Assembly: GCF_900109545.1 (NCBI RefSeq)
Contig: NZ_FOAP01000006.1
Span: 186,001 to 250,000 of the forward strand
Reading direction: 5' to 3'
DNA length: 64,000 bases
Source: Stigmatella aurantiaca
GTDB taxonomy: Bacteria; Myxococcota; Myxococcia; Myxococcales; Myxococcaceae
Positions 1-64,000 of the stretch are shown here, piece by piece. Both the position numbers and the translations under genes were made by a program. The stretch's first letter is position 1. Each line of letters starts with the position of its first letter. The notes below the pieces were generated by a model. That model did no database searches. It was not told the DNA's origin and was given only the letters and a program-made list of their open reading frames with translations.

Positions 1-804
1 CGCGTCATCCACCGCCTGCGACACGCCGCCCCCGAGGCTCATGTTCGCCACCGCGGGCTTGAGGTGGTTGGCCGTCACCCAGTCCACGCCGGCGATGACG
101 CCGTCGTACGTGCCCGAGCCGCCACAATCCAGCACCCGCACCGCGTGCAGGCTTACCTCCTTCGCCACGCCCCACGTGGCGCCGCCCACCGTGCCCGCCA
201 CGTGCGTGCCGTGGCCGTGGCAGTCATTGGCCCCCTTGCCGTCCGTGATGGCGCTGTAGTCCAGGCTGGCCCGGCCGGAGAACTCGGCGTGGGTATTCCG
301 GATGCCGGTGTCGATGATGTACGCATGCACCCCACCGCCAACCGAGTTGTACGTGTATTTCAGGTCCAGCGGCAGGTCCGGCTGATCAATGCGATCCAGC
401 CCCCAGGTCGCGTTGTCCATGGAGCCCGAGGCATACACCCGCCCGTTCTCCTCCACGTACGCCACGCTGGGGTCCTCGGCCAGCTTGAGCGCGGACTCCT
501 CGTTCATCTGGACCATGAAGCCCGGCAGGGCCTGCTGGTACACCCGGCCCACCTCGCCGCCGTAGGTGGAGGCCAGCCGCAGCGCGTCCTCCTGGACGCT
601 CATGTCCTTGCCCTGCTTGCCGAGGACGACGATGTACTGGCCCGGCACCGGATCCACGCTCCGGCGGAACTTCTTGCCCTGAAAGCCCTTGAGGGCTGCC
701 TGCTGGGCCTCAGGCGCGTCCGGGGCCTCCGGCCCTCCGGTCTGACACCCCGTGAGCAACACCTTCGTAGCCGCGATGATGATCAGACCTCTTCCCATCC
801 CCAT
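1..804 (-). CDS. Subtilisin-like (S8) serine protease lipoprotein, C-terminus beyond window
   Basis: Read on the minus strand from ATG at 804, the protein opens with a lipoprotein signal ending in LLTGC, so it is probably lipid-anchored outside the inner membrane. An I9-type propeptide follows (VPGQYIVVL ... [15 protein letters not shown]). The start of the S8 catalytic domain comes next: catalytic Asp in YIIDTGI, catalytic His in HGTHVAGT, and the substrate-binding segment ANMSLGGG. The frame is still open at base 1, so the Ser loop and any C-terminal domains are outside the window. An in-frame ATG at 798 is an alternative start. Divergent from the OmpA-family gene. Family assignment is firm; substrate unknown. 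Confidence 0.9.
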
Positions 805-906
805 TGATCCATCCCCCCACACCAAGCTGAATTGCTTGATTCTCCACCGTCCGACCGGCGATTTCCGTTGTGTCCCGGGAGCCCTTTTCTTCCGCCCCTG
901 CGAGAC

Positions 907-923
907 GGGCGCTATAAGCGCCC
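907..923 (+). promoter_or_regulatory. 17-bp perfect palindrome overlapping a -10 box before the OmpA-family gene
   Basis: GGGCGCT-ATA-AGCGCCC is a perfect inverted repeat with 7-bp arms. It contains TATAAG (913-918), which would be a -10 hexamer, and the ATG at 927 lies 8 nt after it. No convincing -35 is seen and no Shine-Dalgarno fits in the gap. The transcript may be almost leaderless, or the palindrome may be an operator or a 5' hairpin. It lies between divergent genes and could serve both. Confidence 0.45.
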
Positions 924-926
924 TCC

Positions 927-2831
927 ATGCGAGGTCTGCTCCCTGAGCCCGTCCGGCGGCCATTCCTTCGCGGCATCGCGGCGGCGCTCGCGATCCTGTG
1001 TTGCTTCACTGGAAGTATGGCGGCCTGGGCTGACCCTGAGCCCTTTGCCCGGAGCTTCGACATTGTCCCCGTCAAGCTTGCCGCTGCACAGTCGCGCGGC
1101 ATCGCACTGGAGGGTGCCCGGTCTCTGCCCCCTGGCAGCCTGCATGCTGCCATCGCGCTCGACTTCAACTTGCACGTCCTGTCGCTCAAGCTCGGGGACG
1201 AGAAGTTGGGCAATTTATTGCCCTACCGGCTCGACGCACATGCCCTGTTCGCCTACCAGCTGAACCGGAGGCTGGAGCTGGCACTGGACCTGCCCTTCAC
1301 GGTCATCCAGGGCAACCGGTTCGGACTGCTGGGCGAGGCGCTGAATGCGCCGGACTTCCCTGGCGCCGCGGGCGTGAGCCGTGCCGGCATGGGGGATGTA
1401 CGCCTGCTCCCCCGGGTCTCCCTCCTGGACCCCGAGACGTTCCCCGTGGGCCTCGCCCTGGTGGGCGAGGTGCGGCTGCCCACCGGCAATGGCGGCAGCT
1501 TCATGGGCGAGCGCAGCGTACTCGTGGCCCCGCGGCTCGCGGTGGAGCGCGCCTTCGGCCCGGTGCGGCTGCTCGGCAACCTGGGCTGGCGCTTCCGCAA
1601 GGCCACGCAGTACCTCAACCTCTACGTGGATGACGAGCTGACCCTGGGCGCGGGCGCCGTGGTGGACCTGCCCAACATGGGCCGGTTCACCGATGTGCAG
1701 GTGATGGGCGAGATGCACCTGTCCACGCCCGCCTCCGCCCCCTTCAACTTCCGCCAGGCCGACTCGCTGAAGACGCCCTGGGAGGTGCTCGCCGGCGTGC
1801 GCACCCGGGTGGCGGGCCCCTGGGGCATCGCGCTGAACGTGGGCCGGGGCATGGGCCTGCGCGGTGGGTACGGGCGCGAGGATCTCCGCATCACCTTCGC
1901 CGTGAACTACGACCGGTCCGGCTTCGAGCCGGACAGCGATGGCGACGGCGTCCCCGACTCCGTCGACAAGTGCCCCACCGAGCGAGAGGACCGCGACGGG
2001 TACCAGGACGATGACGGCTGCCTCGATGCGGACAATGACGGCGATGGCATCTCCGACGGCGAGGACCGGTGCCCCAACAAGCCCGGCACGGTGGAGCATC
2101 GCGGGTGCCCGGAAGACCAAGACACCGATGGCGACGGCATTCCCGACGTGCTGGATGCGTGCCCCGACAAGCCCGGCCCCAAGGAGTACGACGGGTGCCC
2201 GGACTCCGATGGCGATGAAGTGCCCGACAACGTGGATGACTGTCCGGAGCTCTCCGGCCCGCCGGAGAACAACGGGTGCCCCTACGACTCGCCGCCCTTC
2301 GTGCTCGTCGAGTCCGACCGCATCCGCATCAAGGGCAACATCCTCTTCGAGACCGGCCAGGCGAAGATCCAGAAGCAGTCGTTCAAGCTGCTGGACGAGG
2401 TGGCCACCGTGCTCCGGCGCAACCCCACGCTCGGCCCCGTCCTCATCGAGGGCCACACCGACAACGTGGGCTCGCGCAACTACAACGTCGACCTGTCCCA
2501 GCGCCGCGCCAAGGCCGTTCTGGACTACCTCGTCAGCAAGGGCATCGACCGCAAGCGCCTGAGCTCCAAGGGCTTCGGCTTCGACCAGCCCATCGCGACC
2601 AACGACACGCCGCTGGGCCGCGCCAAGAACCGCCGCGTCGAGTTCCGTCTCGTGAAGTCCGAGGTGGAGACCGCGCCCCGGGAGATTCAGGTTCCCGCGG
2701 CACCGGCGCCCAGTCCGGCCCCGGCGGCGCCTGCACCCGCGCCGGCCGCTCCGAGCCCGGCCCCGGCCCCGGCGGCGCCCGCGCCCGCCAAGCCCGCTCC
2801 AAGCCCGGCCCCCGCGGCGCCCAAGCCGTGA
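927..2831 (+). CDS. OmpA-family outer-membrane protein with TSP3 repeats
   Basis: 634 aa. Signal peptide at residues 1-36 ending near AAWADP. Residues about 45-330 are rich in alternating beta-strand patterns and resemble an outer-membrane barrel. Residues about 336-452 hold thrombospondin type-3 calcium-binding repeats ([27 protein letters not shown], each followed by a Cys-containing turn). Residues about 465-582 form an OmpA C-terminal peptidoglycan-binding domain ([25 protein letters not shown]). The tail to 634 is Pro/Ala-rich. The architecture is common in myxobacteria and probably ties the outer membrane to peptidoglycan. The first ATG is used because the signal peptide follows it directly. 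Confidence 0.93.
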
Positions 2832-2849
2832 GGCTCGGGCGGGGGGCCC

Positions 2850-2872
2850 GGGCGCTCAGGGCTTGAGCGCCC
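2850..2872. terminator. Hairpin between convergent OmpA-family and TlpA-like genes
   Basis: Perfect 9-bp stem GGGCGCTCA/TGAGCGCCC with a 5-nt loop. It includes the stop codon of the minus-strand gene. A T-run is lacking on either side, so its use as a bidirectional terminator is inferred from its position. Confidence 0.45.
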
Positions 2873-3443
2873 GTTCGATGCGCTGACGGATGGCGGCCTC
2901 GGACATCGAGCCGCGCACCGCGTCCGTCACCTTGCCCTCGCGGTCCAGGAAGTAGAGCGTGGGCAGGGCCTCCACGCGGTAGGCCCGCGCGATGTCATCC
3001 CCCGCGTACACCACGTAAGGCCCCAGATCCGGCAGGCGCCGCTTGACGAAGTCCGCCACCACGCGGGGCGCCACGTCGGCGTCATCCCGGCTGGCCGCGA
3101 CGAAGGCCAGCCCCTGGCCCTCGTACTCCTTGGCGAGCTTCACCAGCGAGGGCATCTCCTCCTGGCACGGGCCACACCACGTCGCCCAGAAGTCGAGCAT
3201 CACCACCTTGCCGCGCAGGTCCTCTAGCGCCATGGAGCCGCCCTCGTAGCGCTCCATCGTGAACTCGGGCGCGGCGCCCTCCGGGACCAGCCGGGCCCGC
3301 CGCGCCTCCATCACGCCCAAGTACACCATCCCCGCGAGCCCAAACCCCGCAGACAGCACCAGCAGGGCCTTGGGCATGCTCCCACCGCCCCCACCCTGGC
3401 GGGGCGGCGGCGTTTCTTGGGGTTGCATCACCGGCTCCGTCAC
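2856..3443 (-). CDS. Membrane-anchored TlpA/ResA-like thioredoxin
   Basis: 195 aa. A short Gly/Pro-rich N-terminus is followed by one membrane anchor (residues about 24-45). The periplasmic thioredoxin fold carries the redox pair WCGPC (Cys90, Cys93) and the cis-Pro region EALPTLYFLD. TlpA-type proteins reduce disulfides on exported proteins, often during cytochrome c maturation, or act as thiol peroxidases. The start codon overlaps the stop of the upstream CFI-box gene (ATGA), so the two are translationally coupled. Specific target unknown. Confidence 0.9.
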   Translation of the reverse strand: MTEPVMQPQETPPPRQGGGGGSMPKALLVLSAGFGLAGMVYLGVMEARRARLVPEGAAPEFTMERYEGGSMALEDLRGKVVMLDFWATWCGPCQEEMPSLVKLAKEYEGQGLAFVAASRDDADVAPRVVADFVKRRLPDLGPYVVYAGDDIARAYRVEALPTLYFLDREGKVTDAVRGSMSEAAIRQRIERALKP

Positions 3444-4522
3444 GCGTCACCCTTCCTCGTCAGGCGGCGGTGCACGAGCGTCAGCACCGCGCGCACCCCC
3501 GCTTTCACCCGCGGATGGCGGACCACCCACCCCGCGAGCCAGGGGCCATATCGATAGTAACCCCGAATGAAGGCCCGGCCGATCCCGTGCTGGCTCAGCA
3601 CCTCGTCCCGGAAGGCCCGGAAGGCCACCAGCTCGGGCGCCCAGGGCCCGAACGCCGCCGTCGCCACGAAGCACGAGGCCGCCGGGCTGATCCACATCAA
3701 CCGGCCGTTGGTGACGTTCACCACCACCTTCAGCTTCGGCTCCTCCGTGTAGAGGAACGCCAGCAAGTCCCGCCGCGCCGCGGGGAACTCGGCGCCGCTG
3801 GCCTCCTCGAAGTCGATGCGGGTGTTGCCCCCGCTGCCCAGCTCCTCCACCGTGAAGCGGAAGCGGTTGGAGCTGCTCAGCCGCTCCACCTCCAGCCCCC
3901 GCAGCTCGCCAAAGTACGCCTTGAAGGGGGTGTTGCACGCCGGGCAGACGAGACGGTGGTAGGCGTGGCTCGCCGTGAACGCGTAGTCGTTGATGCGCTT
4001 GCACCCCGTGTTGGGGCACGCGAGCTTCACCTTCGCTTGAGGCGCCGACTGGGGATCGTACCGCGACAGGCCCGTGTGCTTGTTGTACACGGCGGGCAGC
4101 TCCAGCGGCCGCGTGCCCAGGTTTCGCGTGGGGTGCGCCGCCCGCTCCAGCGTCAGCGCCAGCCGCCATGCCGCCTCCGCGGGCCCCAGGCGGCCCGCCA
4201 CCGTGTGGCAGAGCCCCTCGGCGTGCGCCCGCACCGCGGCGAGGATGCCGTGCGCCGCCGCGGGGGCTTCCGGCTCTCGCGTCACGACCAGGGCTTCGGC
4301 CAGGACTTTCTCGACGTCCGGCAGCAGGGCCTCGGCCGCCTTGCGGGCTGGGTCCTCGGCACGCCGGTACAGGGGAGGCTCGGGGATGCGGGCGAACAGG
4401 GCCGAGGCGTTCGCGCGCAAGCGCTCCAACGCCACGGGCAGCTCCTCCCGCCGTACCCCCATCTGTGCCGCCCTCGCCTGGGCGGCCTGGAACAAGTCTT
4501 CAGGCAGCAAGGCGGCCCACAT
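3440..4522 (-). CDS. CFI-box-CTERM protein with a zinc-ribbon-like centre
   Basis: 360 aa. The C-terminal about 75 residues match the CFI-box-CTERM family: CFVATAAFG, then RAFRDEVL, then a Tyr/Trp-rich hydrophobic end (YYRYGPWLAGWV). The middle has a ribbon-like pair of Cys knuckles (ACPNTGCKR ... VCPACNTPF) that could bind zinc. The N-terminal 140 residues are helical with no domain I recognise. GGAGG lies 8 nt before the ATG. Stop overlaps the start of the TlpA-like gene, so a shared envelope role is plausible. Function unknown. Confidence 0.8.
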   Translation of the reverse strand: MWAALLPEDLFQAAQARAAQMGVRREELPVALERLRANASALFARIPEPPLYRRAEDPARKAAEALLPDVEKVLAEALVVTREPEAPAAAHGILAAVRAHAEGLCHTVAGRLGPAEAAWRLALTLERAAHPTRNLGTRPLELPAVYNKHTGLSRYDPQSAPQAKVKLACPNTGCKRINDYAFTASHAYHRLVCPACNTPFKAYFGELRGLEVERLSSSNRFRFTVEELGSGGNTRIDFEEASGAEFPAARRDLLAFLYTEEPKLKVVVNVTNGRLMWISPAASCFVATAAFGPWAPELVAFRAFRDEVLSQHGIGRAFIRGYYRYGPWLAGWVVRHPRVKAGVRAVLTLVHRRLTRKGDA

Positions 4523-4623
4523 TACGGGTGCCTCCCGGCCCTGTCAGCGCCGAAACCCGCCGTGCCCCAAAACTGGCCCCGGCCGCCCCCTTGATGTACG
4601 AGGAGGTAGGAGGCTGTAAACGC

Positions 4624-4926
4624 ATGGGGATTCTGAAGTTCCTGGTGTGGACGGCGTGCGCGGTGGGGCTGGGCATCTTCCTGGCCAAGGGACGGATCGA
4701 CGGGCGGACGCCGCTGGACCACATGGACCGGGCGTGGAAGCGCACCACACACCCCTCGCAGATGGACCGCATGAAAAATGGGGTGGAGCGGGTGAAGGGC
4801 GGGCTGGAGGACGCCCTGGACGATGCGCAGGAAGCTGTCGGCCAGAAGACAGCCCCGGGCCCCCGGGAGCGCATCACCGCGGAGGACCGTGCGGCGGTGA
4901 ATCGCATCATTGCCCAGAAGAAGTAA
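4624..4926 (+). CDS. Small single-pass membrane protein, unknown function
   Basis: 100 aa. I start it at the ATG at 4624 because a strong purine-rich ribosome site (GAGGAGGTAGGAGG) sits just upstream. One N-terminal membrane helix (FLVWTACAVGLGIFLA) is followed by a charged helical cytoplasmic or periplasmic tail (GVERVKGGLEDALDDAQEAVG). No known domain. It lies between divergent CFI-box and co-directional htrA-like genes. Confidence 0.7.
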   Translation: MGILKFLVWTACAVGLGIFLAKGRIDGRTPLDHMDRAWKRTTHPSQMDRMKNGVERVKGGLEDALDDAQEAVGQKTAPGPRERITAEDRAAVNRIIAQKK

Positions 4927-5017
4927 GCAGCCCCGCCGCCCAGACTCCTCCCGCTTCCGCGACCGCGTCCGCCTCCCTAGCTTGATCGAGACGGTGGTCG
5001 GGGTGTGGAGGCGGGCC

Positions 5018-6163
5018 ATGGTGAGGACACAGGCGAAGGGCGTGCTGCTGGCGATCGCATGCACGCTGGGGGTGGCGGGACCCGCCGTGGCAGCACAGCG
5101 CCGGGGCAGCGAACGGCTCTGGCTCGAGGCGAAGGGTCAGGAAGTGCACACCCAGCGCTCCACCCTCAGCCAGGTGGCCCGCTCCGCCATGCCCGCCGTG
5201 GTCTCCATCACCACCCGGCAGGTGAGCACCGAGGCCTCCGGCGAGGAGGAGTCCCAGAAGGGCATCGGCTCGGGCTTCATCATCCACCCGGACGGCTACA
5301 TCCTCACCAGCGACCACGTGGTGGAGGGGGCCTCGGAGATCACCGTCTCGGTGCTCTCGCCCGAGGGGTATGCCGAGGAGTTTCCCGCCGAGGTGGTGGG
5401 CGCGGATGCCCGCACGGACTGCGCGCTGCTGCGCATCCAGGCAGGCAGGCCGCTGCCCGCCCTGAAGCTCTCCTCGGCCTCGCGCGTGGAGGTGGCCGAC
5501 TGGATCGTCGTCATCGGCAACCCGTTTGGGCTGGCGCACTCCGTCACGGTGGGCGTCGTCAGCTACAAGGGCCGCACCGAGGTGACGCCCAACGGGCGCG
5601 ACGGGGACTTCGACTACATGCAGATGGACGCGTCCATCAACCCGGGGAACTCCGGGGGGCCCGTGCTGGACTTGAAGGGCCACGTGGTGGCCATCGCCAA
5701 CGCCGTCAACGTGGCCGGCCAGGGCATCGGCTTCGCCGTCCCCATCGACATCGCCAAGGCCGTGCTGCCGCACCTGAAGGCCCACGGCAAGGTGCGCCGG
5801 GGCTGGATGGGCATCACCGTGGAGGACTTCTCCCCAGGCAGGGTCTCGGAGTTCAGGCTGGAGGGCTCGCGCCCGGGCGTCGTCGTCTCGGGCGTGGCGG
5901 AGGAAGGGCCCGCCGGCCGGGCGGGGCTGCGCGCCGGGGACGTCATCGTGGCCGTCAACGCCCAGCCGGTGGCCCGGGCCCACAAGCTGCGCTGGCAGGT
6001 GTCCTCCCGGGGCGCGGGCCGGAGCGTGGTGCTGCAGGTCCGCCGGGGCGGGCACCCCCTGAAACTCCGCGTCACCCTGGAGGACCTGCCGGAGGAGCAG
6101 GCGCCCGTGGCCCCCGTGGCCGCCAGGCCCTCGCCCCCCAGCAAGCCCGTCCGGTCGCCCTGA
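5018..6163 (+). CDS. HtrA/DegP-family periplasmic serine protease with one PDZ domain
   Basis: 381 aa from the ATG at 5018, chosen because a typical signal peptide starts there (MVRTQAKGVLLAIACTLGVA ... AVAAQ). The trypsin-like domain has the full triad: His100 (TSDHVV), Asp134 (RTDCALL) and Ser212 (NPGNSGGP). One PDZ domain follows at about residues 270-350 (GRAGLRAGDVIVAVN). The tail is Pro/Ala-rich. It would degrade or refold damaged envelope proteins. A single PDZ places it nearer DegS/HhoA-type than two-PDZ DegP. No membrane anchor beyond the signal. Confidence 0.93.
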   Translation: MVRTQAKGVLLAIACTLGVAGPAVAAQRRGSERLWLEAKGQEVHTQRSTLSQVARSAMPAVVSITTRQVSTEASGEEESQKGIGSGFIIHPDGYILTSDHVVEGASEITVSVLSPEGYAEEFPAEVVGADARTDCALLRIQAGRPLPALKLSSASRVEVADWIVVIGNPFGLAHSVTVGVVSYKGRTEVTPNGRDGDFDYMQMDASINPGNSGGPVLDLKGHVVAIANAVNVAGQGIGFAVPIDIAKAVLPHLKAHGKVRRGWMGITVEDFSPGRVSEFRLEGSRPGVVVSGVAEEGPAGRAGLRAGDVIVAVNAQPVARAHKLRWQVSSRGAGRSVVLQVRRGGHPLKLRVTLEDLPEEQAPVAPVAARPSPPSKPVRSP

Positions 6164-6216
6164 TCGGCGCTTCCGAGGCCTCCAGGCCGCGACGCGGCTT
6201 GCGTTCCCCTTGCATG

Positions 6217-6239
6217 GGCGCTACACAGTGCGCCTTTTT
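6217..6239 (+). terminator. Weak terminator after the htrA-like gene
   Basis: Short stem GGCGC/GCGCC with an 8-nt loop, followed immediately by five T. Only 5 bp of stem, so low confidence. Confidence 0.35.
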
Positions 6240-6298
6240 CGTACCCTGACGGGCCACCTGGCGTGGCGTCCGGGCGCGCATCGCAAGAGAGGAACCCC

Positions 6299-6571
6299 AT
6301 GGCCGAGGAAGCCAAGAAGACCAATCCGCACAAGAGCTGGCCGCGTACGGCCAAGGGCGGTGGCAAGAAGGCGTGCACTGTCGAGGGCTGCAAGCGCCCC
6401 TACCGCGCCAAGGGCTACTGCTTCTTCCACTTCAAGAAGTGGCGTCAGGCGGAGCTGCCCCACTCCCGTTACCGCACCTGCTCCAAGGCGGAGTGCCGCG
6501 CGAAGACCTCCAAGGGCGGCCTGTGCGAGAAGCACTACGCCGAGACCTACAAGAAGGAGGCGGCGGCCTAG
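6299..6571 (+). CDS. 90-aa protein with two CX4CX9CX2H zinc-binding repeats
   Basis: ATG at 6299 with AGAGAGG 7 nt upstream; two further in-frame residues upstream lack a ribosome site. Very basic. Two copies of the same metal-ligand spacing are visible: CTVEGC-KRPYRAKGY-CFFH and CSKAEC-RAKTSKGGL-CEKH. An aromatic/basic stretch (FKKWRQAELPHSRYRT) joins them. This looks like a duplicated small zinc finger and a nucleic-acid-binding role is plausible, but I cannot name the family. It is monocistronic, followed by a convergent methylase gene. Confidence 0.75.
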   Translation: MAEEAKKTNPHKSWPRTAKGGGKKACTVEGCKRPYRAKGYCFFHFKKWRQAELPHSRYRTCSKAECRAKTSKGGLCEKHYAETYKKEAAA

Positions 6572-6610
6572 AGCCGTTGCCCCACCTGTAGCCCCGGGCG
6601 CCTCCTTCCC

Positions 6611-7345
6611 TCAGGAAGCCGAGGCGCCCCGCTTCACCCCCCGCCCCAGGTGCTTGAAGGCCGAGAGCCACAGCTCCGCCTCGCGCTGGGTCAGCTTCGC
6701 CCGAAGCAGCGTCCGCTCCATCTCGCGCAGCACGTGCTCCGGCGCCTGCGGGTTGAGAAACTCCGAGGCCAGCAGCACCTCGTTCATCCGCGTACCCAGC
6801 GCGGTGAGCGTGCCCATGCGCGCCCCCGGCTCGGGCTCGGGCGGCGGCGCGGGCTGAGCCCCCTCCCGGCCACACAGGTACAGCAGCACGCTGGCCGCCT
6901 GGGCCAGGTTCATCGAGGGCTGCACCTCACTCGTCGGGATGACGAGGACATCCGCGCACACCGCCAGCTCCGCGTCGGACAGGCCCCGCTGCTCTCCGCC
7001 CAGCACCAGCGCCACCCGGCCCCGGGCGCTCTCCTCCGCGAGCCGCCGCGCCGCCTGTTCTGGCGTGAGCGGAACGCGGCCCTTGAGCTGGGTACGAGAG
7101 GTGGTGCCAACGGCGTACACGCACTCCGCCAAGGCCTCGGGCAACTCGCGGGCCACCGCCATCCGCTCCAGCACCTGCTCCCCTTTGACGGCGAGCCGCT
7201 CGGCGCCCCGGAAGGCGTAGGTGGCGGGATCCGACAGCACGAGGCGGAAAAACCCAAAGTTCGCCATCACCCGGGCCACGGCCCCCAGGTTGTCGGGAGA
7301 ACGCGTCTGATGAAGGACAACGGTCAACTGCTCGCCCAGCCCCAT
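6611..7345 (-). CDS. SpoU/TrmH-family RNA 2'-O-methyltransferase, TrmJ-like
   Basis: 244 aa from the ATG at 7345 (an open frame runs further upstream but overlaps the divergent lipoprotein gene). SPOUT knot motifs are clear: motif 1 SPDNLGAVARVMANFGF, motif 2 VALVLGGEQRGLS, motif 3 VIPTSEVQPSMNLAQAASVLLY. Enzymes of this type methylate the ribose 2'-OH of tRNA or rRNA using SAM; N-terminal catalytic layout plus helical tail fits TrmJ (tRNA position 32), but the exact target cannot be read from sequence. Confidence 0.85.
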   Translation of the reverse strand: MGLGEQLTVVLHQTRSPDNLGAVARVMANFGFFRLVLSDPATYAFRGAERLAVKGEQVLERMAVARELPEALAECVYAVGTTSRTQLKGRVPLTPEQAARRLAEESARGRVALVLGGEQRGLSDAELAVCADVLVIPTSEVQPSMNLAQAASVLLYLCGREGAQPAPPPEPEPGARMGTLTALGTRMNEVLLASEFLNPQAPEHVLREMERTLLRAKLTQREAELWLSAFKHLGRGVKRGASAS

Positions 7346-7383
7346 ACCCTGGAGTTTAGCTGGATGCCCCGGGCGGTGATCGG

Positions 7384-7389
7384 TATATT
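7384..7389 (+). promoter_or_regulatory. -10-like TATATT 8 nt before the lipoprotein start
   Basis: TATATT matches the sigma70 -10 consensus at 5 of 6 positions. The start codon at 7398 falls where the transcript would begin, and there is no Shine-Dalgarno. No clear -35. Confidence 0.35.
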
Positions 7390-7397
7390 CCCGCCTG

Positions 7398-7982
7398 ATG
7401 CGTCGCTGGGTCCCCGCACTTCTCGTGTCTCTCGTCCTCGTCGCCTGTGGCGGCGCAGGCACCCCCGCGCGCACGGCGCCCAGCGCACGCCAGGCCCTCA
7501 CGGGCTCGCCGGAGGCGCTCGAGTTCGAGTCCGCCTCCACGCGCCTGGAGCTGTTCCGGGAGCTGGCCCGGCTGTCCGAGCACGAGGCGGGACGCGCGGC
7601 GCAGGCCCTCGTCCTCTTCCCCATCACCCAGAACGGGGAGCTGGTGGCGGCCCCGGGCTTCGAGGCCCGGATGGACCTGCTCCAGTCGCCCGAGACGGGC
7701 GGGGCGATGCAGCTCGCCTTCGATGGCCGCGTAGGCGAGCCCTGGCAGGATGACCGCCGGGACAGCCTCCAGGGGCTGTCCGAGCGCGAGGCCGCCGAGC
7801 TGGTGGCGCGCACCCTGCTGACCCACTGGCAGATCCAGCCCGCCGGGCCCGTGCAGGTGGAGCGTGTCCCGGGCGCCCCGTACGCGGTCGCCTACGTGGA
7901 CGGCATCCTGCGCATCAACCCCGCCTTCCTCTATCTGGCGGCGGCCTCAGGTCCTGCTTCCCCTGCGGTGGGCGTCCAGTAG
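7398..7982 (+). CDS. Lipoprotein of unknown function
   Basis: 194 aa. Lipoprotein signal MRRWVPALLVSLVLVAC with lipobox LVAC at residue 17. The remainder is a soluble domain with no family I recognise; notable segments are LVLFPITQNGELVAAPGFEA and HWQIQPAGPVQVERV. Divergent from the TrmJ-like gene with about 50 bp between start codons. Upstream of purC with no sign of functional link. Confidence 0.75.
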   Translation: MRRWVPALLVSLVLVACGGAGTPARTAPSARQALTGSPEALEFESASTRLELFRELARLSEHEAGRAAQALVLFPITQNGELVAAPGFEARMDLLQSPETGGAMQLAFDGRVGEPWQDDRRDSLQGLSEREAAELVARTLLTHWQIQPAGPVQVERVPGAPYAVAYVDGILRINPAFLYLAAASGPASPAVGVQ

Positions 7983-8023
7983 AGTCCGCGCCACCCGCAA
8001 ACCCGCGGGTCCCGAGGCGCCTC

Positions 8024-8980
8024 GTGAACACGTCCGCTCTCCACGCGCAGCTTTCTCACACCCTGCGGCAGACCCACCTGCCCGCGCTGGGTTCGCACTA
8101 CCAGGGCAAGGTCCGCGACACCTACCGGAAGGACGACCGGCTCATCCTGGTCACCACCGACCGGCTGTCCGCGTTTGACCACGTGCTGACCACCATCCCC
8201 TTCAAGGGCGAGGTGCTCAACCGGCTGGCGACGTTCTGGTTCGAGAAGACCCGGCACATCATCCCCAACCACGTGCTGGATGTGCCGGACCCCAACGTCA
8301 CCGTGGCCCGCGCGTGCCAGCCCTTCGCCATCGAGATGGTGGTGCGCGGCTACCTCACCGGCAGCCTGTGGCGCGATTACCAGAAGGGCACGCACACCGC
8401 CTACGGCCTGCCCTTCCCGGAGGGGCTGCGCAAGGACGAGCGCTTCCCCTCCCCACTCATCACCCCCTCCACCAAGGCCGAGTACGGGCAGCACGACGAG
8501 CCCATCTCCGAGGCGGCCCTCCTCGCCAAGGGGCTGGCGAGCCCCCGCGACTGGGCCCGGCTCTCCGAGGCCGCGCTGGGGCTGTTCGCCGAAGGCCAGC
8601 GCCAGGCCCGTGAGAAGGGGCTCATCCTCGTGGACACCAAGTACGAGTTCGGAAAGGTGGGCGACGAACTCTACGTCATCGACGAGATGCACACCCCGGA
8701 CTCCAGCCGCTACTGGGTGGCGGACGAGTACGAGGCGCGCTTCGCCAAGGGCGAGGACCAGCGGATGCTCGACAAGGAGAACATCCGCCAGTGGCTCATC
8801 CGCGAGCGGAACTTCTCGGGCCAGGGCACGCCCCCGCAGATTCCCAACGAGGTGCGCGTGGAGCTCGCCGGGAAGTACCTCTCGGCCTACGAGCGCATCA
8901 CCGGCAGCGCGCTCCCGCTGGAACCGGGCGATGTCCACGCGCGCATCGAGAAGAACCTGCGCGCGGGCCGCTACCTGTAG
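8024..8980 (+). CDS. purC: Phosphoribosylaminoimidazole-succinocarboxamide synthase
   Basis: 318 aa from GTG at 8024. It ligates aspartate to CAIR using ATP, the eighth step of purine synthesis. Hallmarks: GKVRDTY near residue 30, TTDRLSAFDHV, FKGEVLNRL, the EMVVRGYLTGS segment, and DTKYEFGK with DEMHTPDSSRYW. The length is that of the longer (about 300 aa) PurC subtype rather than the 237-aa E. coli type. It converges on purB, which uses its product, with only 3 bp between the genes. Confidence 0.96.
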   Translation: MNTSALHAQLSHTLRQTHLPALGSHYQGKVRDTYRKDDRLILVTTDRLSAFDHVLTTIPFKGEVLNRLATFWFEKTRHIIPNHVLDVPDPNVTVARACQPFAIEMVVRGYLTGSLWRDYQKGTHTAYGLPFPEGLRKDERFPSPLITPSTKAEYGQHDEPISEAALLAKGLASPRDWARLSEAALGLFAEGQRQAREKGLILVDTKYEFGKVGDELYVIDEMHTPDSSRYWVADEYEARFAKGEDQRMLDKENIRQWLIRERNFSGQGTPPQIPNEVRVELAGKYLSAYERITGSALPLEPGDVHARIEKNLRAGRYL

Positions 8981-8983
8981 CCG

Positions 8984-10297
8984 CTACGCGGTGCGGCCGA
9001 ACACCCGGCGGAAGATGTCGTCCACGTGCCGCGTGTGGTAGCCCGTGGAGAAGCAGTCGCGGATCTCCTCGGGCGTCATCACCTTCAGCAGGTCCGCGTC
9101 CGCGAGGAGGGCCGTGCGGAAGTCCGCCCCCTCCTCGTACATCTTCATCGCGTTGCGCTGGACGATGACGTAGGCGGCCTGCCGGTCCATGCCCTTGCGC
9201 GCCAGCTCCAGCAGGATGCGCTGCGAGTTCACCACGCCGCCGAGCAGCTCCAGGTTCTTCTGCATCTGCTCGGGGTAGACGCGCAGGTTCTCCATCAGCC
9301 CCGCGAAGCGGTGGAGCATGAAGTCCATGACGATGGTGGCATCCGGCCCAATCACCCGCTCCACGGAGGAGTGGGAGATGTCCCGCTCGTGCCACAGCGC
9401 CACGTCCTCCAGCGCGCTCACCGCGTAGCCGCGCAGCAGCCGCGCCAGCCCCGACAGGTTCTCCGACAGGATGGGGTTGCGCTTGTGCGGCATGGCGCTG
9501 GAGCCCTTCTGCCCCGGCGTGAAGGCCTCCTCCACCTCGCGCACCTCCGTGCGCTGCAGGTGGCGGATCTCCACCGCGAACTTCTCGATGCTGGCGCCCA
9601 GGAGGGCCAGCGCCCCGAAGAACTCCGCGTGCCGGTCGCGCTGGACAATCTGACTGGAGGCCGGGGCCGGGTGCAGGCCCAGCTTGCGGCACACGGTCTC
9701 CTCCACCGCGGGCGGCAGGTGCGCGAACGTGCCCACCGCGCCTGAAATCTTCCCGACGGCGATGGTCTCCCGCGCCCGCTCCAGCCGGGCCCGGCCCCGG
9801 CTCAGCTCGTCGTACCAGATGGCCAGCTTGTGGCCGAAGGTGATGGGCTCCGCGTGGATGCCGTGGCTGCGCCCCATCATCACCGTGAGCCGGTGCTCGA
9901 AGGCCCGCTTCTCCACCGCGGCCATCACCCGCCCCAGGCCCTTCAGGATGAGATCCAACGCGTCGCGCAGCGTGAGCCCCAGCGAGGTGTCCAGCACGTC
10001 CGAGGACGTCATGCCCAGGTGCAGCCAGCGGGCGCTCGGCCCCACCCGCTCCTCCATGAAGGTCAGGAACGCGATGACGTCGTGCTTGGTGGTGCGTTCG
10101 ATCTCCTCGATGCGCGCGGCGTCCTCGGGGGTGAAGTCCCCGGCCTTGGCCCGGCAGTCCTCCAGCGCCTCGCGCGGGGCGAGCCCTGCCTCCACCATGC
10201 CCTCCAGCGCCGTGAGCTCCACGTCGCGCCAGCGGCGCAAACGGGCCACATCGGACCAAAGGGAGGACATCTCCTGCCGGCTGTATCGAGGAATCAC
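8984..10297 (-). CDS. purB: Adenylosuccinate lyase
   Basis: 437 aa from GTG at 10297 (MIPRYSRQEMSSLW, the usual PurB opening). Splits SAICAR and adenylosuccinate with release of fumarate. The fumarase/aspartase signature SSAMPHKRNP is intact, as are TSSDVLDT and GRSHGIHAEP with the catalytic His. Convergent to purC; both genes act in consecutive purine steps, though on opposite strands. Confidence 0.96.
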   Translation of the reverse strand: MIPRYSRQEMSSLWSDVARLRRWRDVELTALEGMVEAGLAPREALEDCRAKAGDFTPEDAARIEEIERTTKHDVIAFLTFMEERVGPSARWLHLGMTSSDVLDTSLGLTLRDALDLILKGLGRVMAAVEKRAFEHRLTVMMGRSHGIHAEPITFGHKLAIWYDELSRGRARLERARETIAVGKISGAVGTFAHLPPAVEETVCRKLGLHPAPASSQIVQRDRHAEFFGALALLGASIEKFAVEIRHLQRTEVREVEEAFTPGQKGSSAMPHKRNPILSENLSGLARLLRGYAVSALEDVALWHERDISHSSVERVIGPDATIVMDFMLHRFAGLMENLRVYPEQMQKNLELLGGVVNSQRILLELARKGMDRQAAYVIVQRNAMKMYEEGADFRTALLADADLLKVMTPEEIRDCFSTGYHTRHVDDIFRRVFGRTA

Positions 10298-10333
10298 GCG
10301 TCGACCTTTATGGAAATGAATGGACTGCCAGAG

Positions 10334-12508
10334 TCATGGCTGCAGCCCCGCACAGCAGCGGAACCCCACCGTGCCCGAGCGTGCCGAGGGAAGCCCGTTG
10401 AGCCGCGCCGAGCAGCGCACCGCGAACGCCGAGCGGTTGAATGCCCCGCCCTTCTGCGTCATGTCCGCGCCCCCGGCGTACGGCGTGGCCGTCCACTCCG
10501 CCACGTTGCCCGAGAGGTCCGCGACCCCGTACGAGGAGCGGCACTGCGGGAACCGGCCCGCCTCGGCCAGCACCCGGTCCGTGCCCGCCGCGTCGTCGGT
10601 GCTGCAGCGGTCCGCATCGAAGGTGTTGCCGTAGGGGAAGCGCGCGTTGCCCGCGCCCTTGCACGCCTTCTCCCACTCCTCTTCCGTGCACAGCCGCTTG
10701 CCCGCGTTCTGGCAGGCATCCTTCGCCTCCAGCCAGCTCACGTTGACGGTGGGCAGTGCCCCGGCCTGGTTGGGGTGCTCGAACTCGTCCACACAGAAGG
10801 AGGGCACCTGCCGGCTCTCGAGCGGACGCTCATCGGAGGCCTGGTCCGGATCATCCGGCGCGGTGCCCATCTTGAAGGCCCCGCCGCTCACCAGCTTCAT
10901 CCCCGGAGGACAGCTCCCCGAGGGGGCCATCGCCACGGCCGGGGGGCTCTCCCGGGGCGGCGGCGCCTGAGGACGCGGGGCCCCGGGCGCGGGCAGGGAC
11001 GGCGTCCCCACGGCCCCGGGCGCGGGCGCCGGACGCAGCCGCTTCAGCAGCAGGTAGCCCACGGCCGAGCCCGTCACCAACCCCGCGACGGTCAGCAGCG
11101 CCAGCCACAGGAGCAAGCGGCGGCGCTCCCCCGTGTCCCGCTTACCCCGGACCGGACCCTTCGAGCGCGCCCGGGGCGCAGGAGGCGCGGAAGGCGCCGG
11201 GGGCACCCCGGGAGGGCTGGCGGTGGGAGGCGGCGCGGCCACGGCGGGCCGAGGGGCCGGGTGAGGCTTGCTGGCGCGCGGCTCGGGCGCGGGCCGGGGC
11301 TCCGCGGGAGGACTGGCCACCGGCGCGCTGGCCGCACCGGCGCGGACCGGCGGCTCCGGCACGTCCGCTTTGCGCGCACTGGAAGCCGCGGGGGTGGCGG
11401 CCATGATGGCGGCCAGCATCTCCGCGTCCATCGGCTGGGTGGCCTCGGAGGGAGGCTCCGGCCGCTGCCCTCCCCGGGGGGGCATGGCGGGGATGGGGAG
11501 CTGCTCCGTGGGAACCGGCGGCGGCGGTTTCTCCGCCTGGCGCACCGGGGGCATGCTCCGCGAGGGACGGCTCGGGGCCCCCGGACTGCGCGCCACGATG
11601 GCGGAGACCTCGGCGGAGAACTCCCCCGCCGTCTTCGGCCGGGCGAGCGGGTTGGCGTTGAGCGTCCGCCGGTAGATGGCCTCGAAGGCGGGCGGAAGGT
11701 CCGGATTCTTCGCCAGGAGCTCCGGCACCCCATCCCCATCGGGGGTGAGCCCGGTGAGCATCTCGCCCACGATGGCCGCGAGCGAGTAGAGGTCCATCCG
11801 CGTGTCGATCTCCCCTCCGGAGACGTACTCCGGGGCGATGTACCCCTCCACGCGGTGGCCCTTCTGGGCCTGGACGAACGGCGGGCGCGGAATCCCCAGG
11901 GCGAGCCCGTAGTCCGTCACCTTGAGCATGTCCGGCAGGACGATGATGTTCTCGGGCTTGAGGTCCGAGTGGGGGCCGTACCGGTGCGCGGCGTCGATGG
12001 CGGAGGCGAGCTGCGCCAGCAGCGGCTCCACTTCCCGGAGCGTGAAGGGCTGCCCCTTCGCCGCGCGCCCCTCCATCATCCGGCGCAGCGTCATGCCCTC
12101 CACGAGCTGCGTGGTGAAGAAGGGCCGCTCCCGGTCGGTGCCCTCCTCGTACACGCGCAGCAGGTTCGGGTGGTTGAGCTTCTTGCCCACCCGGAGCGCC
12201 AGGGCGAACTGGGTCCGCTCCTCGGGCTCCTGCAACAGCCGGGGGCTGATGACCTTGAGGGCCACCTCCACGCCATGCGCCTGGTCCAGCACGCGGAAGA
12301 CGTGGCCCAGCGGGCCGCTGCCCACCCATTCCTGGGTGGTGAAGCGTCCCGCGATGATGTCTCCTGGCTTGTAGGGCGCGTTCTCGGAGCCACTGCGGCG
12401 GCGCGCGGGGCCTCCCGCCGCCTGCCGGGCCGCGTCGTACTTCTGGCCGCAGGTCGGGCAGGTCTCGCTCGTGTCAGGGACGTGGCTGCCGCAGCGGTAG
12501 CAGAGCAC
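10334..12508 (-). CDS. Membrane Ser/Thr kinase fused to an FGE-sulfatase-like domain
   Basis: 724 aa. N-terminal zinc ribbon (CYRCGSHVPDTSETCPTC). Kinase domain about residues 50-300: Gly loop GSGPLGHVF, lysine in VALKVI, catalytic loop HSDLKPEN (Ser for Arg of HRD), and DYG in place of DFG. Then a Pro/Ala-rich linker, one membrane helix near residues 455-485 (LALLTVAGLVTGSAVGYLLL), and a C-terminal formylglycine-generating-enzyme-like domain about 531-724 (MVSGG-type start, CTEEEWEKAC, LSGNVAEW, GFRCC). The position of the FGE catalytic Cys seems occupied by Phe (GGAFNRS), so the domain may bind rather than oxidise. Chlamydia Pkn1 has a similar fusion. Cytoplasmic kinase and external sensor are inferred from the single helix. 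Confidence 0.88.
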   Translation of the reverse strand: MLCYRCGSHVPDTSETCPTCGQKYDAARQAAGGPARRRSGSENAPYKPGDIIAGRFTTQEWVGSGPLGHVFRVLDQAHGVEVALKVISPRLLQEPEERTQFALALRVGKKLNHPNLLRVYEEGTDRERPFFTTQLVEGMTLRRMMEGRAAKGQPFTLREVEPLLAQLASAIDAAHRYGPHSDLKPENIIVLPDMLKVTDYGLALGIPRPPFVQAQKGHRVEGYIAPEYVSGGEIDTRMDLYSLAAIVGEMLTGLTPDGDGVPELLAKNPDLPPAFEAIYRRTLNANPLARPKTAGEFSAEVSAIVARSPGAPSRPSRSMPPVRQAEKPPPPVPTEQLPIPAMPPRGGQRPEPPSEATQPMDAEMLAAIMAATPAASSARKADVPEPPVRAGAASAPVASPPAEPRPAPEPRASKPHPAPRPAVAAPPPTASPPGVPPAPSAPPAPRARSKGPVRGKRDTGERRRLLLWLALLTVAGLVTGSAVGYLLLKRLRPAPAPGAVGTPSLPAPGAPRPQAPPPRESPPAVAMAPSGSCPPGMKLVSGGAFKMGTAPDDPDQASDERPLESRQVPSFCVDEFEHPNQAGALPTVNVSWLEAKDACQNAGKRLCTEEEWEKACKGAGNARFPYGNTFDADRCSTDDAAGTDRVLAEAGRFPQCRSSYGVADLSGNVAEWTATPYAGGADMTQKGGAFNRSAFAVRCSARLNGLPSARSGTVGFRCCAGLQP

Positions 12509-12604
12509 GGAGGGGGGGCTCCAAAATCCTTACGGGCCCTTGGCCGACAGCCCGCGTCATTCCCTATCCTGCCCGTACCCAGGTCCGCAAGGAACGGCCG
12601 TGTT

Positions 12605-13063
12605 TCATCGTCCGGTGGAGCCGAAGCCCCCCTCGCCCCGGGGCGTGACTTCCAGGACGGAGACCTCCTGAATCTCCACGGTGGACACGGGCACCACCAC
12701 GAGCTGGGCAATCCGGTCCCCCCGGCTCAGGGTGAAGGGCTCCTGCGAGAGGTTCACCAGGATGACCTGCACCTCGCCCCGGTAGTCCGCGTCGATGGTG
12801 CCCGGCGCGTTGAGCAAGGTAATACCGTGCTTGAGCGCCAGGCCCGAGCGCGGGCGCACCTGCCCCTCGTAGCCCGGGGGCAACGCGAGGGCGAGCCCGG
12901 TGGGCACCGCCAGGCGCTCGAAGGGCCGCAGCGTCCGCGTCCCCTCGATGTCCGCCCGCAGGTCCATCCCCGCCGCGAGCGCCGTCTCGTAGCGCGGCAG
13001 CGGCAAGGGCGCGGGGTGGTCCGGGCGCACACGGCGCACCTGCAAGCTCAAGGACGAAGGCAT
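12605..13063 (-). CDS. dut: dUTP diphosphatase
   Basis: 152 aa, normal length for a trimeric dUTPase. All five motifs are present: [47 protein letters not shown] and the C-terminal Gly-rich arm [11 protein letters not shown]. Hydrolyses dUTP to dUMP and PPi, keeping uracil out of DNA and supplying thymidylate synthesis. Followed by the unrelated kinase gene and preceded by the M23 gene, all on the minus strand. Confidence 0.96.
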
Positions 13064-13109
13064 GTCCTCCCAAGTAACACACAGCCCTACACCTGTCAGA
13101 TTCGCGGCC

Positions 13110-14120
13110 TCAGGGCGGGGACGAGCCGGCGACCGCCTGCTTCCGGACCCGGAAGCGCAGCGGATCCACCGCCTGCGCGGACAGCTCGAGCTGGTAGTGC
13201 AGGTGGGGGCCGGTCGACCGGCCCGTGTTGCCCGAGCGGGCGATGGGCTCCCCGCGCGCCACGCGCTGCCCCGGGCGCACCAGCAGCTCCGAGTTGTGAC
13301 AGTAGGCGGTCGTCACCCCGCTGCCGTGGTCGATGAGGAGCACCTTGCCGTTCACGGCGTCCTCGCTCGCGCGGCGCACCGTGCCCTCGGCCACCGTGCG
13401 CACCTCCGTCCCGATGGGGACGCCCAGGTCCACCCCCGTGTGCAGCTTCCGCGTGCCCAGCGTGGGGTGGACGCGGTAGCCGAAGGGGCTGGAGATGCGG
13501 GTGGACTCCGCAACCGGCCACCCCAGCCCGAACGCGGTGGTGAGCGCCAGCGTCTGGGTGGCCGCCACCTTCGCGTCCTCGAACCCTGGCGGAAGCTGCT
13601 GGGCCAGCCGCTCCAGCGTGAGGGCCCCGCCTTCCGCCCCCACCCGCTCCACCGCGTAGCGCGCGGGAACACGCCCGGCGAACACGGCCGTGAGGCGGGC
13701 CTGTGGGTCGGGAAAGTCCACCCCGAGGGCCTCGTGGAGCGCCCGGGCCGCCGCCGGGCCCCCTTCGGCATCCAGCAGCGACAACGGAGGCACCCCCACT
13801 TCCTGGGCGAGCGCCATCACCTGCCGGCGCGCGGAGGGCTTCAGCCCCTTCAACGCCAGGTGCGTGCCATAGGCGAGGGCCTCCTCGTGGGAGAGCGCCC
13901 GGGCCAAGGGCGCCTCCGGCACGAGCGCGGCGGCCGCCACGCCCGCGCTGCTCACCCCCTCGTAGTAGGCCAGCAAGGGGCGCGCGGTGCTCTGGGTCCG
14001 GAAGGCCCAGGCCGCCCCTCGCCGCACCAGCGCCCCCGCGGGCGTGTGGTGGTAGGCCGCCCAGAGACATAGGAGGGCCATCGTGAAGTCGAGCAGCCCT
14101 CTGGCACGGTGCGAGAACAC
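13110..14120 (-). CDS. M23-family (LytM-like) peptidoglycan endopeptidase
   Basis: 336 aa from GTG at 14120, chosen because GAGGAGGGG lies just upstream and a membrane anchor ([17 protein letters not shown]) follows. The C-terminal M23 domain has the zinc ligands in LHTGVDLG and HLHYQL, with [16 protein letters not shown] before them. The 170-residue middle has no known domain. It begins 11 bp after the stop of the upstream membrane-protein gene, so the two are probably co-transcribed. Predicted to cut cell-wall cross-links in the periplasm. Confidence 0.88.
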
Positions 14121-14131
14121 GGGCCCCCTCC

Positions 14132-15016
14132 TCAGCGCAGGAACGAGAGAACGGGGGAGGCATCCCGCACCGCCGCGAGGGCCAGGGGCACCACCAGCAC
14201 CGAGCCCACCAGGCCATACGTGAAGGCCTGCCACCGGGAGCGGACATGCGCCTGCGAGGCGGCATCCGCGTGCTGGAGGTTTCGCAGCACCGCGCGCCAG
14301 CCCAGCGTCGCCACGAGGCCGCCCAGCGCCGCGAGCGCCAGCCCCCGCGCCGCCACATCCGCCGCGCCCTCCCCGAACAGCTCCCGCCAGGACAGATACA
14401 CCGTGCCCTGGACGAGCCGCGCCACCGAGCACGCCCCGGCGAGCACCACGGCCGCCGTGGCCAACGGCCGCACCCACCGGACCGTGGTGGGCTGGCGCAG
14501 CGAGCGCGCGAAGAGCGCCTTCCAGCCCGGCTTCCCCGCCCGGGGCGGGAGGTACTTGCGCCAGGGCTCCTCCTCCTCTTGAGGGGGCCGGGACTCCCGG
14601 TAGCCCAGCGCGGGCAGGGCCAGCACCAGGTCCACGGCCAGCTCCCACGCCAGGGCGAGGCCCCGCGCGAGCTGGGTGCGCCGCTCCAGCGACAGGAGGT
14701 CCACCCACCCCTCCGTCCACGGGGAGCCGCCCACCCACCGGTCGAACGCGGCATCCAGCCCATCCACCAGCGTGAGCAGCCGGTCATCCACCGTGTCCGT
14801 CGCGGCATGGACGCCCACGGCGATGAGGCTGAGCAGCCCCAGCGGCATGAAGGCCCAGCGGAAGCCACCCATGAAGCGCGAGAGCCCCGCCAGGGGACCG
14901 GCGGGCGCGGAAGGAGGCGTCAACGGGCGCAGGGACACGGGGGCTCCAGGGGCGGGCCCGCCTTCAACGCGCGAGCGGCCGGGAGGATCTTTCCCCGCCC
15001 TCCTCCCACGTGCCAA
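14132..15016 (-). CDS. Multi-pass membrane protein of unknown function
   Basis: 294 aa. About four membrane helices (FMPLGLLSLIAVGVHA; LALAWELAVDLVLALPAL; ATAAVVLAGACSVARLV; LALAALGGLVATLGWRAVL; final YGLVGSVLVVPLALAAV). The N-terminal 40 residues are basic and Pro-rich, and an internal Met near residue 49 could be the true start. Precedes and is likely co-transcribed with the M23 endopeptidase, suggesting a partner role at the cell wall. Confidence 0.65.
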   Translation of the reverse strand: MARGRRAGKDPPGRSRVEGGPAPGAPVSLRPLTPPSAPAGPLAGLSRFMGGFRWAFMPLGLLSLIAVGVHAATDTVDDRLLTLVDGLDAAFDRWVGGSPWTEGWVDLLSLERRTQLARGLALAWELAVDLVLALPALGYRESRPPQEEEEPWRKYLPPRAGKPGWKALFARSLRQPTTVRWVRPLATAAVVLAGACSVARLVQGTVYLSWRELFGEGAADVAARGLALAALGGLVATLGWRAVLRNLQHADAASQAHVRSRWQAFTYGLVGSVLVVPLALAAVRDASPVLSFLR

Positions 15017-15036
15017 GCCCCCCCTGGAAACGCGAA

Positions 15037-15087
15037 CGCCCTCCCCCGCCGGAGCAGGAGAGGGCGCGGTGGCTCCCCGGAGGGAGC
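15037..15087 (-). terminator. Two hairpins downstream of pnp
   Basis: Just past the pnp stop (minus strand) lies GCTCCC/GGGAGC with a 4-nt loop (15072-15087), then CGCCCTC/GAGGGCG (15037-15043 with 15060-15066). No T-run; they may act as 3' stabilisers or a Rho-linked end. Confidence 0.4.
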
Positions 15088-15103
15088 GTGCCGGCAGGGC
15101 CGC

Positions 15104-17263
15104 TTAGGCCTTCGCGTCCGGCTGGGTGGCCGTGGGGGCACCCTCGCCCGGGGGCGGCGTCTGCTGGGCGGCGGCGCGCTCGGCCATCGCCTCCTTGCGC
15201 GACAGGCGGATCTTGCCCGTCTTGTCGATGCTGACGACCTTCACCAGCACCTCGTCGCCCTCGTTGAGCACGTCCGAGACGCTCTTGACGCGCTTGTCGG
15301 ACAGCTCGGAGATGTGGATGAGGCCGTCGGTGCCCGGGAACAGCTCCACGAAGGCGCCGAACTCGGCGATCTTCCGCACGGTGCCGGTGTAGATCTTCCC
15401 GATCTCGGCCTCGCGCGTGAGCGCCTGGATCATCGCGATGGCGGCCTTCACCGAGTCCGAGTTCGCGCTGGCGATGTCCACGCGGCCCGAGTCCTCGATG
15501 TTAATCGCGGCGCCCGTGCGCGCGATGATGTCCTTGATGACCTTGCCGCCCGGCCCGATGACGTTCTTGATGTACTCGGGACGGATCTGGATGGTGGTGA
15601 TGCGCGGGGCGTACTGGCTGATCTCCTTGCGCGGCTCCGCCATCGTCTTGAGCATCTCGCCCAGGATGTGGAGGCGGCCCTGACGCGCCTGCTCCAGCGC
15701 GCGGCTCATGATCTCCGTGGTGAGGCCGGTGATCTTGATGTCCATCTGGATGGAGGTGATGCCCTTCGAGGTGCCGCACACCTTGAAGTCCATGTCGCCC
15801 AGGTGGTCCTCGTCACCGAGGATGTCCGAGAGGATGGCGATCTTGTCGCCCTCCTTCACCAGGCCCATGGCGATGCCGGCCACGGGGGCCTTGATGGGCA
15901 CCCCTGCGTCCATCAGCGCCAGCGTGCCACCGCACACCGAGGCCATGGACGAGGAGCCGTTGGACTCCAGGATGTCCGACACCAGGCGGATGGTGTACGG
16001 GAAGCTGTCGCTCTTGGGCGCCATGTTGCGCAGGGCGCGCTCGGCCAGGGCGCCGTGGCCCACCTCGCGCCGGCCGGGGCCGCGCAGGGGCTTCGTCTCG
16101 TTCACGCTGAACGGCGGGAAGTTGTAGTGCAGCATGAAGCGCTTGAAGACCATGCCGCCCAAGAGCTCCAGCCGCTGCTCGTCGTCGCTGGTGCCCAGCG
16201 TCGTCACCACGAGCGCCTGCGTCTCGCCACGGGTGAACACCGCGCTGCCGTGGGTGCGCGGCAGCACGCCCACCTCACAGGTGATGGGGCGCACCTCGGC
16301 GTGGCCACGGGCGCCGATGCGGCCCCCGTCCACGGTGATCTGCCGCATGTGCTCGTACTTCAGGTCCTCCACCACCTGCTTGGCGTGCTTCTCCACGGTG
16401 GGGGTGTAGCCCTCGCCGAGCTGCTCCTTGAGCTTGGCGATGGTCTCCTTCTTCGCCTTGCCAAGCGCGTCGTAGCGGGCCGCCTTCTCCTTGATGGTGT
16501 AGCCCTTGACGATGCCGTCCCAGGCCAGCTCCCGCACCTTGGCCTTGAGCCCCTCGTCGATGGAGGCCTGCTTGTCGTACGCGCGCACCGTCTTGTTCAG
16601 CTCGCGGCGCAGCTCGTCCTGGATGTCCAGCGCGGGCTGAACGGCTTGCTTGCCGAACTCGAGCGCGGCCACCATGTCCGCCTCGCCCACTTCCTCGGCG
16701 CCACCTTCCACCATGACGATGGCCTCGCGGCTCACCGCCATGACCAGGTCGATGTCGCTCTGCTCGCGCTGCTTCATCGTGGGGTTGGCCACGAACTTGC
16801 CGTCCACGCGGCCCACGCGGATGCCGGCGATGGGGCCGTTGAACGGGATGTCCGAGACCCACAGCGCCGCGGAGGCGCCGGTGATGCCGTGGATGTCACC
16901 CTCGTTGTCCGGCTCCGCGGAGACGACGCTGGCGATGATCTGCGTCTCGTACGCGTAGCCTTCCGGGAACAGCGGCCGGCAGGAGCGGTCCACCAGACGG
17001 CTCGCCAGGGTCTCCTTCTCGGTGAGGCGGCCCTCGCGCTTGAAGTAGCTGCCGGGGATGCGGCCGGCCGAGTACAGCTTCTCCTGGTACTCCACCGTGA
17101 GCGGCAGGAAGTCGATGTCCTTCTTCTCGCGCGCGCTCACCGCCGTCACCAGCAGCATCGTGTCGCCGTAGCGCACCACGACGGCGCCATCGGCCTGCTT
17201 GGCCAGACGGCCCACTTCGATGCTCAGCTCACTGTCACCAATCTTGACGCTCTTCTTCAGCAT
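15104..17263 (-). CDS. pnp: Polyribonucleotide nucleotidyltransferase (PNPase)
   Basis: 719 aa from the ATG at 17263 ([10 protein letters not shown]); an in-frame ATG at 17293 adds 10 residues not typical of the family. Phosphorolytic 3'-5' exoribonuclease and degradosome component. Two RNase PH cores are visible (first from residue about 10, second with [15 protein letters not shown] and the [16 protein letters not shown] active-site segment), a helical domain between them, a KH domain with [11 protein letters not shown], and an S1 domain with [18 protein letters not shown]. Downstream of rpsO as in many bacteria, separated by a terminator and a structured leader. Confidence 0.97.
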
Positions 17264-17463
17264 GTCCTTGCCTTTGCTTCCTGAAGGCTCCATCCGGCGC
17301 GTCCCGCCTCGCACCCGCGAGGGGAGTCCACGCCCCAGAAGGGCCTCACGTGATGAGCGGTCGCCGGGCCTTGGACAGGCGGAATCGGGCAACCGCAACC
17401 TGACTGCACTGGGGGCGCTTGGAGGTGCGCCGGAGGGATGTTGCGGAACTTTTGATCCCTGAT

Positions 17464-17495
17464 CGAAGGGGCCGACCCACGGGTCAGCCCTCTCG
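17464..17495 (-). promoter_or_regulatory. Long stem-loop in the pnp leader
   Basis: On the minus strand GGGCTGACC and GGTCGGCCC pair (one G-U) around a CGTG tetraloop; flanking CGAGA/CTTCG extends it to about 14 bp with one mismatch. In E. coli the pnp leader is a double-stranded RNase III substrate used for PNPase autoregulation; this hairpin is a candidate counterpart, by inference. Confidence 0.45.
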
Positions 17496-17569
17496 AACGG
17501 AAACCAAAACCTCCAGCCCCACCCCGCCCTTGCTCCTTCGCCGCCCCGACTCTTTTCAACGAACCCGCT

Positions 17570-17609
17570 ACCAACAAACGAACGGGGCGCTGGCATTCAC
17601 CAGCGCCCC
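17570..17609 (-). terminator. rho-independent terminator of rpsO
   Basis: Perfect 10-bp stem GGGGCGCTGG/CCAGCGCCCC with loop TGAATG (minus strand), 16 bp past the rpsO stop, followed by the T-rich GTTCGTTTGTTGG. Probably partial, letting some transcripts reach pnp. Confidence 0.75.
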
Positions 17610-17625
17610 GAAAACTGCGATGTGC

Positions 17626-17895
17626 CTACTTGCGGATACCGAGGCCATCAATGAGCTTCTTGTACCGGTTCGTATCCTTGGACTTGAGGTAGTCCAGGAG
17701 ACGGCGGCGCTGACCCACCAGCTTCAGCAGACCGCGGCGGGAGTGGTGGTCCTTCTTGTGGGTCTTGAAGTGCTCGGTGAGCATGTTGATGCGCTCGGAC
17801 AGCAGCGCCACCTGCACCTCGGGGGACCCCGTGTCGGACTCATGGGTCCGGAACTTCGTGACCAGCTCGGACTTACGCTCCTGATGCAACGACAT
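17626..17895 (-). CDS. rpsO: Ribosomal protein S15
   Basis: 89 aa, the usual length, from ATG at 17895 with GAGAGAAG upstream. Binds the central domain of 16S rRNA early in 30S assembly. Family sequence throughout: [41 protein letters not shown]. It has its own promoter about 100 bp upstream and a terminator downstream. The leader of about 93 nt is long enough for the S15 autoregulatory structures known elsewhere. Confidence 0.98.
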
Positions 17896-17994
17896 GTGGC
17901 TTCTCTCTTGATTCCCACTCCGGGGGTACTGCCGAGGCGCCTCAGTCCGCGGAGGGGTACAGACAGGGCCTTTGCCTACTAACGGGCGGGGGGG

Positions 17995-18024
17995 CTTATA
18001 AGCTTCGCCATCGTAACCGGTCAA
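17995..18024 (-). promoter_or_regulatory. sigma70-type promoter of rpsO
   Basis: Minus-strand TTGACC (18019-18024), 18-nt spacer, TATAAG (17995-18000): 5 of 6 matches in each hexamer. Predicted start near 17988, giving a leader of about 93 nt. It overlaps the 3' end of the moaD-like gene. Confidence 0.7.
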
Positions 18025-18323
18025 CCTTCCAGGCCTGCCCGGTTGTCTCCTGGGCGGCAGGACGAGGTCAGCAGGTACACTTTCTGTCCGGCAGCGAGCC
18101 CTTGGCCCCCGGAGGCCGTCGCGACGTGCAGGAAGCGGCCTCCCGGGTTTTTCAGGTCTCCGGCCAGAAAGGCCTTGGCCCGGGGGTAGAGGTTGAGCAG
18201 CGACTCCACCACGTCCCCCACCTGCGCCGTGGCGGGCAGGCTCAGGCTCACCGTGGAGCGGCCGTCGAAGACGCTCCGGAGCACCGGCGAGAGCACCACG
18301 GTGATGTCGAGTGCCCGGGCCAC
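18021..18323 (-). CDS. MoaD/ThiS-like beta-grasp protein
   Basis: 100 aa. The pattern of a ubiquitin-like sulfur carrier is visible: beta strands near the N-terminus, the helix [19 protein letters not shown], and [14 protein letters not shown] near the end. However it does not end in the Gly-Gly tail needed for thiocarboxylation; it continues [15 protein letters not shown]. So it may be a relative with another role. It starts 12 bp after the truB stop, the last gene of the translation cluster before the rpsO promoter. Confidence 0.6.
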
Positions 18324-18335
18324 ATCTCCCCTGAG

Positions 18336-19205
18336 TCAGACCAGCACACGCAGGTAACTCAACCGCCCCCGGATGACTTCGGCCACGGCCAGGAGCGCCC
18401 CCTCAGGCCCCACCACCCGGATGCGGCCGGGCAGGGGCGGGGCCTCCAGCGGCACGCCGTGGGAGACGCGCACGGCGGCCTCGGCGCTCACCCGCAGCTC
18501 GGGGAGGTGCGTCAGCGCCGCCGACAGGGGCAGCAGCTTGCGCGCCATCGCCTCCCGGTCCTGCACCAGCGCGGGCAGCTCCGCCAGGGGCAGGGCCTGG
18601 GCCAGGACAAAGGGCCCACTGGCCGTCCGGCGCAGCGCCGTGAGGTGCGCCCCGCAGCCCAGCGCCCGGCCAATGTCATAGGCCAGGGTGCGCACGAAGA
18701 ACCCCTTGGAGCAGCGCACCGAGAGCCGCAGCTGCGTGGCGGAGAAGTCCCGCAGGGTCAGCTCGTAGACCGTCACCTGGCGGCTGGCCCGCTCCACCTC
18801 TTCGCCCGCGCGCGCCAGCTCATAGAGCCGTTTGCCGGCCACCTTCACCGCCGAGTACATGGGCGGCACCTGCGCGAAGGTGCCCCGGAAGGAAGCCAGC
18901 GCATTCTCCACCAGCGCGGCCGTCAGCGGGGGCACGGGCGCCTCGGCGACCACCTTGCCCTCGGCATCCTGGGTATCTGTCTCCACCCCCAGGTGCACCG
19001 TGGCCTCGTAGGCCTTGTCCCCCTCGGTGACGAAGCCGGCCACCTTGGTGGCCTCCCCGAGGCAGATGGGCAGCACGCCCGTGGCCATGGGGTCCAGGGT
19101 ACCGGTATGCCCCACCTTCTTGACCTTCAACAGCGTGCGCACCTGGCGCACCACGTCGAAAGAAGTGGGACCCGAGGGCTTATCGACGACCAGGACTCCG
19201 TCCAT
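18336..19205 (-). CDS. truB: tRNA pseudouridine-55 synthase
   Basis: 289 aa. Makes pseudouridine 55 in the T-loop of tRNAs. Motif [18 protein letters not shown], motif II with catalytic Asp [15 protein letters not shown], and Y/K residues in [18 protein letters not shown]. The C-terminal part (residues about 225-289) fits a PUA-like extension. Sits between rbfA and the moaD-like gene, the standard nusA-infB-rbfA-truB order. Confidence 0.96.
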
Positions 19206-19240
19206 GACGTGCCTATCATCCCGGATGCCGGGCGCCGTGG

Positions 19241-19600
19241 CTACCAGCCTTCCTTCTGCTTCACCTCGCGCAGCAGGCGGTCGATCTTGTCGCCCTCGCC
19301 CACGGACTCATCGAAGGAGAAGAAAATCTCGGGGGACACCCGCAGGTTGACCGCGGAGGTCACCTCGCGGCGCACGAAGCCCTTGGCGGCCTCCAGCCCC
19401 TTCTGGGTCTCCTCGCGCTCCTTGTCGGTGCCCATCATCGAATAGAAGACGCGGGCCACGCGCAGGTCCGGGGAGACCTTCACCCCGGTGATGGTGATGA
19501 AACCGATGCGTGGATCTCGCAGCTCGCCCCGGGTGAGCAGTTGGCCAATGGCGGCCTGGATCTCCTGGCCCACACGCTCCGGTCGGGAATGCGTCGTCAT
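19241..19600 (-). CDS. rbfA: Ribosome-binding factor A
   Basis: 119 aa from the ATG at 19600, which overlaps the stop of the DUF503 gene (ATGA). 30S maturation factor with a KH-like fold: [41 protein letters not shown], and a helical C-terminus with KIDRLLREV. Translationally coupled to the gene before it. Confidence 0.95.
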
Positions 19601-20196
19601 TTCTTCTCCCAATCCCGGGGGTTGCGCAGGGAGCGCGCGCGTGCCCGGGCTTCATCCAACGTCCGTGGCGCTCCCGCCGGTGGCGCGGGCTTGCTCGCGC
19701 CCTCCCGCCCATCGTGCCGCCGCTCCCAGTCGCCCAGGCCTTCCGCCTCGGCCATGGACCGCTCTCCCCGGTTCAAGCTGGCAATCAGCTCGTCCGGGCT
19801 CAAGCCCTGCGGCTCTGCTTCTGTTTCCCCGCCGTCCTCTTCGTCCTCCGCCCCGGCCCCACGGGAGGACGGGGGCAAGGCCGCCACCTCGTGCGAGTAG
19901 AGCTGGTCACCAAAGGCCATCATCTCCTTCTGCCGGGAGATGAGGGGGGCGACGTACATCTCCTCCACGAAGTGGATGATTTTCTCCATCTGCTCATCCA
20001 CGTGGCGGCTCTCATTGCCCACCACCGCCAGCGCGATGGACGCCTTCTGCCAGAGGTCCTGGTCGTCTACCTCGGCGACGGCGACGTTGAACCGGGCCTT
20101 CACCCGGTCCGTGACCCGGCGGAGCACCTGGCGCTTCGCCTTGAGGGAGCCGCTCTCGGGAATTTGCAGCGTCAGACGCGCGACACACACGAACAT
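19597..20196 (-). CDS. DUF503 protein with an extra C-terminal half
   Basis: 199 aa from the ATG at 20196; GGAGG lies 8 nt upstream. Residues 1-95 match DUF503 (YlxP-like): [53 protein letters not shown]. Family members are usually about 95 aa; here another about 100 residues, acidic then Pro/Ala/Arg-rich, are added. Function of DUF503 is unclear; its place between infB and rbfA is conserved in several phyla and suggests a translation role. Confidence 0.85.
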
Positions 20197-20197
20197 G

Positions 20198-20240
20198 AAA
20201 AAACCCTCCGCCCGGCGGCGGCACAAGGCCAGCCGCCGGG
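20198..20240 (-). promoter_or_regulatory. Stem-loop between infB and the DUF503 gene
   Basis: Minus-strand 9-bp stem CCCGGCGGC/GCCGCCGGG (20211-20219 with 20232-20240), then GGAGGG and six T directly before the DUF503 start. The T-run is 7 nt away from the stem, so it is at best a leaky terminator; the GGAGG is the ribosome site. Confidence 0.4.
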
Positions 20241-20277
20241 GCCACCGGTGGACAGCTCCGAAGGCAACAACGAAGGG

Positions 20278-23200
20278 TTACGTCAGGCTCTGACGGGTCT
20301 CCTCGATCTCGTACGCCTCGATGATGTCGCCGGCCTTGAGATCATTGAAGTTCTCGATGCCGATACCGCACTCGAAGCCCTGAGCCACTTCCTTGACGTC
20401 GTCCTTGAAGCGCCGCAGGGACGCCATCTTCCCGGCGAACAGCTGCTTGTTCTCGCGCATGAGGCGCACGAACGAGCCGCGCTTGATGACGCCGTCGAGC
20501 ACCGCCGCACCCGCGATGGTGCCCAGCTTCGGCACGTTGAACGTGTTGCGGACCTCGGCGCGGCCCAGCTTCCGCTCGGTGCGGATGGGCTCCAGGAGGT
20601 CTTCCATCGACAAGCGCACCCCGTCGATGAGCTCGTAGATGATGCTGAAGCTGCGCAGATCCACGCCCTCGGCCTTGGCGGCGGACTCCGCGCCCGACTC
20701 CGGCTTGACGTTGAAGCCGAGCACCACGCCCTTCGAGGCGGCCGCACGCATGACGTCCGACTCGGTGATGGCGCCCACGCCGGTGTCGATGACCTCCACC
20801 TTGACCTTGTGGGTGGTGAGCTTCTGCACCGCCTGCTTCACGGCCTCGGCCGAGCCCTGCACGTCCGCCTTGATGACGACGCGCAGCTCCTTCGGACCGC
20901 CGCCCGCCTTCGTCTTGGCGAAGAGCTGATCCAGCGTCTCGCGGCTGACCTTGCTGAGCTCCGTCTGGCGCGACTTCATGCCGCGGTGCTCGGCGATCTG
21001 CTTGGCCGCCTTCTCGTCCGCCACCACGTTGATGGTGTCGCCGGCGGTGGGGACACCGGACAGACCGATGACCTCCGCGCAGTAGCCAGGCAGCACTTCC
21101 TTCACCGACTCGCCGCGGCTGTTGTTCATGGCGCGCACGCGGCCGTAGTCCGTCCCGGTGACGACGGCATCGCCCAGCCGCAGCGTGCCCTCCTGCACCA
21201 GCACCGTGGCCACGGGGCCCCGGCCGCGGTCCAGCTTGGCCTCGATGATGGCGCCCACCGCCGGACGGCTGGGGTTGGACGTCAGCTCGAGCACCTCGGC
21301 CTGGAGGACGACGTTCTCCAAGAGCAGGTCGATGCCCATCTTCTGCTTGGCGGAGACGGGCACCATGATGGTGTCACCACCCCACTCCTCGGGCACCAGC
21401 TCGTGGTTGGCCAGGTCCTTCTTCACGCGGTCCGGGTTGGCGCCCGGCACGTCCATCTTGTTGAGGGCCACGACGATGGGCACCTCGGCGGCCTTGGCGT
21501 GCTTGATGGCCTCGATCGTCTGAGGCATCACGCCGTCGTCGGCGGCGACCACCAGGATGACGATGTCCGTCACGTTGGCGCCGCGGGCGCGCATGGACGT
21601 GAAGGCCTCGTGGCCCGGCGTGTCCAGGAAGGTGATGTCGCCGCGGGCCGTGGTGACGCTGTAGGCACCGATGTGCTGGGTGATGCCGCCAGCCTCACCC
21701 GAGGCCACGTTGGCCGCGCGGATGGCGTCCAGGAGGCTCGTCTTGCCGTGGTCGACGTGACCCATGACGGTGACCACCGGGGGACGCGTGCGCGCATCCT
21801 CGGGACGGGCCTCCACCTCGGGCAGGTAGTCCTCCACCTCGAAGCCCACGCGGTCCACCTTCCAGCCGTAGTCGCTGGCGATGATCTCCACCGTGTCCGC
21901 GTCGACCATCTGGTTGGCGGTCGCCATCTTCCCCAGACCCATCAGCTTCTTGATGATGTCCGAGTTGCGCACACCCATGCGCTGGCCCAGGTCGGACACG
22001 CTGATGCCCTCCTGGAGCTTGATGACCTTCTTGTCCTCGGCCATCTGGGTGATCTGCGTCTTGGCGCCCTTCTTCGTGGGCTTCTTCTTCTTGCCACGCA
22101 GGGGGATGTTGACGCGGCCCCAGGCCAGGTCCGTCAGCTCCTGCTTGGAGATGGACGTGTCGTTCGGACCGCCCCTCTTGCGCGGCGTCTTGTCCTTGTT
22201 CTTCGAGACGTCGACGAGCTCGCGGCCCCGGCCGGCATGATCCGGAACGACCTTGAACTCACGCACCTCGCCGATGGCCTTCTTGCCGGGCGCCATCGGG
22301 TACTGCTTGGCCGAGGACGTGGTCGGCGTGACGCGGCGCACCTGGATGAGCGGGCGCGAGATGACGACGGCCTGAGTGGCCGTAGGACGCAGCGCGCGGG
22401 CGTCCGGCGCGGTGGGCGCGTGCGGGATGCCGCCCACCATGGTGACGTTCTGGGGCTGACCCGAGGCCTGCGCGCCCGGAGCCGAGGGCGAACCCGGCGC
22501 CGTGGAGACCGTGGGACGCACCGGGCCCTGGCTGCCAGGCCGGCTGCTGCTGTACGGCGGTCCTCCCGGACGCTGCCCAGGTCCTCCCGGACGGCCGCCG
22601 TGCGACGGTCCTCCCGGACGGCCTCCCGGTCCCGTGGGACGGCCTCCCTGATGGCCGCCAGGGCGGCCCGGCATACCGCCTCCCGGAGGAGGACGGGAAA
22701 TCACAGTCGCCTGCGTGCCGGGCGTCCGGACAGAAGGCGCTACTGGATTGCGCGGAGGAGGGTTTGTGGGCAAGTGGGTCCTTTCCTGAACAGGGGAGCG
22801 AGGCTGAGCCGCCATGGGCGGCTGCACGGGGGCCGGAGGCGCCGCGGGCGGAGCCACGGGCGTGGCGGCCTTCGGAGCCTCGGCGGCAGGCTCCTGTGAA
22901 GCCACGGGCGCAGCGGCCTTGGGAGCCTCGGCGGCAGGCTCCGGCGGGGCCACGGGCGCAGCGGCCTTGGGAGCCTCGGCGGCAGGCTCCTGTGAGGCCA
23001 CGGGCGTGGCGGCCTTGGGAGCCTCGGCAGCAGACTCCGGCGGGGCCACGGGCGCGGCGGCCCTGGGAGCCTCCGTCACGGGCTCCGGCGGCGCGGCAGG
23101 GGCCGTCTCGGCCACGGGCTCCGGGGCCGAGGCCTCGGTGCTCGGAGCCTCGTAGGCAGGCTCGGGAGGCAACGAAGCAGCCTCGTGGGCGGCCTGCTGC

Positions 23201-23481
23201 GGCTCCTGGGAGGCGTCGTAAGCCCCCGAGCCCGTGGGGGGGCCGACCTTGCGGCGCACCACGAAGCCCTTGGCCGTGACAGGCGCGGCGGCCTGCTTGG
23301 GCTTGCGCTTGTCCAAGATCTTCTGGACCGCAGCCGTCGCCTGATCGTCATCGAGAGAGGACGAATGGCTCTTGACGTCGTACCCAAGCCCCGCCAGCTC
23401 GGTGACGACCTCTTTGTTATCGAGCTCAATGCCGTGGCCCTTGAGCTCTTTCGCGATTTCGTGAACGCGCTTCTTCGACAT
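20278..23481 (-). CDS. infB: Translation initiation factor IF-2, long N-terminus
   Basis: 1067 aa (E. coli 890). GTPase that brings fMet-tRNA to the 30S subunit. The N-terminal IF2 motif ([21 protein letters not shown]) is followed by about 330 residues of low-complexity linker: 16-residue Pro/Ala/Glu repeats, then a Gly/Pro/Arg-rich stretch. G domain near residues 570-735 with [19 protein letters not shown] and NKMD; then domains II-IV including [13 protein letters not shown] and [10 protein letters not shown]. Part of the rimP-nusA-ylxR-infB operon. Confidence 0.97.
22850..23090 (-). repeat. 48-bp tandem repeats inside infB
   Basis: About five to six near-identical 48-bp units coding a 16-residue Pro/Ala/Glu unit of the form [16 protein letters not shown], alternating PPEP and SQEP variants. 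In frame, so copy-number change would alter linker length without breaking the protein. Confidence 0.8.
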
Positions 23482-23580
23482 ACGTTGCTTGGCCTTCTGC
23501 TCCGCCGACTCCGGGGCGCAGCACCCTAATCCAAAAATGTGTGCGAGTGGTCTTTAACACCCACTCCCCCACCCCACCCC

Positions 23581-23895
23581 TCAAGGCCCCGGAACAAGCT
23601 CCCACGCCTGCCCGAGCTTCGACGGGTCAACCTTGCCCGCCTTCCCACGAAAAGCACGCCCGAAGGCCTTTCGTTTGAGCGCTGCCGTTAGACATCCGGC
23701 ACCGCAGAGGTAGGAGCCCCGGCCGGGCAACCGCCTCTCCTTGTCCACCACCACCTCGCCCGCTGGGTCCAAGGCGACCCGGGTCAACTCGGCCTGGGCC
23801 TTACGGCTCCCACAGCCAATACAACTGCGGATGGGCCCCTCAAAAAGCGAGCCCTGCGGAGGGCCGGAACGGGACTTCGAGCGCGTTCCCATCAT
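23581..23895 (-). CDS. YlxR/RnpM-family (DUF448) RNA-binding protein
   Basis: 104 aa. Family marks: SCIGCGSRKAQAELTRV and GRGSYLCGAGC, with conserved Lys/Arg after it (LKRKAFGRAFRGK). YlxR proteins bind RNA; the Bacillus member modulates RNase P. Located between nusA and infB exactly as in most bacteria, 13 bp after the nusA stop. Confidence 0.92.
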   Translation of the reverse strand: MMGTRSKSRSGPPQGSLFEGPIRSCIGCGSRKAQAELTRVALDPAGEVVVDKERRLPGRGSYLCGAGCLTAALKRKAFGRAFRGKAGKVDPSKLGQAWELVPGP

Positions 23896-23908
23896 CCGGC
23901 CCAGGAGT

Positions 23909-25606
<1,698 letters not shown>

Positions 25607-25666
25607 GATTCTCTCCTAAATGGTCCACGGGCCCGCCGAAACGGGCGCGCCCTGTATGTGGGACGG

Positions 25667-26152
25667 CTAGAACTCGAACTCCAGGTTCGCCTTGGCGATG
25701 TCCTTGAAGGGGATGCGGAAAGCGCCCGCCCCCTCCACCTCGACCGCGATCTCTTCTGCCGACACCTCGGTGAGGGTGCCAGAGAAGTTCTTGCGGGGCG
25801 GGTCGCCGATGGGGCCGAAGGTCTTCACCTTCACCTTCTGCCCCTTCACCCGCTCGTAGTGCGACGGCTTCCTCAACGGCCGGTTCACCCCGGGGCTGGA
25901 GACCTCCAGGCTGTACTCGTTGGGGACCAGATCCTCGACGTCCAGCGCCGGATCCACCGCGCGGGACACCTGGCTGCACTCGTCCAGCCCCACCCGGCCG
26001 CCCGGCTTGTCGATGAACAGGCGAAGCACCCACCCCTCACGCTCACGGACGAACTCGAGATCCACCAGTTCGAGCCCTTCGCCCGCAACGATGGGCTCCA
26101 GCAGGCTCATCGCCCGGGCCTCCACCGTCTGCTTGAAGTTGCTTTCCGCCAT
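25667..26152 (-). CDS. rimP: Ribosome maturation factor RimP
   Basis: 161 aa. Assists 30S assembly around S12. Family segments: EGLELVDLEFVREREGWVLRLFID, CSQVSRAVDPALDVED, YSLEVSSPGVNRPLRKPSHYER, and the C-terminal SH3-like barrel ending KANLEFEF. First gene of the cluster; an intrinsic terminator lies in its untranslated leader. Confidence 0.96.
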   Translation of the reverse strand: MAESNFKQTVEARAMSLLEPIVAGEGLELVDLEFVREREGWVLRLFIDKPGGRVGLDECSQVSRAVDPALDVEDLVPNEYSLEVSSPGVNRPLRKPSHYERVKGQKVKVKTFGPIGDPPRKNFSGTLTEVSAEEIAVEVEGAGAFRIPFKDIAKANLEFEF

Positions 26153-26175
26153 ACGCGTCCGGTCTACCTGGCTCC

Positions 26176-26210
26176 AAAAAAAGAAAAGCGGGCACGGCGG
26201 CCCACTTTTC
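26176..26210 (-). terminator. Leader terminator (candidate attenuator) of the rimP-nusA-infB operon
   Basis: On the minus strand GAAAAGTGGGC pairs with GCCCGCTTTTC (11 bp, one G-U) around a 6-nt loop, followed by seven more T. It lies 24 bp upstream of the rimP start, and no minus-strand gene lies upstream to need termination. Its place therefore suggests premature termination in the operon leader. NusA is known to autoregulate its operon at leader terminators in E. coli. No anti-terminator pairing was obvious to me. Confidence 0.7.
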
Positions 26211-26354
26211 GAAAAACGGCCATCGAAAAATGTCGGGCGGGTCCCCTACCACACGGCCTGACGGAGTGTAAAGGATGACGCGCCCACGTGCCGGGGAGAA
26301 CAGAGCACCCAAGGACAATGATTCCCAAGGGTTCCATGCTTACCGGACACCTTC

Positions 26355-26360
26355 TATAAG
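26355..26360 (+). promoter_or_regulatory. -10 box TATAAG 6 nt before the nitrilase start
   Basis: TATAAG matches the consensus at 5 of 6; TTCCAT 17 nt upstream is a weak -35. The ATG at 26367 falls at the expected transcription start, and only GCCCCC separates them, with no Shine-Dalgarno. Likely a leaderless mRNA. Confidence 0.5.
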
Positions 26361-26366
26361 GCCCCC

Positions 26367-27173
26367 ATGCACCTCATCGCCGCCGCTCAAATGGTGTCGA
26401 CCGCAGACAAGGCTCACAACCTGGAGGTGGCCACCCGGCTCGTCCGGCAGGCCGCCAAGCTGGGCGCCCGCCTGGTCGGGCTCCCGGAGAACTTCAGCTG
26501 GATGGGCTCCGAGTCCGAGCGCGCCTCGGCCGCCGAGTCCCTGGAGGGCCCCACCCTCGGGCGCATGGCGGAGCTGGCGCGGGAGCTGCGCGTCACCGTG
26601 CTGGCGGGCTCCCTCCTGGAGACCGGCGCCCCGGGTGGGCGCCTGTACAACACCAGCGTCCTCTTCGGCCCCCAGGGCGAGCGGCTCGCCGTCTACCGCA
26701 AGATGCACCTGTTCGACGTCGAGGTGGGCGATGGGGCCACCTACCACGAGTCCGCGGCGGTCGCCCCGGGCACGGAGGTGGTCGCGGCAACCACCGACGT
26801 GGGCAGGCTGGGGCTCTCGGTCTGCTACGACTTGCGCTTCCCGGAGCTGTACCGGCGCCTGTCCCGGGACGGGGCCACCCTGCTGGCCGTCCCCGCCGCC
26901 TTCACGCTGATGACGGGCAAGGACCACTGGGAGGTGCTGCTCCGGGCCCGCGCCATCGAAAACCAGTGCTACGTGCTCGCCCCCGCCCAGGGTGGGCGCC
27001 ACTCCGACAAACGCATCACCTATGGCCATGCCATGGTGGTAGACCCCTGGGGGCTCGTGACGGCACGCGCCTCGGAGGGTGAAGGGCTGGCCCTGGCCCC
27101 GGTGGATGCCGAACTGCAGCAGCGCATCCGCCGCAACCTCCCCTGCCTCGAACACCGCCGCCTACTGGACTAG
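26367..27173 (+). CDS. Nitrilase-superfamily carbon-nitrogen hydrolase
   Basis: 268 aa. Catalytic triad visible: Glu41 (LPENFS), Lys112 (YRKMHLFDV) and Cys153 (SVCYDLRFPELYR). The sequence closely follows the Nit1/NIT2 branch, whose members act as amidases on deaminated glutathione or omega-amides; a specific substrate is inference. Divergent from the rimP operon with about 210 bp between. Stands alone on the plus strand before the FecR gene. Confidence 0.9.
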   Translation: MHLIAAAQMVSTADKAHNLEVATRLVRQAAKLGARLVGLPENFSWMGSESERASAAESLEGPTLGRMAELARELRVTVLAGSLLETGAPGGRLYNTSVLFGPQGERLAVYRKMHLFDVEVGDGATYHESAAVAPGTEVVAATTDVGRLGLSVCYDLRFPELYRRLSRDGATLLAVPAAFTLMTGKDHWEVLLRARAIENQCYVLAPAQGGRHSDKRITYGHAMVVDPWGLVTARASEGEGLALAPVDAELQQRIRRNLPCLEHRRLLD

Positions 27174-27240
27174 CAAGGGCTTCCCCCGGCACGTGCGAGC
27201 GGGGATGAACCCCGGCTAGACTCCGGACCCGGAACCGCTC

Positions 27241-27714
27241 GTGAACGGACGCTGGACCTACATGCTCATGGCCCTTGCGCTCTCGGCCCTCCCCGCCGGC
27301 TGTAGCCCCGACGGGAAGCCGCAGGCGTCATCTCCCCCTCCTCCCCCCCTCCGGCCCCCCACGCCGCATGCGCACCTCAAGGAGGTGAAGGGGGATGTGA
27401 AGCTCAAGCGCGCCTCGGGCGACGAGTGGCTCGCGGCCCGCGAGGGGCTGCCCCTGTTCGAGAACGACAAGGTGAGCACCGCGGGCGGCGCCAGCGCGCA
27501 CATCGTGTTCGTTCACGGCGGCTCGGTGAACCTGGCGGAGGATGCGCTCATCGGCATCGCCGAGACGCGGCCCCGGCCCGGGCAGGGGCGCGCCGACGTC
27601 ACGGTGCTCAAGGGCAAGGTGGACGCCACCCTGGAGGCCCCCGCCACCCAGACGCTCTCCGTCTCCACGCCTTCGGCCACCATCCAGGCCGGCCGGGAGA
27701 TCGTCTTCCAATGA
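27241..27714 (+). CDS. FecR-domain lipoprotein
   Basis: 157 aa from GTG at 27241. Lipoprotein signal ending LPAGC (Cys near 21), then a Pro-rich spacer and a FecR-like domain (KEVKGDVKLKRASGDEW, NDKVSTAGGASAHIVF, STPSATIQAGREIVFQ). No sigma/anti-sigma pair is nearby, so this is the free-standing FecR type found with LysM proteins. Its stop overlaps the start of the LysM gene (ATGA). Confidence 0.85.
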   Translation: MNGRWTYMLMALALSALPAGCSPDGKPQASSPPPPPLRPPTPHAHLKEVKGDVKLKRASGDEWLAAREGLPLFENDKVSTAGGASAHIVFVHGGSVNLAEDALIGIAETRPRPGQGRADVTVLKGKVDATLEAPATQTLSVSTPSATIQAGREIVFQ

Positions 27715-28613
27715 AACCCGCACTCCTGCTCCTGGCCTATCTCTGTGCCACCCCCCCGGTGACCGAGGTGGTGGTGGGCGAGCGCGAATCGCTGTCCCAG
27801 CTCGCCGAACGTCTGCTGGGAGACCCCCTGGGCGCCAGCGAGCTGAAGGCCCTCAACGGGCTCACCTCCGATGCCGTTCCGGCGGGCACCGTGCTCAAGC
27901 TGCCGCCCGAGGCCGACCGCGCCAAGGCGCTCGGGGCGCTCACCGCCGCGCGCCAGGCCATGGCGCAGGCGGGCGCGGAGGCCTCGAAGCACGAGGAGGC
28001 CGCGGCGCGGCTCCGGGAGGCCGAGGCCCACTTCCAGACCGCCCAGTACCAGTCCGCGGCCCAGGCGGCCGATGGGGCCTGGCGGCTGGTGACGCCGGCC
28101 CTGGCGGGCCGCTCGTCCTTTCAGGTGTCGGTGGACGCGGAGGGTGCCACCACCGTCGCCGTCCAGACCGGTCCCGCCGTGCGCGTGACCGCCGAGAACG
28201 TCACCCAGCCGGTACAGGCCGGCGAGGAGGTGCGCGTGGAGAAGGGCCAGCCGCCGCCCGCGCCCCGGCGCCCGCTGGCGGCCCCCACGCTGCGCAAGCC
28301 CGACGCGAACGCCCGGCTCAAGCTCGTGCCCGCGCGCGGAAAGCTTGGCCCGGTGACACTCTCGTGGACCGCCGTGCAGGGTGCCACCGGCTATGCGGTG
28401 AACGTACTCTCGGCACAGGGGACGCCCGTCCACCAAGGCACGGTCGCGCCGGCGCAGCTGCAGCTGGAGTTGCCGCCGCTGCCGGCAGGCCGTTACCGGT
28501 GGAGTGTCAGGGCCCTGAGCGAGGGCCAGAAGCCGGCCCCCGCTGCCGAGCGCCTGTTCGAGCTGGTCGAAGATGCGGTGAAGCTCCAGGTCGGAAGTCC
28601 CGCCTGGAAGTAG
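27711..28613 (+). CDS. LysM-domain exported protein
   Basis: 300 aa from the ATG at 27711, overlapping the FecR stop. Signal peptide (MKPALLLLAYLCATPP), then one LysM-like domain (VVVGERESLSQLAERLLGD ... GTVLKLP), a helical hairpin rich in Ala/Glu (residues about 75-125), and a C-terminal Ig-like fold (VTLSWTAVQGATGYAVNVLS). Probably binds peptidoglycan in the periplasm. Coupled to the FecR lipoprotein and 20 bp ahead of an HD-GYP receptor. Confidence 0.8.
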   Translation: MKPALLLLAYLCATPPVTEVVVGERESLSQLAERLLGDPLGASELKALNGLTSDAVPAGTVLKLPPEADRAKALGALTAARQAMAQAGAEASKHEEAAARLREAEAHFQTAQYQSAAQAADGAWRLVTPALAGRSSFQVSVDAEGATTVAVQTGPAVRVTAENVTQPVQAGEEVRVEKGQPPPAPRRPLAAPTLRKPDANARLKLVPARGKLGPVTLSWTAVQGATGYAVNVLSAQGTPVHQGTVAPAQLQLELPPLPAGRYRWSVRALSEGQKPAPAAERLFELVEDAVKLQVGSPAWK

Positions 28614-28633
28614 TCCCAAGGGGTTGACACCAC

Positions 28634-30331
28634 GTGCGCCTGTTCAAAGCCATCCTCCTTCTGATGCTGGTCGCCAGCATCATCCCCACGGTGATGGTGG
28701 GCTGGCTGTCCGTGTCCCACACCCGGGAGCTGCTCGTGCGCGATGCGCAGGAGCTGGCTCAAGAGCGGGTCAAACAGCTGCGGCTGAAGCTGGAAGATGT
28801 CCTGTCCGGCCCGGTGCAAGCCGTGGTGGGCCTGACAAACACCCCCTTCTTCGCGAAGGCTCCCGCCGAGCAGCAGGCGCTCATCGCCTCGGTGCTCACC
28901 CAGCGCCGCGACGTGCTGGCCATCACCGCCTTCTCCGCGCAGAAGGAGCGGCTGCCTGGGCTGCAGGCCTTCGCCGTCCATGAGCTGCCGCCCAGCGCGG
29001 TGGGCGAGCACGAGGCGCGCGCGCGCGCCCTGCTGGAGGGGCTCAACGGCCTGCGCTACGGCGAGGTGGCCCCCCAGGTCCAGGGCGCCCCGGTGATGAC
29101 GCTGGCCATTTCCGTGGGCGAGCCCGTGAAGGGCTACATCGCCGCGGACGTGTCCCTGGCGGGGCTCCAGGAGATGCTCCAGCAGGAGCGCGTGGGCTCC
29201 AATGGCTTCTTCTATGTCGCCGACCGCCATGGGCGCGTCGTCGCGGGGGGTGCGGGGCTGAGCCCCGGCACGGACGTGTCCCAGCGCGGCCCGGTGAGCC
29301 ACCTGCTGGAGCAAGTGGCGCACTCCCCGGACGCGGAGCACTTCCACGTGGGCAACTTCGGCCAGGGCACGGACGCCACGGTGTCCGCCTACAACCTGGT
29401 GCAGGACCTGGGCTGGACCATCTTCTCCGAGCAGCCCGTGGTGCAGGCCTACCGCCAGGTGAAGGTGATGGAGGACCGCATCCTGCTGGGGGTGGGCGGC
29501 GCCATGCTGGTGGCGGTGGTGCTGGCGTACATCTTCTCGCGCAACCTCACCCGGCCGCTGAAGAACTTCACCGCCAAGGCGCTGGAGCTGGCCAACGGCA
29601 ACTTCGGCGCCGAGGTGAGCCTGCCCCAGAAGAACGAGCTGGGGGAGCTGGCGCAGACCTTCAACTACATGAGCAAGCAGCTCATGGCCTACGACATGGA
29701 GAACCGCCGCCTCTACGAGAGCCTGGAGCAGGGCTATCTGGAGACCATCGTCGCGCTGGCCAACTCCATCGACTCCAAGGACGCGTACACCCGCGGCCAC
29801 AGCCAGCGCGTGGGCGACGTGGCGGTGGAGATCGGCAAGGAGCTGAGCCTGCCCGAGCGCCAGCTCAAGCAGCTGCAGTACGGCGGCATCCTCCACGACA
29901 TCGGCAAGATTGGCATCGCCGAGTCCATCCTCTGCAAGCAGTCGCGGCTGACGGACGCGGAGATGGACATCATGCGCGAGCACCCGGGCATCGGCGACTC
30001 CATCATCGGCGCGGTGAGCTTCCTCACCGGGGTGCGCGCCTGCGTGCGCAACCACCACGAGCGCTGGGACGGCACCGGCTACCCGGACAAGCTCAAGGGC
30101 GAGGACATCCCCATGCTGGCGCGCATCGTCGCGTGCGCGGACACCTTCGATGCCTGCACCTCCACGCGGCCCTACCAGAAGGCCATGCCGCTGGAGCAGG
30201 CGGTGCAGATCCTCGACAAGCTCAGCGGGGCCCAGCTGGACCCCGCCGTGGTGGAGGCCCTGCGCCGGGTGCTGCAGAAGAAGGGCGTCCGCCTGGAGGG
30301 ACACCGCCAGCCGGTGAAGCTCGCCTCCTGA
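28634..30331 (+). CDS. Transmembrane HD-GYP cyclic-di-GMP phosphodiesterase
   Basis: 565 aa from GTG at 28634. Membrane helix 1 (ILLLMLVASIIPTVMVGWL), periplasmic Cache-like sensor about 30-270, helix 2 about 280-300 (GVGGAMLVAVVLAYIFS), HAMP about 300-355, then the HD-GYP domain. Active-site residues are intact: HSQRV, HDIGKIGI (His421), HHERWDGTGYP (His474-His475), and DTFDACTSTRPYQ. Predicted to cleave c-di-GMP in response to an outside signal. Follows FecR and LysM genes, which may provide the signal path. Confidence 0.93.
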   Translation: MRLFKAILLLMLVASIIPTVMVGWLSVSHTRELLVRDAQELAQERVKQLRLKLEDVLSGPVQAVVGLTNTPFFAKAPAEQQALIASVLTQRRDVLAITAFSAQKERLPGLQAFAVHELPPSAVGEHEARARALLEGLNGLRYGEVAPQVQGAPVMTLAISVGEPVKGYIAADVSLAGLQEMLQQERVGSNGFFYVADRHGRVVAGGAGLSPGTDVSQRGPVSHLLEQVAHSPDAEHFHVGNFGQGTDATVSAYNLVQDLGWTIFSEQPVVQAYRQVKVMEDRILLGVGGAMLVAVVLAYIFSRNLTRPLKNFTAKALELANGNFGAEVSLPQKNELGELAQTFNYMSKQLMAYDMENRRLYESLEQGYLETIVALANSIDSKDAYTRGHSQRVGDVAVEIGKELSLPERQLKQLQYGGILHDIGKIGIAESILCKQSRLTDAEMDIMREHPGIGDSIIGAVSFLTGVRACVRNHHERWDGTGYPDKLKGEDIPMLARIVACADTFDACTSTRPYQKAMPLEQAVQILDKLSGAQLDPAVVEALRRVLQKKGVRLEGHRQPVKLAS

Positions 30332-30409
30332 GCGGTGTGCGTGCTCCCGCCCCGTGCCCGGGGGTGGTAAGCACGCACCAACGCCATTGAGGCGCGGAAA
30401 GGTGAACCG

Positions 30410-30748
30410 TTGAGCTTCTGGGATCGCATCAAACCCGCCCCCAAGCCCATCTCGGCCACGGATGTCCGGCTCTCGCCGGACGGGGCCCGGCTGACGCTGG
30501 TCTGGGACGATGGGACGAGTACCTCCGCCACCGCCCAGGTGCTGCGCCAGCAGTGCCCCTGCGCGGGGTGCGTGGATGAGTGGACGAACCAGCGCACGTT
30601 GGACCCGTCCCGCGTGCCCGCGGAGCTGCGCATCCAGCAGCTGCACCCGGTGGGCAACTACGCGCTCAGCCCCGTCTTCAGCGACGGCCACGCCACGGGC
30701 ATCTACCCCTGGCCCCTGCTCCGGGATCTCACCCAGCCGGCGAGCTGA
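30410..30748 (+). CDS. DUF971-domain protein
   Basis: 112 aa from TTG at 30410 (GGAAAGGTG upstream). Residues about 20-105 match DUF971/GBBH-like N-terminal domain: LVWDDGTSTSATAQVLRQQC, PCAGCVDEW, GNYALSPVFSDGHATGIYPW. Related domains occur at the N-terminus of gamma-butyrobetaine hydroxylase and in Fe-S-related proteins and bind metal through His/Cys. Alone it has no assigned function. Ends 15 bp before the kinase gene. Confidence 0.85.
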   Translation: MSFWDRIKPAPKPISATDVRLSPDGARLTLVWDDGTSTSATAQVLRQQCPCAGCVDEWTNQRTLDPSRVPAELRIQQLHPVGNYALSPVFSDGHATGIYPWPLLRDLTQPAS

Positions 30749-30763
30749 GCCCGGAAGCGGCCC

Positions 30764-32326
30764 ATGAACGAACGCTACCGGCTCGTGCGTCCCCTGGCCA
30801 CCGGAGGCATGGCGGAGCTGTTCCTGGGCATTGCCCAAGGCGCCGGGGGCTTCGAGAAGCCGGTGGCCATCAAGCGGATGCGGCCCCACCTGGCGCAGGA
30901 CGAGGGCCTGGTGCGGATGTTCCTCGCCGAGGCACGGCTGGCCACGCACCTGCACCACCAGAACATCGCCACCGTGTACGACGTGGGCACGCACGCCGCG
31001 GGCCTCTTCCTGGTGATGGAGCTGGTGAATGGGTGGGACCTGGGCCGGCTCATGCGCCACGCGGCCCGGCGGGGGCAGCGCCTCCCCCCGCACCTGGTGG
31101 CCTTCATCGGCGCGCAGGTGCTCGCGGGCCTCATTCACGCCTACCGGCGCACGCACCAGGGGCGGCCCGTGCTCACCGCCCACCGGGACATCTCGCCCTC
31201 CAACATCCTCGTGTCCCGCGAGGGCGAGGTGAAGCTCACCGACTTTGGCATCGCCAAGCGGGAGGGCATCTCCCACGGCACCGAGCCCGGGGTCTTCAAG
31301 GGCAAGCCCTCCTACGCCACGCCGGAGACGGTCCGCGGCGAGCCCGCCACCGCGGCGAGTGACCAGTTCTCCCTGGGGCTCGTCCTCCACGAGCTGCTCG
31401 GCGGCGTGCACCCCTTCCACGACGCGGTGGACCCGATGGCCGTCGCCATCGCGATCGCCACGCGCCCGCCCCCGCCACTGCCGGATGCGCCGCCGCCCCT
31501 GGCCGAGGTGGTGATGCGCGCCCTGTCTCCGCAGCCCGAGGCGCGCTTTCCGCAGCCCGAGGCGATGGCCGAGGCGCTCGCGCGCTACCTGTCCCGGGCG
31601 GGCGAGCCCGCCACCTCCAACACGCTGGCCGCCTTCATCGCCGGGCTGGAGCTGCCCCCCACCCTGCTGGAGCAGGGGGAGCCGCTCGCGCCGGAGATGA
31701 ACGCCACGACGCTTTGCGCCGGGCTTGCCCCCCTCCAGGAGCTCTCCCAGGGCTTCGCCATTCACGCCGAGCCCCTGCCGCTCCTGGAAGGGCTGGCCTC
31801 GCGCCCCATCGAGCAGGTGGCCCGGGAGGCTCCCGCCACCGCCGCCGCCCCGGAGACCCAGCCAGGGCTGCGCCAGGCGCAGGAAGCCCTGCTCGAAGCC
31901 CCCGAGGCCTCCCAGGAACCCCTCGAGCTGGTGGAGCGCTCCCCGTCTCCCCTGGCGTCCGCGAGGACGCAGGCCGTGCCCGAGGGGACCGCGGAGCGGC
32001 GGGCCCCGGCCCGGAGGTGGAAGGGGCTGCTCGGCGCGGGCGTGCTGCTGGCCGCCGGGCTCGCCGGGGCCGGGCTCTGGCGTCCAGGCATCCTCTCCCG
32101 GGAGCAGGCCATCACCTTCCCCTCGCTGTCGGTCGTCAGCCAGCCCGAGGGCGCGCGGGTGCTCGTGGAGGGGGTCGACCAGGGGAAGACGCCCCTGGTG
32201 ATGGACAACACCTACCCTCCCGGCAGCGTCTCCGTGCAGCTCACCTTGCCGGGCTACAAGCCGTGGAAGGGCACCTTCACCGGGGGCGCGTCGGCCACGC
32301 TCGACGTGCGCCTCCAGAAACGCTGA
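30764..32326 (+). CDS. Transmembrane Ser/Thr protein kinase with PEGA domain
   Basis: 520 aa. Kinase about 5-270: PLATGGMAELFLG loop, lysine in PVAIKRM, catalytic loop HRDISPSN (the usual myxobacterial HRD variant), DFGIAK, and PSYATPET. Linker of about 130 residues, one membrane helix near 420-440 (GAGVLLAAGLAGAGLW), and an external PEGA domain (VVSQPEGARVLVEGVDQGKTP ... LPGYKPWKGTF). PEGA domains are thought to bind surface polymers. Catalytic residues are complete, so activity is expected. Converges on the sspB-like gene with 6 bp between. Confidence 0.93.
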   Translation: MNERYRLVRPLATGGMAELFLGIAQGAGGFEKPVAIKRMRPHLAQDEGLVRMFLAEARLATHLHHQNIATVYDVGTHAAGLFLVMELVNGWDLGRLMRHAARRGQRLPPHLVAFIGAQVLAGLIHAYRRTHQGRPVLTAHRDISPSNILVSREGEVKLTDFGIAKREGISHGTEPGVFKGKPSYATPETVRGEPATAASDQFSLGLVLHELLGGVHPFHDAVDPMAVAIAIATRPPPPLPDAPPPLAEVVMRALSPQPEARFPQPEAMAEALARYLSRAGEPATSNTLAAFIAGLELPPTLLEQGEPLAPEMNATTLCAGLAPLQELSQGFAIHAEPLPLLEGLASRPIEQVAREAPATAAAPETQPGLRQAQEALLEAPEASQEPLELVERSPSPLASARTQAVPEGTAERRAPARRWKGLLGAGVLLAAGLAGAGLWRPGILSREQAITFPSLSVVSQPEGARVLVEGVDQGKTPLVMDNTYPPGSVSVQLTLPGYKPWKGTFTGGASATLDVRLQKR

Positions 32327-32332
32327 GGCGGC

Positions 32333-32884
32333 TCACTTCACCAGGCGCAGGTGGCCCCGGCGCGGAGAGGGAGACGGGGGCTCGTCCCGAGGCTCCTCCC
32401 GAGGCTCCTCGGTCTGGGCCTTGGGCGCTTCATCCGGCGCGGGCTCCGTCCGCTCGACGGGCACCTCGCGGAGGAACGTCCGCGCCCGGGGCTCCGCCTG
32501 CGGGGCCGGGGCCGGGGTGGCCGCCTCGGGCATGGGGGCCTTGGACGTCACCATGGTCTGCTGGAGGAACTCCACGGGGATGTCATCCGGGTAGAGCCAG
32601 AACTCCTTCGTCACGTGGCTGGTGATGGCGAACAGCGCGGACCAGGGCACGGCCACCGTGAAGCGGCTCCCGGAGAAGCTGAGCGTGGAGCGCACGCCCC
32701 ACTCGCCTACCGCCAGGTCCGGCGGATCGAAGCGGTAGGAGATGTTCAGGCGCAGGTGGGATTCGTTGCGCAGGTGCGTCGGCACGAGCACCCCGGGGCG
32801 GCGAGCGTCCAGGTGGACCATCACCAGCCCTTGCTCGAGTGCCGCCAGCAGCCGCTCTTTCTTGTCGGGAACCGTCTTGTCCAT
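32333..32884 (-). CDS. SspB-like ClpXP adaptor
   Basis: 183 aa from ATG at 32884. Residues about 1-120 look like the SspB fold: KERLLAALEQGLVMVHLDARRPGVLVP, LRLNISYRF, STLSFSGSRFTVAVPWSALFAI. The Pro/Glu-rich tail ends in a short conserved-looking tip (RRGHLRLVK), as expected of the ClpX-binding end of SspB. SspB delivers ssrA-tagged proteins to ClpXP. It lies directly downstream of smpB, whose product adds that tag, which supports the call. Confidence 0.82.
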   Translation of the reverse strand: MDKTVPDKKERLLAALEQGLVMVHLDARRPGVLVPTHLRNESHLRLNISYRFDPPDLAVGEWGVRSTLSFSGSRFTVAVPWSALFAITSHVTKEFWLYPDDIPVEFLQQTMVTSKAPMPEAATPAPAPQAEPRARTFLREVPVERTEPAPDEAPKAQTEEPREEPRDEPPSPSPRRGHLRLVK

Positions 32885-32912
32885 CCTGCTGTTCGCGGGG
32901 GAAGCCCGGGGC

Positions 32913-33398
32913 CTAACGGCGGCGCACGGCGCGATCCATTTCCCGCTTTGTCTCCCGTTCCTTGATGTCCTGGCGCCGATCCTCGTGCGTCTTGCCCCGG
33001 CAGAGCCCCAGCTCCACCTTGGCCCGCCCGTTCTTGAAGTACAGCATAAGCGGGATGATGGAATAACCCCGCTCACGCACCTTCGCTGCCCATCGCTCGA
33101 TTTCCTCCCGGTGCAGGAGCAGCTTGCGCCCCCGGGTGGGCTCATGCGTGAACACATTGGCGGGCTTGTAGGTGCCAATGTGGGCATTGAGCAGATACAG
33201 CTCGTTGCCCTTGGGCAGGGCATAGGCATCCGACAGGTTGGCCGTGCCGTCGCGCAGGGACTTCACCTCGCTGCCGAGCAGCTGCAGGCCCGCCTCGAGC
33301 TTCTCGTCCACCGAGTAGGCCGCGCGCGCCTTGCGGTTCTCGGTGATGATCCTCACCGCGGACGCGCCCCCTGCCCCTTTCGCCTTACCACCCGACAT
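32913..33398 (-). CDS. smpB: SsrA-binding protein
   Basis: 161 aa from ATG at 33398. Binds tmRNA and brings it to stalled ribosomes. Family segments: ITENRKARAAYSVDEKLEAG, LLGSEVKSLRDGTANLSDAY, PLMLYFKNGRAKVELGLCRG, and the basic tail ending VRRR. 28 bp upstream of the sspB-like gene and 14 bp after panC. No tmRNA gene was recognised in the window. Confidence 0.97.
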   Translation of the reverse strand: MSGGKAKGAGGASAVRIITENRKARAAYSVDEKLEAGLQLLGSEVKSLRDGTANLSDAYALPKGNELYLLNAHIGTYKPANVFTHEPTRGRKLLLHREEIERWAAKVRERGYSIIPLMLYFKNGRAKVELGLCRGKTHEDRRQDIKERETKREMDRAVRRR

Positions 33399-33412
33399 AA
33401 GTTGATGTTCCC

Positions 33413-34267
33413 CTAACCGCCCAGAGGCTGGTTGTCGATGAGCCGTGTCGCCCCACAGAAGGCGGCCACCAACAGACGCGCGGGCTGGCCGGGCCGGACA
33501 GAGGCCAGGGGGGTCAGCCGTTCCGCGTCGACCAGCTCCACATAGTCCTCCCGGAGGTCCGCGGCCCGCAGCTCCTCGCGGACCGCCTCCAGCAGCGCCG
33601 GCACCTCCCCGGTGCCCGCCTGGAACAGGGCCTGGGCCTTGCCCATCCCGCGCGAGATGGCGAGCGCCCGCTTGCGCTCGTCCGGCGAGAGGTAGGCATT
33701 GCGGGAGCTCATCGCCAGGCCGTCCGGCTCGCGCACCGTGGGCATGCCGACGATGTCCACGCCCAGGTGCAGGTCCCGGTTCATGGCCCGGATGACCTGG
33801 AGCTGCTGGTAGTCCTTCTCCCCGAACAGCGCCACCTCGGGGCGGAAGAGGCACAGCAGCTGGGTGACGATGGTGGCCACGCCGCGGAAGTGCCCGGGGC
33901 GCCGCGCCCCGCACAGCCCCTGGCTCACCTCCGTCACCTCCACATACGTCTCATACCCCGGCGGGTACATGACGGAGGGCTCGGGGGCGAACACGGCGTC
34001 GACCCCGGCGCTGGCGCACCGCGCCAGGTCCCCCTCCCAGTCCCGCGGGTAGCGCGACAGGTCCTCTTTGGGACCGAACTGGGTGGGGTTGACGAAGATG
34101 GAGGTGGCAACCCCGTCCGCGCGGCGGCGCCCCTCGCGCATGAGCGAGAGGTGCCCGTCGTGCAGGTACCCCATGGTCGGAACGAGCGCGAGCGTGCGCC
34201 CGTCCCGGCGCAGGGCTGCCCCCCACGCCTTCACCTCCGCCACGGTACGAAGAACCTGGGGGGCCAT
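33413..34267 (-). CDS. panC: Pantothenate synthetase
   Basis: 284 aa from ATG at 34267. Joins pantoate and beta-alanine with ATP. HIGH-type motif PTMGYLHDGHLSL, FVNPTQFGPKEDL, the FGEKDYQQLQVIRAM segment, and SSRNAYLSPDERKRA near the KMSKS-like site. Begins 4 bp after the panB stop, so the two form an operon. Confidence 0.97.
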   Translation of the reverse strand: MAPQVLRTVAEVKAWGAALRRDGRTLALVPTMGYLHDGHLSLMREGRRRADGVATSIFVNPTQFGPKEDLSRYPRDWEGDLARCASAGVDAVFAPEPSVMYPPGYETYVEVTEVSQGLCGARRPGHFRGVATIVTQLLCLFRPEVALFGEKDYQQLQVIRAMNRDLHLGVDIVGMPTVREPDGLAMSSRNAYLSPDERKRALAISRGMGKAQALFQAGTGEVPALLEAVREELRAADLREDYVELVDAERLTPLASVRPGQPARLLVAAFCGATRLIDNQPLGG

Positions 34268-34271
34268 GGGA

Positions 34272-35171
34272 CTAGACGGGGACTCCGTAGACGGGGCCCA
34301 CCTTCTCCGCGGGCTCGGCAAGCTCCAGCTCCGGGGCGGCCTTGCTGGGCACCAGCCGCAGCGTCTTCGAGTGGAAGGAGTGCTCCGCGTCCGGGAAGGC
34401 GCCCGCGCGAATCTCGGAGAAGAACGCGCCCGCCGCCTCGGTGATGGAGCCGTGCATGTTCGCGTAGCGCTTGACGAACTTGGGCTTGAAGTCCGGGTTC
34501 ATCCCCAGGAGATCGTAACAGACGAGCACCTGGCCATCGCAGTGCACGCCCGCGCCAATGCCGATGACGGGGATGCTCAGGCGCTGGGTCACCTGCTGGG
34601 CCAGCTCCGTGGGCACGCCCTCCAGCACCAGCGCGTAGGCCCCGGCGTGCTCCAGCGCGAGCGCGTCCTGGAGGATTTTCTCCGCGGCCTGCTCATCCTT
34701 GCCCTGCACCACGTAGCCGCCCATCTTGTGCACCGACTGGGGGGTGAGCCCCAGGTGCCCCATGACGGGGATGCTGGCGCGGGTGATGCCGGCCACCGCA
34801 TCGGCGAACTCCGCGCCGCCCTCCAGCTTCACGCTGCCCACGCCGCCCTCGGCCACGAGCCGGCCGGCGTTGCGCACCGCGCTCTCCACCGACGTCTGGT
34901 AGCTCATGAAGGGCAGGTCCCCCACGATGTGGGACCGCTTGGCGCCGCGGCTGACGGCGGCGCAGTGGTAGACCATCTGGTCCATCGTCACGGGGAGCGT
35001 GGAGTCATGGCCCTGGAACACCATGCCCAGGGAGTCGCCCACCAGCAGGACGTCCGCGCCGGCCCGGTCCAGGATGTGTGCGAAGGTGGCGTCATAGGCG
35101 GTGACCATGCAGATCTTCTGGCCGCCCTGCTTCATGCGCTTCAGGGTATGGATGGTGACCTTGTCCTTCAC
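34272..35171 (-). CDS. panB: Ketopantoate hydroxymethyltransferase
   Basis: 299 aa from GTG at 35171 with an ideal ribosome site. Adds a hydroxymethyl group to ketoisovalerate, the first step to pantothenate. Motifs: [36 protein letters not shown], and [21 protein letters not shown]. Some homologues are 260-280 aa; here the C-terminus is about 25 residues longer. Operon with panC. Confidence 0.97.
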
Positions 35172-35174
35172 GGT

Positions 35175-35184
35175 TCACCTCCTT
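35175..35184 (-). promoter_or_regulatory. Full-consensus Shine-Dalgarno of panB
   Basis: AAGGAGGTGA, a complete match to the 16S anti-SD, sits just before GTG with 6 nt after GGAGG. It fixes the GTG at 35171 as the start. Few other genes in the window have a site this strong. Confidence 0.85.
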
Positions 35185-35329
35185 GTGGGGTGAGGGTGTC
35201 AGGTGCTGCGATGTCGGCCTTCGCCGTCCCTGTGGGATCCGCGAGGCTTCCACCCGCACTCTAACGCCCTTCCGGGGCCGCTGGGGGTTTCTCTCACCGC
35301 CACGCCCCCTGGGCGCCGCCCTCCCGGCG

Positions 35330-35977
35330 CTACGCCCGCCTGCCTGGCGCCGCCTCGTGGTGGTGGATGCCGGGCAGGCGCGCGTTCTGGATGGACTGGA
35401 CGAGCGCTTCCCGGTCTGTCTCGCTGTTCACGAAATCGATGTCCGAGGTATTCACCACGAGCAGCGGCGTCTCGGTGTAGTGCGAGAAGAACTCGTTGTA
35501 GGCGTGCACCAGCTCTTCCAGGTACCCGGCGTCGAACTTGCGCTCGAACTCCCGGCCGCGCTTCTTGATCCGGTGCAGCAGCACGTCCAGGCGGGCTTGC
35601 AGGTAGATGACCAGGTCCGGCTTGGTCACCCGGGGCCCCAGCGCCTCGAAGACCCGGTCATAGAGCGCCAGCTCCTGCGGGTCCAACGTGAGGCAGGCGA
35701 AGATGCGGTCCTTGGCGAACAGGTAGTCGCTGACCGTCACCGAGCTGAAGAGATCCTGCTGGAAGAGCTCCTGCTGCTGCCGGAAGCGCGACAGCAGGAA
35801 GAACGTCTGCGTCTGGAAGGCGTACTTCTGCCGGTCCGTGTAGAAGTGGGAGAGGAACGGGTTCTCCTCCACCACCTCCAGCACCCGGCGCGCGCGGAAG
35901 CGCTCGGCCAGGAGGTTGGAGAGGCTCGTCTTGCCCACGCCGATGGGCCCTTCGACGACGATGTAGCGGTTGTCCAT
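35330..35977 (-). CDS. Deoxynucleoside kinase
   Basis: 215 aa from ATG at 35977. P-loop GPIGVGKTSL at residues about 9-18, VEENPFLSHFYTD, QTFFLLSRFRQQQ, the DR of AKDRIFA, and LQARLDVLLHRIKKRGREFE (lid). Closest in pattern to bacterial dAdo/dGuo kinases (Bacillus dgk/dck type), which salvage deoxynucleosides. Divergent from a small plus-strand gene. Confidence 0.9.
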   Translation of the reverse strand: MDNRYIVVEGPIGVGKTSLSNLLAERFRARRVLEVVEENPFLSHFYTDRQKYAFQTQTFFLLSRFRQQQELFQQDLFSSVTVSDYLFAKDRIFACLTLDPQELALYDRVFEALGPRVTKPDLVIYLQARLDVLLHRIKKRGREFERKFDAGYLEELVHAYNEFFSHYTETPLLVVNTSDIDFVNSETDREALVQSIQNARLPGIHHHEAAPGRRA

Positions 35978-36080
35978 CTGCGGCACCACAAAGCACGGGG
36001 CCGCTTTTCCAGCAACTTTCCTGGGTTCTTCGGGGCCGCGCTTGACGCTCCCGGGGCGTGTTCCGTAGGGTCCGCCAGCG

Positions 36081-36362
36081 ATGCGCGGAAAGCAGCGGGC
36101 CAAGACGGTGGTGAACCTGGAAGCGCCGCGCAAGGCCGCGCCGCTCCAGAAGGCACCGCCCCCGCCCCCTGGTGAGACGGACCCGCTCTACGGCGTGGTG
36201 CTGCTCAAGGTGGCGCTCGAGCTCAAGCGCCGCAAGGAGGGCACCGTGGAGGAGATCCTCCGCGGCGTGCTGGCCCGCATGCGCATCCCGGAAGCCGACT
36301 TCCAGGCCTTCCTGAAGCAGCAGGGCGGGCGGCTGAAGGACCTCGGCCTGGGCGAGGGGTAA
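36081..36362 (+). CDS. 93-aa protein of unknown function
   Basis: Start ATG at 36081. A Pro-rich, basic first third precedes a helical region (YGVVLLKVALELKRRKEGTVEEILRGVLARMRIPEADFQAFLKQQ). No domain recognised. Ends 9 bp before the convergent rsmA stop. Codon usage fits the genome, so it is probably real. Confidence 0.6.
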   Translation: MRGKQRAKTVVNLEAPRKAAPLQKAPPPPPGETDPLYGVVLLKVALELKRRKEGTVEEILRGVLARMRIPEADFQAFLKQQGGRLKDLGLGEG

Positions 36363-36371
36363 CGGCCCCGC

Positions 36372-37208
36372 TCAGGCGCCTTGTGTCACGGGCCCCAGGC
36401 CCCGCTCCAGCGCGGCGAACTCCTCGGGCGACAGCGTCTCCGCGCGGCGCATTGGATCGATGCCCGCCGTCTCCAGCGCCTTCACGTACTGCTCGGGCGT
36501 GGCCAGCGTCCGGTCGGACTTGAGCGAGTTGAGCAGCGTCTTGCGGCGGTGGGCGAAGGAGGCCTTCACCACGCGCGTGAAGCGCTCCTCGTCCACCACG
36601 GGGGCGAGCGGCGAGGCCCGCCGCGTGAGCCGCACCACCGCCGAGTCCACCTTGGGCGGCGGGTGGAACAGGTGGGACTCCAGCGTGAAGAGGTGCTCGA
36701 TGCCGAAGTGGAGCCCCAGCAGCACGGAGAGCAGCCCGTAGTCCCGCGTGCCCGGCTTGGCGGCGAGGCGCTCCACCACTTCCTTCTGGAGGGTGAAGAC
36801 GGCCCGGGACACCTTCGCGCGCTGGTCCAACACCTGGAAGAGGATGGAGCTCGTCAGGTGGTACGGGAGGTTGCCCACCACGGCCACCTGCGGCACCCCG
36901 GCCACCTGCGCGAAGTCCACGGTGGCCGCGTTGCCCGCCACCACGCGCACGCCGGGGATGGCCTCCTTCTCCAGCACGGAGACCATGTCCCGGTCGCGCT
37001 CCACGGCGGTGACCTGCGCCCCGGTGGCCGCCAGGAACCGCGTGAGGTGCCCCAGCCCCGGGCCCAGCTCCACCACGGGCTCGCCCGCGCGCAGCTCCAG
37101 CGCATCGGCGATGTCTTCGAGGGCCTGCGCGTCCCCGAGGAAGTTCTGCCCCCAGCTGTACTTCGCGTGCAGCCCGTGCCGCTTGAGAATGTCGCGCGGA
37201 GATTCCAC
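36372..37208 (-). CDS. rsmA: 16S rRNA dimethyladenosine transferase
   Basis: 278 aa from GTG at 37208; AAGGAA lies 4 nt upstream, and the frame further up overlaps tsaD. Dimethylates A1518 and A1519 late in 30S assembly. KYSWGQNFL at the N-terminus, SAM motif ELGPGLGHLTRFL, catalytic NLPYHLTS, and the C-terminal helical domain with SFAHRRKTLLNSLK. Starts 11 bp after tsaD. Confidence 0.96.
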   Translation of the reverse strand: MESPRDILKRHGLHAKYSWGQNFLGDAQALEDIADALELRAGEPVVELGPGLGHLTRFLAATGAQVTAVERDRDMVSVLEKEAIPGVRVVAGNAATVDFAQVAGVPQVAVVGNLPYHLTSSILFQVLDQRAKVSRAVFTLQKEVVERLAAKPGTRDYGLLSVLLGLHFGIEHLFTLESHLFHPPPKVDSAVVRLTRRASPLAPVVDEERFTRVVKASFAHRRKTLLNSLKSDRTLATPEQYVKALETAGIDPMRRAETLSPEEFAALERGLGPVTQGA

Positions 37209-37219
37209 GTGTTCCTTTC

Positions 37220-38218
37220 TTACATCCGCCACGCCGGATCGGCGGCGAGCCGGACATCGCCGCGAAGCCCGCGGCGCCACGCCTCATACCCCGCAACGGC
37301 GATCATCGCCCCATTGTCCGTGCACAACCGCACGGGCGGCAGGTAGAGCCGGAGCCCCCGCTCCTGGGCCCGCTCCTGGCACAGCGAGCGCAGCCGCGAG
37401 TTGGCCGCCACCCCGCCGCAAATCACCAGCCGCTGGAGCCCCAGCCGCCGCGCCGCGGCGACGAACTTCCGCGACAGCGCATCGGCCACCGCCTCCTGGA
37501 ACGAGGCGCACAGGTCCGCGAGCGCCTGCCCCTCGGGCACGCCGTGCTTGCGCACATGGTTCAGCACGGAGGTCTTCAGCCCCGAGAAGGACACGTCCAG
37601 GGTGTCCTGCTGGGGCAGCGCCCGGGGGAAGTGGATGGCCTCCGGGTTGCCCTTCTGCGCGAGCTGGTCGATGGGCAGGCCCCCCGGGTACGGCAGCCCG
37701 AGGATGCGCGCCGTCTTGTCATAGGCCTCGCCCGCCGCGTCGTCGCGGGTACTGCCGACGAGCCGGTACCGGCCGTAGTCCTGAACCTCGTAGAAGCTGG
37801 TGTGCCCGCCGGAGACGACCAGCCCGAGAAACGGCGGCTCGGGCGCATCCTCCAGCAGCCGGATGGCCAGCAGGTGCCCCTCCAGGTGGTTGGCGCCCAC
37901 GAACGGCTTGCCCGTGGCGAAGCTGAGCGACTTGGCCACCTGCACCCCCACCAGCAGGGCGCCGATGAGCCCCGGCCCCGAAGTGACGGAGATGAGGTCC
38001 ACATCGTCGAGCGTCTTGCCGGCCCGCGTCAGCGCCTCGTGCAGCACCGGCATGACCTGGACGATGTGGTTGCGGCTGGCAAGCTCGGGCACCACCCCAC
38101 CCCACCGCCGGTGAATGTCCACCTGGGTGGAGACGACGTCCGAGAGCACGCGGCGGCCGTCCTCCACGAGGGCGGCGGCGGTCTCATCACAGCTGGTTTC
38201 CAGTCCGAGTACGAGCAA
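37220..38218 (-). CDS. tsaD: tRNA N6-threonylcarbamoyladenosine synthase subunit TsaD
   Basis: 332 aa. Transfers the threonylcarbamoyl group to A37 of ANN-decoding tRNAs. ASKHA-fold motifs LETSCDETAAALV and SGGHTSFY; metal ligands in NHLEGHLLAI. Full length and no damage. Immediately upstream of rsmA, downstream of the response-regulator/DUF4388 gene by 44 bp. Confidence 0.97.
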   Translation of the reverse strand: MLVLGLETSCDETAAALVEDGRRVLSDVVSTQVDIHRRWGGVVPELASRNHIVQVMPVLHEALTRAGKTLDDVDLISVTSGPGLIGALLVGVQVAKSLSFATGKPFVGANHLEGHLLAIRLLEDAPEPPFLGLVVSGGHTSFYEVQDYGRYRLVGSTRDDAAGEAYDKTARILGLPYPGGLPIDQLAQKGNPEAIHFPRALPQQDTLDVSFSGLKTSVLNHVRKHGVPEGQALADLCASFQEAVADALSRKFVAAARRLGLQRLVICGGVAANSRLRSLCQERAQERGLRLYLPPVRLCTDNGAMIAVAGYEAWRRGLRGDVRLAADPAWRM

Positions 38219-38262
38219 GGCGGCGATCTCCCAGGCCCTCCAGGGCCCGAGCCCTCTGCCGC

Positions 38263-41149
<2,887 letters not shown>

Positions 41150-41232
41150 CCCTCTCCAGGCATGTCAATGGTTTGAGCCCCCCGGACGCCCCGCCGCTCT
41201 GGCCGGCGAACAGGCGGCCAGGCTGCGACTGT

Positions 41233-44200
41233 TCAGCGGAAGAGCCCCTTCTTGGGCGACGGGGTATTCTTCTTCCGCATTTCAATCAAACGGAGCTCCT
41301 GGTTGGCCTCCAGGTGCTTCGGGTTGGTGCGCACCGCCTCGCGGAAGTGGCGCTCGGCCCGGTCCATGTCCCCCTCCACCCGGGCGATGACGCCCAGCTG
41401 GTAGTGGGCCCGGTCACACTGTGGGTCCGCCTGGACCGCATCGGCCATCATCTGCTTGGCCTTGGCCACCTCGGCCTTGCGCTGGGGGTCCATGTAGAGC
41501 GCCCAGGCCCGGGCGGCCAGGTACAGCGCCTTGGGCGCCAGCGTGTAGGCCCGCTCGTAGTGCTCGGCCGCCGCCACGAAGTCCCGCTTGCGGAAGTAGA
41601 CCTCGCCCATCTTGAACAGGTCGTCCGGGTTGTCGCTGGAGCCCGAGCGCACCGCGGGCGCGGACCCCGTGCCCGCGAACTTGGCCGCCGCGGCCTTCGC
41701 CTTCAGGCCCTCCACGTAGGAGGCCCGCTTGGCATCGTCGTGGAGGACCTCGTAGGCCTCGCGGATGGCATCGAAGACGGCGGTCATCTTCGGCGCCAGG
41801 TGCACCAGCGACGGGGGCAGCCGGTCCGGGTGGAACACCTTCGCCATGCTCAGGAAGGTGGCCTTCACCTGATCCTTCGGGGTGTCCTGGGGAATCCCCA
41901 GCACGGTGAAGTGGTCCCTGCGGCTCTGCAGCTCGGCGTAGCGCTGCTCGATCTGCTGCGCCAGCCCCAGCTCCGCGGCGCTCGGGGCCGCCAGCGGGGC
42001 TTCGGGGGGGCTGGCCACCGGCACGGGGCTCTCGGCCACGGCGCCCGTGGGGCTCTCGGGCCGGGCGCCCAGAGCCCCCATGTTCTCCATGGCCCGGCGC
42101 AGCAGGCGCTGGCGCCTCAGCTTGGCCTCGTCGTCCGGATTGGAGGGGTCTCCCGCCACGTCGTCCTCGTTGAAGTCCCAATCATCCAGACCGCTCAGGT
42201 CGTCATCAGCGGCTTGAGCGGTTCCGGCAGGGATGCCCGGTGCAGTCTGTCCAGTTGCCGTTCCCTTGTCATCAGGGGGCAACAGGAAACCTCCAGGCGC
42301 GGGCTCGGCCGCCGCCTCGACGGTGGCCTCCACGGGCAGCTCGAACCCGGCCGCCCCCGCGTTGACGAGGCTCTCCAGGTGGGAGTCCACCTGATTCAGC
42401 GCGGCCTCGAACGAGGACGAGAAGTCCTCGGGGCCCTCGCCCTGCTCGAAGGTCACGATGCGCCAGAGGTCATCCTCCCCGGCCCGGGCAGGCGTCCCAC
42501 CCGCCTTCGAGGCAGGGGGCGCCAAGGCCACGTCCTCGGAGACCGTCTCCGGCGGCGCGAGGGCCGCCACAGGGGCTGGAGGGGCTGCCGGCGGTGCCGC
42601 GTTCTCGCCAGGGGGGACCAGGTCGCTCCACACATCCTGCTCCAGGTCGACTTCCCCGGGGGCCGGGGCCGAAGCACTCCGGGCAGGAGACGGCGGGGTG
42701 CGCCCGGAGGAGGAGGACGGCTCCAGATCATCGATGAGCCACTCCTCGGCGGGGGAGGCCACCAACCGGCGCTGCACTTCCTCCATGTCGTGGAGCAGTT
42801 CGTTCTCCGCCCACTGCCGCGCCAGACGCAGGGCCTCCCGGTCCTCCGGGGGCAGCACGTCCTGGGGCTGCGCCGGCGCGGGAATGGCATCGGACCAGGA
42901 GAAGTCGGTGATGGGCTCCGCCGCGAGCGGGGTGGGCGCGCTCGCGGGCGGAGGCGCCTCCTCGACCAGCAGGAACTCCTCGTCGAGGGAAGGCGCCTCT
43001 GGCGCTGCCGGGGGGCTTTCCGCCTGACGGGCCCCATCGGCCTGCTGGGCCTCTTCCATCAAGAGCATCGCATCATCGAAGCGCACCTCCTCGACGACAC
43101 GCCCGTCCTGCTCCTGCTGTTGAGCCTCTTCCGCGAGACGGGCCGCCTCGGCCGCCTGACGGGCCTTCTCCGCCAGCCGGGCCTCCTTGGCGCGGCGCCG
43201 CTCCTCGATCCGGGCCTCTTCCTGCCGGTGGGCATCCTCGGCGGGGTTCACTTCCGCGGCAGGAGCGTGGGACTCCGCGAGCTGGCGAGCCTCCGCGGCC
43301 AGACGCAGCTCCTCGGCCAGACGCTGCTCTTCGGCCAGGCGCGCCTCCTGCGCCAGACGGGCCTCTTCCGCGAGGCGAGCCTCTTCCGCCAGCCGCTGCG
43401 CCTCGACGAGCGAAGCCTCCTCGGCCCAGGGAGCCTCCTGCACCAAGGGAATCGCCTCGGGCGCTGGCTCGCGCGCGTCTTCCTCCTCGCGAGGAGCCAT
43501 GGCCGCGGCCCTGCGGGCCTTCTCCGCCAGCCGGGCCTCCTTGGCGCGGCGCCGCTCTTCTTCCTGGCGGGCTTCCTCGTCCAACCCAAGCCCCGCAGGG
43601 GCCTCCGTGGGCTCGAAGGGACGGGCGGCCTCCGCTATCCGGCGAGCCTCTGCCGCCTGGCGCAGCTCCTCGGCCAAGCGGTCTTCCTCGGACCGCCTCG
43701 CCTCTTGGGCCAGCCGTGCTTCCTGAGCCAGACGTTCCGCTTCGGCTTGCCGTGCATCCTCTTCAAGAGCGGCGGCCTCGATGCGGCGGGCCTTCTCGGC
43801 CAGCCGGGCTTCCTTGGCGCGGCGCCGCTCCTCTTCCTGGCGGGCTTCCTCGGCCTGACGCGCCTCTTCGGCCAGCCGCGCCTCTTCCTGGCGGACGTTT
43901 TCCTGAGCGTGGCGCGCTTCAGCGGCGAGACGCAATTCTTCCGCGAGCCGGACCTCTTCATCCCGGCGAGCTTCCTCCGCAACCCTCGCCTCTTCGGCCA
44001 ATCTCGCCAGTTCAAGGGAGCGTGCCTCTTCGGCCAGGCGTGCCTCTTCCGCCAGCCGCGCTTCTTCGGCTGAGCGGCGGGCCTCTTCAGCCAAGCGCGC
44101 CTCTTCCGCCAGCCGCGCTTCTTCGGCCGAGCGGCGGGCCTCTTCGGCCAGGCGGGCCTCTTCCGCCAGCCGCGCTTCTTCGGCCGAGCGACGGGCCTCT

Positions 44201-46743
44201 TCCGCGAGGCGGGCCTCTTCGGCCAGCCGCGCTTCTTCGGCCGAGCGACGGGCCTCTTCCGCGAGGCGGGCCTCCTCCGCCAGCCGCACCTCTTCGGCCA
44301 GCCGCGCCTCTTCAGCCAGCCGTGCCTCTTCAGCCAGCCGTGCCTCTTCGGTCAGCCGTGCCTCTTCGGTCAGGCGGGCTTCTTCGGCCAGCCGCGCCTC
44401 TTCAGCCAAGCGCGCCTCTTCCGCCAGCCGTGCCTCTTCAGCCAGTCTGGCCTCTTCGGCCGAGCGACGGGCCTCTTCAGCCAAGCGCGCCTCTTCCGCC
44501 AACCGTGCCTCTTCAGCCAGTCTGGCCTCTTCGGCCGAGCGGCGGGCCTCTTCAGCCAAGCGCGCCTCTTCGGCCAGCCGCACCTCTTCAGCCAGTCTGG
44601 CCTCTTCGGCCGAGCGGCGGGCCTCTTCGGCCAGCCGCGCCTCTTCGGCCAGCCGCGCCTCTTCAGCCAGTCGCGCCTCTTCGGCCGAGCGGCGGGTCTC
44701 TTCAGCCAGTCGCGCCTCTTCAGCCAGTCGCGCCTCTTCGGCCAAGCGCGCTTCTTCAGCCAGCCGCGCCTCTTCGGCCAGACGCACCTCTTCGGCCAGA
44801 CGCACCTCTTCGGCCAGTCGCTCCTCTTCGGCCAGTCGGCGGGCCTCTTCGGCCAGCCGCACCTCTTCGGCCAGTCGCTCCTCTTCGGCCAGTCGGCGGG
44901 CCTCTTCGGCCAGCCGCACCTCTTCGGCCAGTCGCTCCTCTTCGGCCAGTCGGCGGGCCTCTTCGGCCAGCCGCGCCTCTTCCGCCAGTCGCTCCTCTTC
45001 GGCCAGTCGGCGGGCCTCTTCCGCTAGGCGGGCCTCTTCGGCCAGGCGTGCCGCCTCTTCAGCCAGCCGCGCCTCTTCAGCCAGCCGCGCCTCTTCAGCC
45101 AGCCGTGCCTCTTCAGCCAGGCGGCGAGCCTCTTCCGCTAGGCGGGCCTCTTCGGCCAGGCGTGCCTCTTCCGCCAGCCGCGCCTCTTCGGCCAGCCGTG
45201 CCTCTTCGGCCAGGCGGCGAGCCTCTTCCGCTAGGCGGGCCTCTTCAGCCAGCCGCGCCTCTTCAGCCAGCCGTGCCTCTTCGGCCAGGCGGCGAGCCTC
45301 TTCCGCTAGGCGGGCCTCTTCGGCCAGGCGTGCCGCCTCTTCAGCCAGCCGCGCCTCTTCAGCCAGCCGTGCCTCTTCGGCCAGACGGCGAGCCTCTTCC
45401 GCTAGGCGAGCCTCTTCGGCCAGGCGTGCCGCCTCTTCAGCCAGCCGCGCCTCTTCAGCCAGCCGTGCCTCTTCAGCCAGGCGGCGAGCCTCTTCCGCTA
45501 GGCGGGCCTCTTCGGCCAGCCGCACCTCTTCAGCCAGCCGCACCTCTTCGGACAAGCGGGCCTCTTCGGCCAGACGCGCCTCTTCGGCCAGGCGGCGAGC
45601 CTCTTCGGCTAGGCGGGCCTCTTCCGCTAGGCGGGCCTCTTCAGCCAAGCGCGCCTCTTCGGCCAGCCGCGCCTCTTCGGCCAGGCGGGCCTCTTCGGCC
45701 AGGCGGGCCTCTTCCGCCAGCCGCGCCTCTTCGGCCAAGCGGGCCTCTTCGACCAGACGCGCCTCTTCGGCCAGGCGGGCCTCTTCCGCCAGCCGCGCCT
45801 CTTCGGCTAGGCGGGCCTCTTTCGCCAGCCGCGCCTCTTCGGCCAAGCGCGCCTCTTCGACCAGACGCGCCTCTTCGGCTAGGCGTGCCTCTTCCGCCAG
45901 CCGCGCCTCTTCGGCCAAGCGCGCCTCTTCGGCCAAGCGCGCCTCTTCGACCAGACGCGCCTCTTCGACCAGACGTGCCTCTTCAGCCAGCCGTGCCTCT
46001 TCCGCCAGCCGCGCCTCTTCCGCCAGCCGCGCCTCTTCGGCCAATCTGCGGGCTTCTTCCGCCAGCCGTGCCTCTTCCGCCAGCCGCGCCTCCTCGATCC
46101 GAGCGCGCTCCCGGGCCTCCCACTCTTCCACGCGAAGTGACTCGACGAGCCCCTCGCGCTCAAGAAGGTGGAGCAGTGCCTCCTCTCCTGCCTCCGACGG
46201 CTCCAGCGGCCGGAAGTCCACGAGAGACTCCAGGAGCGCCCGCTCCTCTGGCCGGGCCAGCCACGGCGCACACGCCGTCACATCGAGGCAGCGATACACC
46301 CGGGACGGCCCCCCCCAGCCCTGCACCGACTCCAGCGCGGCCCGGACCACCCGGGTCCCCGCGATGGGCCGGAACATCTCCTCCACGCCCCCGGGCTCGA
46401 ACGCGGACCGCTCGGCGAGCTGGCTCAGCCTCCGGACATGCGCGAGCACCTGGCACTCGGTCACCGTCTCCGTCCCCACCCCCAGTGCCTCCAGGAGATC
46501 CTCGTCCGGCGTGCCCGCGCCGCCCCGGGCCCAGAGCGCATCCAGCGCCTCGGCGCCCATGCGCCCGGACTGCAGCAGCGCCTGGGCGGGGCTCTGGAAG
46601 CCGAACCCGAGCCGCGTGCCGACCAGGTTCCCCTCCTGCAGGAACAGCCGCGACTCACGCCCCCCCGCATGGAGCGTCAGCTGCCCCGTGGCCCGGGATT
46701 TGTGAGCGGAGTACAGCGCTTCGGCGACGGACGAGGTCGTCAT
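41233..46743 (-). CDS. 1836-residue EARLAE-repeat protein with DUF4388-like, J and TPR domains
   Basis: Start ATG at 46743 (MTTSSVAEALYSAHKSRATG); the longer frame upstream overlaps the trmL region. Residues about 1-130 resemble DUF4388 (TGQLTLHAGGRESRLFLQEGN). Residues about 215-911 are almost only EARLAE hexads mixed with EARRLAE, EARRSAE or EAARLAE heptads; a more varied Glu/Arg/Ala helix runs on to about 1225, including a thrice-repeated ERRRAKEARLAEKAR. An acidic Pro/Ala linker follows, then a J-domain about 1605-1680 (HFTVLGIPQDTPKDQVKATF, HPDR) and TPR-like helices to 1836. No signal or membrane helix, so cytoplasmic. The repeat should form a very long charged helix (100 nm for 700 residues if a single helix). 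The J-domain implies recruitment of a DnaK-type chaperone. Function unknown. Confidence 0.85.
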   Translation of the reverse strand: MTTSSVAEALYSAHKSRATGQLTLHAGGRESRLFLQEGNLVGTRLGFGFQSPAQALLQSGRMGAEALDALWARGGAGTPDEDLLEALGVGTETVTECQVLAHVRRLSQLAERSAFEPGGVEEMFRPIAGTRVVRAALESVQGWGGPSRVYRCLDVTACAPWLARPEERALLESLVDFRPLEPSEAGEEALLHLLEREGLVESLRVEEWEARERARIEEARLAEEARLAEEARRLAEEARLAEEARLAEEARLAEEARLVEEARLVEEARLAEEARLAEEARLAEEARLAEEARLVEEARLAEEARLAKEARLAEEARLAEEARLAEEARLVEEARLAEEARLAEEARLAEEARLAEEARLAEEARLAEEARLAEEARLAEEARRLAEEARLAEEARLSEEVRLAEEVRLAEEARLAEEARRLAEEARLAEEARLAEEAARLAEEARLAEEARRLAEEARLAEEARLAEEAARLAEEARLAEEARRLAEEARLAEEARLAEEARLAEEARRLAEEARLAEEARLAEEARLAEEARLAEEARRLAEEARLAEEARLAEEARLAEEAARLAEEARLAEEARRLAEEERLAEEARLAEEARRLAEEERLAEEVRLAEEARRLAEEERLAEEVRLAEEARRLAEEERLAEEVRLAEEVRLAEEARLAEEARLAEEARLAEEARLAEETRRSAEEARLAEEARLAEEARLAEEARRSAEEARLAEEVRLAEEARLAEEARRSAEEARLAEEARLAEEARLAEEARRSAEEARLAEEARLAEEARLAEEARLAEEARLTEEARLTEEARLAEEARLAEEARLAEEVRLAEEARLAEEARRSAEEARLAEEARLAEEARRSAEEARLAEEARLAEEARRSAEEARLAEEARLAEEARRSAEEARLAEEARLAEEARSLELARLAEEARVAEEARRDEEVRLAEELRLAAEARHAQENVRQEEARLAEEARQAEEARQEEERRRAKEARLAEKARRIEAAALEEDARQAEAERLAQEARLAQEARRSEEDRLAEELRQAAEARRIAEAARPFEPTEAPAGLGLDEEARQEEERRRAKEARLAEKARRAAAMAPREEEDAREPAPEAIPLVQEAPWAEEASLVEAQRLAEEARLAEEARLAQEARLAEEQRLAEELRLAAEARQLAESHAPAAEVNPAEDAHRQEEARIEERRRAKEARLAEKARQAAEAARLAEEAQQQEQDGRVVEEVRFDDAMLLMEEAQQADGARQAESPPAAPEAPSLDEEFLLVEEAPPPASAPTPLAAEPITDFSWSDAIPAPAQPQDVLPPEDREALRLARQWAENELLHDMEEVQRRLVASPAEEWLIDDLEPSSSSGRTPPSPARSASAPAPGEVDLEQDVWSDLVPPGENAAPPAAPPAPVAALAPPETVSEDVALAPPASKAGGTPARAGEDDLWRIVTFEQGEGPEDFSSSFEAALNQVDSHLESLVNAGAAGFELPVEATVEAAAEPAPGGFLLPPDDKGTATGQTAPGIPAGTAQAADDDLSGLDDWDFNEDDVAGDPSNPDDEAKLRRQRLLRRAMENMGALGARPESPTGAVAESPVPVASPPEAPLAAPSAAELGLAQQIEQRYAELQSRRDHFTVLGIPQDTPKDQVKATFLSMAKVFHPDRLPPSLVHLAPKMTAVFDAIREAYEVLHDDAKRASYVEGLKAKAAAAKFAGTGSAPAVRSGSSDNPDDLFKMGEVYFRKRDFVAAAEHYERAYTLAPKALYLAARAWALYMDPQRKAEVAKAKQMMADAVQADPQCDRAHYQLGVIARVEGDMDRAERHFREAVRTNPKHLEANQELRLIEMRKKNTPSPKKGLFR
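44010..46100 (-). repeat. 2.1-kb minisatellite of 18-bp and 21-bp units
   Basis: Roughly 110 tandem copies of an 18-bp unit coding EARLAE, interrupted by 21-bp units coding a 7-residue variant. Units differ mostly at third positions (GCC/GCT, GAG/GAA, CGC/CGG/CGT), with blocks of identical higher-order patterns, e.g. around 44810-45000 and 45290-45480. All unit lengths are multiples of 3, so the frame is kept. Confidence 0.95.
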
Positions 46744-46777
46744 AACCCCACCGAGTCTAGTCCCTCCCCCCCTTCCC

Positions 46778-47281
46778 TCAACTTGTCGGGAACGCTTGAC
46801 CGGCCGCCCTCCCCAGTTGGACCTGCCGGAGTGCCTCATAAGTGGCAATCCCCACCGAGGTGGAGAGGTTGAGGCTGCGCCGCGCCTCCAGCATGGGAAT
46901 CGTCACCGCCTGCCCGGAGCCCCCCTCCATCACCTCGGGAAGCAGCCCCGTCACCTCCGAGCCGAACACCAGGTGGTCCCCCGCCTCGAACCGGGCGGCG
47001 TACAGCGAGGTAGCGGCCCGGGCCGAGAACAGCCACCGCCGGGCGTCTGGGAACTCCTCCAGGTAGGCGGAATACGTCGGATACAGCTTGAGAAACACCT
47101 TGTCCCAGTAGTCCAGCCCGGCCCGCTTGAGGTCCCGGTCGGCGATGGAGAAGCCCAGGGGCTCGACCAGGATGAGCCGGCTGCCCGTCACCGCGCACAG
47201 GCGGGCGACGTTGCCCGTGTTGGGCGGAATCTGGGGGGAGACGAGGACCAGGTGCAGCGGACGCGCCAGCGGCTCAAGCAT
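46778..47281 (-). CDS. trmL: tRNA (cytidine/uridine-34-2'-O)-methyltransferase
   Basis: 167 aa, the length of TrmL, a minimal SPOUT methylase acting on the wobble base ribose of tRNA-Leu. Motifs: VSPQIPPNTGNVARLCAVTG, VEPLGFSI, LDYWDKV, LVFGSEVTGLLPEV, IPMLEARRSLNLSTSVGIA. Divergent from the DUF192 gene with 17 bp between starts. Confidence 0.92.
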   Translation of the reverse strand: MLEPLARPLHLVLVSPQIPPNTGNVARLCAVTGSRLILVEPLGFSIADRDLKRAGLDYWDKVFLKLYPTYSAYLEEFPDARRWLFSARAATSLYAARFEAGDHLVFGSEVTGLLPEVMEGGSGQAVTIPMLEARRSLNLSTSVGIATYEALRQVQLGRAAGQAFPTS

Positions 47282-47298
47282 GGGGTAGAACCCTCCGC

Positions 47299-47676
47299 AT
47301 GCGATGGAAGGTGAACAACCTCACCCGGGGCAAGCTCCTGGCGGACCGCGCCGAGCGGGCCACCTCGTTCGTGGACCGCTTCCTGGGGCTCATGGGCCGC
47401 CGCTCGCTGGCCTTCGGCGAGGGCATGCACATCGTGCCGTGTAACTCCATCCACACCTTCTTCATGCGCATCCCCATCGACGTGGCCTTCCTGGATCCGG
47501 AAGGCACCGTCGTCAAGCAGCTTCTGGCGATGCCCCCCTGGCGCGTGAGCTCCCTGGTCTTCAAGGCCCACTCGGTGCTGGAGCTCCCCGCGGGGACGCT
47601 GGCGGCCAGCGGGACGCAGGAGGGCGACCGGCTCGCCTTCGAACCGGCGGCCCCGGCGGGCCCGGAGCCCCTCTGA
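47299..47676 (+). CDS. DUF192 protein
   Basis: 125 aa. Family features: LLADRAERATSFVDRFLGLMGR, GMHIVPCNSIHTFFMRIPIDVAFLD, and the C-terminal HSVLELPAGTL. DUF192 proteins are small beta-barrels of unknown function, often exported; this copy has no signal peptide, so cytoplasmic. Nothing in the context adds a role. Confidence 0.88.
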   Translation: MRWKVNNLTRGKLLADRAERATSFVDRFLGLMGRRSLAFGEGMHIVPCNSIHTFFMRIPIDVAFLDPEGTVVKQLLAMPPWRVSSLVFKAHSVLELPAGTLAASGTQEGDRLAFEPAAPAGPEPL

Positions 47677-47788
47677 GGAAAGAGCGGGGGCCGCACTTCA
47701 TGGGTTTTGCCCCCATCCGGGCGCTTTGTTAACCTGCCCGGCGTTTTCCACGCGTCCATCGCCACGCGTTGACTGCGAGTTCCCGCGC

Positions 47789-48553
47789 ATGCGTATCGAA
47801 GTAGCCGGCATCACCCACGTCGGGATGAAGCGCAACCACAACGAGGACAACTACCTCCTGCTGCCGGAGGAGAGCCTCTGCTGCGTCGCGGACGGGATGG
47901 GCGGGCACTCCTCCGGAGAGATCGCCTCCAAGATCGCGGTGGACGAGCTGGGGGAGTTCTTCCGGATGACGTCCCGGGACGCGGAGGCGACCTGGCCGTT
48001 CAAGATGGACAAGACGCGCAACTACGATGAGAACCGCCTGGCCACCGGCATCAAGCTGGCCAACGCGAAGATCTTCGAGCGGGCCAGCAGCGACACGAAG
48101 TACAAGGGCATGGGCACCACCATCGTGACCGTGTACTTCGCCAACGCCACGGCCTACGTGGGGCACGTGGGCGACAGCCGCGTCTACTTCTTCCGCGATG
48201 GCACCCTGCGGCAGATCACCGAGGACCATTCGCTGCTCAACGACTACCTCAAGGCCAAGAAGCTCTCGCCGGAGGAGATCGAAAACTTCCCGCACAAGAA
48301 CGTCATCGTCCGCGCCCTGGGCATGAAGGAGTCGGTCCTGGTGGATGTGGCCCGGCTGGAGCCCAAGGAGAACGACGTCTTCCTGCTCTGCTCGGACGGC
48401 CTGTCCGGCATGGTGACGGATCCGCAGATCCAGGAGGTGCTCGGCCGCACCTCGGAGCTGGAGAAGGCCTGCTCCCAGCTCATCGACCTGGCCAACGCCG
48501 CGGGTGGCAACGACAACGTCACCTGCGTGCTGGCGCGCTACCACGGCGATTGA
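47789..48553 (+). CDS. PP2C-type Ser/Thr protein phosphatase
   Basis: 254 aa from ATG at 47789 (MRIEVAGITHVGMKRNHNED). Metal-binding residues are complete: RNHNEDNYLL, VADGMGGHSSGE, GDSRVYFFRDG, LCSDGLSGMV and GGNDNVTCVL. Soluble, single domain, as in Stp/PphA phosphatases that reverse Hanks-type kinases. Two such kinases are encoded elsewhere in the window, though not adjacent. Confidence 0.95.
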   Translation: MRIEVAGITHVGMKRNHNEDNYLLLPEESLCCVADGMGGHSSGEIASKIAVDELGEFFRMTSRDAEATWPFKMDKTRNYDENRLATGIKLANAKIFERASSDTKYKGMGTTIVTVYFANATAYVGHVGDSRVYFFRDGTLRQITEDHSLLNDYLKAKKLSPEEIENFPHKNVIVRALGMKESVLVDVARLEPKENDVFLLCSDGLSGMVTDPQIQEVLGRTSELEKACSQLIDLANAAGGNDNVTCVLARYHGD

Positions 48554-48570
48554 GCCCCCGGGGCGGGGGC
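48554..48570 (+). terminator. GC hairpin after the PP2C gene
   Basis: GCCCCC/GGGGGC with a 5-nt loop, directly after the stop. No T-run, so weak. Confidence 0.35.
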
Positions 48571-48654
48571 CCCCCTCCTTCCCGACTGGCCCCTTTTGGA
48601 CGTCTCCGGGCGCCCCCGCTGGCGGAGCCCGCGGCCCATCCGCATAGATGCGGC

Positions 48655-49809
48655 ATGCGTCCGCTCCTCCGGATTCTTCCCCTGCTCCTGCTCGCCGCGT
48701 GCGGGAGCTGCCGCGCCGGTAAAACCCAGCTGAGTGCCCCGGCGTGCCAGCTCGTCGAGGACGGCTTTGGCCCTGCGGGAACCGTGCCCATCACCGTGGA
48801 GGTCATCGCCGAGGGGCTGGAGGTGCCCTGGGGCATCGCCTGGTTGCCCGGAGGGGACGCGCTTGTCACCGAGCGGCCGGGCCGCATCCGGCTGCTGCGG
48901 AACTTCGCGCTCCAGCCCACGCCCGTGGCCACCCTACAGGTGGGAGAGAGCACCGAGGGAGGGCTGCTCGGCATCGCGGCCCACCCCCAGTTCGCGGACA
49001 ACCGGCAGTTCTACGTCTACCTCACCCACCAGGACGGGGAGGAAACACGGAACCGCGTCGAGCGGTGGGTGCTCTCCGAGGACCACCAGCGCGCCACCTT
49101 CGAGCGCGTCATCTTCGGCGGCATCCGCGCGAGCACGTACCACAACGGCGGCCGCCTGCGCTTTGGCCCGGATGGCATGCTCTACGTGGGCACGGGTGAC
49201 GCGCGCGAGCCGGACCTCGCCCAGAACCCGGACGCGCCCGAGGGCAAGCTCCTGCGCCTCACGCCCGAGGGCGAGGTGCCCTCGGACAACCCCTTCCCCG
49301 GCAAGCCCGCCTTCCTCCTCGGCGTCCGCAATACCCAGGGCTTCGACTGGAAGGACGCCGGCACGCTCTACTTCACCGACCACGGGCCCAGTGGCGAGCG
49401 GATGCTCCGCGGCCATGACGAGGTGAGCGTGGCGCGCAAGGGGGACAACCTCGGCTGGCCCACCGTCTACCGCTGCGAGTCCAGCGCGGGGCTCGTCACG
49501 CCCGCGCTCACCTGGCACGACGCGGTGCCCCCGGGAGGCGCCGCCCTCTACACGGGCAGCGCCATCCCCGAGTGGAAGGACTCCCTGCTCATCGGCACGC
49601 TCGGCTCCAGGCACCTGCACCGCGTGGTGTTCTCCCCGGAGAACCCCTCCCAGGTGGCCCAGCACGAGGTGTACCTAGACAACACCCATGGCCGCCTGCG
49701 CGAGACGCTCATGGGGCCCGACGGCCACCTCTACGTCACCACCAGCAACTGTGACGGCCGGGGCAGCTGCGGCCCGCGTCAGGATTTGATTCTTCGCGTG
49801 CGCCGGTGA
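48655..49809 (+). CDS. PQQ-type sugar dehydrogenase-like lipoprotein
   Basis: 384 aa from ATG at 48655, where the lipoprotein signal MRPLLRILPLLLLAAC starts. The rest is a six-bladed propeller of the GSDH/sorbosone dehydrogenase family: LEVPWGIAWLPGGDALVTERPGRI, GGLLGIAAHPQF, HNGGRLRFGPDGMLYVGTGD, RNTQGFDWK, DHGPSGE. In known members PQQ and calcium sit in the centre and sugars are oxidised in the periplasm or outside. Cofactor use here is inference. Confidence 0.88.
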   Translation: MRPLLRILPLLLLAACGSCRAGKTQLSAPACQLVEDGFGPAGTVPITVEVIAEGLEVPWGIAWLPGGDALVTERPGRIRLLRNFALQPTPVATLQVGESTEGGLLGIAAHPQFADNRQFYVYLTHQDGEETRNRVERWVLSEDHQRATFERVIFGGIRASTYHNGGRLRFGPDGMLYVGTGDAREPDLAQNPDAPEGKLLRLTPEGEVPSDNPFPGKPAFLLGVRNTQGFDWKDAGTLYFTDHGPSGERMLRGHDEVSVARKGDNLGWPTVYRCESSAGLVTPALTWHDAVPPGGAALYTGSAIPEWKDSLLIGTLGSRHLHRVVFSPENPSQVAQHEVYLDNTHGRLRETLMGPDGHLYVTTSNCDGRGSCGPRQDLILRVRR

Positions 49810-50109
49810 GCCCGGGGCCCGCAAACGTTTCAATTCCTCTCAGGCCCGCCGCAAACGTTCCAATTGTTTGTCCTACGTTCTTTCCGCGTATTTTTGAAAC
49901 ACTGGCATCACGAATCAAAGCCATGACGCGGCGCACCAGCCATGGCGCATTGCGCAAACCCAAGCGGAAAGCGTGAGGGCTCCGTCTCCCGCCCGACATG
50001 CCGCGGCCATGTTTTACTCATATTATTGTTATTTCGGTGGTATCCTCGCTCTTTCCAGTGGCAGAAGTTTCCCTGCTACCGGCTTGAAAGCACTTCCAGC
50101 GAGAACCCC
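49810..50109 (+). promoter_or_regulatory. AT-rich 300-bp regulatory region before the di-heme oxidoreductase
   Basis: No gene seen. Two near-identical 15-bp elements open the region, followed by an AT-rich block (49866-49915) with TTTGTC and TATTTT 16 nt apart as a weak promoter candidate. A second AT-rich patch (CATATTATTGTTATTTC near 50020) lies closer to the gene. Base composition differs clearly from the rest of the window. Confidence 0.5.
49821..49865 (+). repeat. Two 15-bp direct repeats spaced exactly 30 bp apart
   Basis: GCAAACGTTTCAATT at 49821-49835 and GCAAACGTTCCAATT at 49851-49865, one mismatch. The core AACGTT is itself palindromic. A 30-bp period is close to three helical turns, placing both on one DNA face, as for an activator or repressor site. 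Confidence 0.65.
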
Positions 50110-52389
50110 ATGAAATTCCACTCCTCCGGGGCGGCCATCCTCCTCGTGGCCGCTGTCCTGTTGGCCAGTCCTTCGATGGCCGCCACCTCTGGCGTCACGC
50201 CTTCGGGCTCCTCCGCCATCTTCTATGTCGACACCACCTCGTGGGCCGACATCCATTACAAGGTCAACGGCGGCGCCCAGCTCAACGTGCGGATGACCGT
50301 CACCCAAGGCCGTAACCAGTACACGGTGACGGGCCTGAGCGCAGGCAACACCGTCGACTACTCCTTCACGTATTGGGATGTCTCCTGCAACTGCGCCCGC
50401 GACACGACGTGGGCTGTTTACAGTCATGGCAGCAGCACCCCGGACGCGGGCGTGGACGCGGGCACCCCGGACTCCGGTGTGGACGCGGGCACCCCGGATG
50501 CCGGCGTGGACGCGGGCACCCCGGACGCCGGTGGCGGCGTGGACGCGGGCAACATCGTCCCCCTGTTCAACAGTGGCACGGCGCTGGAGCCCTCCACGGT
50601 GGAGAACACCTCGCAGGCCATCATCACCCGCGTGGGCGAGCGCGTGCGGGACCGCCACGCCCGCGAGAACGAGTTCCAGGCGTATGACCATTACCTGCCG
50701 CTGTATTTCGAGAAGCGGACCTTCTACGTCGAGATCATCGACGAGGTGGCCAAGGGCGGCAGCCAGATCAAGGTCAACCTCTTCACCGTGGCGCCCCACA
50801 CCGGCACGAACTTCCGCGCGTTCTTCCGCGGCCTCAACACCTCGGCCGAGTACTTCCACAACGGCACGTTCACCCAGACCGGGACGAACCAGTACACCGC
50901 CAGCGTCAACTACAACGCCAAGGAAGGCCGCGCCATCCGGGTGGGCGACCGCATGGAAATCGAAGTGGGCGTCTTCCTGACCCAGCCGGTGGAGGGCCGC
51001 TTCAACTATTACGCCCGCGCCTGGCTGTACATGGTGGGCCAGGGCGGCATCGTCCCGTTCGAGGGCCAGGGCAGCATCCGGGACTCCTTCCCCATGCCCG
51101 AGGCGGGCTGGAGCGGTGGCAGGACGACGCTCAACGCCCCCTTCTCGGATGAGCCGGACAACCGCTTCATCCAGATGGCGCTGAACATGGCGCCCGTGAA
51201 CACCCAGACGTTCGTCGAGGGCCGGCGCATCCACCACACCGACTTCGGCACGGGCGGCCACTCCGAGCCGGGCAACCCCGCGCTCACCGCGCACCAGAAC
51301 AAGCTGGGGCCCGACTACGTCGCGCGCTCCTGCGTCGCCTGCCACGTGCAGAACGGCCGTGGCCTGCCGCCCACCACCACCAACACCACGCTGAACAACT
51401 ACGTGGTCAAGGTCGGCCGGGCCGATGGCAGCGCGGATCCGAGCCTCGGCTTCAAGCTGCAGCCGCGCCGCACCAGCGGCACCCCCGAGGCGGATGTCCG
51501 CATCTCCGGCTGGACGCTCAGCTCCGGGACGTTCCGGGATGGCGCCTCGTACCAGCTGCGCCGCCCCACCTACAGCTTCCTGAACGTCACCCCCACGAAC
51601 CACTCGGCGCGCATCACCCCGCAGCTGGTCGGCATGGGCCTGCTGGAGGCGGTGCCCGAGAGCGCCATCGCGGCGCTGGCGGATCCGAACGACAGCAACG
51701 GCGACGGCGTGTCGGGCCGGCTCCAGGCCGTGAGGGACCCCGAGACGGGCGCCACGCGGCTGGGCCGCTTCGGCTGGAAGGCGGGCTCGGCGCGCGTGAA
51801 GCACCAGATCGCCGAGGCCTTCAACGGCGACATGGGCGTCACCTCGTCCATCTTCCCCACCCTGGACTGCGGCGCCTCGCAGGCGGGCTGCTCGGGCTCC
51901 AGCGCGGAGCTGGATGCCTCGTCCCTGGACAAGCTCACCCGCTACGTGGCGCTGCTGGGCGTGCCGGCGCGCCGCGACCTGACCAACTCCCAGGCGCTGC
52001 AGGGCGAGACCCTGTTCAAGAGCGCCGGGTGCGACAAGTGCCACACCCCGACGCTGACCACCAGCGCCTACCACCCGCACGCGGAGCTGCGCAGCCAGAC
52101 GATCCGTCCCTACACGGACCTGCTGCTGCACGACATGGGCACGGGGCTGGCCGACAACCTGCCCGAGGGCCAGGCCTCCGGCGCCGAGTGGCGCACGCCG
52201 CCCCTGTGGGGCATCGGCCTGACGGCGGGTGTCAGCGGCGGTGAGGCGTACCTGCACGACGGCCGGGCCCGCACGCTGTCCGAGGCCATCCTCTGGCACG
52301 GCGGCGAGGGCGAGTCCGCCAAGCAGAAGTTCGTCGGCATGACGTCCGCCGAGCGCGACGCGCTGCTGAAGTTCCTGAAGTCCCTCTGA
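50110..52389 (+). CDS. Secreted di-heme oxidoreductase (DHOR) with carbohydrate-binding-like N-terminus
   Basis: 759 aa from ATG at 50110. Signal peptide to about residue 25 (ending SMAA). Residues about 27-108 look like a CBM56-type beta-glucan-binding module (SWADIHYKVNGG, NQYTVTGLSAGNTVDYSFTYW). Four TPDAGVDAG-type linkers follow (110-147). The rest matches the DHOR family (DUF1111): heme sites CVACH (408-412) and CDKCH (641-645), GMGLLEAVPE, LLLHDMGTGLADN, and the ending LHDGRARTLSEAILWHGGEG. DHOR proteins are c-type cytochromes related to MauG-like peroxidases. The fusion suggests oxidation at a glucan surface; substrate unknown. Confidence 0.85.
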   Translation: MKFHSSGAAILLVAAVLLASPSMAATSGVTPSGSSAIFYVDTTSWADIHYKVNGGAQLNVRMTVTQGRNQYTVTGLSAGNTVDYSFTYWDVSCNCARDTTWAVYSHGSSTPDAGVDAGTPDSGVDAGTPDAGVDAGTPDAGGGVDAGNIVPLFNSGTALEPSTVENTSQAIITRVGERVRDRHARENEFQAYDHYLPLYFEKRTFYVEIIDEVAKGGSQIKVNLFTVAPHTGTNFRAFFRGLNTSAEYFHNGTFTQTGTNQYTASVNYNAKEGRAIRVGDRMEIEVGVFLTQPVEGRFNYYARAWLYMVGQGGIVPFEGQGSIRDSFPMPEAGWSGGRTTLNAPFSDEPDNRFIQMALNMAPVNTQTFVEGRRIHHTDFGTGGHSEPGNPALTAHQNKLGPDYVARSCVACHVQNGRGLPPTTTNTTLNNYVVKVGRADGSADPSLGFKLQPRRTSGTPEADVRISGWTLSSGTFRDGASYQLRRPTYSFLNVTPTNHSARITPQLVGMGLLEAVPESAIAALADPNDSNGDGVSGRLQAVRDPETGATRLGRFGWKAGSARVKHQIAEAFNGDMGVTSSIFPTLDCGASQAGCSGSSAELDASSLDKLTRYVALLGVPARRDLTNSQALQGETLFKSAGCDKCHTPTLTTSAYHPHAELRSQTIRPYTDLLLHDMGTGLADNLPEGQASGAEWRTPPLWGIGLTAGVSGGEAYLHDGRARTLSEAILWHGGEGESAKQKFVGMTSAERDALLKFLKSL
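50437..50550 (+). repeat. 27-bp tandem repeats coding a TPDAGVDAG linker
   Basis: Four in-frame units (27, 27, 27 and 33 bp) coding TPDAGVDAG, TPDSGVDAG, TPDAGVDAG and TPDAGGGVDAG. This acidic flexible linker joins the N-terminal binding-like module to the heme domain; such DAG linkers are typical of secreted myxobacterial proteins. Confidence 0.9.
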
Positions 52390-52399
52390 TGTCTACACA

Positions 52400-52430
52400 C
52401 CGGGCAGGACGACTCTTCGGTCCTGCCCGG
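52400..52430. terminator. Bidirectional hairpin after the di-heme oxidoreductase
   Basis: Perfect 11-bp stem CCGGGCAGGAC/GTCCTGCCCGG with a 9-nt loop, 10 bp after the stop and before the convergent nucleotidyltransferase gene. No long T-run. Confidence 0.65.
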
Positions 52431-52443
52431 TAATCCCCGCCCC

Positions 52444-53469
52444 TTATGAAAGGGGGGCGGGGATGCGGTGAGGCCCCCAGGCCAGCACCTCTTCCAGCGT
52501 CTCGCCCGGGGCCACCTGGGTGTCCTCGAAGAGGGCCACGCGCTGAAGCCGCGCCCCCTCCCCCACCCGCGCCCGCGCCCCCACCGCCACGGCGGAGCCC
52601 ACGTGCGCGCCCTTCTCCAGGACGCAGCCCGCCCCGAGGTACGCCGGGCCCTCCACCTGGGCCTGCCCCGGGTGCGCCTCCGGATGGACCCAGCTGTTGC
52701 CGGGCCCCCGGGCCAGCCCCGTGAAGGGAGCCGCGTCGCCCAGGCCTTCCAGTGGCACCTGCCCCAGGAGCACGTCGCGCACCGTGGCCAGGTAGCGCGA
52801 GGGCGTGCCCAGGTCCGACCAGTACGCCCGCACCGCTTCCCCGCGCACGGACTGCCCGGCCTCCAGGGCCCGCACGTAGACCTCGCGGTTGATGTCCTCG
52901 GGGCCCTCGGGCGACATGAAGCCGAAGATGCGCGGGGACATGACGTGGACGCCGGTGAAGTGCCACGGGCTCAGCGCGGGGCCGCCCGGGCCCCGGCCGG
53001 CAATGCGCCGCACCTGACCCCCGGCATCCAACTCCACCGCGGCATACGTCTCACCGGGCGGCATGGGCATGAGCACCATCGTGGCCACGGCCCCCGAGCG
53101 CCGGTGCGCCGCGACCACCGGCCGCAGGTCCACCGGGAAGAGGATGTCCCCGTTGAAGACGAGGAAGTCGTCCCCGGCCAGGAAGTCCCTCAGGCCCCGG
53201 ATGCCGCCGCCCGTGCCCTGAATGATGGGCTCGTGCACCACGTGCAGCGGCAGCCCCACGCGCTCACACTCCGCGCGGGCGGTGGCCGCCATCACCTCGG
53301 GCAGGTGGTGGGTGTTGATGCCCACCGCGGTGACCCCGGCGGCCTTCAGCACCGCCAGGTGGTAGCGCAGCAGGGGCTGGCCCAGGAACGGCAGCGCCGG
53401 CTTGGGCCAGCGCTCGGTGAGCGGGCGCAGGCGCGTGCCCAGCCCCGCGCAGAGGATCATCGCCTTCAT
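52444..53469 (-). CDS. Sugar-1-phosphate nucleotidyltransferase, MurU-like
   Basis: 341 aa. N-terminal nucleotidyltransferase signature GLGTRLRPLTERWPKPALP, FNGDILF for the metal site, and the GTGGGIRGL segment. Residues about 235-341 form an added left-handed-helix-like tail (GPGNSWVHPEAHPGQAQVEGPAYLGAGC spread over hexads); E. coli-type MurU (about 223 aa) lacks it. The start lies 10 bp after the stop of an AmgK-like kinase, matching the amgK-murU pair of peptidoglycan recycling, where MurNAc-1-P becomes UDP-MurNAc. A mannose-1-P guanylyltransferase is the alternative. Confidence 0.8.
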   Translation of the reverse strand: MKAMILCAGLGTRLRPLTERWPKPALPFLGQPLLRYHLAVLKAAGVTAVGINTHHLPEVMAATARAECERVGLPLHVVHEPIIQGTGGGIRGLRDFLAGDDFLVFNGDILFPVDLRPVVAAHRRSGAVATMVLMPMPPGETYAAVELDAGGQVRRIAGRGPGGPALSPWHFTGVHVMSPRIFGFMSPEGPEDINREVYVRALEAGQSVRGEAVRAYWSDLGTPSRYLATVRDVLLGQVPLEGLGDAAPFTGLARGPGNSWVHPEAHPGQAQVEGPAYLGAGCVLEKGAHVGSAVAVGARARVGEGARLQRVALFEDTQVAPGETLEEVLAWGPHRIPAPLS

Positions 53470-53479
53470 GGAAGCCCTC

Positions 53480-54520
53480 TCAGGCGGCGAGCTCGGGGAC
53501 GTACCGGGCGATCAGGTCCTGTAGCGGGCGCAGCTCCGGGCGCCGCACGAAGGCCGCCTTCACGTAGCGCAGCGAGGCCGGGATGGAGACCAGGAAGCCC
53601 GGGTTGCCCTTCACACGGTTGATGAACTCGAAGCGCCCCGCGTCCTTGAGCTTGCGCTGGATGGTGAGCAGGTCGAAGAAGTCCTTGAACGGGCCCGGCT
53701 CGATGCGCTCGCCCCCGGCCTCGTGGAACGCCTGGATGTAGCGGTCCAGCATCTGGTCCACGAAGTTGCGGTCCAGCTCCACGTAGCTGTCGCGCAGCAG
53801 CGCCACCAGGTCGTACTGCCGGGGGCCCTGCAGGGCGTCCTGGAAGTCGATGACCACCAGCTCGCCGTCCTTCACCATGATGTTGCGGCTCTGGTAGTCG
53901 CGGTGGGTGAAGCCGCGCGGGGCGGCCGCCAGCGTCCGGGCGATCTCCCGGAAGGTCCGGTCCAGCTCGGCCCGCTCGGCGTCCGTGGGCTTCTTCCCGC
54001 TCCAGGCCTCCAGGCCCCACTCCCGGAAGTGGTGCAGCTCCCAGTCGTACAGGTCCTCGTCGAAGGAACGGGTGAAGGCCAGGCACTCGGGGTCCGCGTT
54101 CCGCTCCGCCTGGACGCGCAGCCGCGCCAGCAGCTCCACGGCCCGCCCGTAGAGCGCTTGCTGGTTCTTGCCGCCCTCCAGGGCCGCCTCGAAGGTGAGG
54201 TCCGTCAGGTCCTCCAGGACCATCATCCCCGCAGGCTCGTCGTAGCGCAGGATGCGCGGCACCCGCACCCCGAGCTTCTCCAGGTAGCGGTGGACGTTGA
54301 CGAAGGGCAGCTCCTTCGGAGGCTCTCCCTTGGAGGCCTCCTCGCTCTTCTTCGTTGCGTCCGGGGGCATCACCATCACCACCCAGCTCTCCGGGGGCTT
54401 GCCGACGCGGTAATAGGAGCGATTGCTCGCATCCCCCTTCAGCTTCTGAATGGGGGCCTGGGGAAAGGGACGGCCAACAGCCTGACCCACCTGGTCGCGC
54501 AGGGCGGCCTCAAGTTCCAT
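53480..54520 (-). CDS. AmgK-like sugar kinase (aminoglycoside phosphotransferase fold)
   Basis: 346 aa. Nucleotide and catalytic motifs: KGDASNRSYYRV, MMVLEDLTDLTFE, catalytic loop THRDYQSRNIMV, metal-binding VIDFQDALQGPRQYDLVALLRDSYVEL. These match AmgK, the anomeric MurNAc/GlcNAc kinase, more closely than antibiotic kinases. With the downstream MurU-like gene this would give a shortcut from recycled MurNAc to UDP-MurNAc that avoids MurA and so bypasses fosfomycin. First gene of the pair. Confidence 0.82.
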   Translation of the reverse strand: MELEAALRDQVGQAVGRPFPQAPIQKLKGDASNRSYYRVGKPPESWVVMVMPPDATKKSEEASKGEPPKELPFVNVHRYLEKLGVRVPRILRYDEPAGMMVLEDLTDLTFEAALEGGKNQQALYGRAVELLARLRVQAERNADPECLAFTRSFDEDLYDWELHHFREWGLEAWSGKKPTDAERAELDRTFREIARTLAAAPRGFTHRDYQSRNIMVKDGELVVIDFQDALQGPRQYDLVALLRDSYVELDRNFVDQMLDRYIQAFHEAGGERIEPGPFKDFFDLLTIQRKLKDAGRFEFINRVKGNPGFLVSIPASLRYVKAAFVRRPELRPLQDLIARYVPELAA

Positions 54521-54710
54521 CGAAAACGCACTCCGGAGAGGTTGGAAGACCGCCTCACACTACCCAAGTCCCCCAAAGATGGGTCAAAAGAGGCGATGAG
54601 GGCCCGGCCAGCAGGCATCCAAGCTGACCGTTACGCGACATGTCATGGAGCCCCCCCACGAGGTGGAAGGGACATGGCCCCCAGCGTGTTGCCCCCGGAC
54701 GGAGGGGCTA

Positions 54711-54740
54711 TCGACCCGCTCCGGGTCCGCGGCGTATAAG
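54711..54740 (+). promoter_or_regulatory. sigma70-type promoter of cystathionine beta-synthase
   Basis: TCGACC, 18-nt spacer, TATAAG. Predicted start near 54747, giving a 30-nt leader with AGGAA before the ATG at 54777. Confidence 0.5.
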
Positions 54741-54776
54741 GCCCGCCTCGCAGCAGAATCCCCTCAGGAAGCCACG

Positions 54777-56144
54777 ATGGACATCCACGAGAACATCCTT
54801 TCCGCAATTGGTCACACGCCGCTGGTCAAGCTCAACAAGCTCGTCGGGCCCAACGACGCAACGGTGCTCGTCAAGTGTGAGTTCATGAATCCCGGCGCGT
54901 CCATCAAGGACCGGATGGCGCTCTACATCCTCGAGAAGGCCGAGCGGGAGGGGAAGCTCAAGCCCGGCGGCACCATCGTGGAGAACACCTCGGGCAACAC
55001 GGGCATGGGCGTGGCCCTGGCCGCGGCGGTGAAGGGCTACAAGTGCATCTTCACCATGCCGGACAAGATGTCCCTGGAGAAGATCAACCGCCTGAAGGCC
55101 CTGGGCGCCCATGTGGTGGTGACGCCGACGAACGTGCCGGCCGAGGATCCGCGCAGCTACTACGAGACGGCCAAGCGCATCCACCGCGAGACGCCCGGCG
55201 CGTTCATGCTCAACCAGTACCACAACCCCGACAACATCGAGGCCCACTACAAGATCACCGGCCCCGAGATTTACGAGCAGACCGAGGGGAAGATGGACTA
55301 CTTCGTCTCGGGCCTGGGCACCGGCGGCACGATGAGCGGCGCGGGCAAGTTCCTGAAGGAGAAGATCCCCGGCCTGAAGAACGTGGGCGTGGACCCGATG
55401 GGCTCGGTGTACGAGGGCTACTTCAAGACGGGCAAGCTCACCACGCCCCACGTCTACAAGGTCGAGGGCATCGGCGAGGACATGCTGTGCGGCGCCATGG
55501 ACTTCAAGGTCGTGGACGACGTGCGGCAGGTGGATGACAAGCAGTGCTTCATCGCGGCGCGGCGGCTGGCGCGCGAGGAAGGCATCTTCGCGGGCGGCTC
55601 GGCCGGCGCGGCGGTGCACGTCGCCGTGCAGCTCGCCAAGGAGGTCGGCAAGGGCAAGACCATCGTCGTCGTGCTACCCGACTCCGGCATGGTCTACATC
55701 AGCAAGTTCCACTCGGACGAGTGGATGCGCGACAACGGCTTCCTCGAGGAGAAGGGCGCGGGCTCCGTGCGCGACCTGATGGGGGACAAGCGGCGCGAGG
55801 TGCGCACCGCGCGCAAGGGCGACCGGGTGGACCGCGTCGTCGAGGAGATGCGCCAGCACGGCATCAGCCAGATGCCCGTGCTGACCGCCGAGGGCCAGGC
55901 CGTGGGGATGATCCACGAGTACGACTTGCTCAACGCGCTGGTGGCGAACAAGACGCGGTTTGGCGACAGCATCGACGCCATCGTGACGCCGCTGCAGGGC
56001 GTGGTCTCTCCGGACACGAGCCTCAACCGGCTGCGCGAAATCTTCGCGCAGGACAACGTGGCGGTGGTGAAGGAGGGCGAGAAGATCGTCGGCATCCTCA
56101 CGAAGATCGATCTCATCGACCACCTGCACCGCAGCGCGGCCTGA
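54777..56144 (+). CDS. Cystathionine beta-synthase
   Basis: 455 aa from ATG at 54777. PLP domain residues 1-325 with lysine 44 in NPGASIKDRM, the SGNTGMGVALAA loop, GTGGTMSGAG and EGIFAGGSAGAAV. Two CBS domains fill about 335-455 (RHGISQMPVLTAEGQAVGM-type and DNVAVVKEGEKIVGILTKID), the usual regulatory pair. Condenses serine with homocysteine in transsulfuration. No heme-binding N-terminus, so it is the bacterial form. A cysteine synthase role is the alternative, but the CBS pair argues against it. Confidence 0.93.
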   Translation: MDIHENILSAIGHTPLVKLNKLVGPNDATVLVKCEFMNPGASIKDRMALYILEKAEREGKLKPGGTIVENTSGNTGMGVALAAAVKGYKCIFTMPDKMSLEKINRLKALGAHVVVTPTNVPAEDPRSYYETAKRIHRETPGAFMLNQYHNPDNIEAHYKITGPEIYEQTEGKMDYFVSGLGTGGTMSGAGKFLKEKIPGLKNVGVDPMGSVYEGYFKTGKLTTPHVYKVEGIGEDMLCGAMDFKVVDDVRQVDDKQCFIAARRLAREEGIFAGGSAGAAVHVAVQLAKEVGKGKTIVVVLPDSGMVYISKFHSDEWMRDNGFLEEKGAGSVRDLMGDKRREVRTARKGDRVDRVVEEMRQHGISQMPVLTAEGQAVGMIHEYDLLNALVANKTRFGDSIDAIVTPLQGVVSPDTSLNRLREIFAQDNVAVVKEGEKIVGILTKIDLIDHLHRSAA

Positions 56145-56151
56145 CGCTCCG

Positions 56152-56772
56152 ATGAGAGGCCCGGACCGCGCGCGGAACCCCACGACCGAGGAGGAGCTGC
56201 GCGCGGCGACCCTCGGTGGGCCCACCGAGCTCAACGGTCCCATCGTCCTCTCCCCCTCCGATCCAGCCTGGCCGGTCCAGTTCGCGCGCGAGGAAGCGAA
56301 GCTTCGCGCCGCGCTGGGAGGCCGGGCGCTCGCGGTCGAGCACGTGGGCTCCACCTCGGTGCCGGGCCTGGTGGCCAAGCCCATCCTCGATCTCGTCCTC
56401 GCCGTGGCGGACTCCGCCGATGAGGCGGCCTACGTCCCCGCGCTGGAGGCGGCGGGCTACCGGCTGCTCATTCGCGAGCCCGCCTGGGAAGAGCACCGGC
56501 TCCTGACAGGGCGCCAGCCTGACGTGAACCTGCACGTCTTCTCCGCCGGCGCGCGCGAAATCACCCTCATGCTGCGAATGCGGGACTGGCTGCGCGCGAA
56601 CGCAGCGGACCGCGCGCTCTACGCCGCCACCAAGCAGGCGCTGGCCGCGCGCACGTGGAAGTACGTGCAGCACTACGCGGACGCCAAGACAACGGTCATC
56701 TCCGAGATCCTGGCCCGCGCCGAGGCTGCGGCTCCTTCGCCCGGCGAGGGGGCAGCGCGAGCCGGGCGATGA
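56152..56772 (+). CDS. GrpB/UPF0157 family protein
   Basis: 206 aa. Nucleotidyltransferase-like fold with EHVGSTSVPGLVAKPILDLVLAV and YADAKTTVISEILARA at the normal family end; the last about 15 residues are an Ala/Gly/Arg-rich extension that runs into the convergent gene. Function of the family is unknown. Starts 7 bp after the CBS stop and is likely co-transcribed. Confidence 0.88.
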   Translation: MRGPDRARNPTTEEELRAATLGGPTELNGPIVLSPSDPAWPVQFAREEAKLRAALGGRALAVEHVGSTSVPGLVAKPILDLVLAVADSADEAAYVPALEAAGYRLLIREPAWEEHRLLTGRQPDVNLHVFSAGAREITLMLRMRDWLRANAADRALYAATKQALAARTWKYVQHYADAKTTVISEILARAEAAAPSPGEGAARAGR

Positions 56773-58261
56773 GCAGGGCAGCCACCGCGTTGCCCACGTA
56801 CCAATAGAGCGTGTAGGCCGGAGGAATCAGCGGCACGGAGGGGGCCGCGAGCGCCTTCACCGCGAGGTAGGCGCTGAAGCCCACCCCGAGCCCCGCCGCG
56901 AACGGCCGCAGGAACCGCACCAGTGCCGCGAGGAGGGCAAGGACCAGGGGCACCGCCGCGCTCAGCGCCACGGTCTGGGCCACGGGGTACGCGGCGAAGC
57001 GGTGCCACTCGGGCATCGGCAGGGCGAGCACGTCGAACGCGCCGCCCGCGTGCCCCGTCCACCGGAACACGAACACGCCCAGGGTCGAGACGAGGAACGG
57101 CAGCAGGAAGAGCGGATGGAACAGGACGTTGAACATGCCCGGCCGTGTCTGGGCGCCCATCGTCACCAGCGCGAACACCAGAAGGACGAGCCCGAGCACG
57201 GGCGGCTTCCAGTCCAAGCGAACAGGCGCCCCGGCGGTGGCGGCGGCCACCGGCGAGGACAGCGCCGGCGGGGGGACGACGGGGGGCGCTCCCTCCGCGG
57301 CCGGTGTCCCTCCCGTGAAGAGCTGGAACCACTTCTGGAGCGGCTCCGGGACCGGATACTGGGAGAGGTTCGCGGAGGTTTGCTCCGCCAGCGCATGGGG
57401 AAAGCGGAGGGTGCCACGCACCCGGCCCTGCGCATCCGTCTCCAGCGTGGCCGCCTCGAGGGAGGCGCGCAGCGTGCGGCTCTCGGGGGTCGAATCCAGC
57501 GCCGCGCCCACGAGCAGCGCCTTGCGCGCCACCTCCAGCGCCGCGCGTAGCAGCTCCGCCTGGATCCGGCCGTTGGTGCTGGCGAAGCCGCGCACCTCGG
57601 CCCCTTCCGCGTTCAGGTCGAGCACGCCCAGCAGGGACTGCGCCGGCAGGGCCACGGTCTCCTGGAGGAGCGACAGCAGCGGACCGGACACCATGCCCCC
57701 AAGCATGGCGTGCTCCCAGCCCTGCTCATCCAGCGCCTTCACCATGGGGCTGCCGTTCCCCAGGCCCTCGCCCTGCCGCTTGCGCGAGAGGGCCAGCTCC
57801 AGCTCCCCCTGGGGACCGAGCAGCAGGTAGCGCCCATCGAGCGCCACGTCCACCGCCTCGGACTTCACGGCCGCAGGTACCCCGCCCAGCTCGGTGAGCG
57901 CATACCCCTGGGACTGGAGGTGGGCCGAGAGCCGGTCCCAATCGAAGCGTCCGCGCACGGCGGCCAGCCCCAGGGACACGGCGAGCGCATCCACGTCCTT
58001 GCGCACGTCGATCCCCGTCTTCGCGTGGAACTCCTGCAGTTGCTGCGCGAGCTTGGCCTGGGACTCCCCCGAGAACCGGAGGTCCAGCTCGGTCGCCTGC
58101 ACGAGCAGCCACTCACTGGTGTCCGGCCGGAAGTAGGACAGCAGCACCGGATCCTTGGGAATGAACCGGGGGCCCTCCAACCAGCGCGCCAGATAGCCGA
58201 AGTGATACGCGGCGCCAGCGCCAAGGGCCAGCAGCACGGCGAACACCCACACCTTCTTCAT
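56696..58261 (-). CDS. Membrane protein with N-terminal anchor, large soluble part and five C-terminal helices
   Basis: 521 aa from ATG at 58261. N-terminal helix (VWVFAVLLALGAGAAYHFGYL), then about 330 exported-looking residues with no family I recognise (DVRKDVDALAVSLGLAAVRG, a DUF3352-like feel). A Pro/Ala linker precedes five membrane helices (GLVLLVFALVTMG; FHPLFLLPFLVSTLGVFVF; TVALSAAVPLVLALLAALV; GVGFSAYLAVKALAA; WYVGNAVAALLIARLAL). The last 77 bp overlap the GrpB gene on the other strand. Divergent from the glycosyltransferase-like gene. Confidence 0.72.
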   Translation of the reverse strand: MKKVWVFAVLLALGAGAAYHFGYLARWLEGPRFIPKDPVLLSYFRPDTSEWLLVQATELDLRFSGESQAKLAQQLQEFHAKTGIDVRKDVDALAVSLGLAAVRGRFDWDRLSAHLQSQGYALTELGGVPAAVKSEAVDVALDGRYLLLGPQGELELALSRKRQGEGLGNGSPMVKALDEQGWEHAMLGGMVSGPLLSLLQETVALPAQSLLGVLDLNAEGAEVRGFASTNGRIQAELLRAALEVARKALLVGAALDSTPESRTLRASLEAATLETDAQGRVRGTLRFPHALAEQTSANLSQYPVPEPLQKWFQLFTGGTPAAEGAPPVVPPPALSSPVAAATAGAPVRLDWKPPVLGLVLLVFALVTMGAQTRPGMFNVLFHPLFLLPFLVSTLGVFVFRWTGHAGGAFDVLALPMPEWHRFAAYPVAQTVALSAAVPLVLALLAALVRFLRPFAAGLGVGFSAYLAVKALAAPSVPLIPPAYTLYWYVGNAVAALLIARLALPPRRAKEPQPRRGPGSRR

Positions 58262-58391
58262 GGTCCTCGGCTCCTCGGGCGGTACCGCTTCGTCCCTCTC
58301 CAGAGCGTACGCGAAAAGGCCAGGAAGATTGCATCCTCCCGGAACGGGCCGCGCCAGGGCCCGCACCGGCCTGTGCTATCTCCGCTTTCTT

Positions 58392-60050
58392 GTGACGGTC
58401 AGGAACCCAGCGGAGGGCCCGGACACCCGGGCGCGGCTTCTCGTGGGCGCGGGGCTCGTGGGGCTGTGGGTGGGCCACTTCGCGCTCGCCGTGGCCCTGA
58501 GGTGGAACTGGCTGCGCGCGGACCTGGATGCGCTCGTGGCCGGGGTCATCCCCGATGACGCCTTCTACTATTTCCAGATCGCCCGCCGGGTGTGGGCCGG
58601 GCAAGGCATCACCTTCGATGGCACGGCGCCCGCCACGGGGCTGCACTACTTGTGGCTCCTGCTGCTGCTCCCGGTGTTCGCCTTCTCGGAGGTGGGAGAC
58701 CCTCAGGCGGTGACGGGGGCCCTGTGGATGGGCACGGGCTTCATCGCGCTCGCCTCCGTGTGCGTCACGCTCATCGTGCGCGCCTGGACGCGGAGCTGGC
58801 TCCTGGCGCTGGTCCTGGGGGCATGCCTGGGGGCCAATCCCTGGGTGGTCCGTGAGTCCCTCAATGGACTGGAGACCGCCCTGTCGCTGGCGTGCATCGC
58901 AGGGAGCGTCCTGGCGCTGGTGCGCTACCTGGAGGCGCCCTCTCCGCGCCGGGCCTGGGGGCTGGCGCTGCTGCTGGGGCTGACCCTGCTGGCGCGCTCG
59001 GATGCCCTGGTGGTGCTCGCGCCCGCCTGCGCAGTGCTGCTGCTGCGCCGCGCGACGTGGCCGGATGCGGTGCGCGTCGCGGGAGGCACCGCGGCCGGCG
59101 TGGTCCTCCTGAGCCTGACCCACTGGCTGCGGACCGATTCGTTTCTCCAGAGCAGTGCCACCGCCGTGCCCTGGCTGTTCCATGCCAACTGGAAACGCCT
59201 CCACCCGGGCGCCCGTCCTGAGCAGCTTCACCAGCACGGCCTCGACGTCTTCACCGAGGCGCTGCGCCTCACCCAGAACCTCCTGGGAAACGCCCAGTTG
59301 GCGATGCTGTGGCTCTGCGTCCTGGCGTCCCTGGGGGTGTTGCTCGTCCAGGCGTGCCGCCAGCGCCTCGCCGAGCCGCGGGGCGCCTGGGCCACGGCCC
59401 TCGTGCTGGGGCTGGCCGCGGGGCTCACCGGGCTCCACTTCATCCACGGCTACGTGCGGTGGCTGCCGCGGCCCTGGTACTTCCCTTCCGTCTCGCTCGT
59501 GGCGTGCCTGGCCCCGGCCGCCCTCTTCCGGCTGTGCCTGCCCGCTTCCGCGCCCCGGGGGCTGTCCTTCGGCCTGGTGGCGCTGTTCCTGGCGGCCGGT
59601 GGGGCCACGCTCTTCCGCGACGTGTCCCAGACCCTCGCCACCCGGAAGGTGCCCGCCTATCCCTGGCAGGCGGAGATGCTGCACGCGGGCCGGCGAATCT
59701 CCCAGAGCGTGCCGCCGGGCGCGGTGGTCGGCGCGTTCAACTCCGGCATCATGGGGTACGTGAGCCCCCACACCGTGGTGAACCTCGATGGGGTGGTGAA
59801 CGAGGACGCCGCGCGGGCGCTGAAGCGGGGCGAGCTGCTCCCGTACATGCAGGACCGGGGGGTGGGCTACCTGCTGGATTACCCCGCCATGTGGCGGGAC
59901 AGTCCCTTCATCCACTGCACCTGGCCCTATTGGGGACCTGGCGCGCTGCCGCCCCGGGAGCTCCAACCCATGGACCTTCCCGGCATCGGCTGGCCCGGCC
60001 CCGGGGACGCCATCGTGCTGGCGGAAGTCCCCGGGGTCCGGATGCCCTGA
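58392..60050 (+). CDS. Polytopic glycosyltransferase-like membrane protein
   Basis: 552 aa if it begins at GTG 58392 (MTVRNPAEGPDTRARLLVG); an open frame extends upstream but with no better start. About ten membrane helices. The first external loop has IPDDAFYYFQIARRV, the paired-Asp type motif of GT39/ArnT-like C-fold enzymes that use lipid-linked sugars, followed by ATGLHYLW. The C-terminal 120 residues are soluble. Sugar and acceptor unknown. Confidence 0.75.
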   Translation: MTVRNPAEGPDTRARLLVGAGLVGLWVGHFALAVALRWNWLRADLDALVAGVIPDDAFYYFQIARRVWAGQGITFDGTAPATGLHYLWLLLLLPVFAFSEVGDPQAVTGALWMGTGFIALASVCVTLIVRAWTRSWLLALVLGACLGANPWVVRESLNGLETALSLACIAGSVLALVRYLEAPSPRRAWGLALLLGLTLLARSDALVVLAPACAVLLLRRATWPDAVRVAGGTAAGVVLLSLTHWLRTDSFLQSSATAVPWLFHANWKRLHPGARPEQLHQHGLDVFTEALRLTQNLLGNAQLAMLWLCVLASLGVLLVQACRQRLAEPRGAWATALVLGLAAGLTGLHFIHGYVRWLPRPWYFPSVSLVACLAPAALFRLCLPASAPRGLSFGLVALFLAAGGATLFRDVSQTLATRKVPAYPWQAEMLHAGRRISQSVPPGAVVGAFNSGIMGYVSPHTVVNLDGVVNEDAARALKRGELLPYMQDRGVGYLLDYPAMWRDSPFIHCTWPYWGPGALPPRELQPMDLPGIGWPGPGDAIVLAEVPGVRMP

Positions 60051-60065
60051 GCCCGAAGCGGATGC

Positions 60066-61496
60066 TCAGGGAGAGAGCACCTCGCGCTGGAGCGTGAAGC
60101 CGTCCAGGCCGGCGGCCTGGAAGGTGACGTTGCTGAGCGTGGTCGAGTTGAACTTCACGCCCTCGGGCTGAATGGTGACGAGATCCACGGCCAGCGTGTC
60201 CTTGAAGTCCGGGAAGCGGACCGGCTTGGGCCACGGAAAGTCAAAGCCCGGAATGCAGCCGCCAGGGCCCATGATGCCGTGGTTGCTGCTCCAGGGTCCC
60301 GGGAAGGAGAGCAGCTGGGCCGCGGTCACGCCCTCACCGATGTCCTCGCGGACGGGCGCCACGCGGGCGCGCTCGAAGACCAGCTTGCCCTGGTTGTAAC
60401 CCCTCACGGTGTAGGTGGCGGCGCCATGGACCGACGGATCCACGTAGAGGGCGCCCTGGCCGTGCTTCGGAGAGAAGGCCACGGTCATCCGCTCCCGGAG
60501 CTCCTCCGAGCCGTCCGCGCGGGCCCCCCGGAAGGTCACCTCCATCCGGGTGTGCGGCTGCGGCTCCAGGGGGGCCAGCCAGGCATCCCAGCCGGACGCG
60601 CCCGCCGTGTTGATGCGCACGCCAGCGCCCTGCCCATCCGTGCTCTTGACGGTCAGCCCCTCGTCCGTGGACTCCAGCACCGAGGCCCCCACCGGGCAGT
60701 GATCCATGCCGGAGAAGCGCGTGCAGTCCAGATCCTCGCGGAGGATGTGGAGCCCCTTGAGGTGGGTGCCCGTGAGCTCGGTGGCCTCGAGCGACGTGGC
60801 CTGGACGTCCGCATGCTCCGGGGTGAACAGGATCAGGTCGGCCACGCACGCCGTCTCGCCCTTCGTGCCCGTCTTGACGGTGGCCTTGCCATTCCAGCTC
60901 ACGCCCCCGGACCAGCCCTCCTTCTGGCTGTACTCCACATGGGCATCCGCGTGGTTGAGGATGTAGATGCCCACCGGGATGAGCCAGGGCGGAATCATCT
61001 TGTTGGGCTGGCCCACCGTCGTCATTTGCGAGAGGCCGCGCCCCTCGCAGACCACCTGCCCCTGCAGATAGCCGCGGTAGGAGAACGTCTTGGTGGGGCT
61101 CGCGGACAGATCCACGTAGATGATCTTCTCCTCGGGCGCGGCCTCATTGGGGGCCACGGCGACCTCGGCGACCCGCTGCTCGGTGCCATCGGCATGAATG
61201 CCATAGCCCCTCACGCTCATGGAGGCGCCCGGCTCCAGCGCGATCGGATCAAACTTGGCGCCCCAGGAGCGCAGCCCGGGGGTCGCGATGCGGACGCCGG
61301 AGTCCTCACCGTAGGTCTCCACGGCAAGTCCGTTCTTCGTGGGGATCAAGGACGCCTCTCCCACGGCGCAGTGCTGGAGGCCCGCGAACTCCTGGCACTC
61401 CGCGGCGGCACTCGGCGTCGCGGTGAGCAGGAGACCGGCGCCGAGTCCAAGCGCGGTCCAGGCGGGTGAAGGGCTCTTCTTCCATTTCATGTTCAT
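60066..61496 (-). CDS. Secreted protein with an internal duplication
   Basis: 476 aa from ATG at 61496. Signal peptide to about residue 32 (ending PSAAA). Two copies of a domain of about 140 residues follow: ECQEFAGLQHCAVGEASL ... GVRIATPGLRSWGA ... FSYRGYLQGQVVCEG (33-175) and DCTRFSGMDHCPVGASVL ... GVRINTAGASGWDA ... YTVRGYNQGKLVFER (257-400). Each starts with a probable disulfide pair. The C-terminal 75 residues are unique. No known family. The intergenic region upstream is AT-rich. Confidence 0.75.
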   Translation of the reverse strand: MNMKWKKSPSPAWTALGLGAGLLLTATPSAAAECQEFAGLQHCAVGEASLIPTKNGLAVETYGEDSGVRIATPGLRSWGAKFDPIALEPGASMSVRGYGIHADGTEQRVAEVAVAPNEAAPEEKIIYVDLSASPTKTFSYRGYLQGQVVCEGRGLSQMTTVGQPNKMIPPWLIPVGIYILNHADAHVEYSQKEGWSGGVSWNGKATVKTGTKGETACVADLILFTPEHADVQATSLEATELTGTHLKGLHILREDLDCTRFSGMDHCPVGASVLESTDEGLTVKSTDGQGAGVRINTAGASGWDAWLAPLEPQPHTRMEVTFRGARADGSEELRERMTVAFSPKHGQGALYVDPSVHGAATYTVRGYNQGKLVFERARVAPVREDIGEGVTAAQLLSFPGPWSSNHGIMGPGGCIPGFDFPWPKPVRFPDFKDTLAVDLVTIQPEGVKFNSTTLSNVTFQAAGLDGFTLQREVLSP

Positions 61497-61821
61497 GAGT
61501 TGCGCTCCGGGAAGGTCAGCGGGTGATGCGGAGAGGGATTGCATTCCCCATGCCTGTTTTTCTCAGAAGGCTCTCAAGACGGAGACTTATGGATTTGTAG
61601 CTTGATGTGTTGCAAATCCGCGTCCCGCTGTGGCCCCGGGCGCTACATATTTTGATATTGCCGCTCGGTGGCTTGCTCACCAGGCGGGCCAGTTGCACAC
61701 CGTGAGCCACGGATGTGATTGAGCCAGCGAATACCCAAGCAAGGGCACGGCGCTCATGTGACAGTTGCTCCTTGAGCGTTCTACTCAGCGCTTGCGTGCT
61801 CTAAGCTGGCCAGAAGGACGC
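61497..61821. promoter_or_regulatory. 325-bp divergent intergenic region with a GGATTTG/CAAATCC inverted repeat
   Basis: No gene seen. Less GC-rich than its surroundings. 61591-61597 and 61613-61619 form a 7-bp inverted repeat around 15 nt. On the minus strand TTGCAA then CATAAG, 18 nt apart, overlap this element and could be the promoter of the secreted-protein gene. A second AT-rich patch with TATTTTGATATT lies near 61650. Confidence 0.4.
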
Positions 61822-62832
61822 ATGGACATGACCCCTCCCCCTGAGCACACCTCCCCTCCCTCACCAGACGGCATGTTCGAGAACCGGCTGCGCAAGAATG
61901 CCCGGCACTTCCGCAAGTGGGCGCAGGCCCGGGGCCTCACCTGCTTCCGCGTCTATGACCGCGACATCCCCGAGTACCCCTATGCGGTGGACCTGTACGG
62001 AGACCGGATCCACCTGGTGGAGTACCCCCGCCGGCGCGCCCTCAAGACGGGCGCGGTGGCGCAGCAGCGCGAGGAGGTGCTCGCCTCGGTGTCGAGCGTG
62101 CTCGAGACGGCGCCGGCGAACATCTTCGTCAAGACGCACACCCCCCAGCCCTGGGGCCGCCAGCAGTATGAGCGGATGGGCCAGGGCGGCGAGCGCTTCG
62201 TGGTGGAGGAGCAGGGGCTGAAGTTCTGGGTGAACCTCGGCGACTACCTCGACACGGGCCTCTTCATGGACCACCGGCTCACGCGCGCCCGCGTCCGGTC
62301 CGAGGCGCGCGGCAAGCGCTTCCTCAACCTCTTCGCGTACACGGGCGCCTTCACCGTCTACGCCGCTGACGGGGGCGCCGCGCGCACCGTCACGGTGGAC
62401 CTGTCCAACACCTACCTCGACTGGGCGGAGGAGAACCTGGCCCTCAACAGCCTGGCCCACGCGAACCACGCGCTCATCCGGGCCGACGTCCCCGCCTGGC
62501 TCGACGCGCAGCGCGACGAGCCGGACCGCTACGAGCTCATCGTCTGCGATCCCCCCTCCTTCTCCACCTCCAAGCGCATGAGCGGCTCCTTCAACGTCCA
62601 GCGGGACCAGTCCCGGCTGCTGGAGGCCCTCCAGGCCGTGCTCGCCCCCGGGGGTGTCCTCTACTTCTCCACCAACTTCCTGGGGTTCACGCTCAACGAG
62701 GCCACCGTCCGGAACCTGGACGTCGAGGAGCTGACCCCCGCCTCCATCCCCGAGGACTTCCAGCGCAAGGAGATCCACCGCTGCTGGCGCATGGTGGCCC
62801 CCGGAGTCACCTCCCGGGCTTCTCCTCGGTGA
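61822..62832 (+). CDS. Class I SAM-dependent rRNA methyltransferase, RlmK-like
   Basis: 336 aa from ATG at 61822 (AGAAGGA upstream). N-terminal RlmI/RlmK-like domain (FENRLRKNARHFRKWA, FRVYDRDIPEYPYAVDLYGD), SAM motif FLNLFAYTGAFTVYAA, catalytic CDPPSFSTS, and late motif LAPGGVLYFSTN. It matches the C-terminal half of E. coli RlmKL (m7G2069 of 23S rRNA) as a free-standing protein; the RlmL half is not nearby. Its last 26 bp overlap fxsA on the other strand. Confidence 0.87.
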   Translation: MDMTPPPEHTSPPSPDGMFENRLRKNARHFRKWAQARGLTCFRVYDRDIPEYPYAVDLYGDRIHLVEYPRRRALKTGAVAQQREEVLASVSSVLETAPANIFVKTHTPQPWGRQQYERMGQGGERFVVEEQGLKFWVNLGDYLDTGLFMDHRLTRARVRSEARGKRFLNLFAYTGAFTVYAADGGAARTVTVDLSNTYLDWAEENLALNSLAHANHALIRADVPAWLDAQRDEPDRYELIVCDPPSFSTSKRMSGSFNVQRDQSRLLEALQAVLAPGGVLYFSTNFLGFTLNEATVRNLDVEELTPASIPEDFQRKEIHRCWRMVAPGVTSRASPR

Positions 62833-63301
62833 ACTCGGCGTCCACCTCCCCGGGAAGCCGGGACGTGGGTGCGGCCTCGCGGAGGCCAGGCCCGCGAAAC
62901 CCGCCCCAGCCATAGGAGGAGACCCGCACCGAGCCGTTGCGCATCCCCCGCTCGAGCGACGCACGCATCCGGGCTGCCACCCGCCGCCGCACCGCGGGCA
63001 CCAGCAGGACCAGCCCCACGACATCCGTGAGAATGCCGGGCAGGACGAGCAGCAGACCGGCGAGCAGCACAAGCGCCCCGCTCAGAATGCCCTCTTCCGG
63101 CGGCCGGCCTTGTGCCATGGCTTCCTGCCAGCGCCGGACGACCCGGAGCCCCTCCCGCCGGGCCAGGGACGCACCGATAAGCCCCATCGCCACGACGAGC
63201 GCCAGGGTGGGCAGCAGCCCCAGGTGCCGGCCGATGCCGACGAGGAGGTACAGCTCCAGAAACGGGACGGTCACCAGGGCGAGGAGAAGGTATTTGGCCA
63301 C
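62807..63301 (-). CDS. FxsA-family membrane protein
   Basis: 164 aa. Family pattern: LLALVTVPFLELYLLVGIGRHLG, SLARREGLRVVRRWQEAMAQGRPPEEGILSGALVLLAGLLLVLPGILTD split by turns, then a cytoplasmic tail. E. coli FxsA relieves F-plasmid exclusion of phage T7; its normal role is unknown. Convergent overlap with the methylase gene. Confidence 0.9.
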   Translation of the reverse strand: MAKYLLLALVTVPFLELYLLVGIGRHLGLLPTLALVVAMGLIGASLARREGLRVVRRWQEAMAQGRPPEEGILSGALVLLAGLLLVLPGILTDVVGLVLLVPAVRRRVAARMRASLERGMRNGSVRVSSYGWGGFRGPGLREAAPTSRLPGEVDAEFTEEKPGR

Positions 63302-63365
63302 CCCCTCACCCTAATGATTCGGCCCTCCATTTTCCGCTCTCCCGGCACAAGGTACCGCGGGCGGC

Positions 63366-63881
63366 CTACCCCCGAAGCGCTCCCATCAGGAACGAGCTCA
63401 CGAGGTACAGGAAGGCGAAGGCTCCCACGAGGGCCAGCAGCACCTTGGTGCCCGCCTGCATCCCCTCGGAGGGCGCCTCGTAGCGGGCCGCCACCGCCTC
63501 CGGCAACCCCAGCATCTCCCCCGCGTACCGCGCCGTGCGCAGGAACTGCTCCGCCACCGTCGCGTCGTCCTGGAGGGACACCGGGCGGCCAAGCTGGGGG
63601 TCCACCAGCCGGACCTCCGCCAGCGCGGCCAGCATGAGGGCCTCCCCCACGGCCTCGCGGACCAGCTCGGTCTTCTCGGAAAGTGGGACCCGGAGCTCCG
63701 TGGCCACGAGCTGGCCGTTCTCCCGCAGCTCGCCGAGCTCCACCTCCCCTGCCTTGAGGGGCCACACCCGGGTGCCATCCGGCCGCGCCCGGACACCCCG
63801 CTCCGCCAGCAGCACGTCCACCCGGGCCCCGTCGTAGGGCGTGCCAGGAACCATTGTCTGAAGGAGCAACTCGTATCTCAC
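63366..63881 (-). CDS. Protein of unknown function with a C-terminal membrane helix
   Basis: 171 aa from GTG at 63881 (MRYELLLQTM); upstream in-frame starts at 63914-63935 are possible. The soluble part (residues 1-140) has VDVLLAERGVRARPDGTRVW and EALMLAALAEVRLVDPQLG, no recognised domain. One C-terminal helix (VLLALVGAFAFLYLVSSFLMG) makes it tail-anchored. A TATACT lies 10 nt before the GTG. Confidence 0.65.
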   Translation of the reverse strand: MRYELLLQTMVPGTPYDGARVDVLLAERGVRARPDGTRVWPLKAGEVELGELRENGQLVATELRVPLSEKTELVREAVGEALMLAALAEVRLVDPQLGRPVSLQDDATVAEQFLRTARYAGEMLGLPEAVAARYEAPSEGMQAGTKVLLALVGAFAFLYLVSSFLMGALRG

Positions 63882-63891
63882 GCGGGTTGGC

Positions 63892-63899
63892 AGTATACG
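63892..63899. promoter_or_regulatory. Shared GTATAC -10 element between divergent genes
   Basis: GTATAC (63893-63898) is palindromic. It gives TATACT on the minus strand, 10 nt before the GTG at 63881, and TATACG on the plus strand, 13 nt before the ATG at 63913. No -35 elements stand out and neither gene has a Shine-Dalgarno. Confidence 0.35.
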
Positions 63900-63912
63900 C
63901 CGCGCCACGACC

Positions 63913-64000
63913 ATGCCCATGAAGCCCGGAGACAAGAGGCCCAGGCCCCCCCGTCCACATCCTGGCCGGGGGAAACCCCACCGCCCGGAGAAACCCGCGC
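63913..64000 (+). CDS. N-terminus of a basic, Pro/Arg-rich protein, cut by window edge
   Basis: From ATG 63913 (or 63919) the frame stays open to the last base: MPMKPGDKRPRPPRPHP and onward, 29 codons of Lys/Arg/Pro/His. Such tails often precede RNA-modifying enzymes, but the domain itself is outside the window. Composition alone supports it, so it is tentative. Confidence 0.4.
   Translation, partial: MPMKPGDKRPRPPRPHPGRGKPHRPEKPA

Follow-up and report, generated by a model that had tools for sequence, protein, structure and literature searches.

A conserved receptor of myxobacteria whose kinase and sulfatase-activator folds both seem to lack their chemistry and to be kept as switch and sensor

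Myxobacteria, which are predatory soil bacteria, conserve a receptor that carries a kinase fold and an FGE (sulfatase-activator) fold in one chain. This raises the question whether either of the two folds still performs its chemistry and, if not, what the protein may sense and report. The copy analysed here lies in the window, a 64-kb stretch of contig C6 from a genome of 9.37 Mb in 61 contigs. The open reading frame is real, exact on the minus strand at 10334-12508 with 724 aa from a GTG, and it is far beyond chance because its ectodomain is present in 64 of 98 related genomes (E <= 1e-30) and the gene lies between dut and purB in 45 of 60 loci, the window included. The features are as follows.

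10334..12508, minus strand: receptor gene, 724 aa, GTG start (open reading frame, Pfam, relatives)
12440..12508, minus strand: N-terminal zinc ribbon, aa 1-23, with C3, C6, C17 and C20 (sub-threshold Pfam match, conserved pattern)
11594..12364, minus strand: kinase-fold domain, aa 49-305 (Pfam, structure model, motifs)
11123..11593, minus strand: Pro/Ala-rich linker, aa 306-462, 45 P and 31 A of 157 residues (composition)
11042..11122, minus strand: single transmembrane helix, aa 463-489 (hydropathy maximum)
10343..10912, minus strand: FGE/C-lectin-like ectodomain, aa 533-722 (Pfam, alignments, ten invariant Cys)
10308..10337, minus strand: nine-codon open reading frame with an ATG that overlaps the stop of the receptor (ATGA); relatives begin a solute-binding-protein gene here
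12605..13063, minus strand: upstream neighbour, which from its sequence and from recall we take to be dut (dUTPase)
8984..10297, minus strand: downstream neighbour, taken on the same grounds to be purB (adenylosuccinate lyase)

The receptor and its family

The original prediction had read a zinc ribbon, a kinase, a membrane helix and an FGE-like domain in one chain, and this architecture is confirmed. Pfam matches Pkinase at aa 57-256 (E 6.7e-28) and FGE-sulfatase (PF03781) at aa 581-719 (E 2.5e-27) in the window receptor, and its zinc-ribbon matches at aa 3-23 stay under the cut-off (DZR, E 0.011). The CxxC-CxxC pattern of the ribbon is present in 60 of 60 family members, a set that was partly recognised by this pattern. 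Hydropathy peaks at aa 465-488 (2.14, the next-best stretch elsewhere reaching 1.34), and this order of parts would place the FGE-like domain in the periplasm and the kinase fold in the cytoplasm. No sigma-70 promoter and no terminator was found in 10200-13200.

The search of genome contigs gave 26 loci, ten of which (L001-L010) have the full architecture. Three divergent loci (L011-L013) combine kinase and FGE, the zinc ribbon not being found. In 13 Nitrospirae/Leptospirillum loci (L014-L026), the matches start at query residue 469 at the earliest, which is the ectodomain half, with 26-29 % identity. The ectodomain-positive genomes comprise 50 of 58 in the family of the window genome (f1), where the gene stands beside housekeeping genes, and 14 of 40 others; family f5 has none in 15. 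Small genomes are included, as all three f1 genomes of 2.1-2.7 Mb keep the ectodomain. Besides the window genome there are 63 positive genomes. Regions were taken from 56 of them, and after removal of five duplicates there were 69 rows, the window plus 68 distinct open reading frames. We kept 60 as members and dropped nine: L132, with no kinase domain; L160 and L171, with none in frame; L168-L170, second hits that are kinases with HRD and the alphaC Glu; and L011-L013, divergent and with the zinc ribbon not found. Members were recruited via the ectodomain, and receptors without it are under-sampled. In addition to the loci with both neighbours, dut alone is beside the receptor in seven (L116, L121, L147, L148, L149, L158 and L163) and purB alone in one (L156), which gives dut and/or purB in 53 of the 60 loci; neither was matched in seven (L010, L128, L133, L140, L146, L152 and L159), a count in which many flanks are short.

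Two folds and their catalytic residues

The kinase fold of the window copy keeps G63, G65 and G68, K85, N187 and D199. The position of the alphaC Glu is occupied by A104, HRD reads HSD (180-182) and DFG reads DYG (199-201), so that the HxD Asp (D182) is kept together with K85 and D199. The HSD and DYG variants pointed out by the original prediction are both present, but neither disables a kinase by itself, and we rejected them as signs of inactivity.

The family columns are informative. K85, H180, N187 and D199 are each found in 60 of 60 members. The HxD Asp is present in 44 (the rest have N in 12, G in three and S in one), and the alphaC Glu is present in nine and absent from 51, with four members keeping both. 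The HRD Arg is absent from all 60. The middle residue of DFG is Y in 29, F in 25, V in four, W in one and L in one; at the P+1 position (219), 50 members have R or K and ten have G; and the activation segment, from DFG to APE, contains no Ser/Thr in 30 members, one in 20 and two or more in ten. At position 97 (E97), which lies two helical turns ahead of A104, 59 of the 60 members have E. As a control we used 40 other kinases, hand-picked among the matches listed of the 154 kinase-domain matches in the window genome. These controls, mostly full-length matches and thus a choice that favours intact motifs, have the alphaC Glu in 40/40, the HxD Asp in 39/40, the HRD Arg in 38/40, the P+1 Gly in 40/40, and the Lys, the Asn and the DFG Asp in 40/40 each, with two to eight Ser/Thr in the activation segment.

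On a maximum-likelihood tree of the 60 members, built leaving out columns 104 and 182, the HxD Asp changes at least 13 times (column median 8) and the presence of the alphaC Glu three times. K85, H180, N187, D199, D239, G65 and G68 do not change at all. L010, L147 and L156 form long branches. The HxD Asp varies even within the genus of the window, where L119 has HSD and L120 has HSN. The structure model of the kinase fold is confident (pLDDT 87.6) and nearest to PknA and PknI, PknA being the best PDB match. At the family level, these columns suggest that a nucleotide-binding fold is under selection and that catalysis is relaxed. The label Ser/Thr kinase in the original prediction is doubtful, since the alphaC Glu is lost, the HxD Asp has been lost repeatedly, the P+1 loop is altered and the activation segment has few Ser/Thr.

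Several points speak against calling the protein a pseudokinase. Loss of the alphaC Glu need not abolish activity, and E97, judged by its position and conservation, might compensate for it. Most members, the window copy and 43 others, retain the HxD Asp, and because the window copy is one of them, its activity is possible. For M. xanthus, pseudokinases are reportedly called by three residues, the beta3 Lys, the HxD Asp and the DFG Asp; one of the three is lacking in 16 of our 60 members. Under the three-residue rule quoted in PMC6791715 (excerpt), the window copy, with all three kept, would count as active.

For the ectodomain, phmmer alignments to wild-type human FGE and to its mutants C336S and C341S put Cys336 opposite a gap between F690 and N691, where posterior values for the placing are modest, and Cys341 opposite Ala694. 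The original prediction of an FGE domain without the expected catalytic Cys is thus borne out, as the pair is missing from the window copy and from 60 of 60 members. The Phe that it had put at the Cys position has to be corrected: Phe695 is the neighbour of Ala694. No Cys occurs between KGG and the RC of RCSAR in any of the 60 members. The cysteines of RCSAR and FRCC, which had been named as possible occupants of the active site, are not there but opposite human Cys346 and Cys365. Altogether C599, C616, C699 and C718 are opposite Cys218, 235, 346 and 365, which form disulfides in FGE, and all 60 members share ten ectodomain Cys. The ectodomain is predicted to contain disulfides, with four of the ten Cys forming the pairs that correspond to 218-365 and 235-346 of FGE. 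Formylglycine-generating activity is improbable on these alignments and was rejected as a reading, with the active-site Cys pair absent from all 60 members. The best relative by both sequence and fold is SUMF2 (1y4j), and SUMF1 is also among the best PDB matches; the structure model of the ectodomain is poor (pLDDT 58.8) and was used as weak support.

The loss of the active-site Cys is not special to the receptor. On reading, none of the eight PF03781 matches of the window genome looked like a Cys-type FGE, including six kinase-FGE paralogues, and the remaining FGE-family frame resembles EgtB/SenA-type proteins. Four PF00884 sulfatase-family matches pass the cut-off in this genome. The six paralogues (L036-L041, on contigs C15, C5, C3, C13, C28 and C7) are open frames of 1265-1485 aa. 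The window itself holds a second Ser/Thr kinase gene at 30764-32326 on the plus strand; its product has 520 aa and, on reading, a TM-like segment at the C terminus. Another locus of the genome (L096, G000:C9:48215-48979) encodes a degenerate kinase in a 523-aa frame, with HHN for HRD and a window-like GSGPLG loop.

A partner gene in relatives and the loss of single parts

A solute-binding-protein gene is located directly behind the receptor in 42 of 59 assessable loci and is absent from 17; L159, cut short behind the receptor, was left out. In 39 of the 42 the gene is near full length in one frame, and in L121 and L163 it is cut by the contig end. What is left in L142 is a broken fragment spread over two frames, as though the gene were in the course of being lost. 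All six proteins scanned are PF04392. Where the gene is near full length, the receptor stop reads ATGA in 22 of 39 loci and GTGA in five, so that a start codon can overlap the stop, and the two genes may be coupled. The gene also follows the receptor in L010, L128, L133 and L152, where dut and purB were unmatched; at L010 no permease was seen on reading, and the genes after it are on the other strand. PDB relatives include 6hni, which we take to be CD0873, as well as 3lkv and 3lft. CD0873 has been linked to tyrosine import (PMC6816091, excerpt).

The window genome has no homologue of this protein at E <= 1e-5, and therefore the partner is not needed there. The same result was obtained for G001, G004 and G005 of the genus, and G002, G003 and G006 of the same genus have one homologue each. 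At E <= 1e-20, 52 of 98 genomes have the protein somewhere in the genome. Its presence changes at least eight times on the 60-member tree; this count and the one that follows scored all 42 genes as present, the L142 remnant included. A tie between loss of this gene and loss of the HxD Asp is not claimed (naive Fisher p 0.023, independent tree pairs median p 0.625). A tblastn search of the window for a degraded copy gave nothing better than E 4.9 and 5.3. The nine-codon frame behind the receptor has no detectable homology; it is possible that it is a vestige of the gene, and it may also be chance. The original prediction of a sensor rather than an enzyme gains support from the missing Cys pair, and it is strengthened because relatives, although not this genome, have a solute-binding-protein gene behind the receptor.

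Single parts have been lost in specific lineages. Three genomes (G041, G047 and G053; L175-L177) have the solute-binding protein and no ectodomain match; their receptor frame consists of the zinc ribbon, the kinase fold and, on reading, a TM segment, where it ends, and is followed by the solute-binding protein and purB. In G014 (L132:1715-3355) the zinc ribbon, linker, TM segment and FGE domain are still between dut and purB, and at that locus no kinase-domain match was found between dut and the FGE domain. What all these cases share is the zinc ribbon and the TM segment.

Readings of the receptor and known systems

We consider it probable that the protein is a single-pass receptor pseudokinase, combining an ATP-binding fold with a sensor built on the FGE fold and the solute-binding protein. 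The motif losses together with the conserved ATP site support this reading, as does the receptor without a kinase domain in L132. In the proposed mechanism, the periplasmic, disulfide-rich FGE-fold domain would make no formylglycine; it would bind either a free ligand or a periplasmic solute-binding protein loaded with one, and the TM helix and the flexible linker would pass the effect of binding on to the kinase fold in the cytoplasm and so alter it. The kinase fold, with its ATP-Mg-binding residues kept, might bind ATP and act as a nucleotide-dependent conformational switch or docking platform instead of a phosphotransferase, with the zinc ribbon as a probable partner-docking element. A more modular arrangement is possible, though we regard it as doubtful: kinase and FGE folds would both be non-catalytic binding parts, the signal would come in via the ectodomain or the co-encoded orphan solute-binding protein, and the output would be a zinc ribbon on a membrane anchor. 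The ribbon would then be the real output because one lineage does without the kinase fold, and the window lineage would have kept the FGE ectodomain only, whereas the three genomes without an ectodomain match kept the solute-binding protein only. Rather unlikely, in our opinion, is a Ser/Thr kinase, weakly active or atypical, that the ectodomain gates; catalysis would survive in the HSD members, perhaps with E97 taking the place of the alphaC Glu, and would be lost in some lineages only. The HxD Asp in 44 of 60 members, the invariant K85, N187 and D199, the near-invariant E97 (59 of 60) and the confident model closest to PknA and PknI all agree with such a kinase. However, the HxD Asp has changed at least 13 times, also inside the genus of the window (L119 and L120), the HRD Arg, the P+1 Gly and the Ser/Thr of the activation segment are mostly lost, and one genome has no kinase domain at the receptor locus.

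Two further readings concern the ectodomain. That it is a different type of FGE-fold enzyme, EgtB/SenA-like or PvdO-like, signalling to the kinase fold, we hold to be very improbable: the ectodomain weakly matches models of EgtB, SenA and PvdO and structures of EgtB and PvdO, but its top match in sequence and fold is the FGE paralogue SUMF2, and the N-terminal DinB-like domain that sulfoxide synthases carry in addition was not seen here by Pfam. Very improbable as well is an anti-phage or conflict receptor that senses antigens by a diversified FGE-type binding domain, a role proposed for nSTAND-FGE proteins. FGE/C-lectin domains have been put forward as non-enzymatic sensors of invasion in conflict systems (PMC10907252 and PMC7159879, excerpts), and of the six kinase-FGE giants in the same genome, the one scanned has an nSTAND1 domain. 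Against this, the receptor has a stable place beside dut and/or purB (53 of 60 loci), and its ectodomain is conserved, not hypervariable, and gives a single match in 58 of the 64 positive genomes (two or three in six). The PADLOC matches begin at the kinase domain, some extending into the linker, and none among the 25 matches listed reaches the ectodomain.

The signals that drive bacterial Ser/Thr kinases have been described as an outstanding question (PMC6069109, excerpt). Should the receptor be non-catalytic and work with a co-encoded binding protein, it would offer a tractable ligand-to-output system, and the HxD Asp being present versus absent between close species would be a natural experiment. 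We found no description of this family in the literature searched, which was largely open-access; a term search of PMC7694542 gave no mention of sulfatase or pseudokinase. In Minicystis rosea, FGE-sulfatase is over-represented, with 69 members (PMC8436480, excerpt). For M. xanthus, 99 STPKs were counted, with 11 reported pseudokinases by the three-residue rule (PMC6791715, excerpt). This rule would miss members of the receptor family that keep the HxD Asp and can thus undercount pseudokinases.

Among known proteins, the giants L036-L041 resemble the receptor in joining a kinase fold and an FGE-fold domain in one chain. They differ from it in that six of six keep HRD, DFG and the alphaC Glu, in their size, and in the nSTAND1 NTPase domain that Pfam finds in L036, the one scanned. 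SUMF2, the FGE paralogue that best matches the ectodomain, has the FGE fold and is not known to keep the active cysteines, but it is a human secretory-pathway protein and not a receptor domain. Chlamydia Pkn1, to which the original prediction likened the receptor, would be similar in combining kinase and FGE. The nearest working model is the PknG-GlnX-GlnH system of Actinobacteria, in which the solute-binding protein is proposed to inform a kinase with a rubredoxin module and periplasmic amino-acid sensing is proposed (PMC6069109, excerpt). As in that system, a Cys metal-site module precedes the kinase fold and a solute-binding protein is co-encoded (in 42 of 59 assessable loci, one a broken remnant, and not in the window genome), and PknG matches the window receptor at aa 10-305. 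PknG, however, is catalytically active and has a TPR domain, and the membrane protein of that system, GlnX, is a chain of its own; Pfam finds no C-terminal TPR domain in the window receptor, whose C terminus is FGE-like. The solute-binding protein of the relatives is PF04392 and is missing from the window genome. Unlike the PknG system, the receptor has its membrane segment, ectodomain and kinase fold in one chain, and this kinase fold is degraded.
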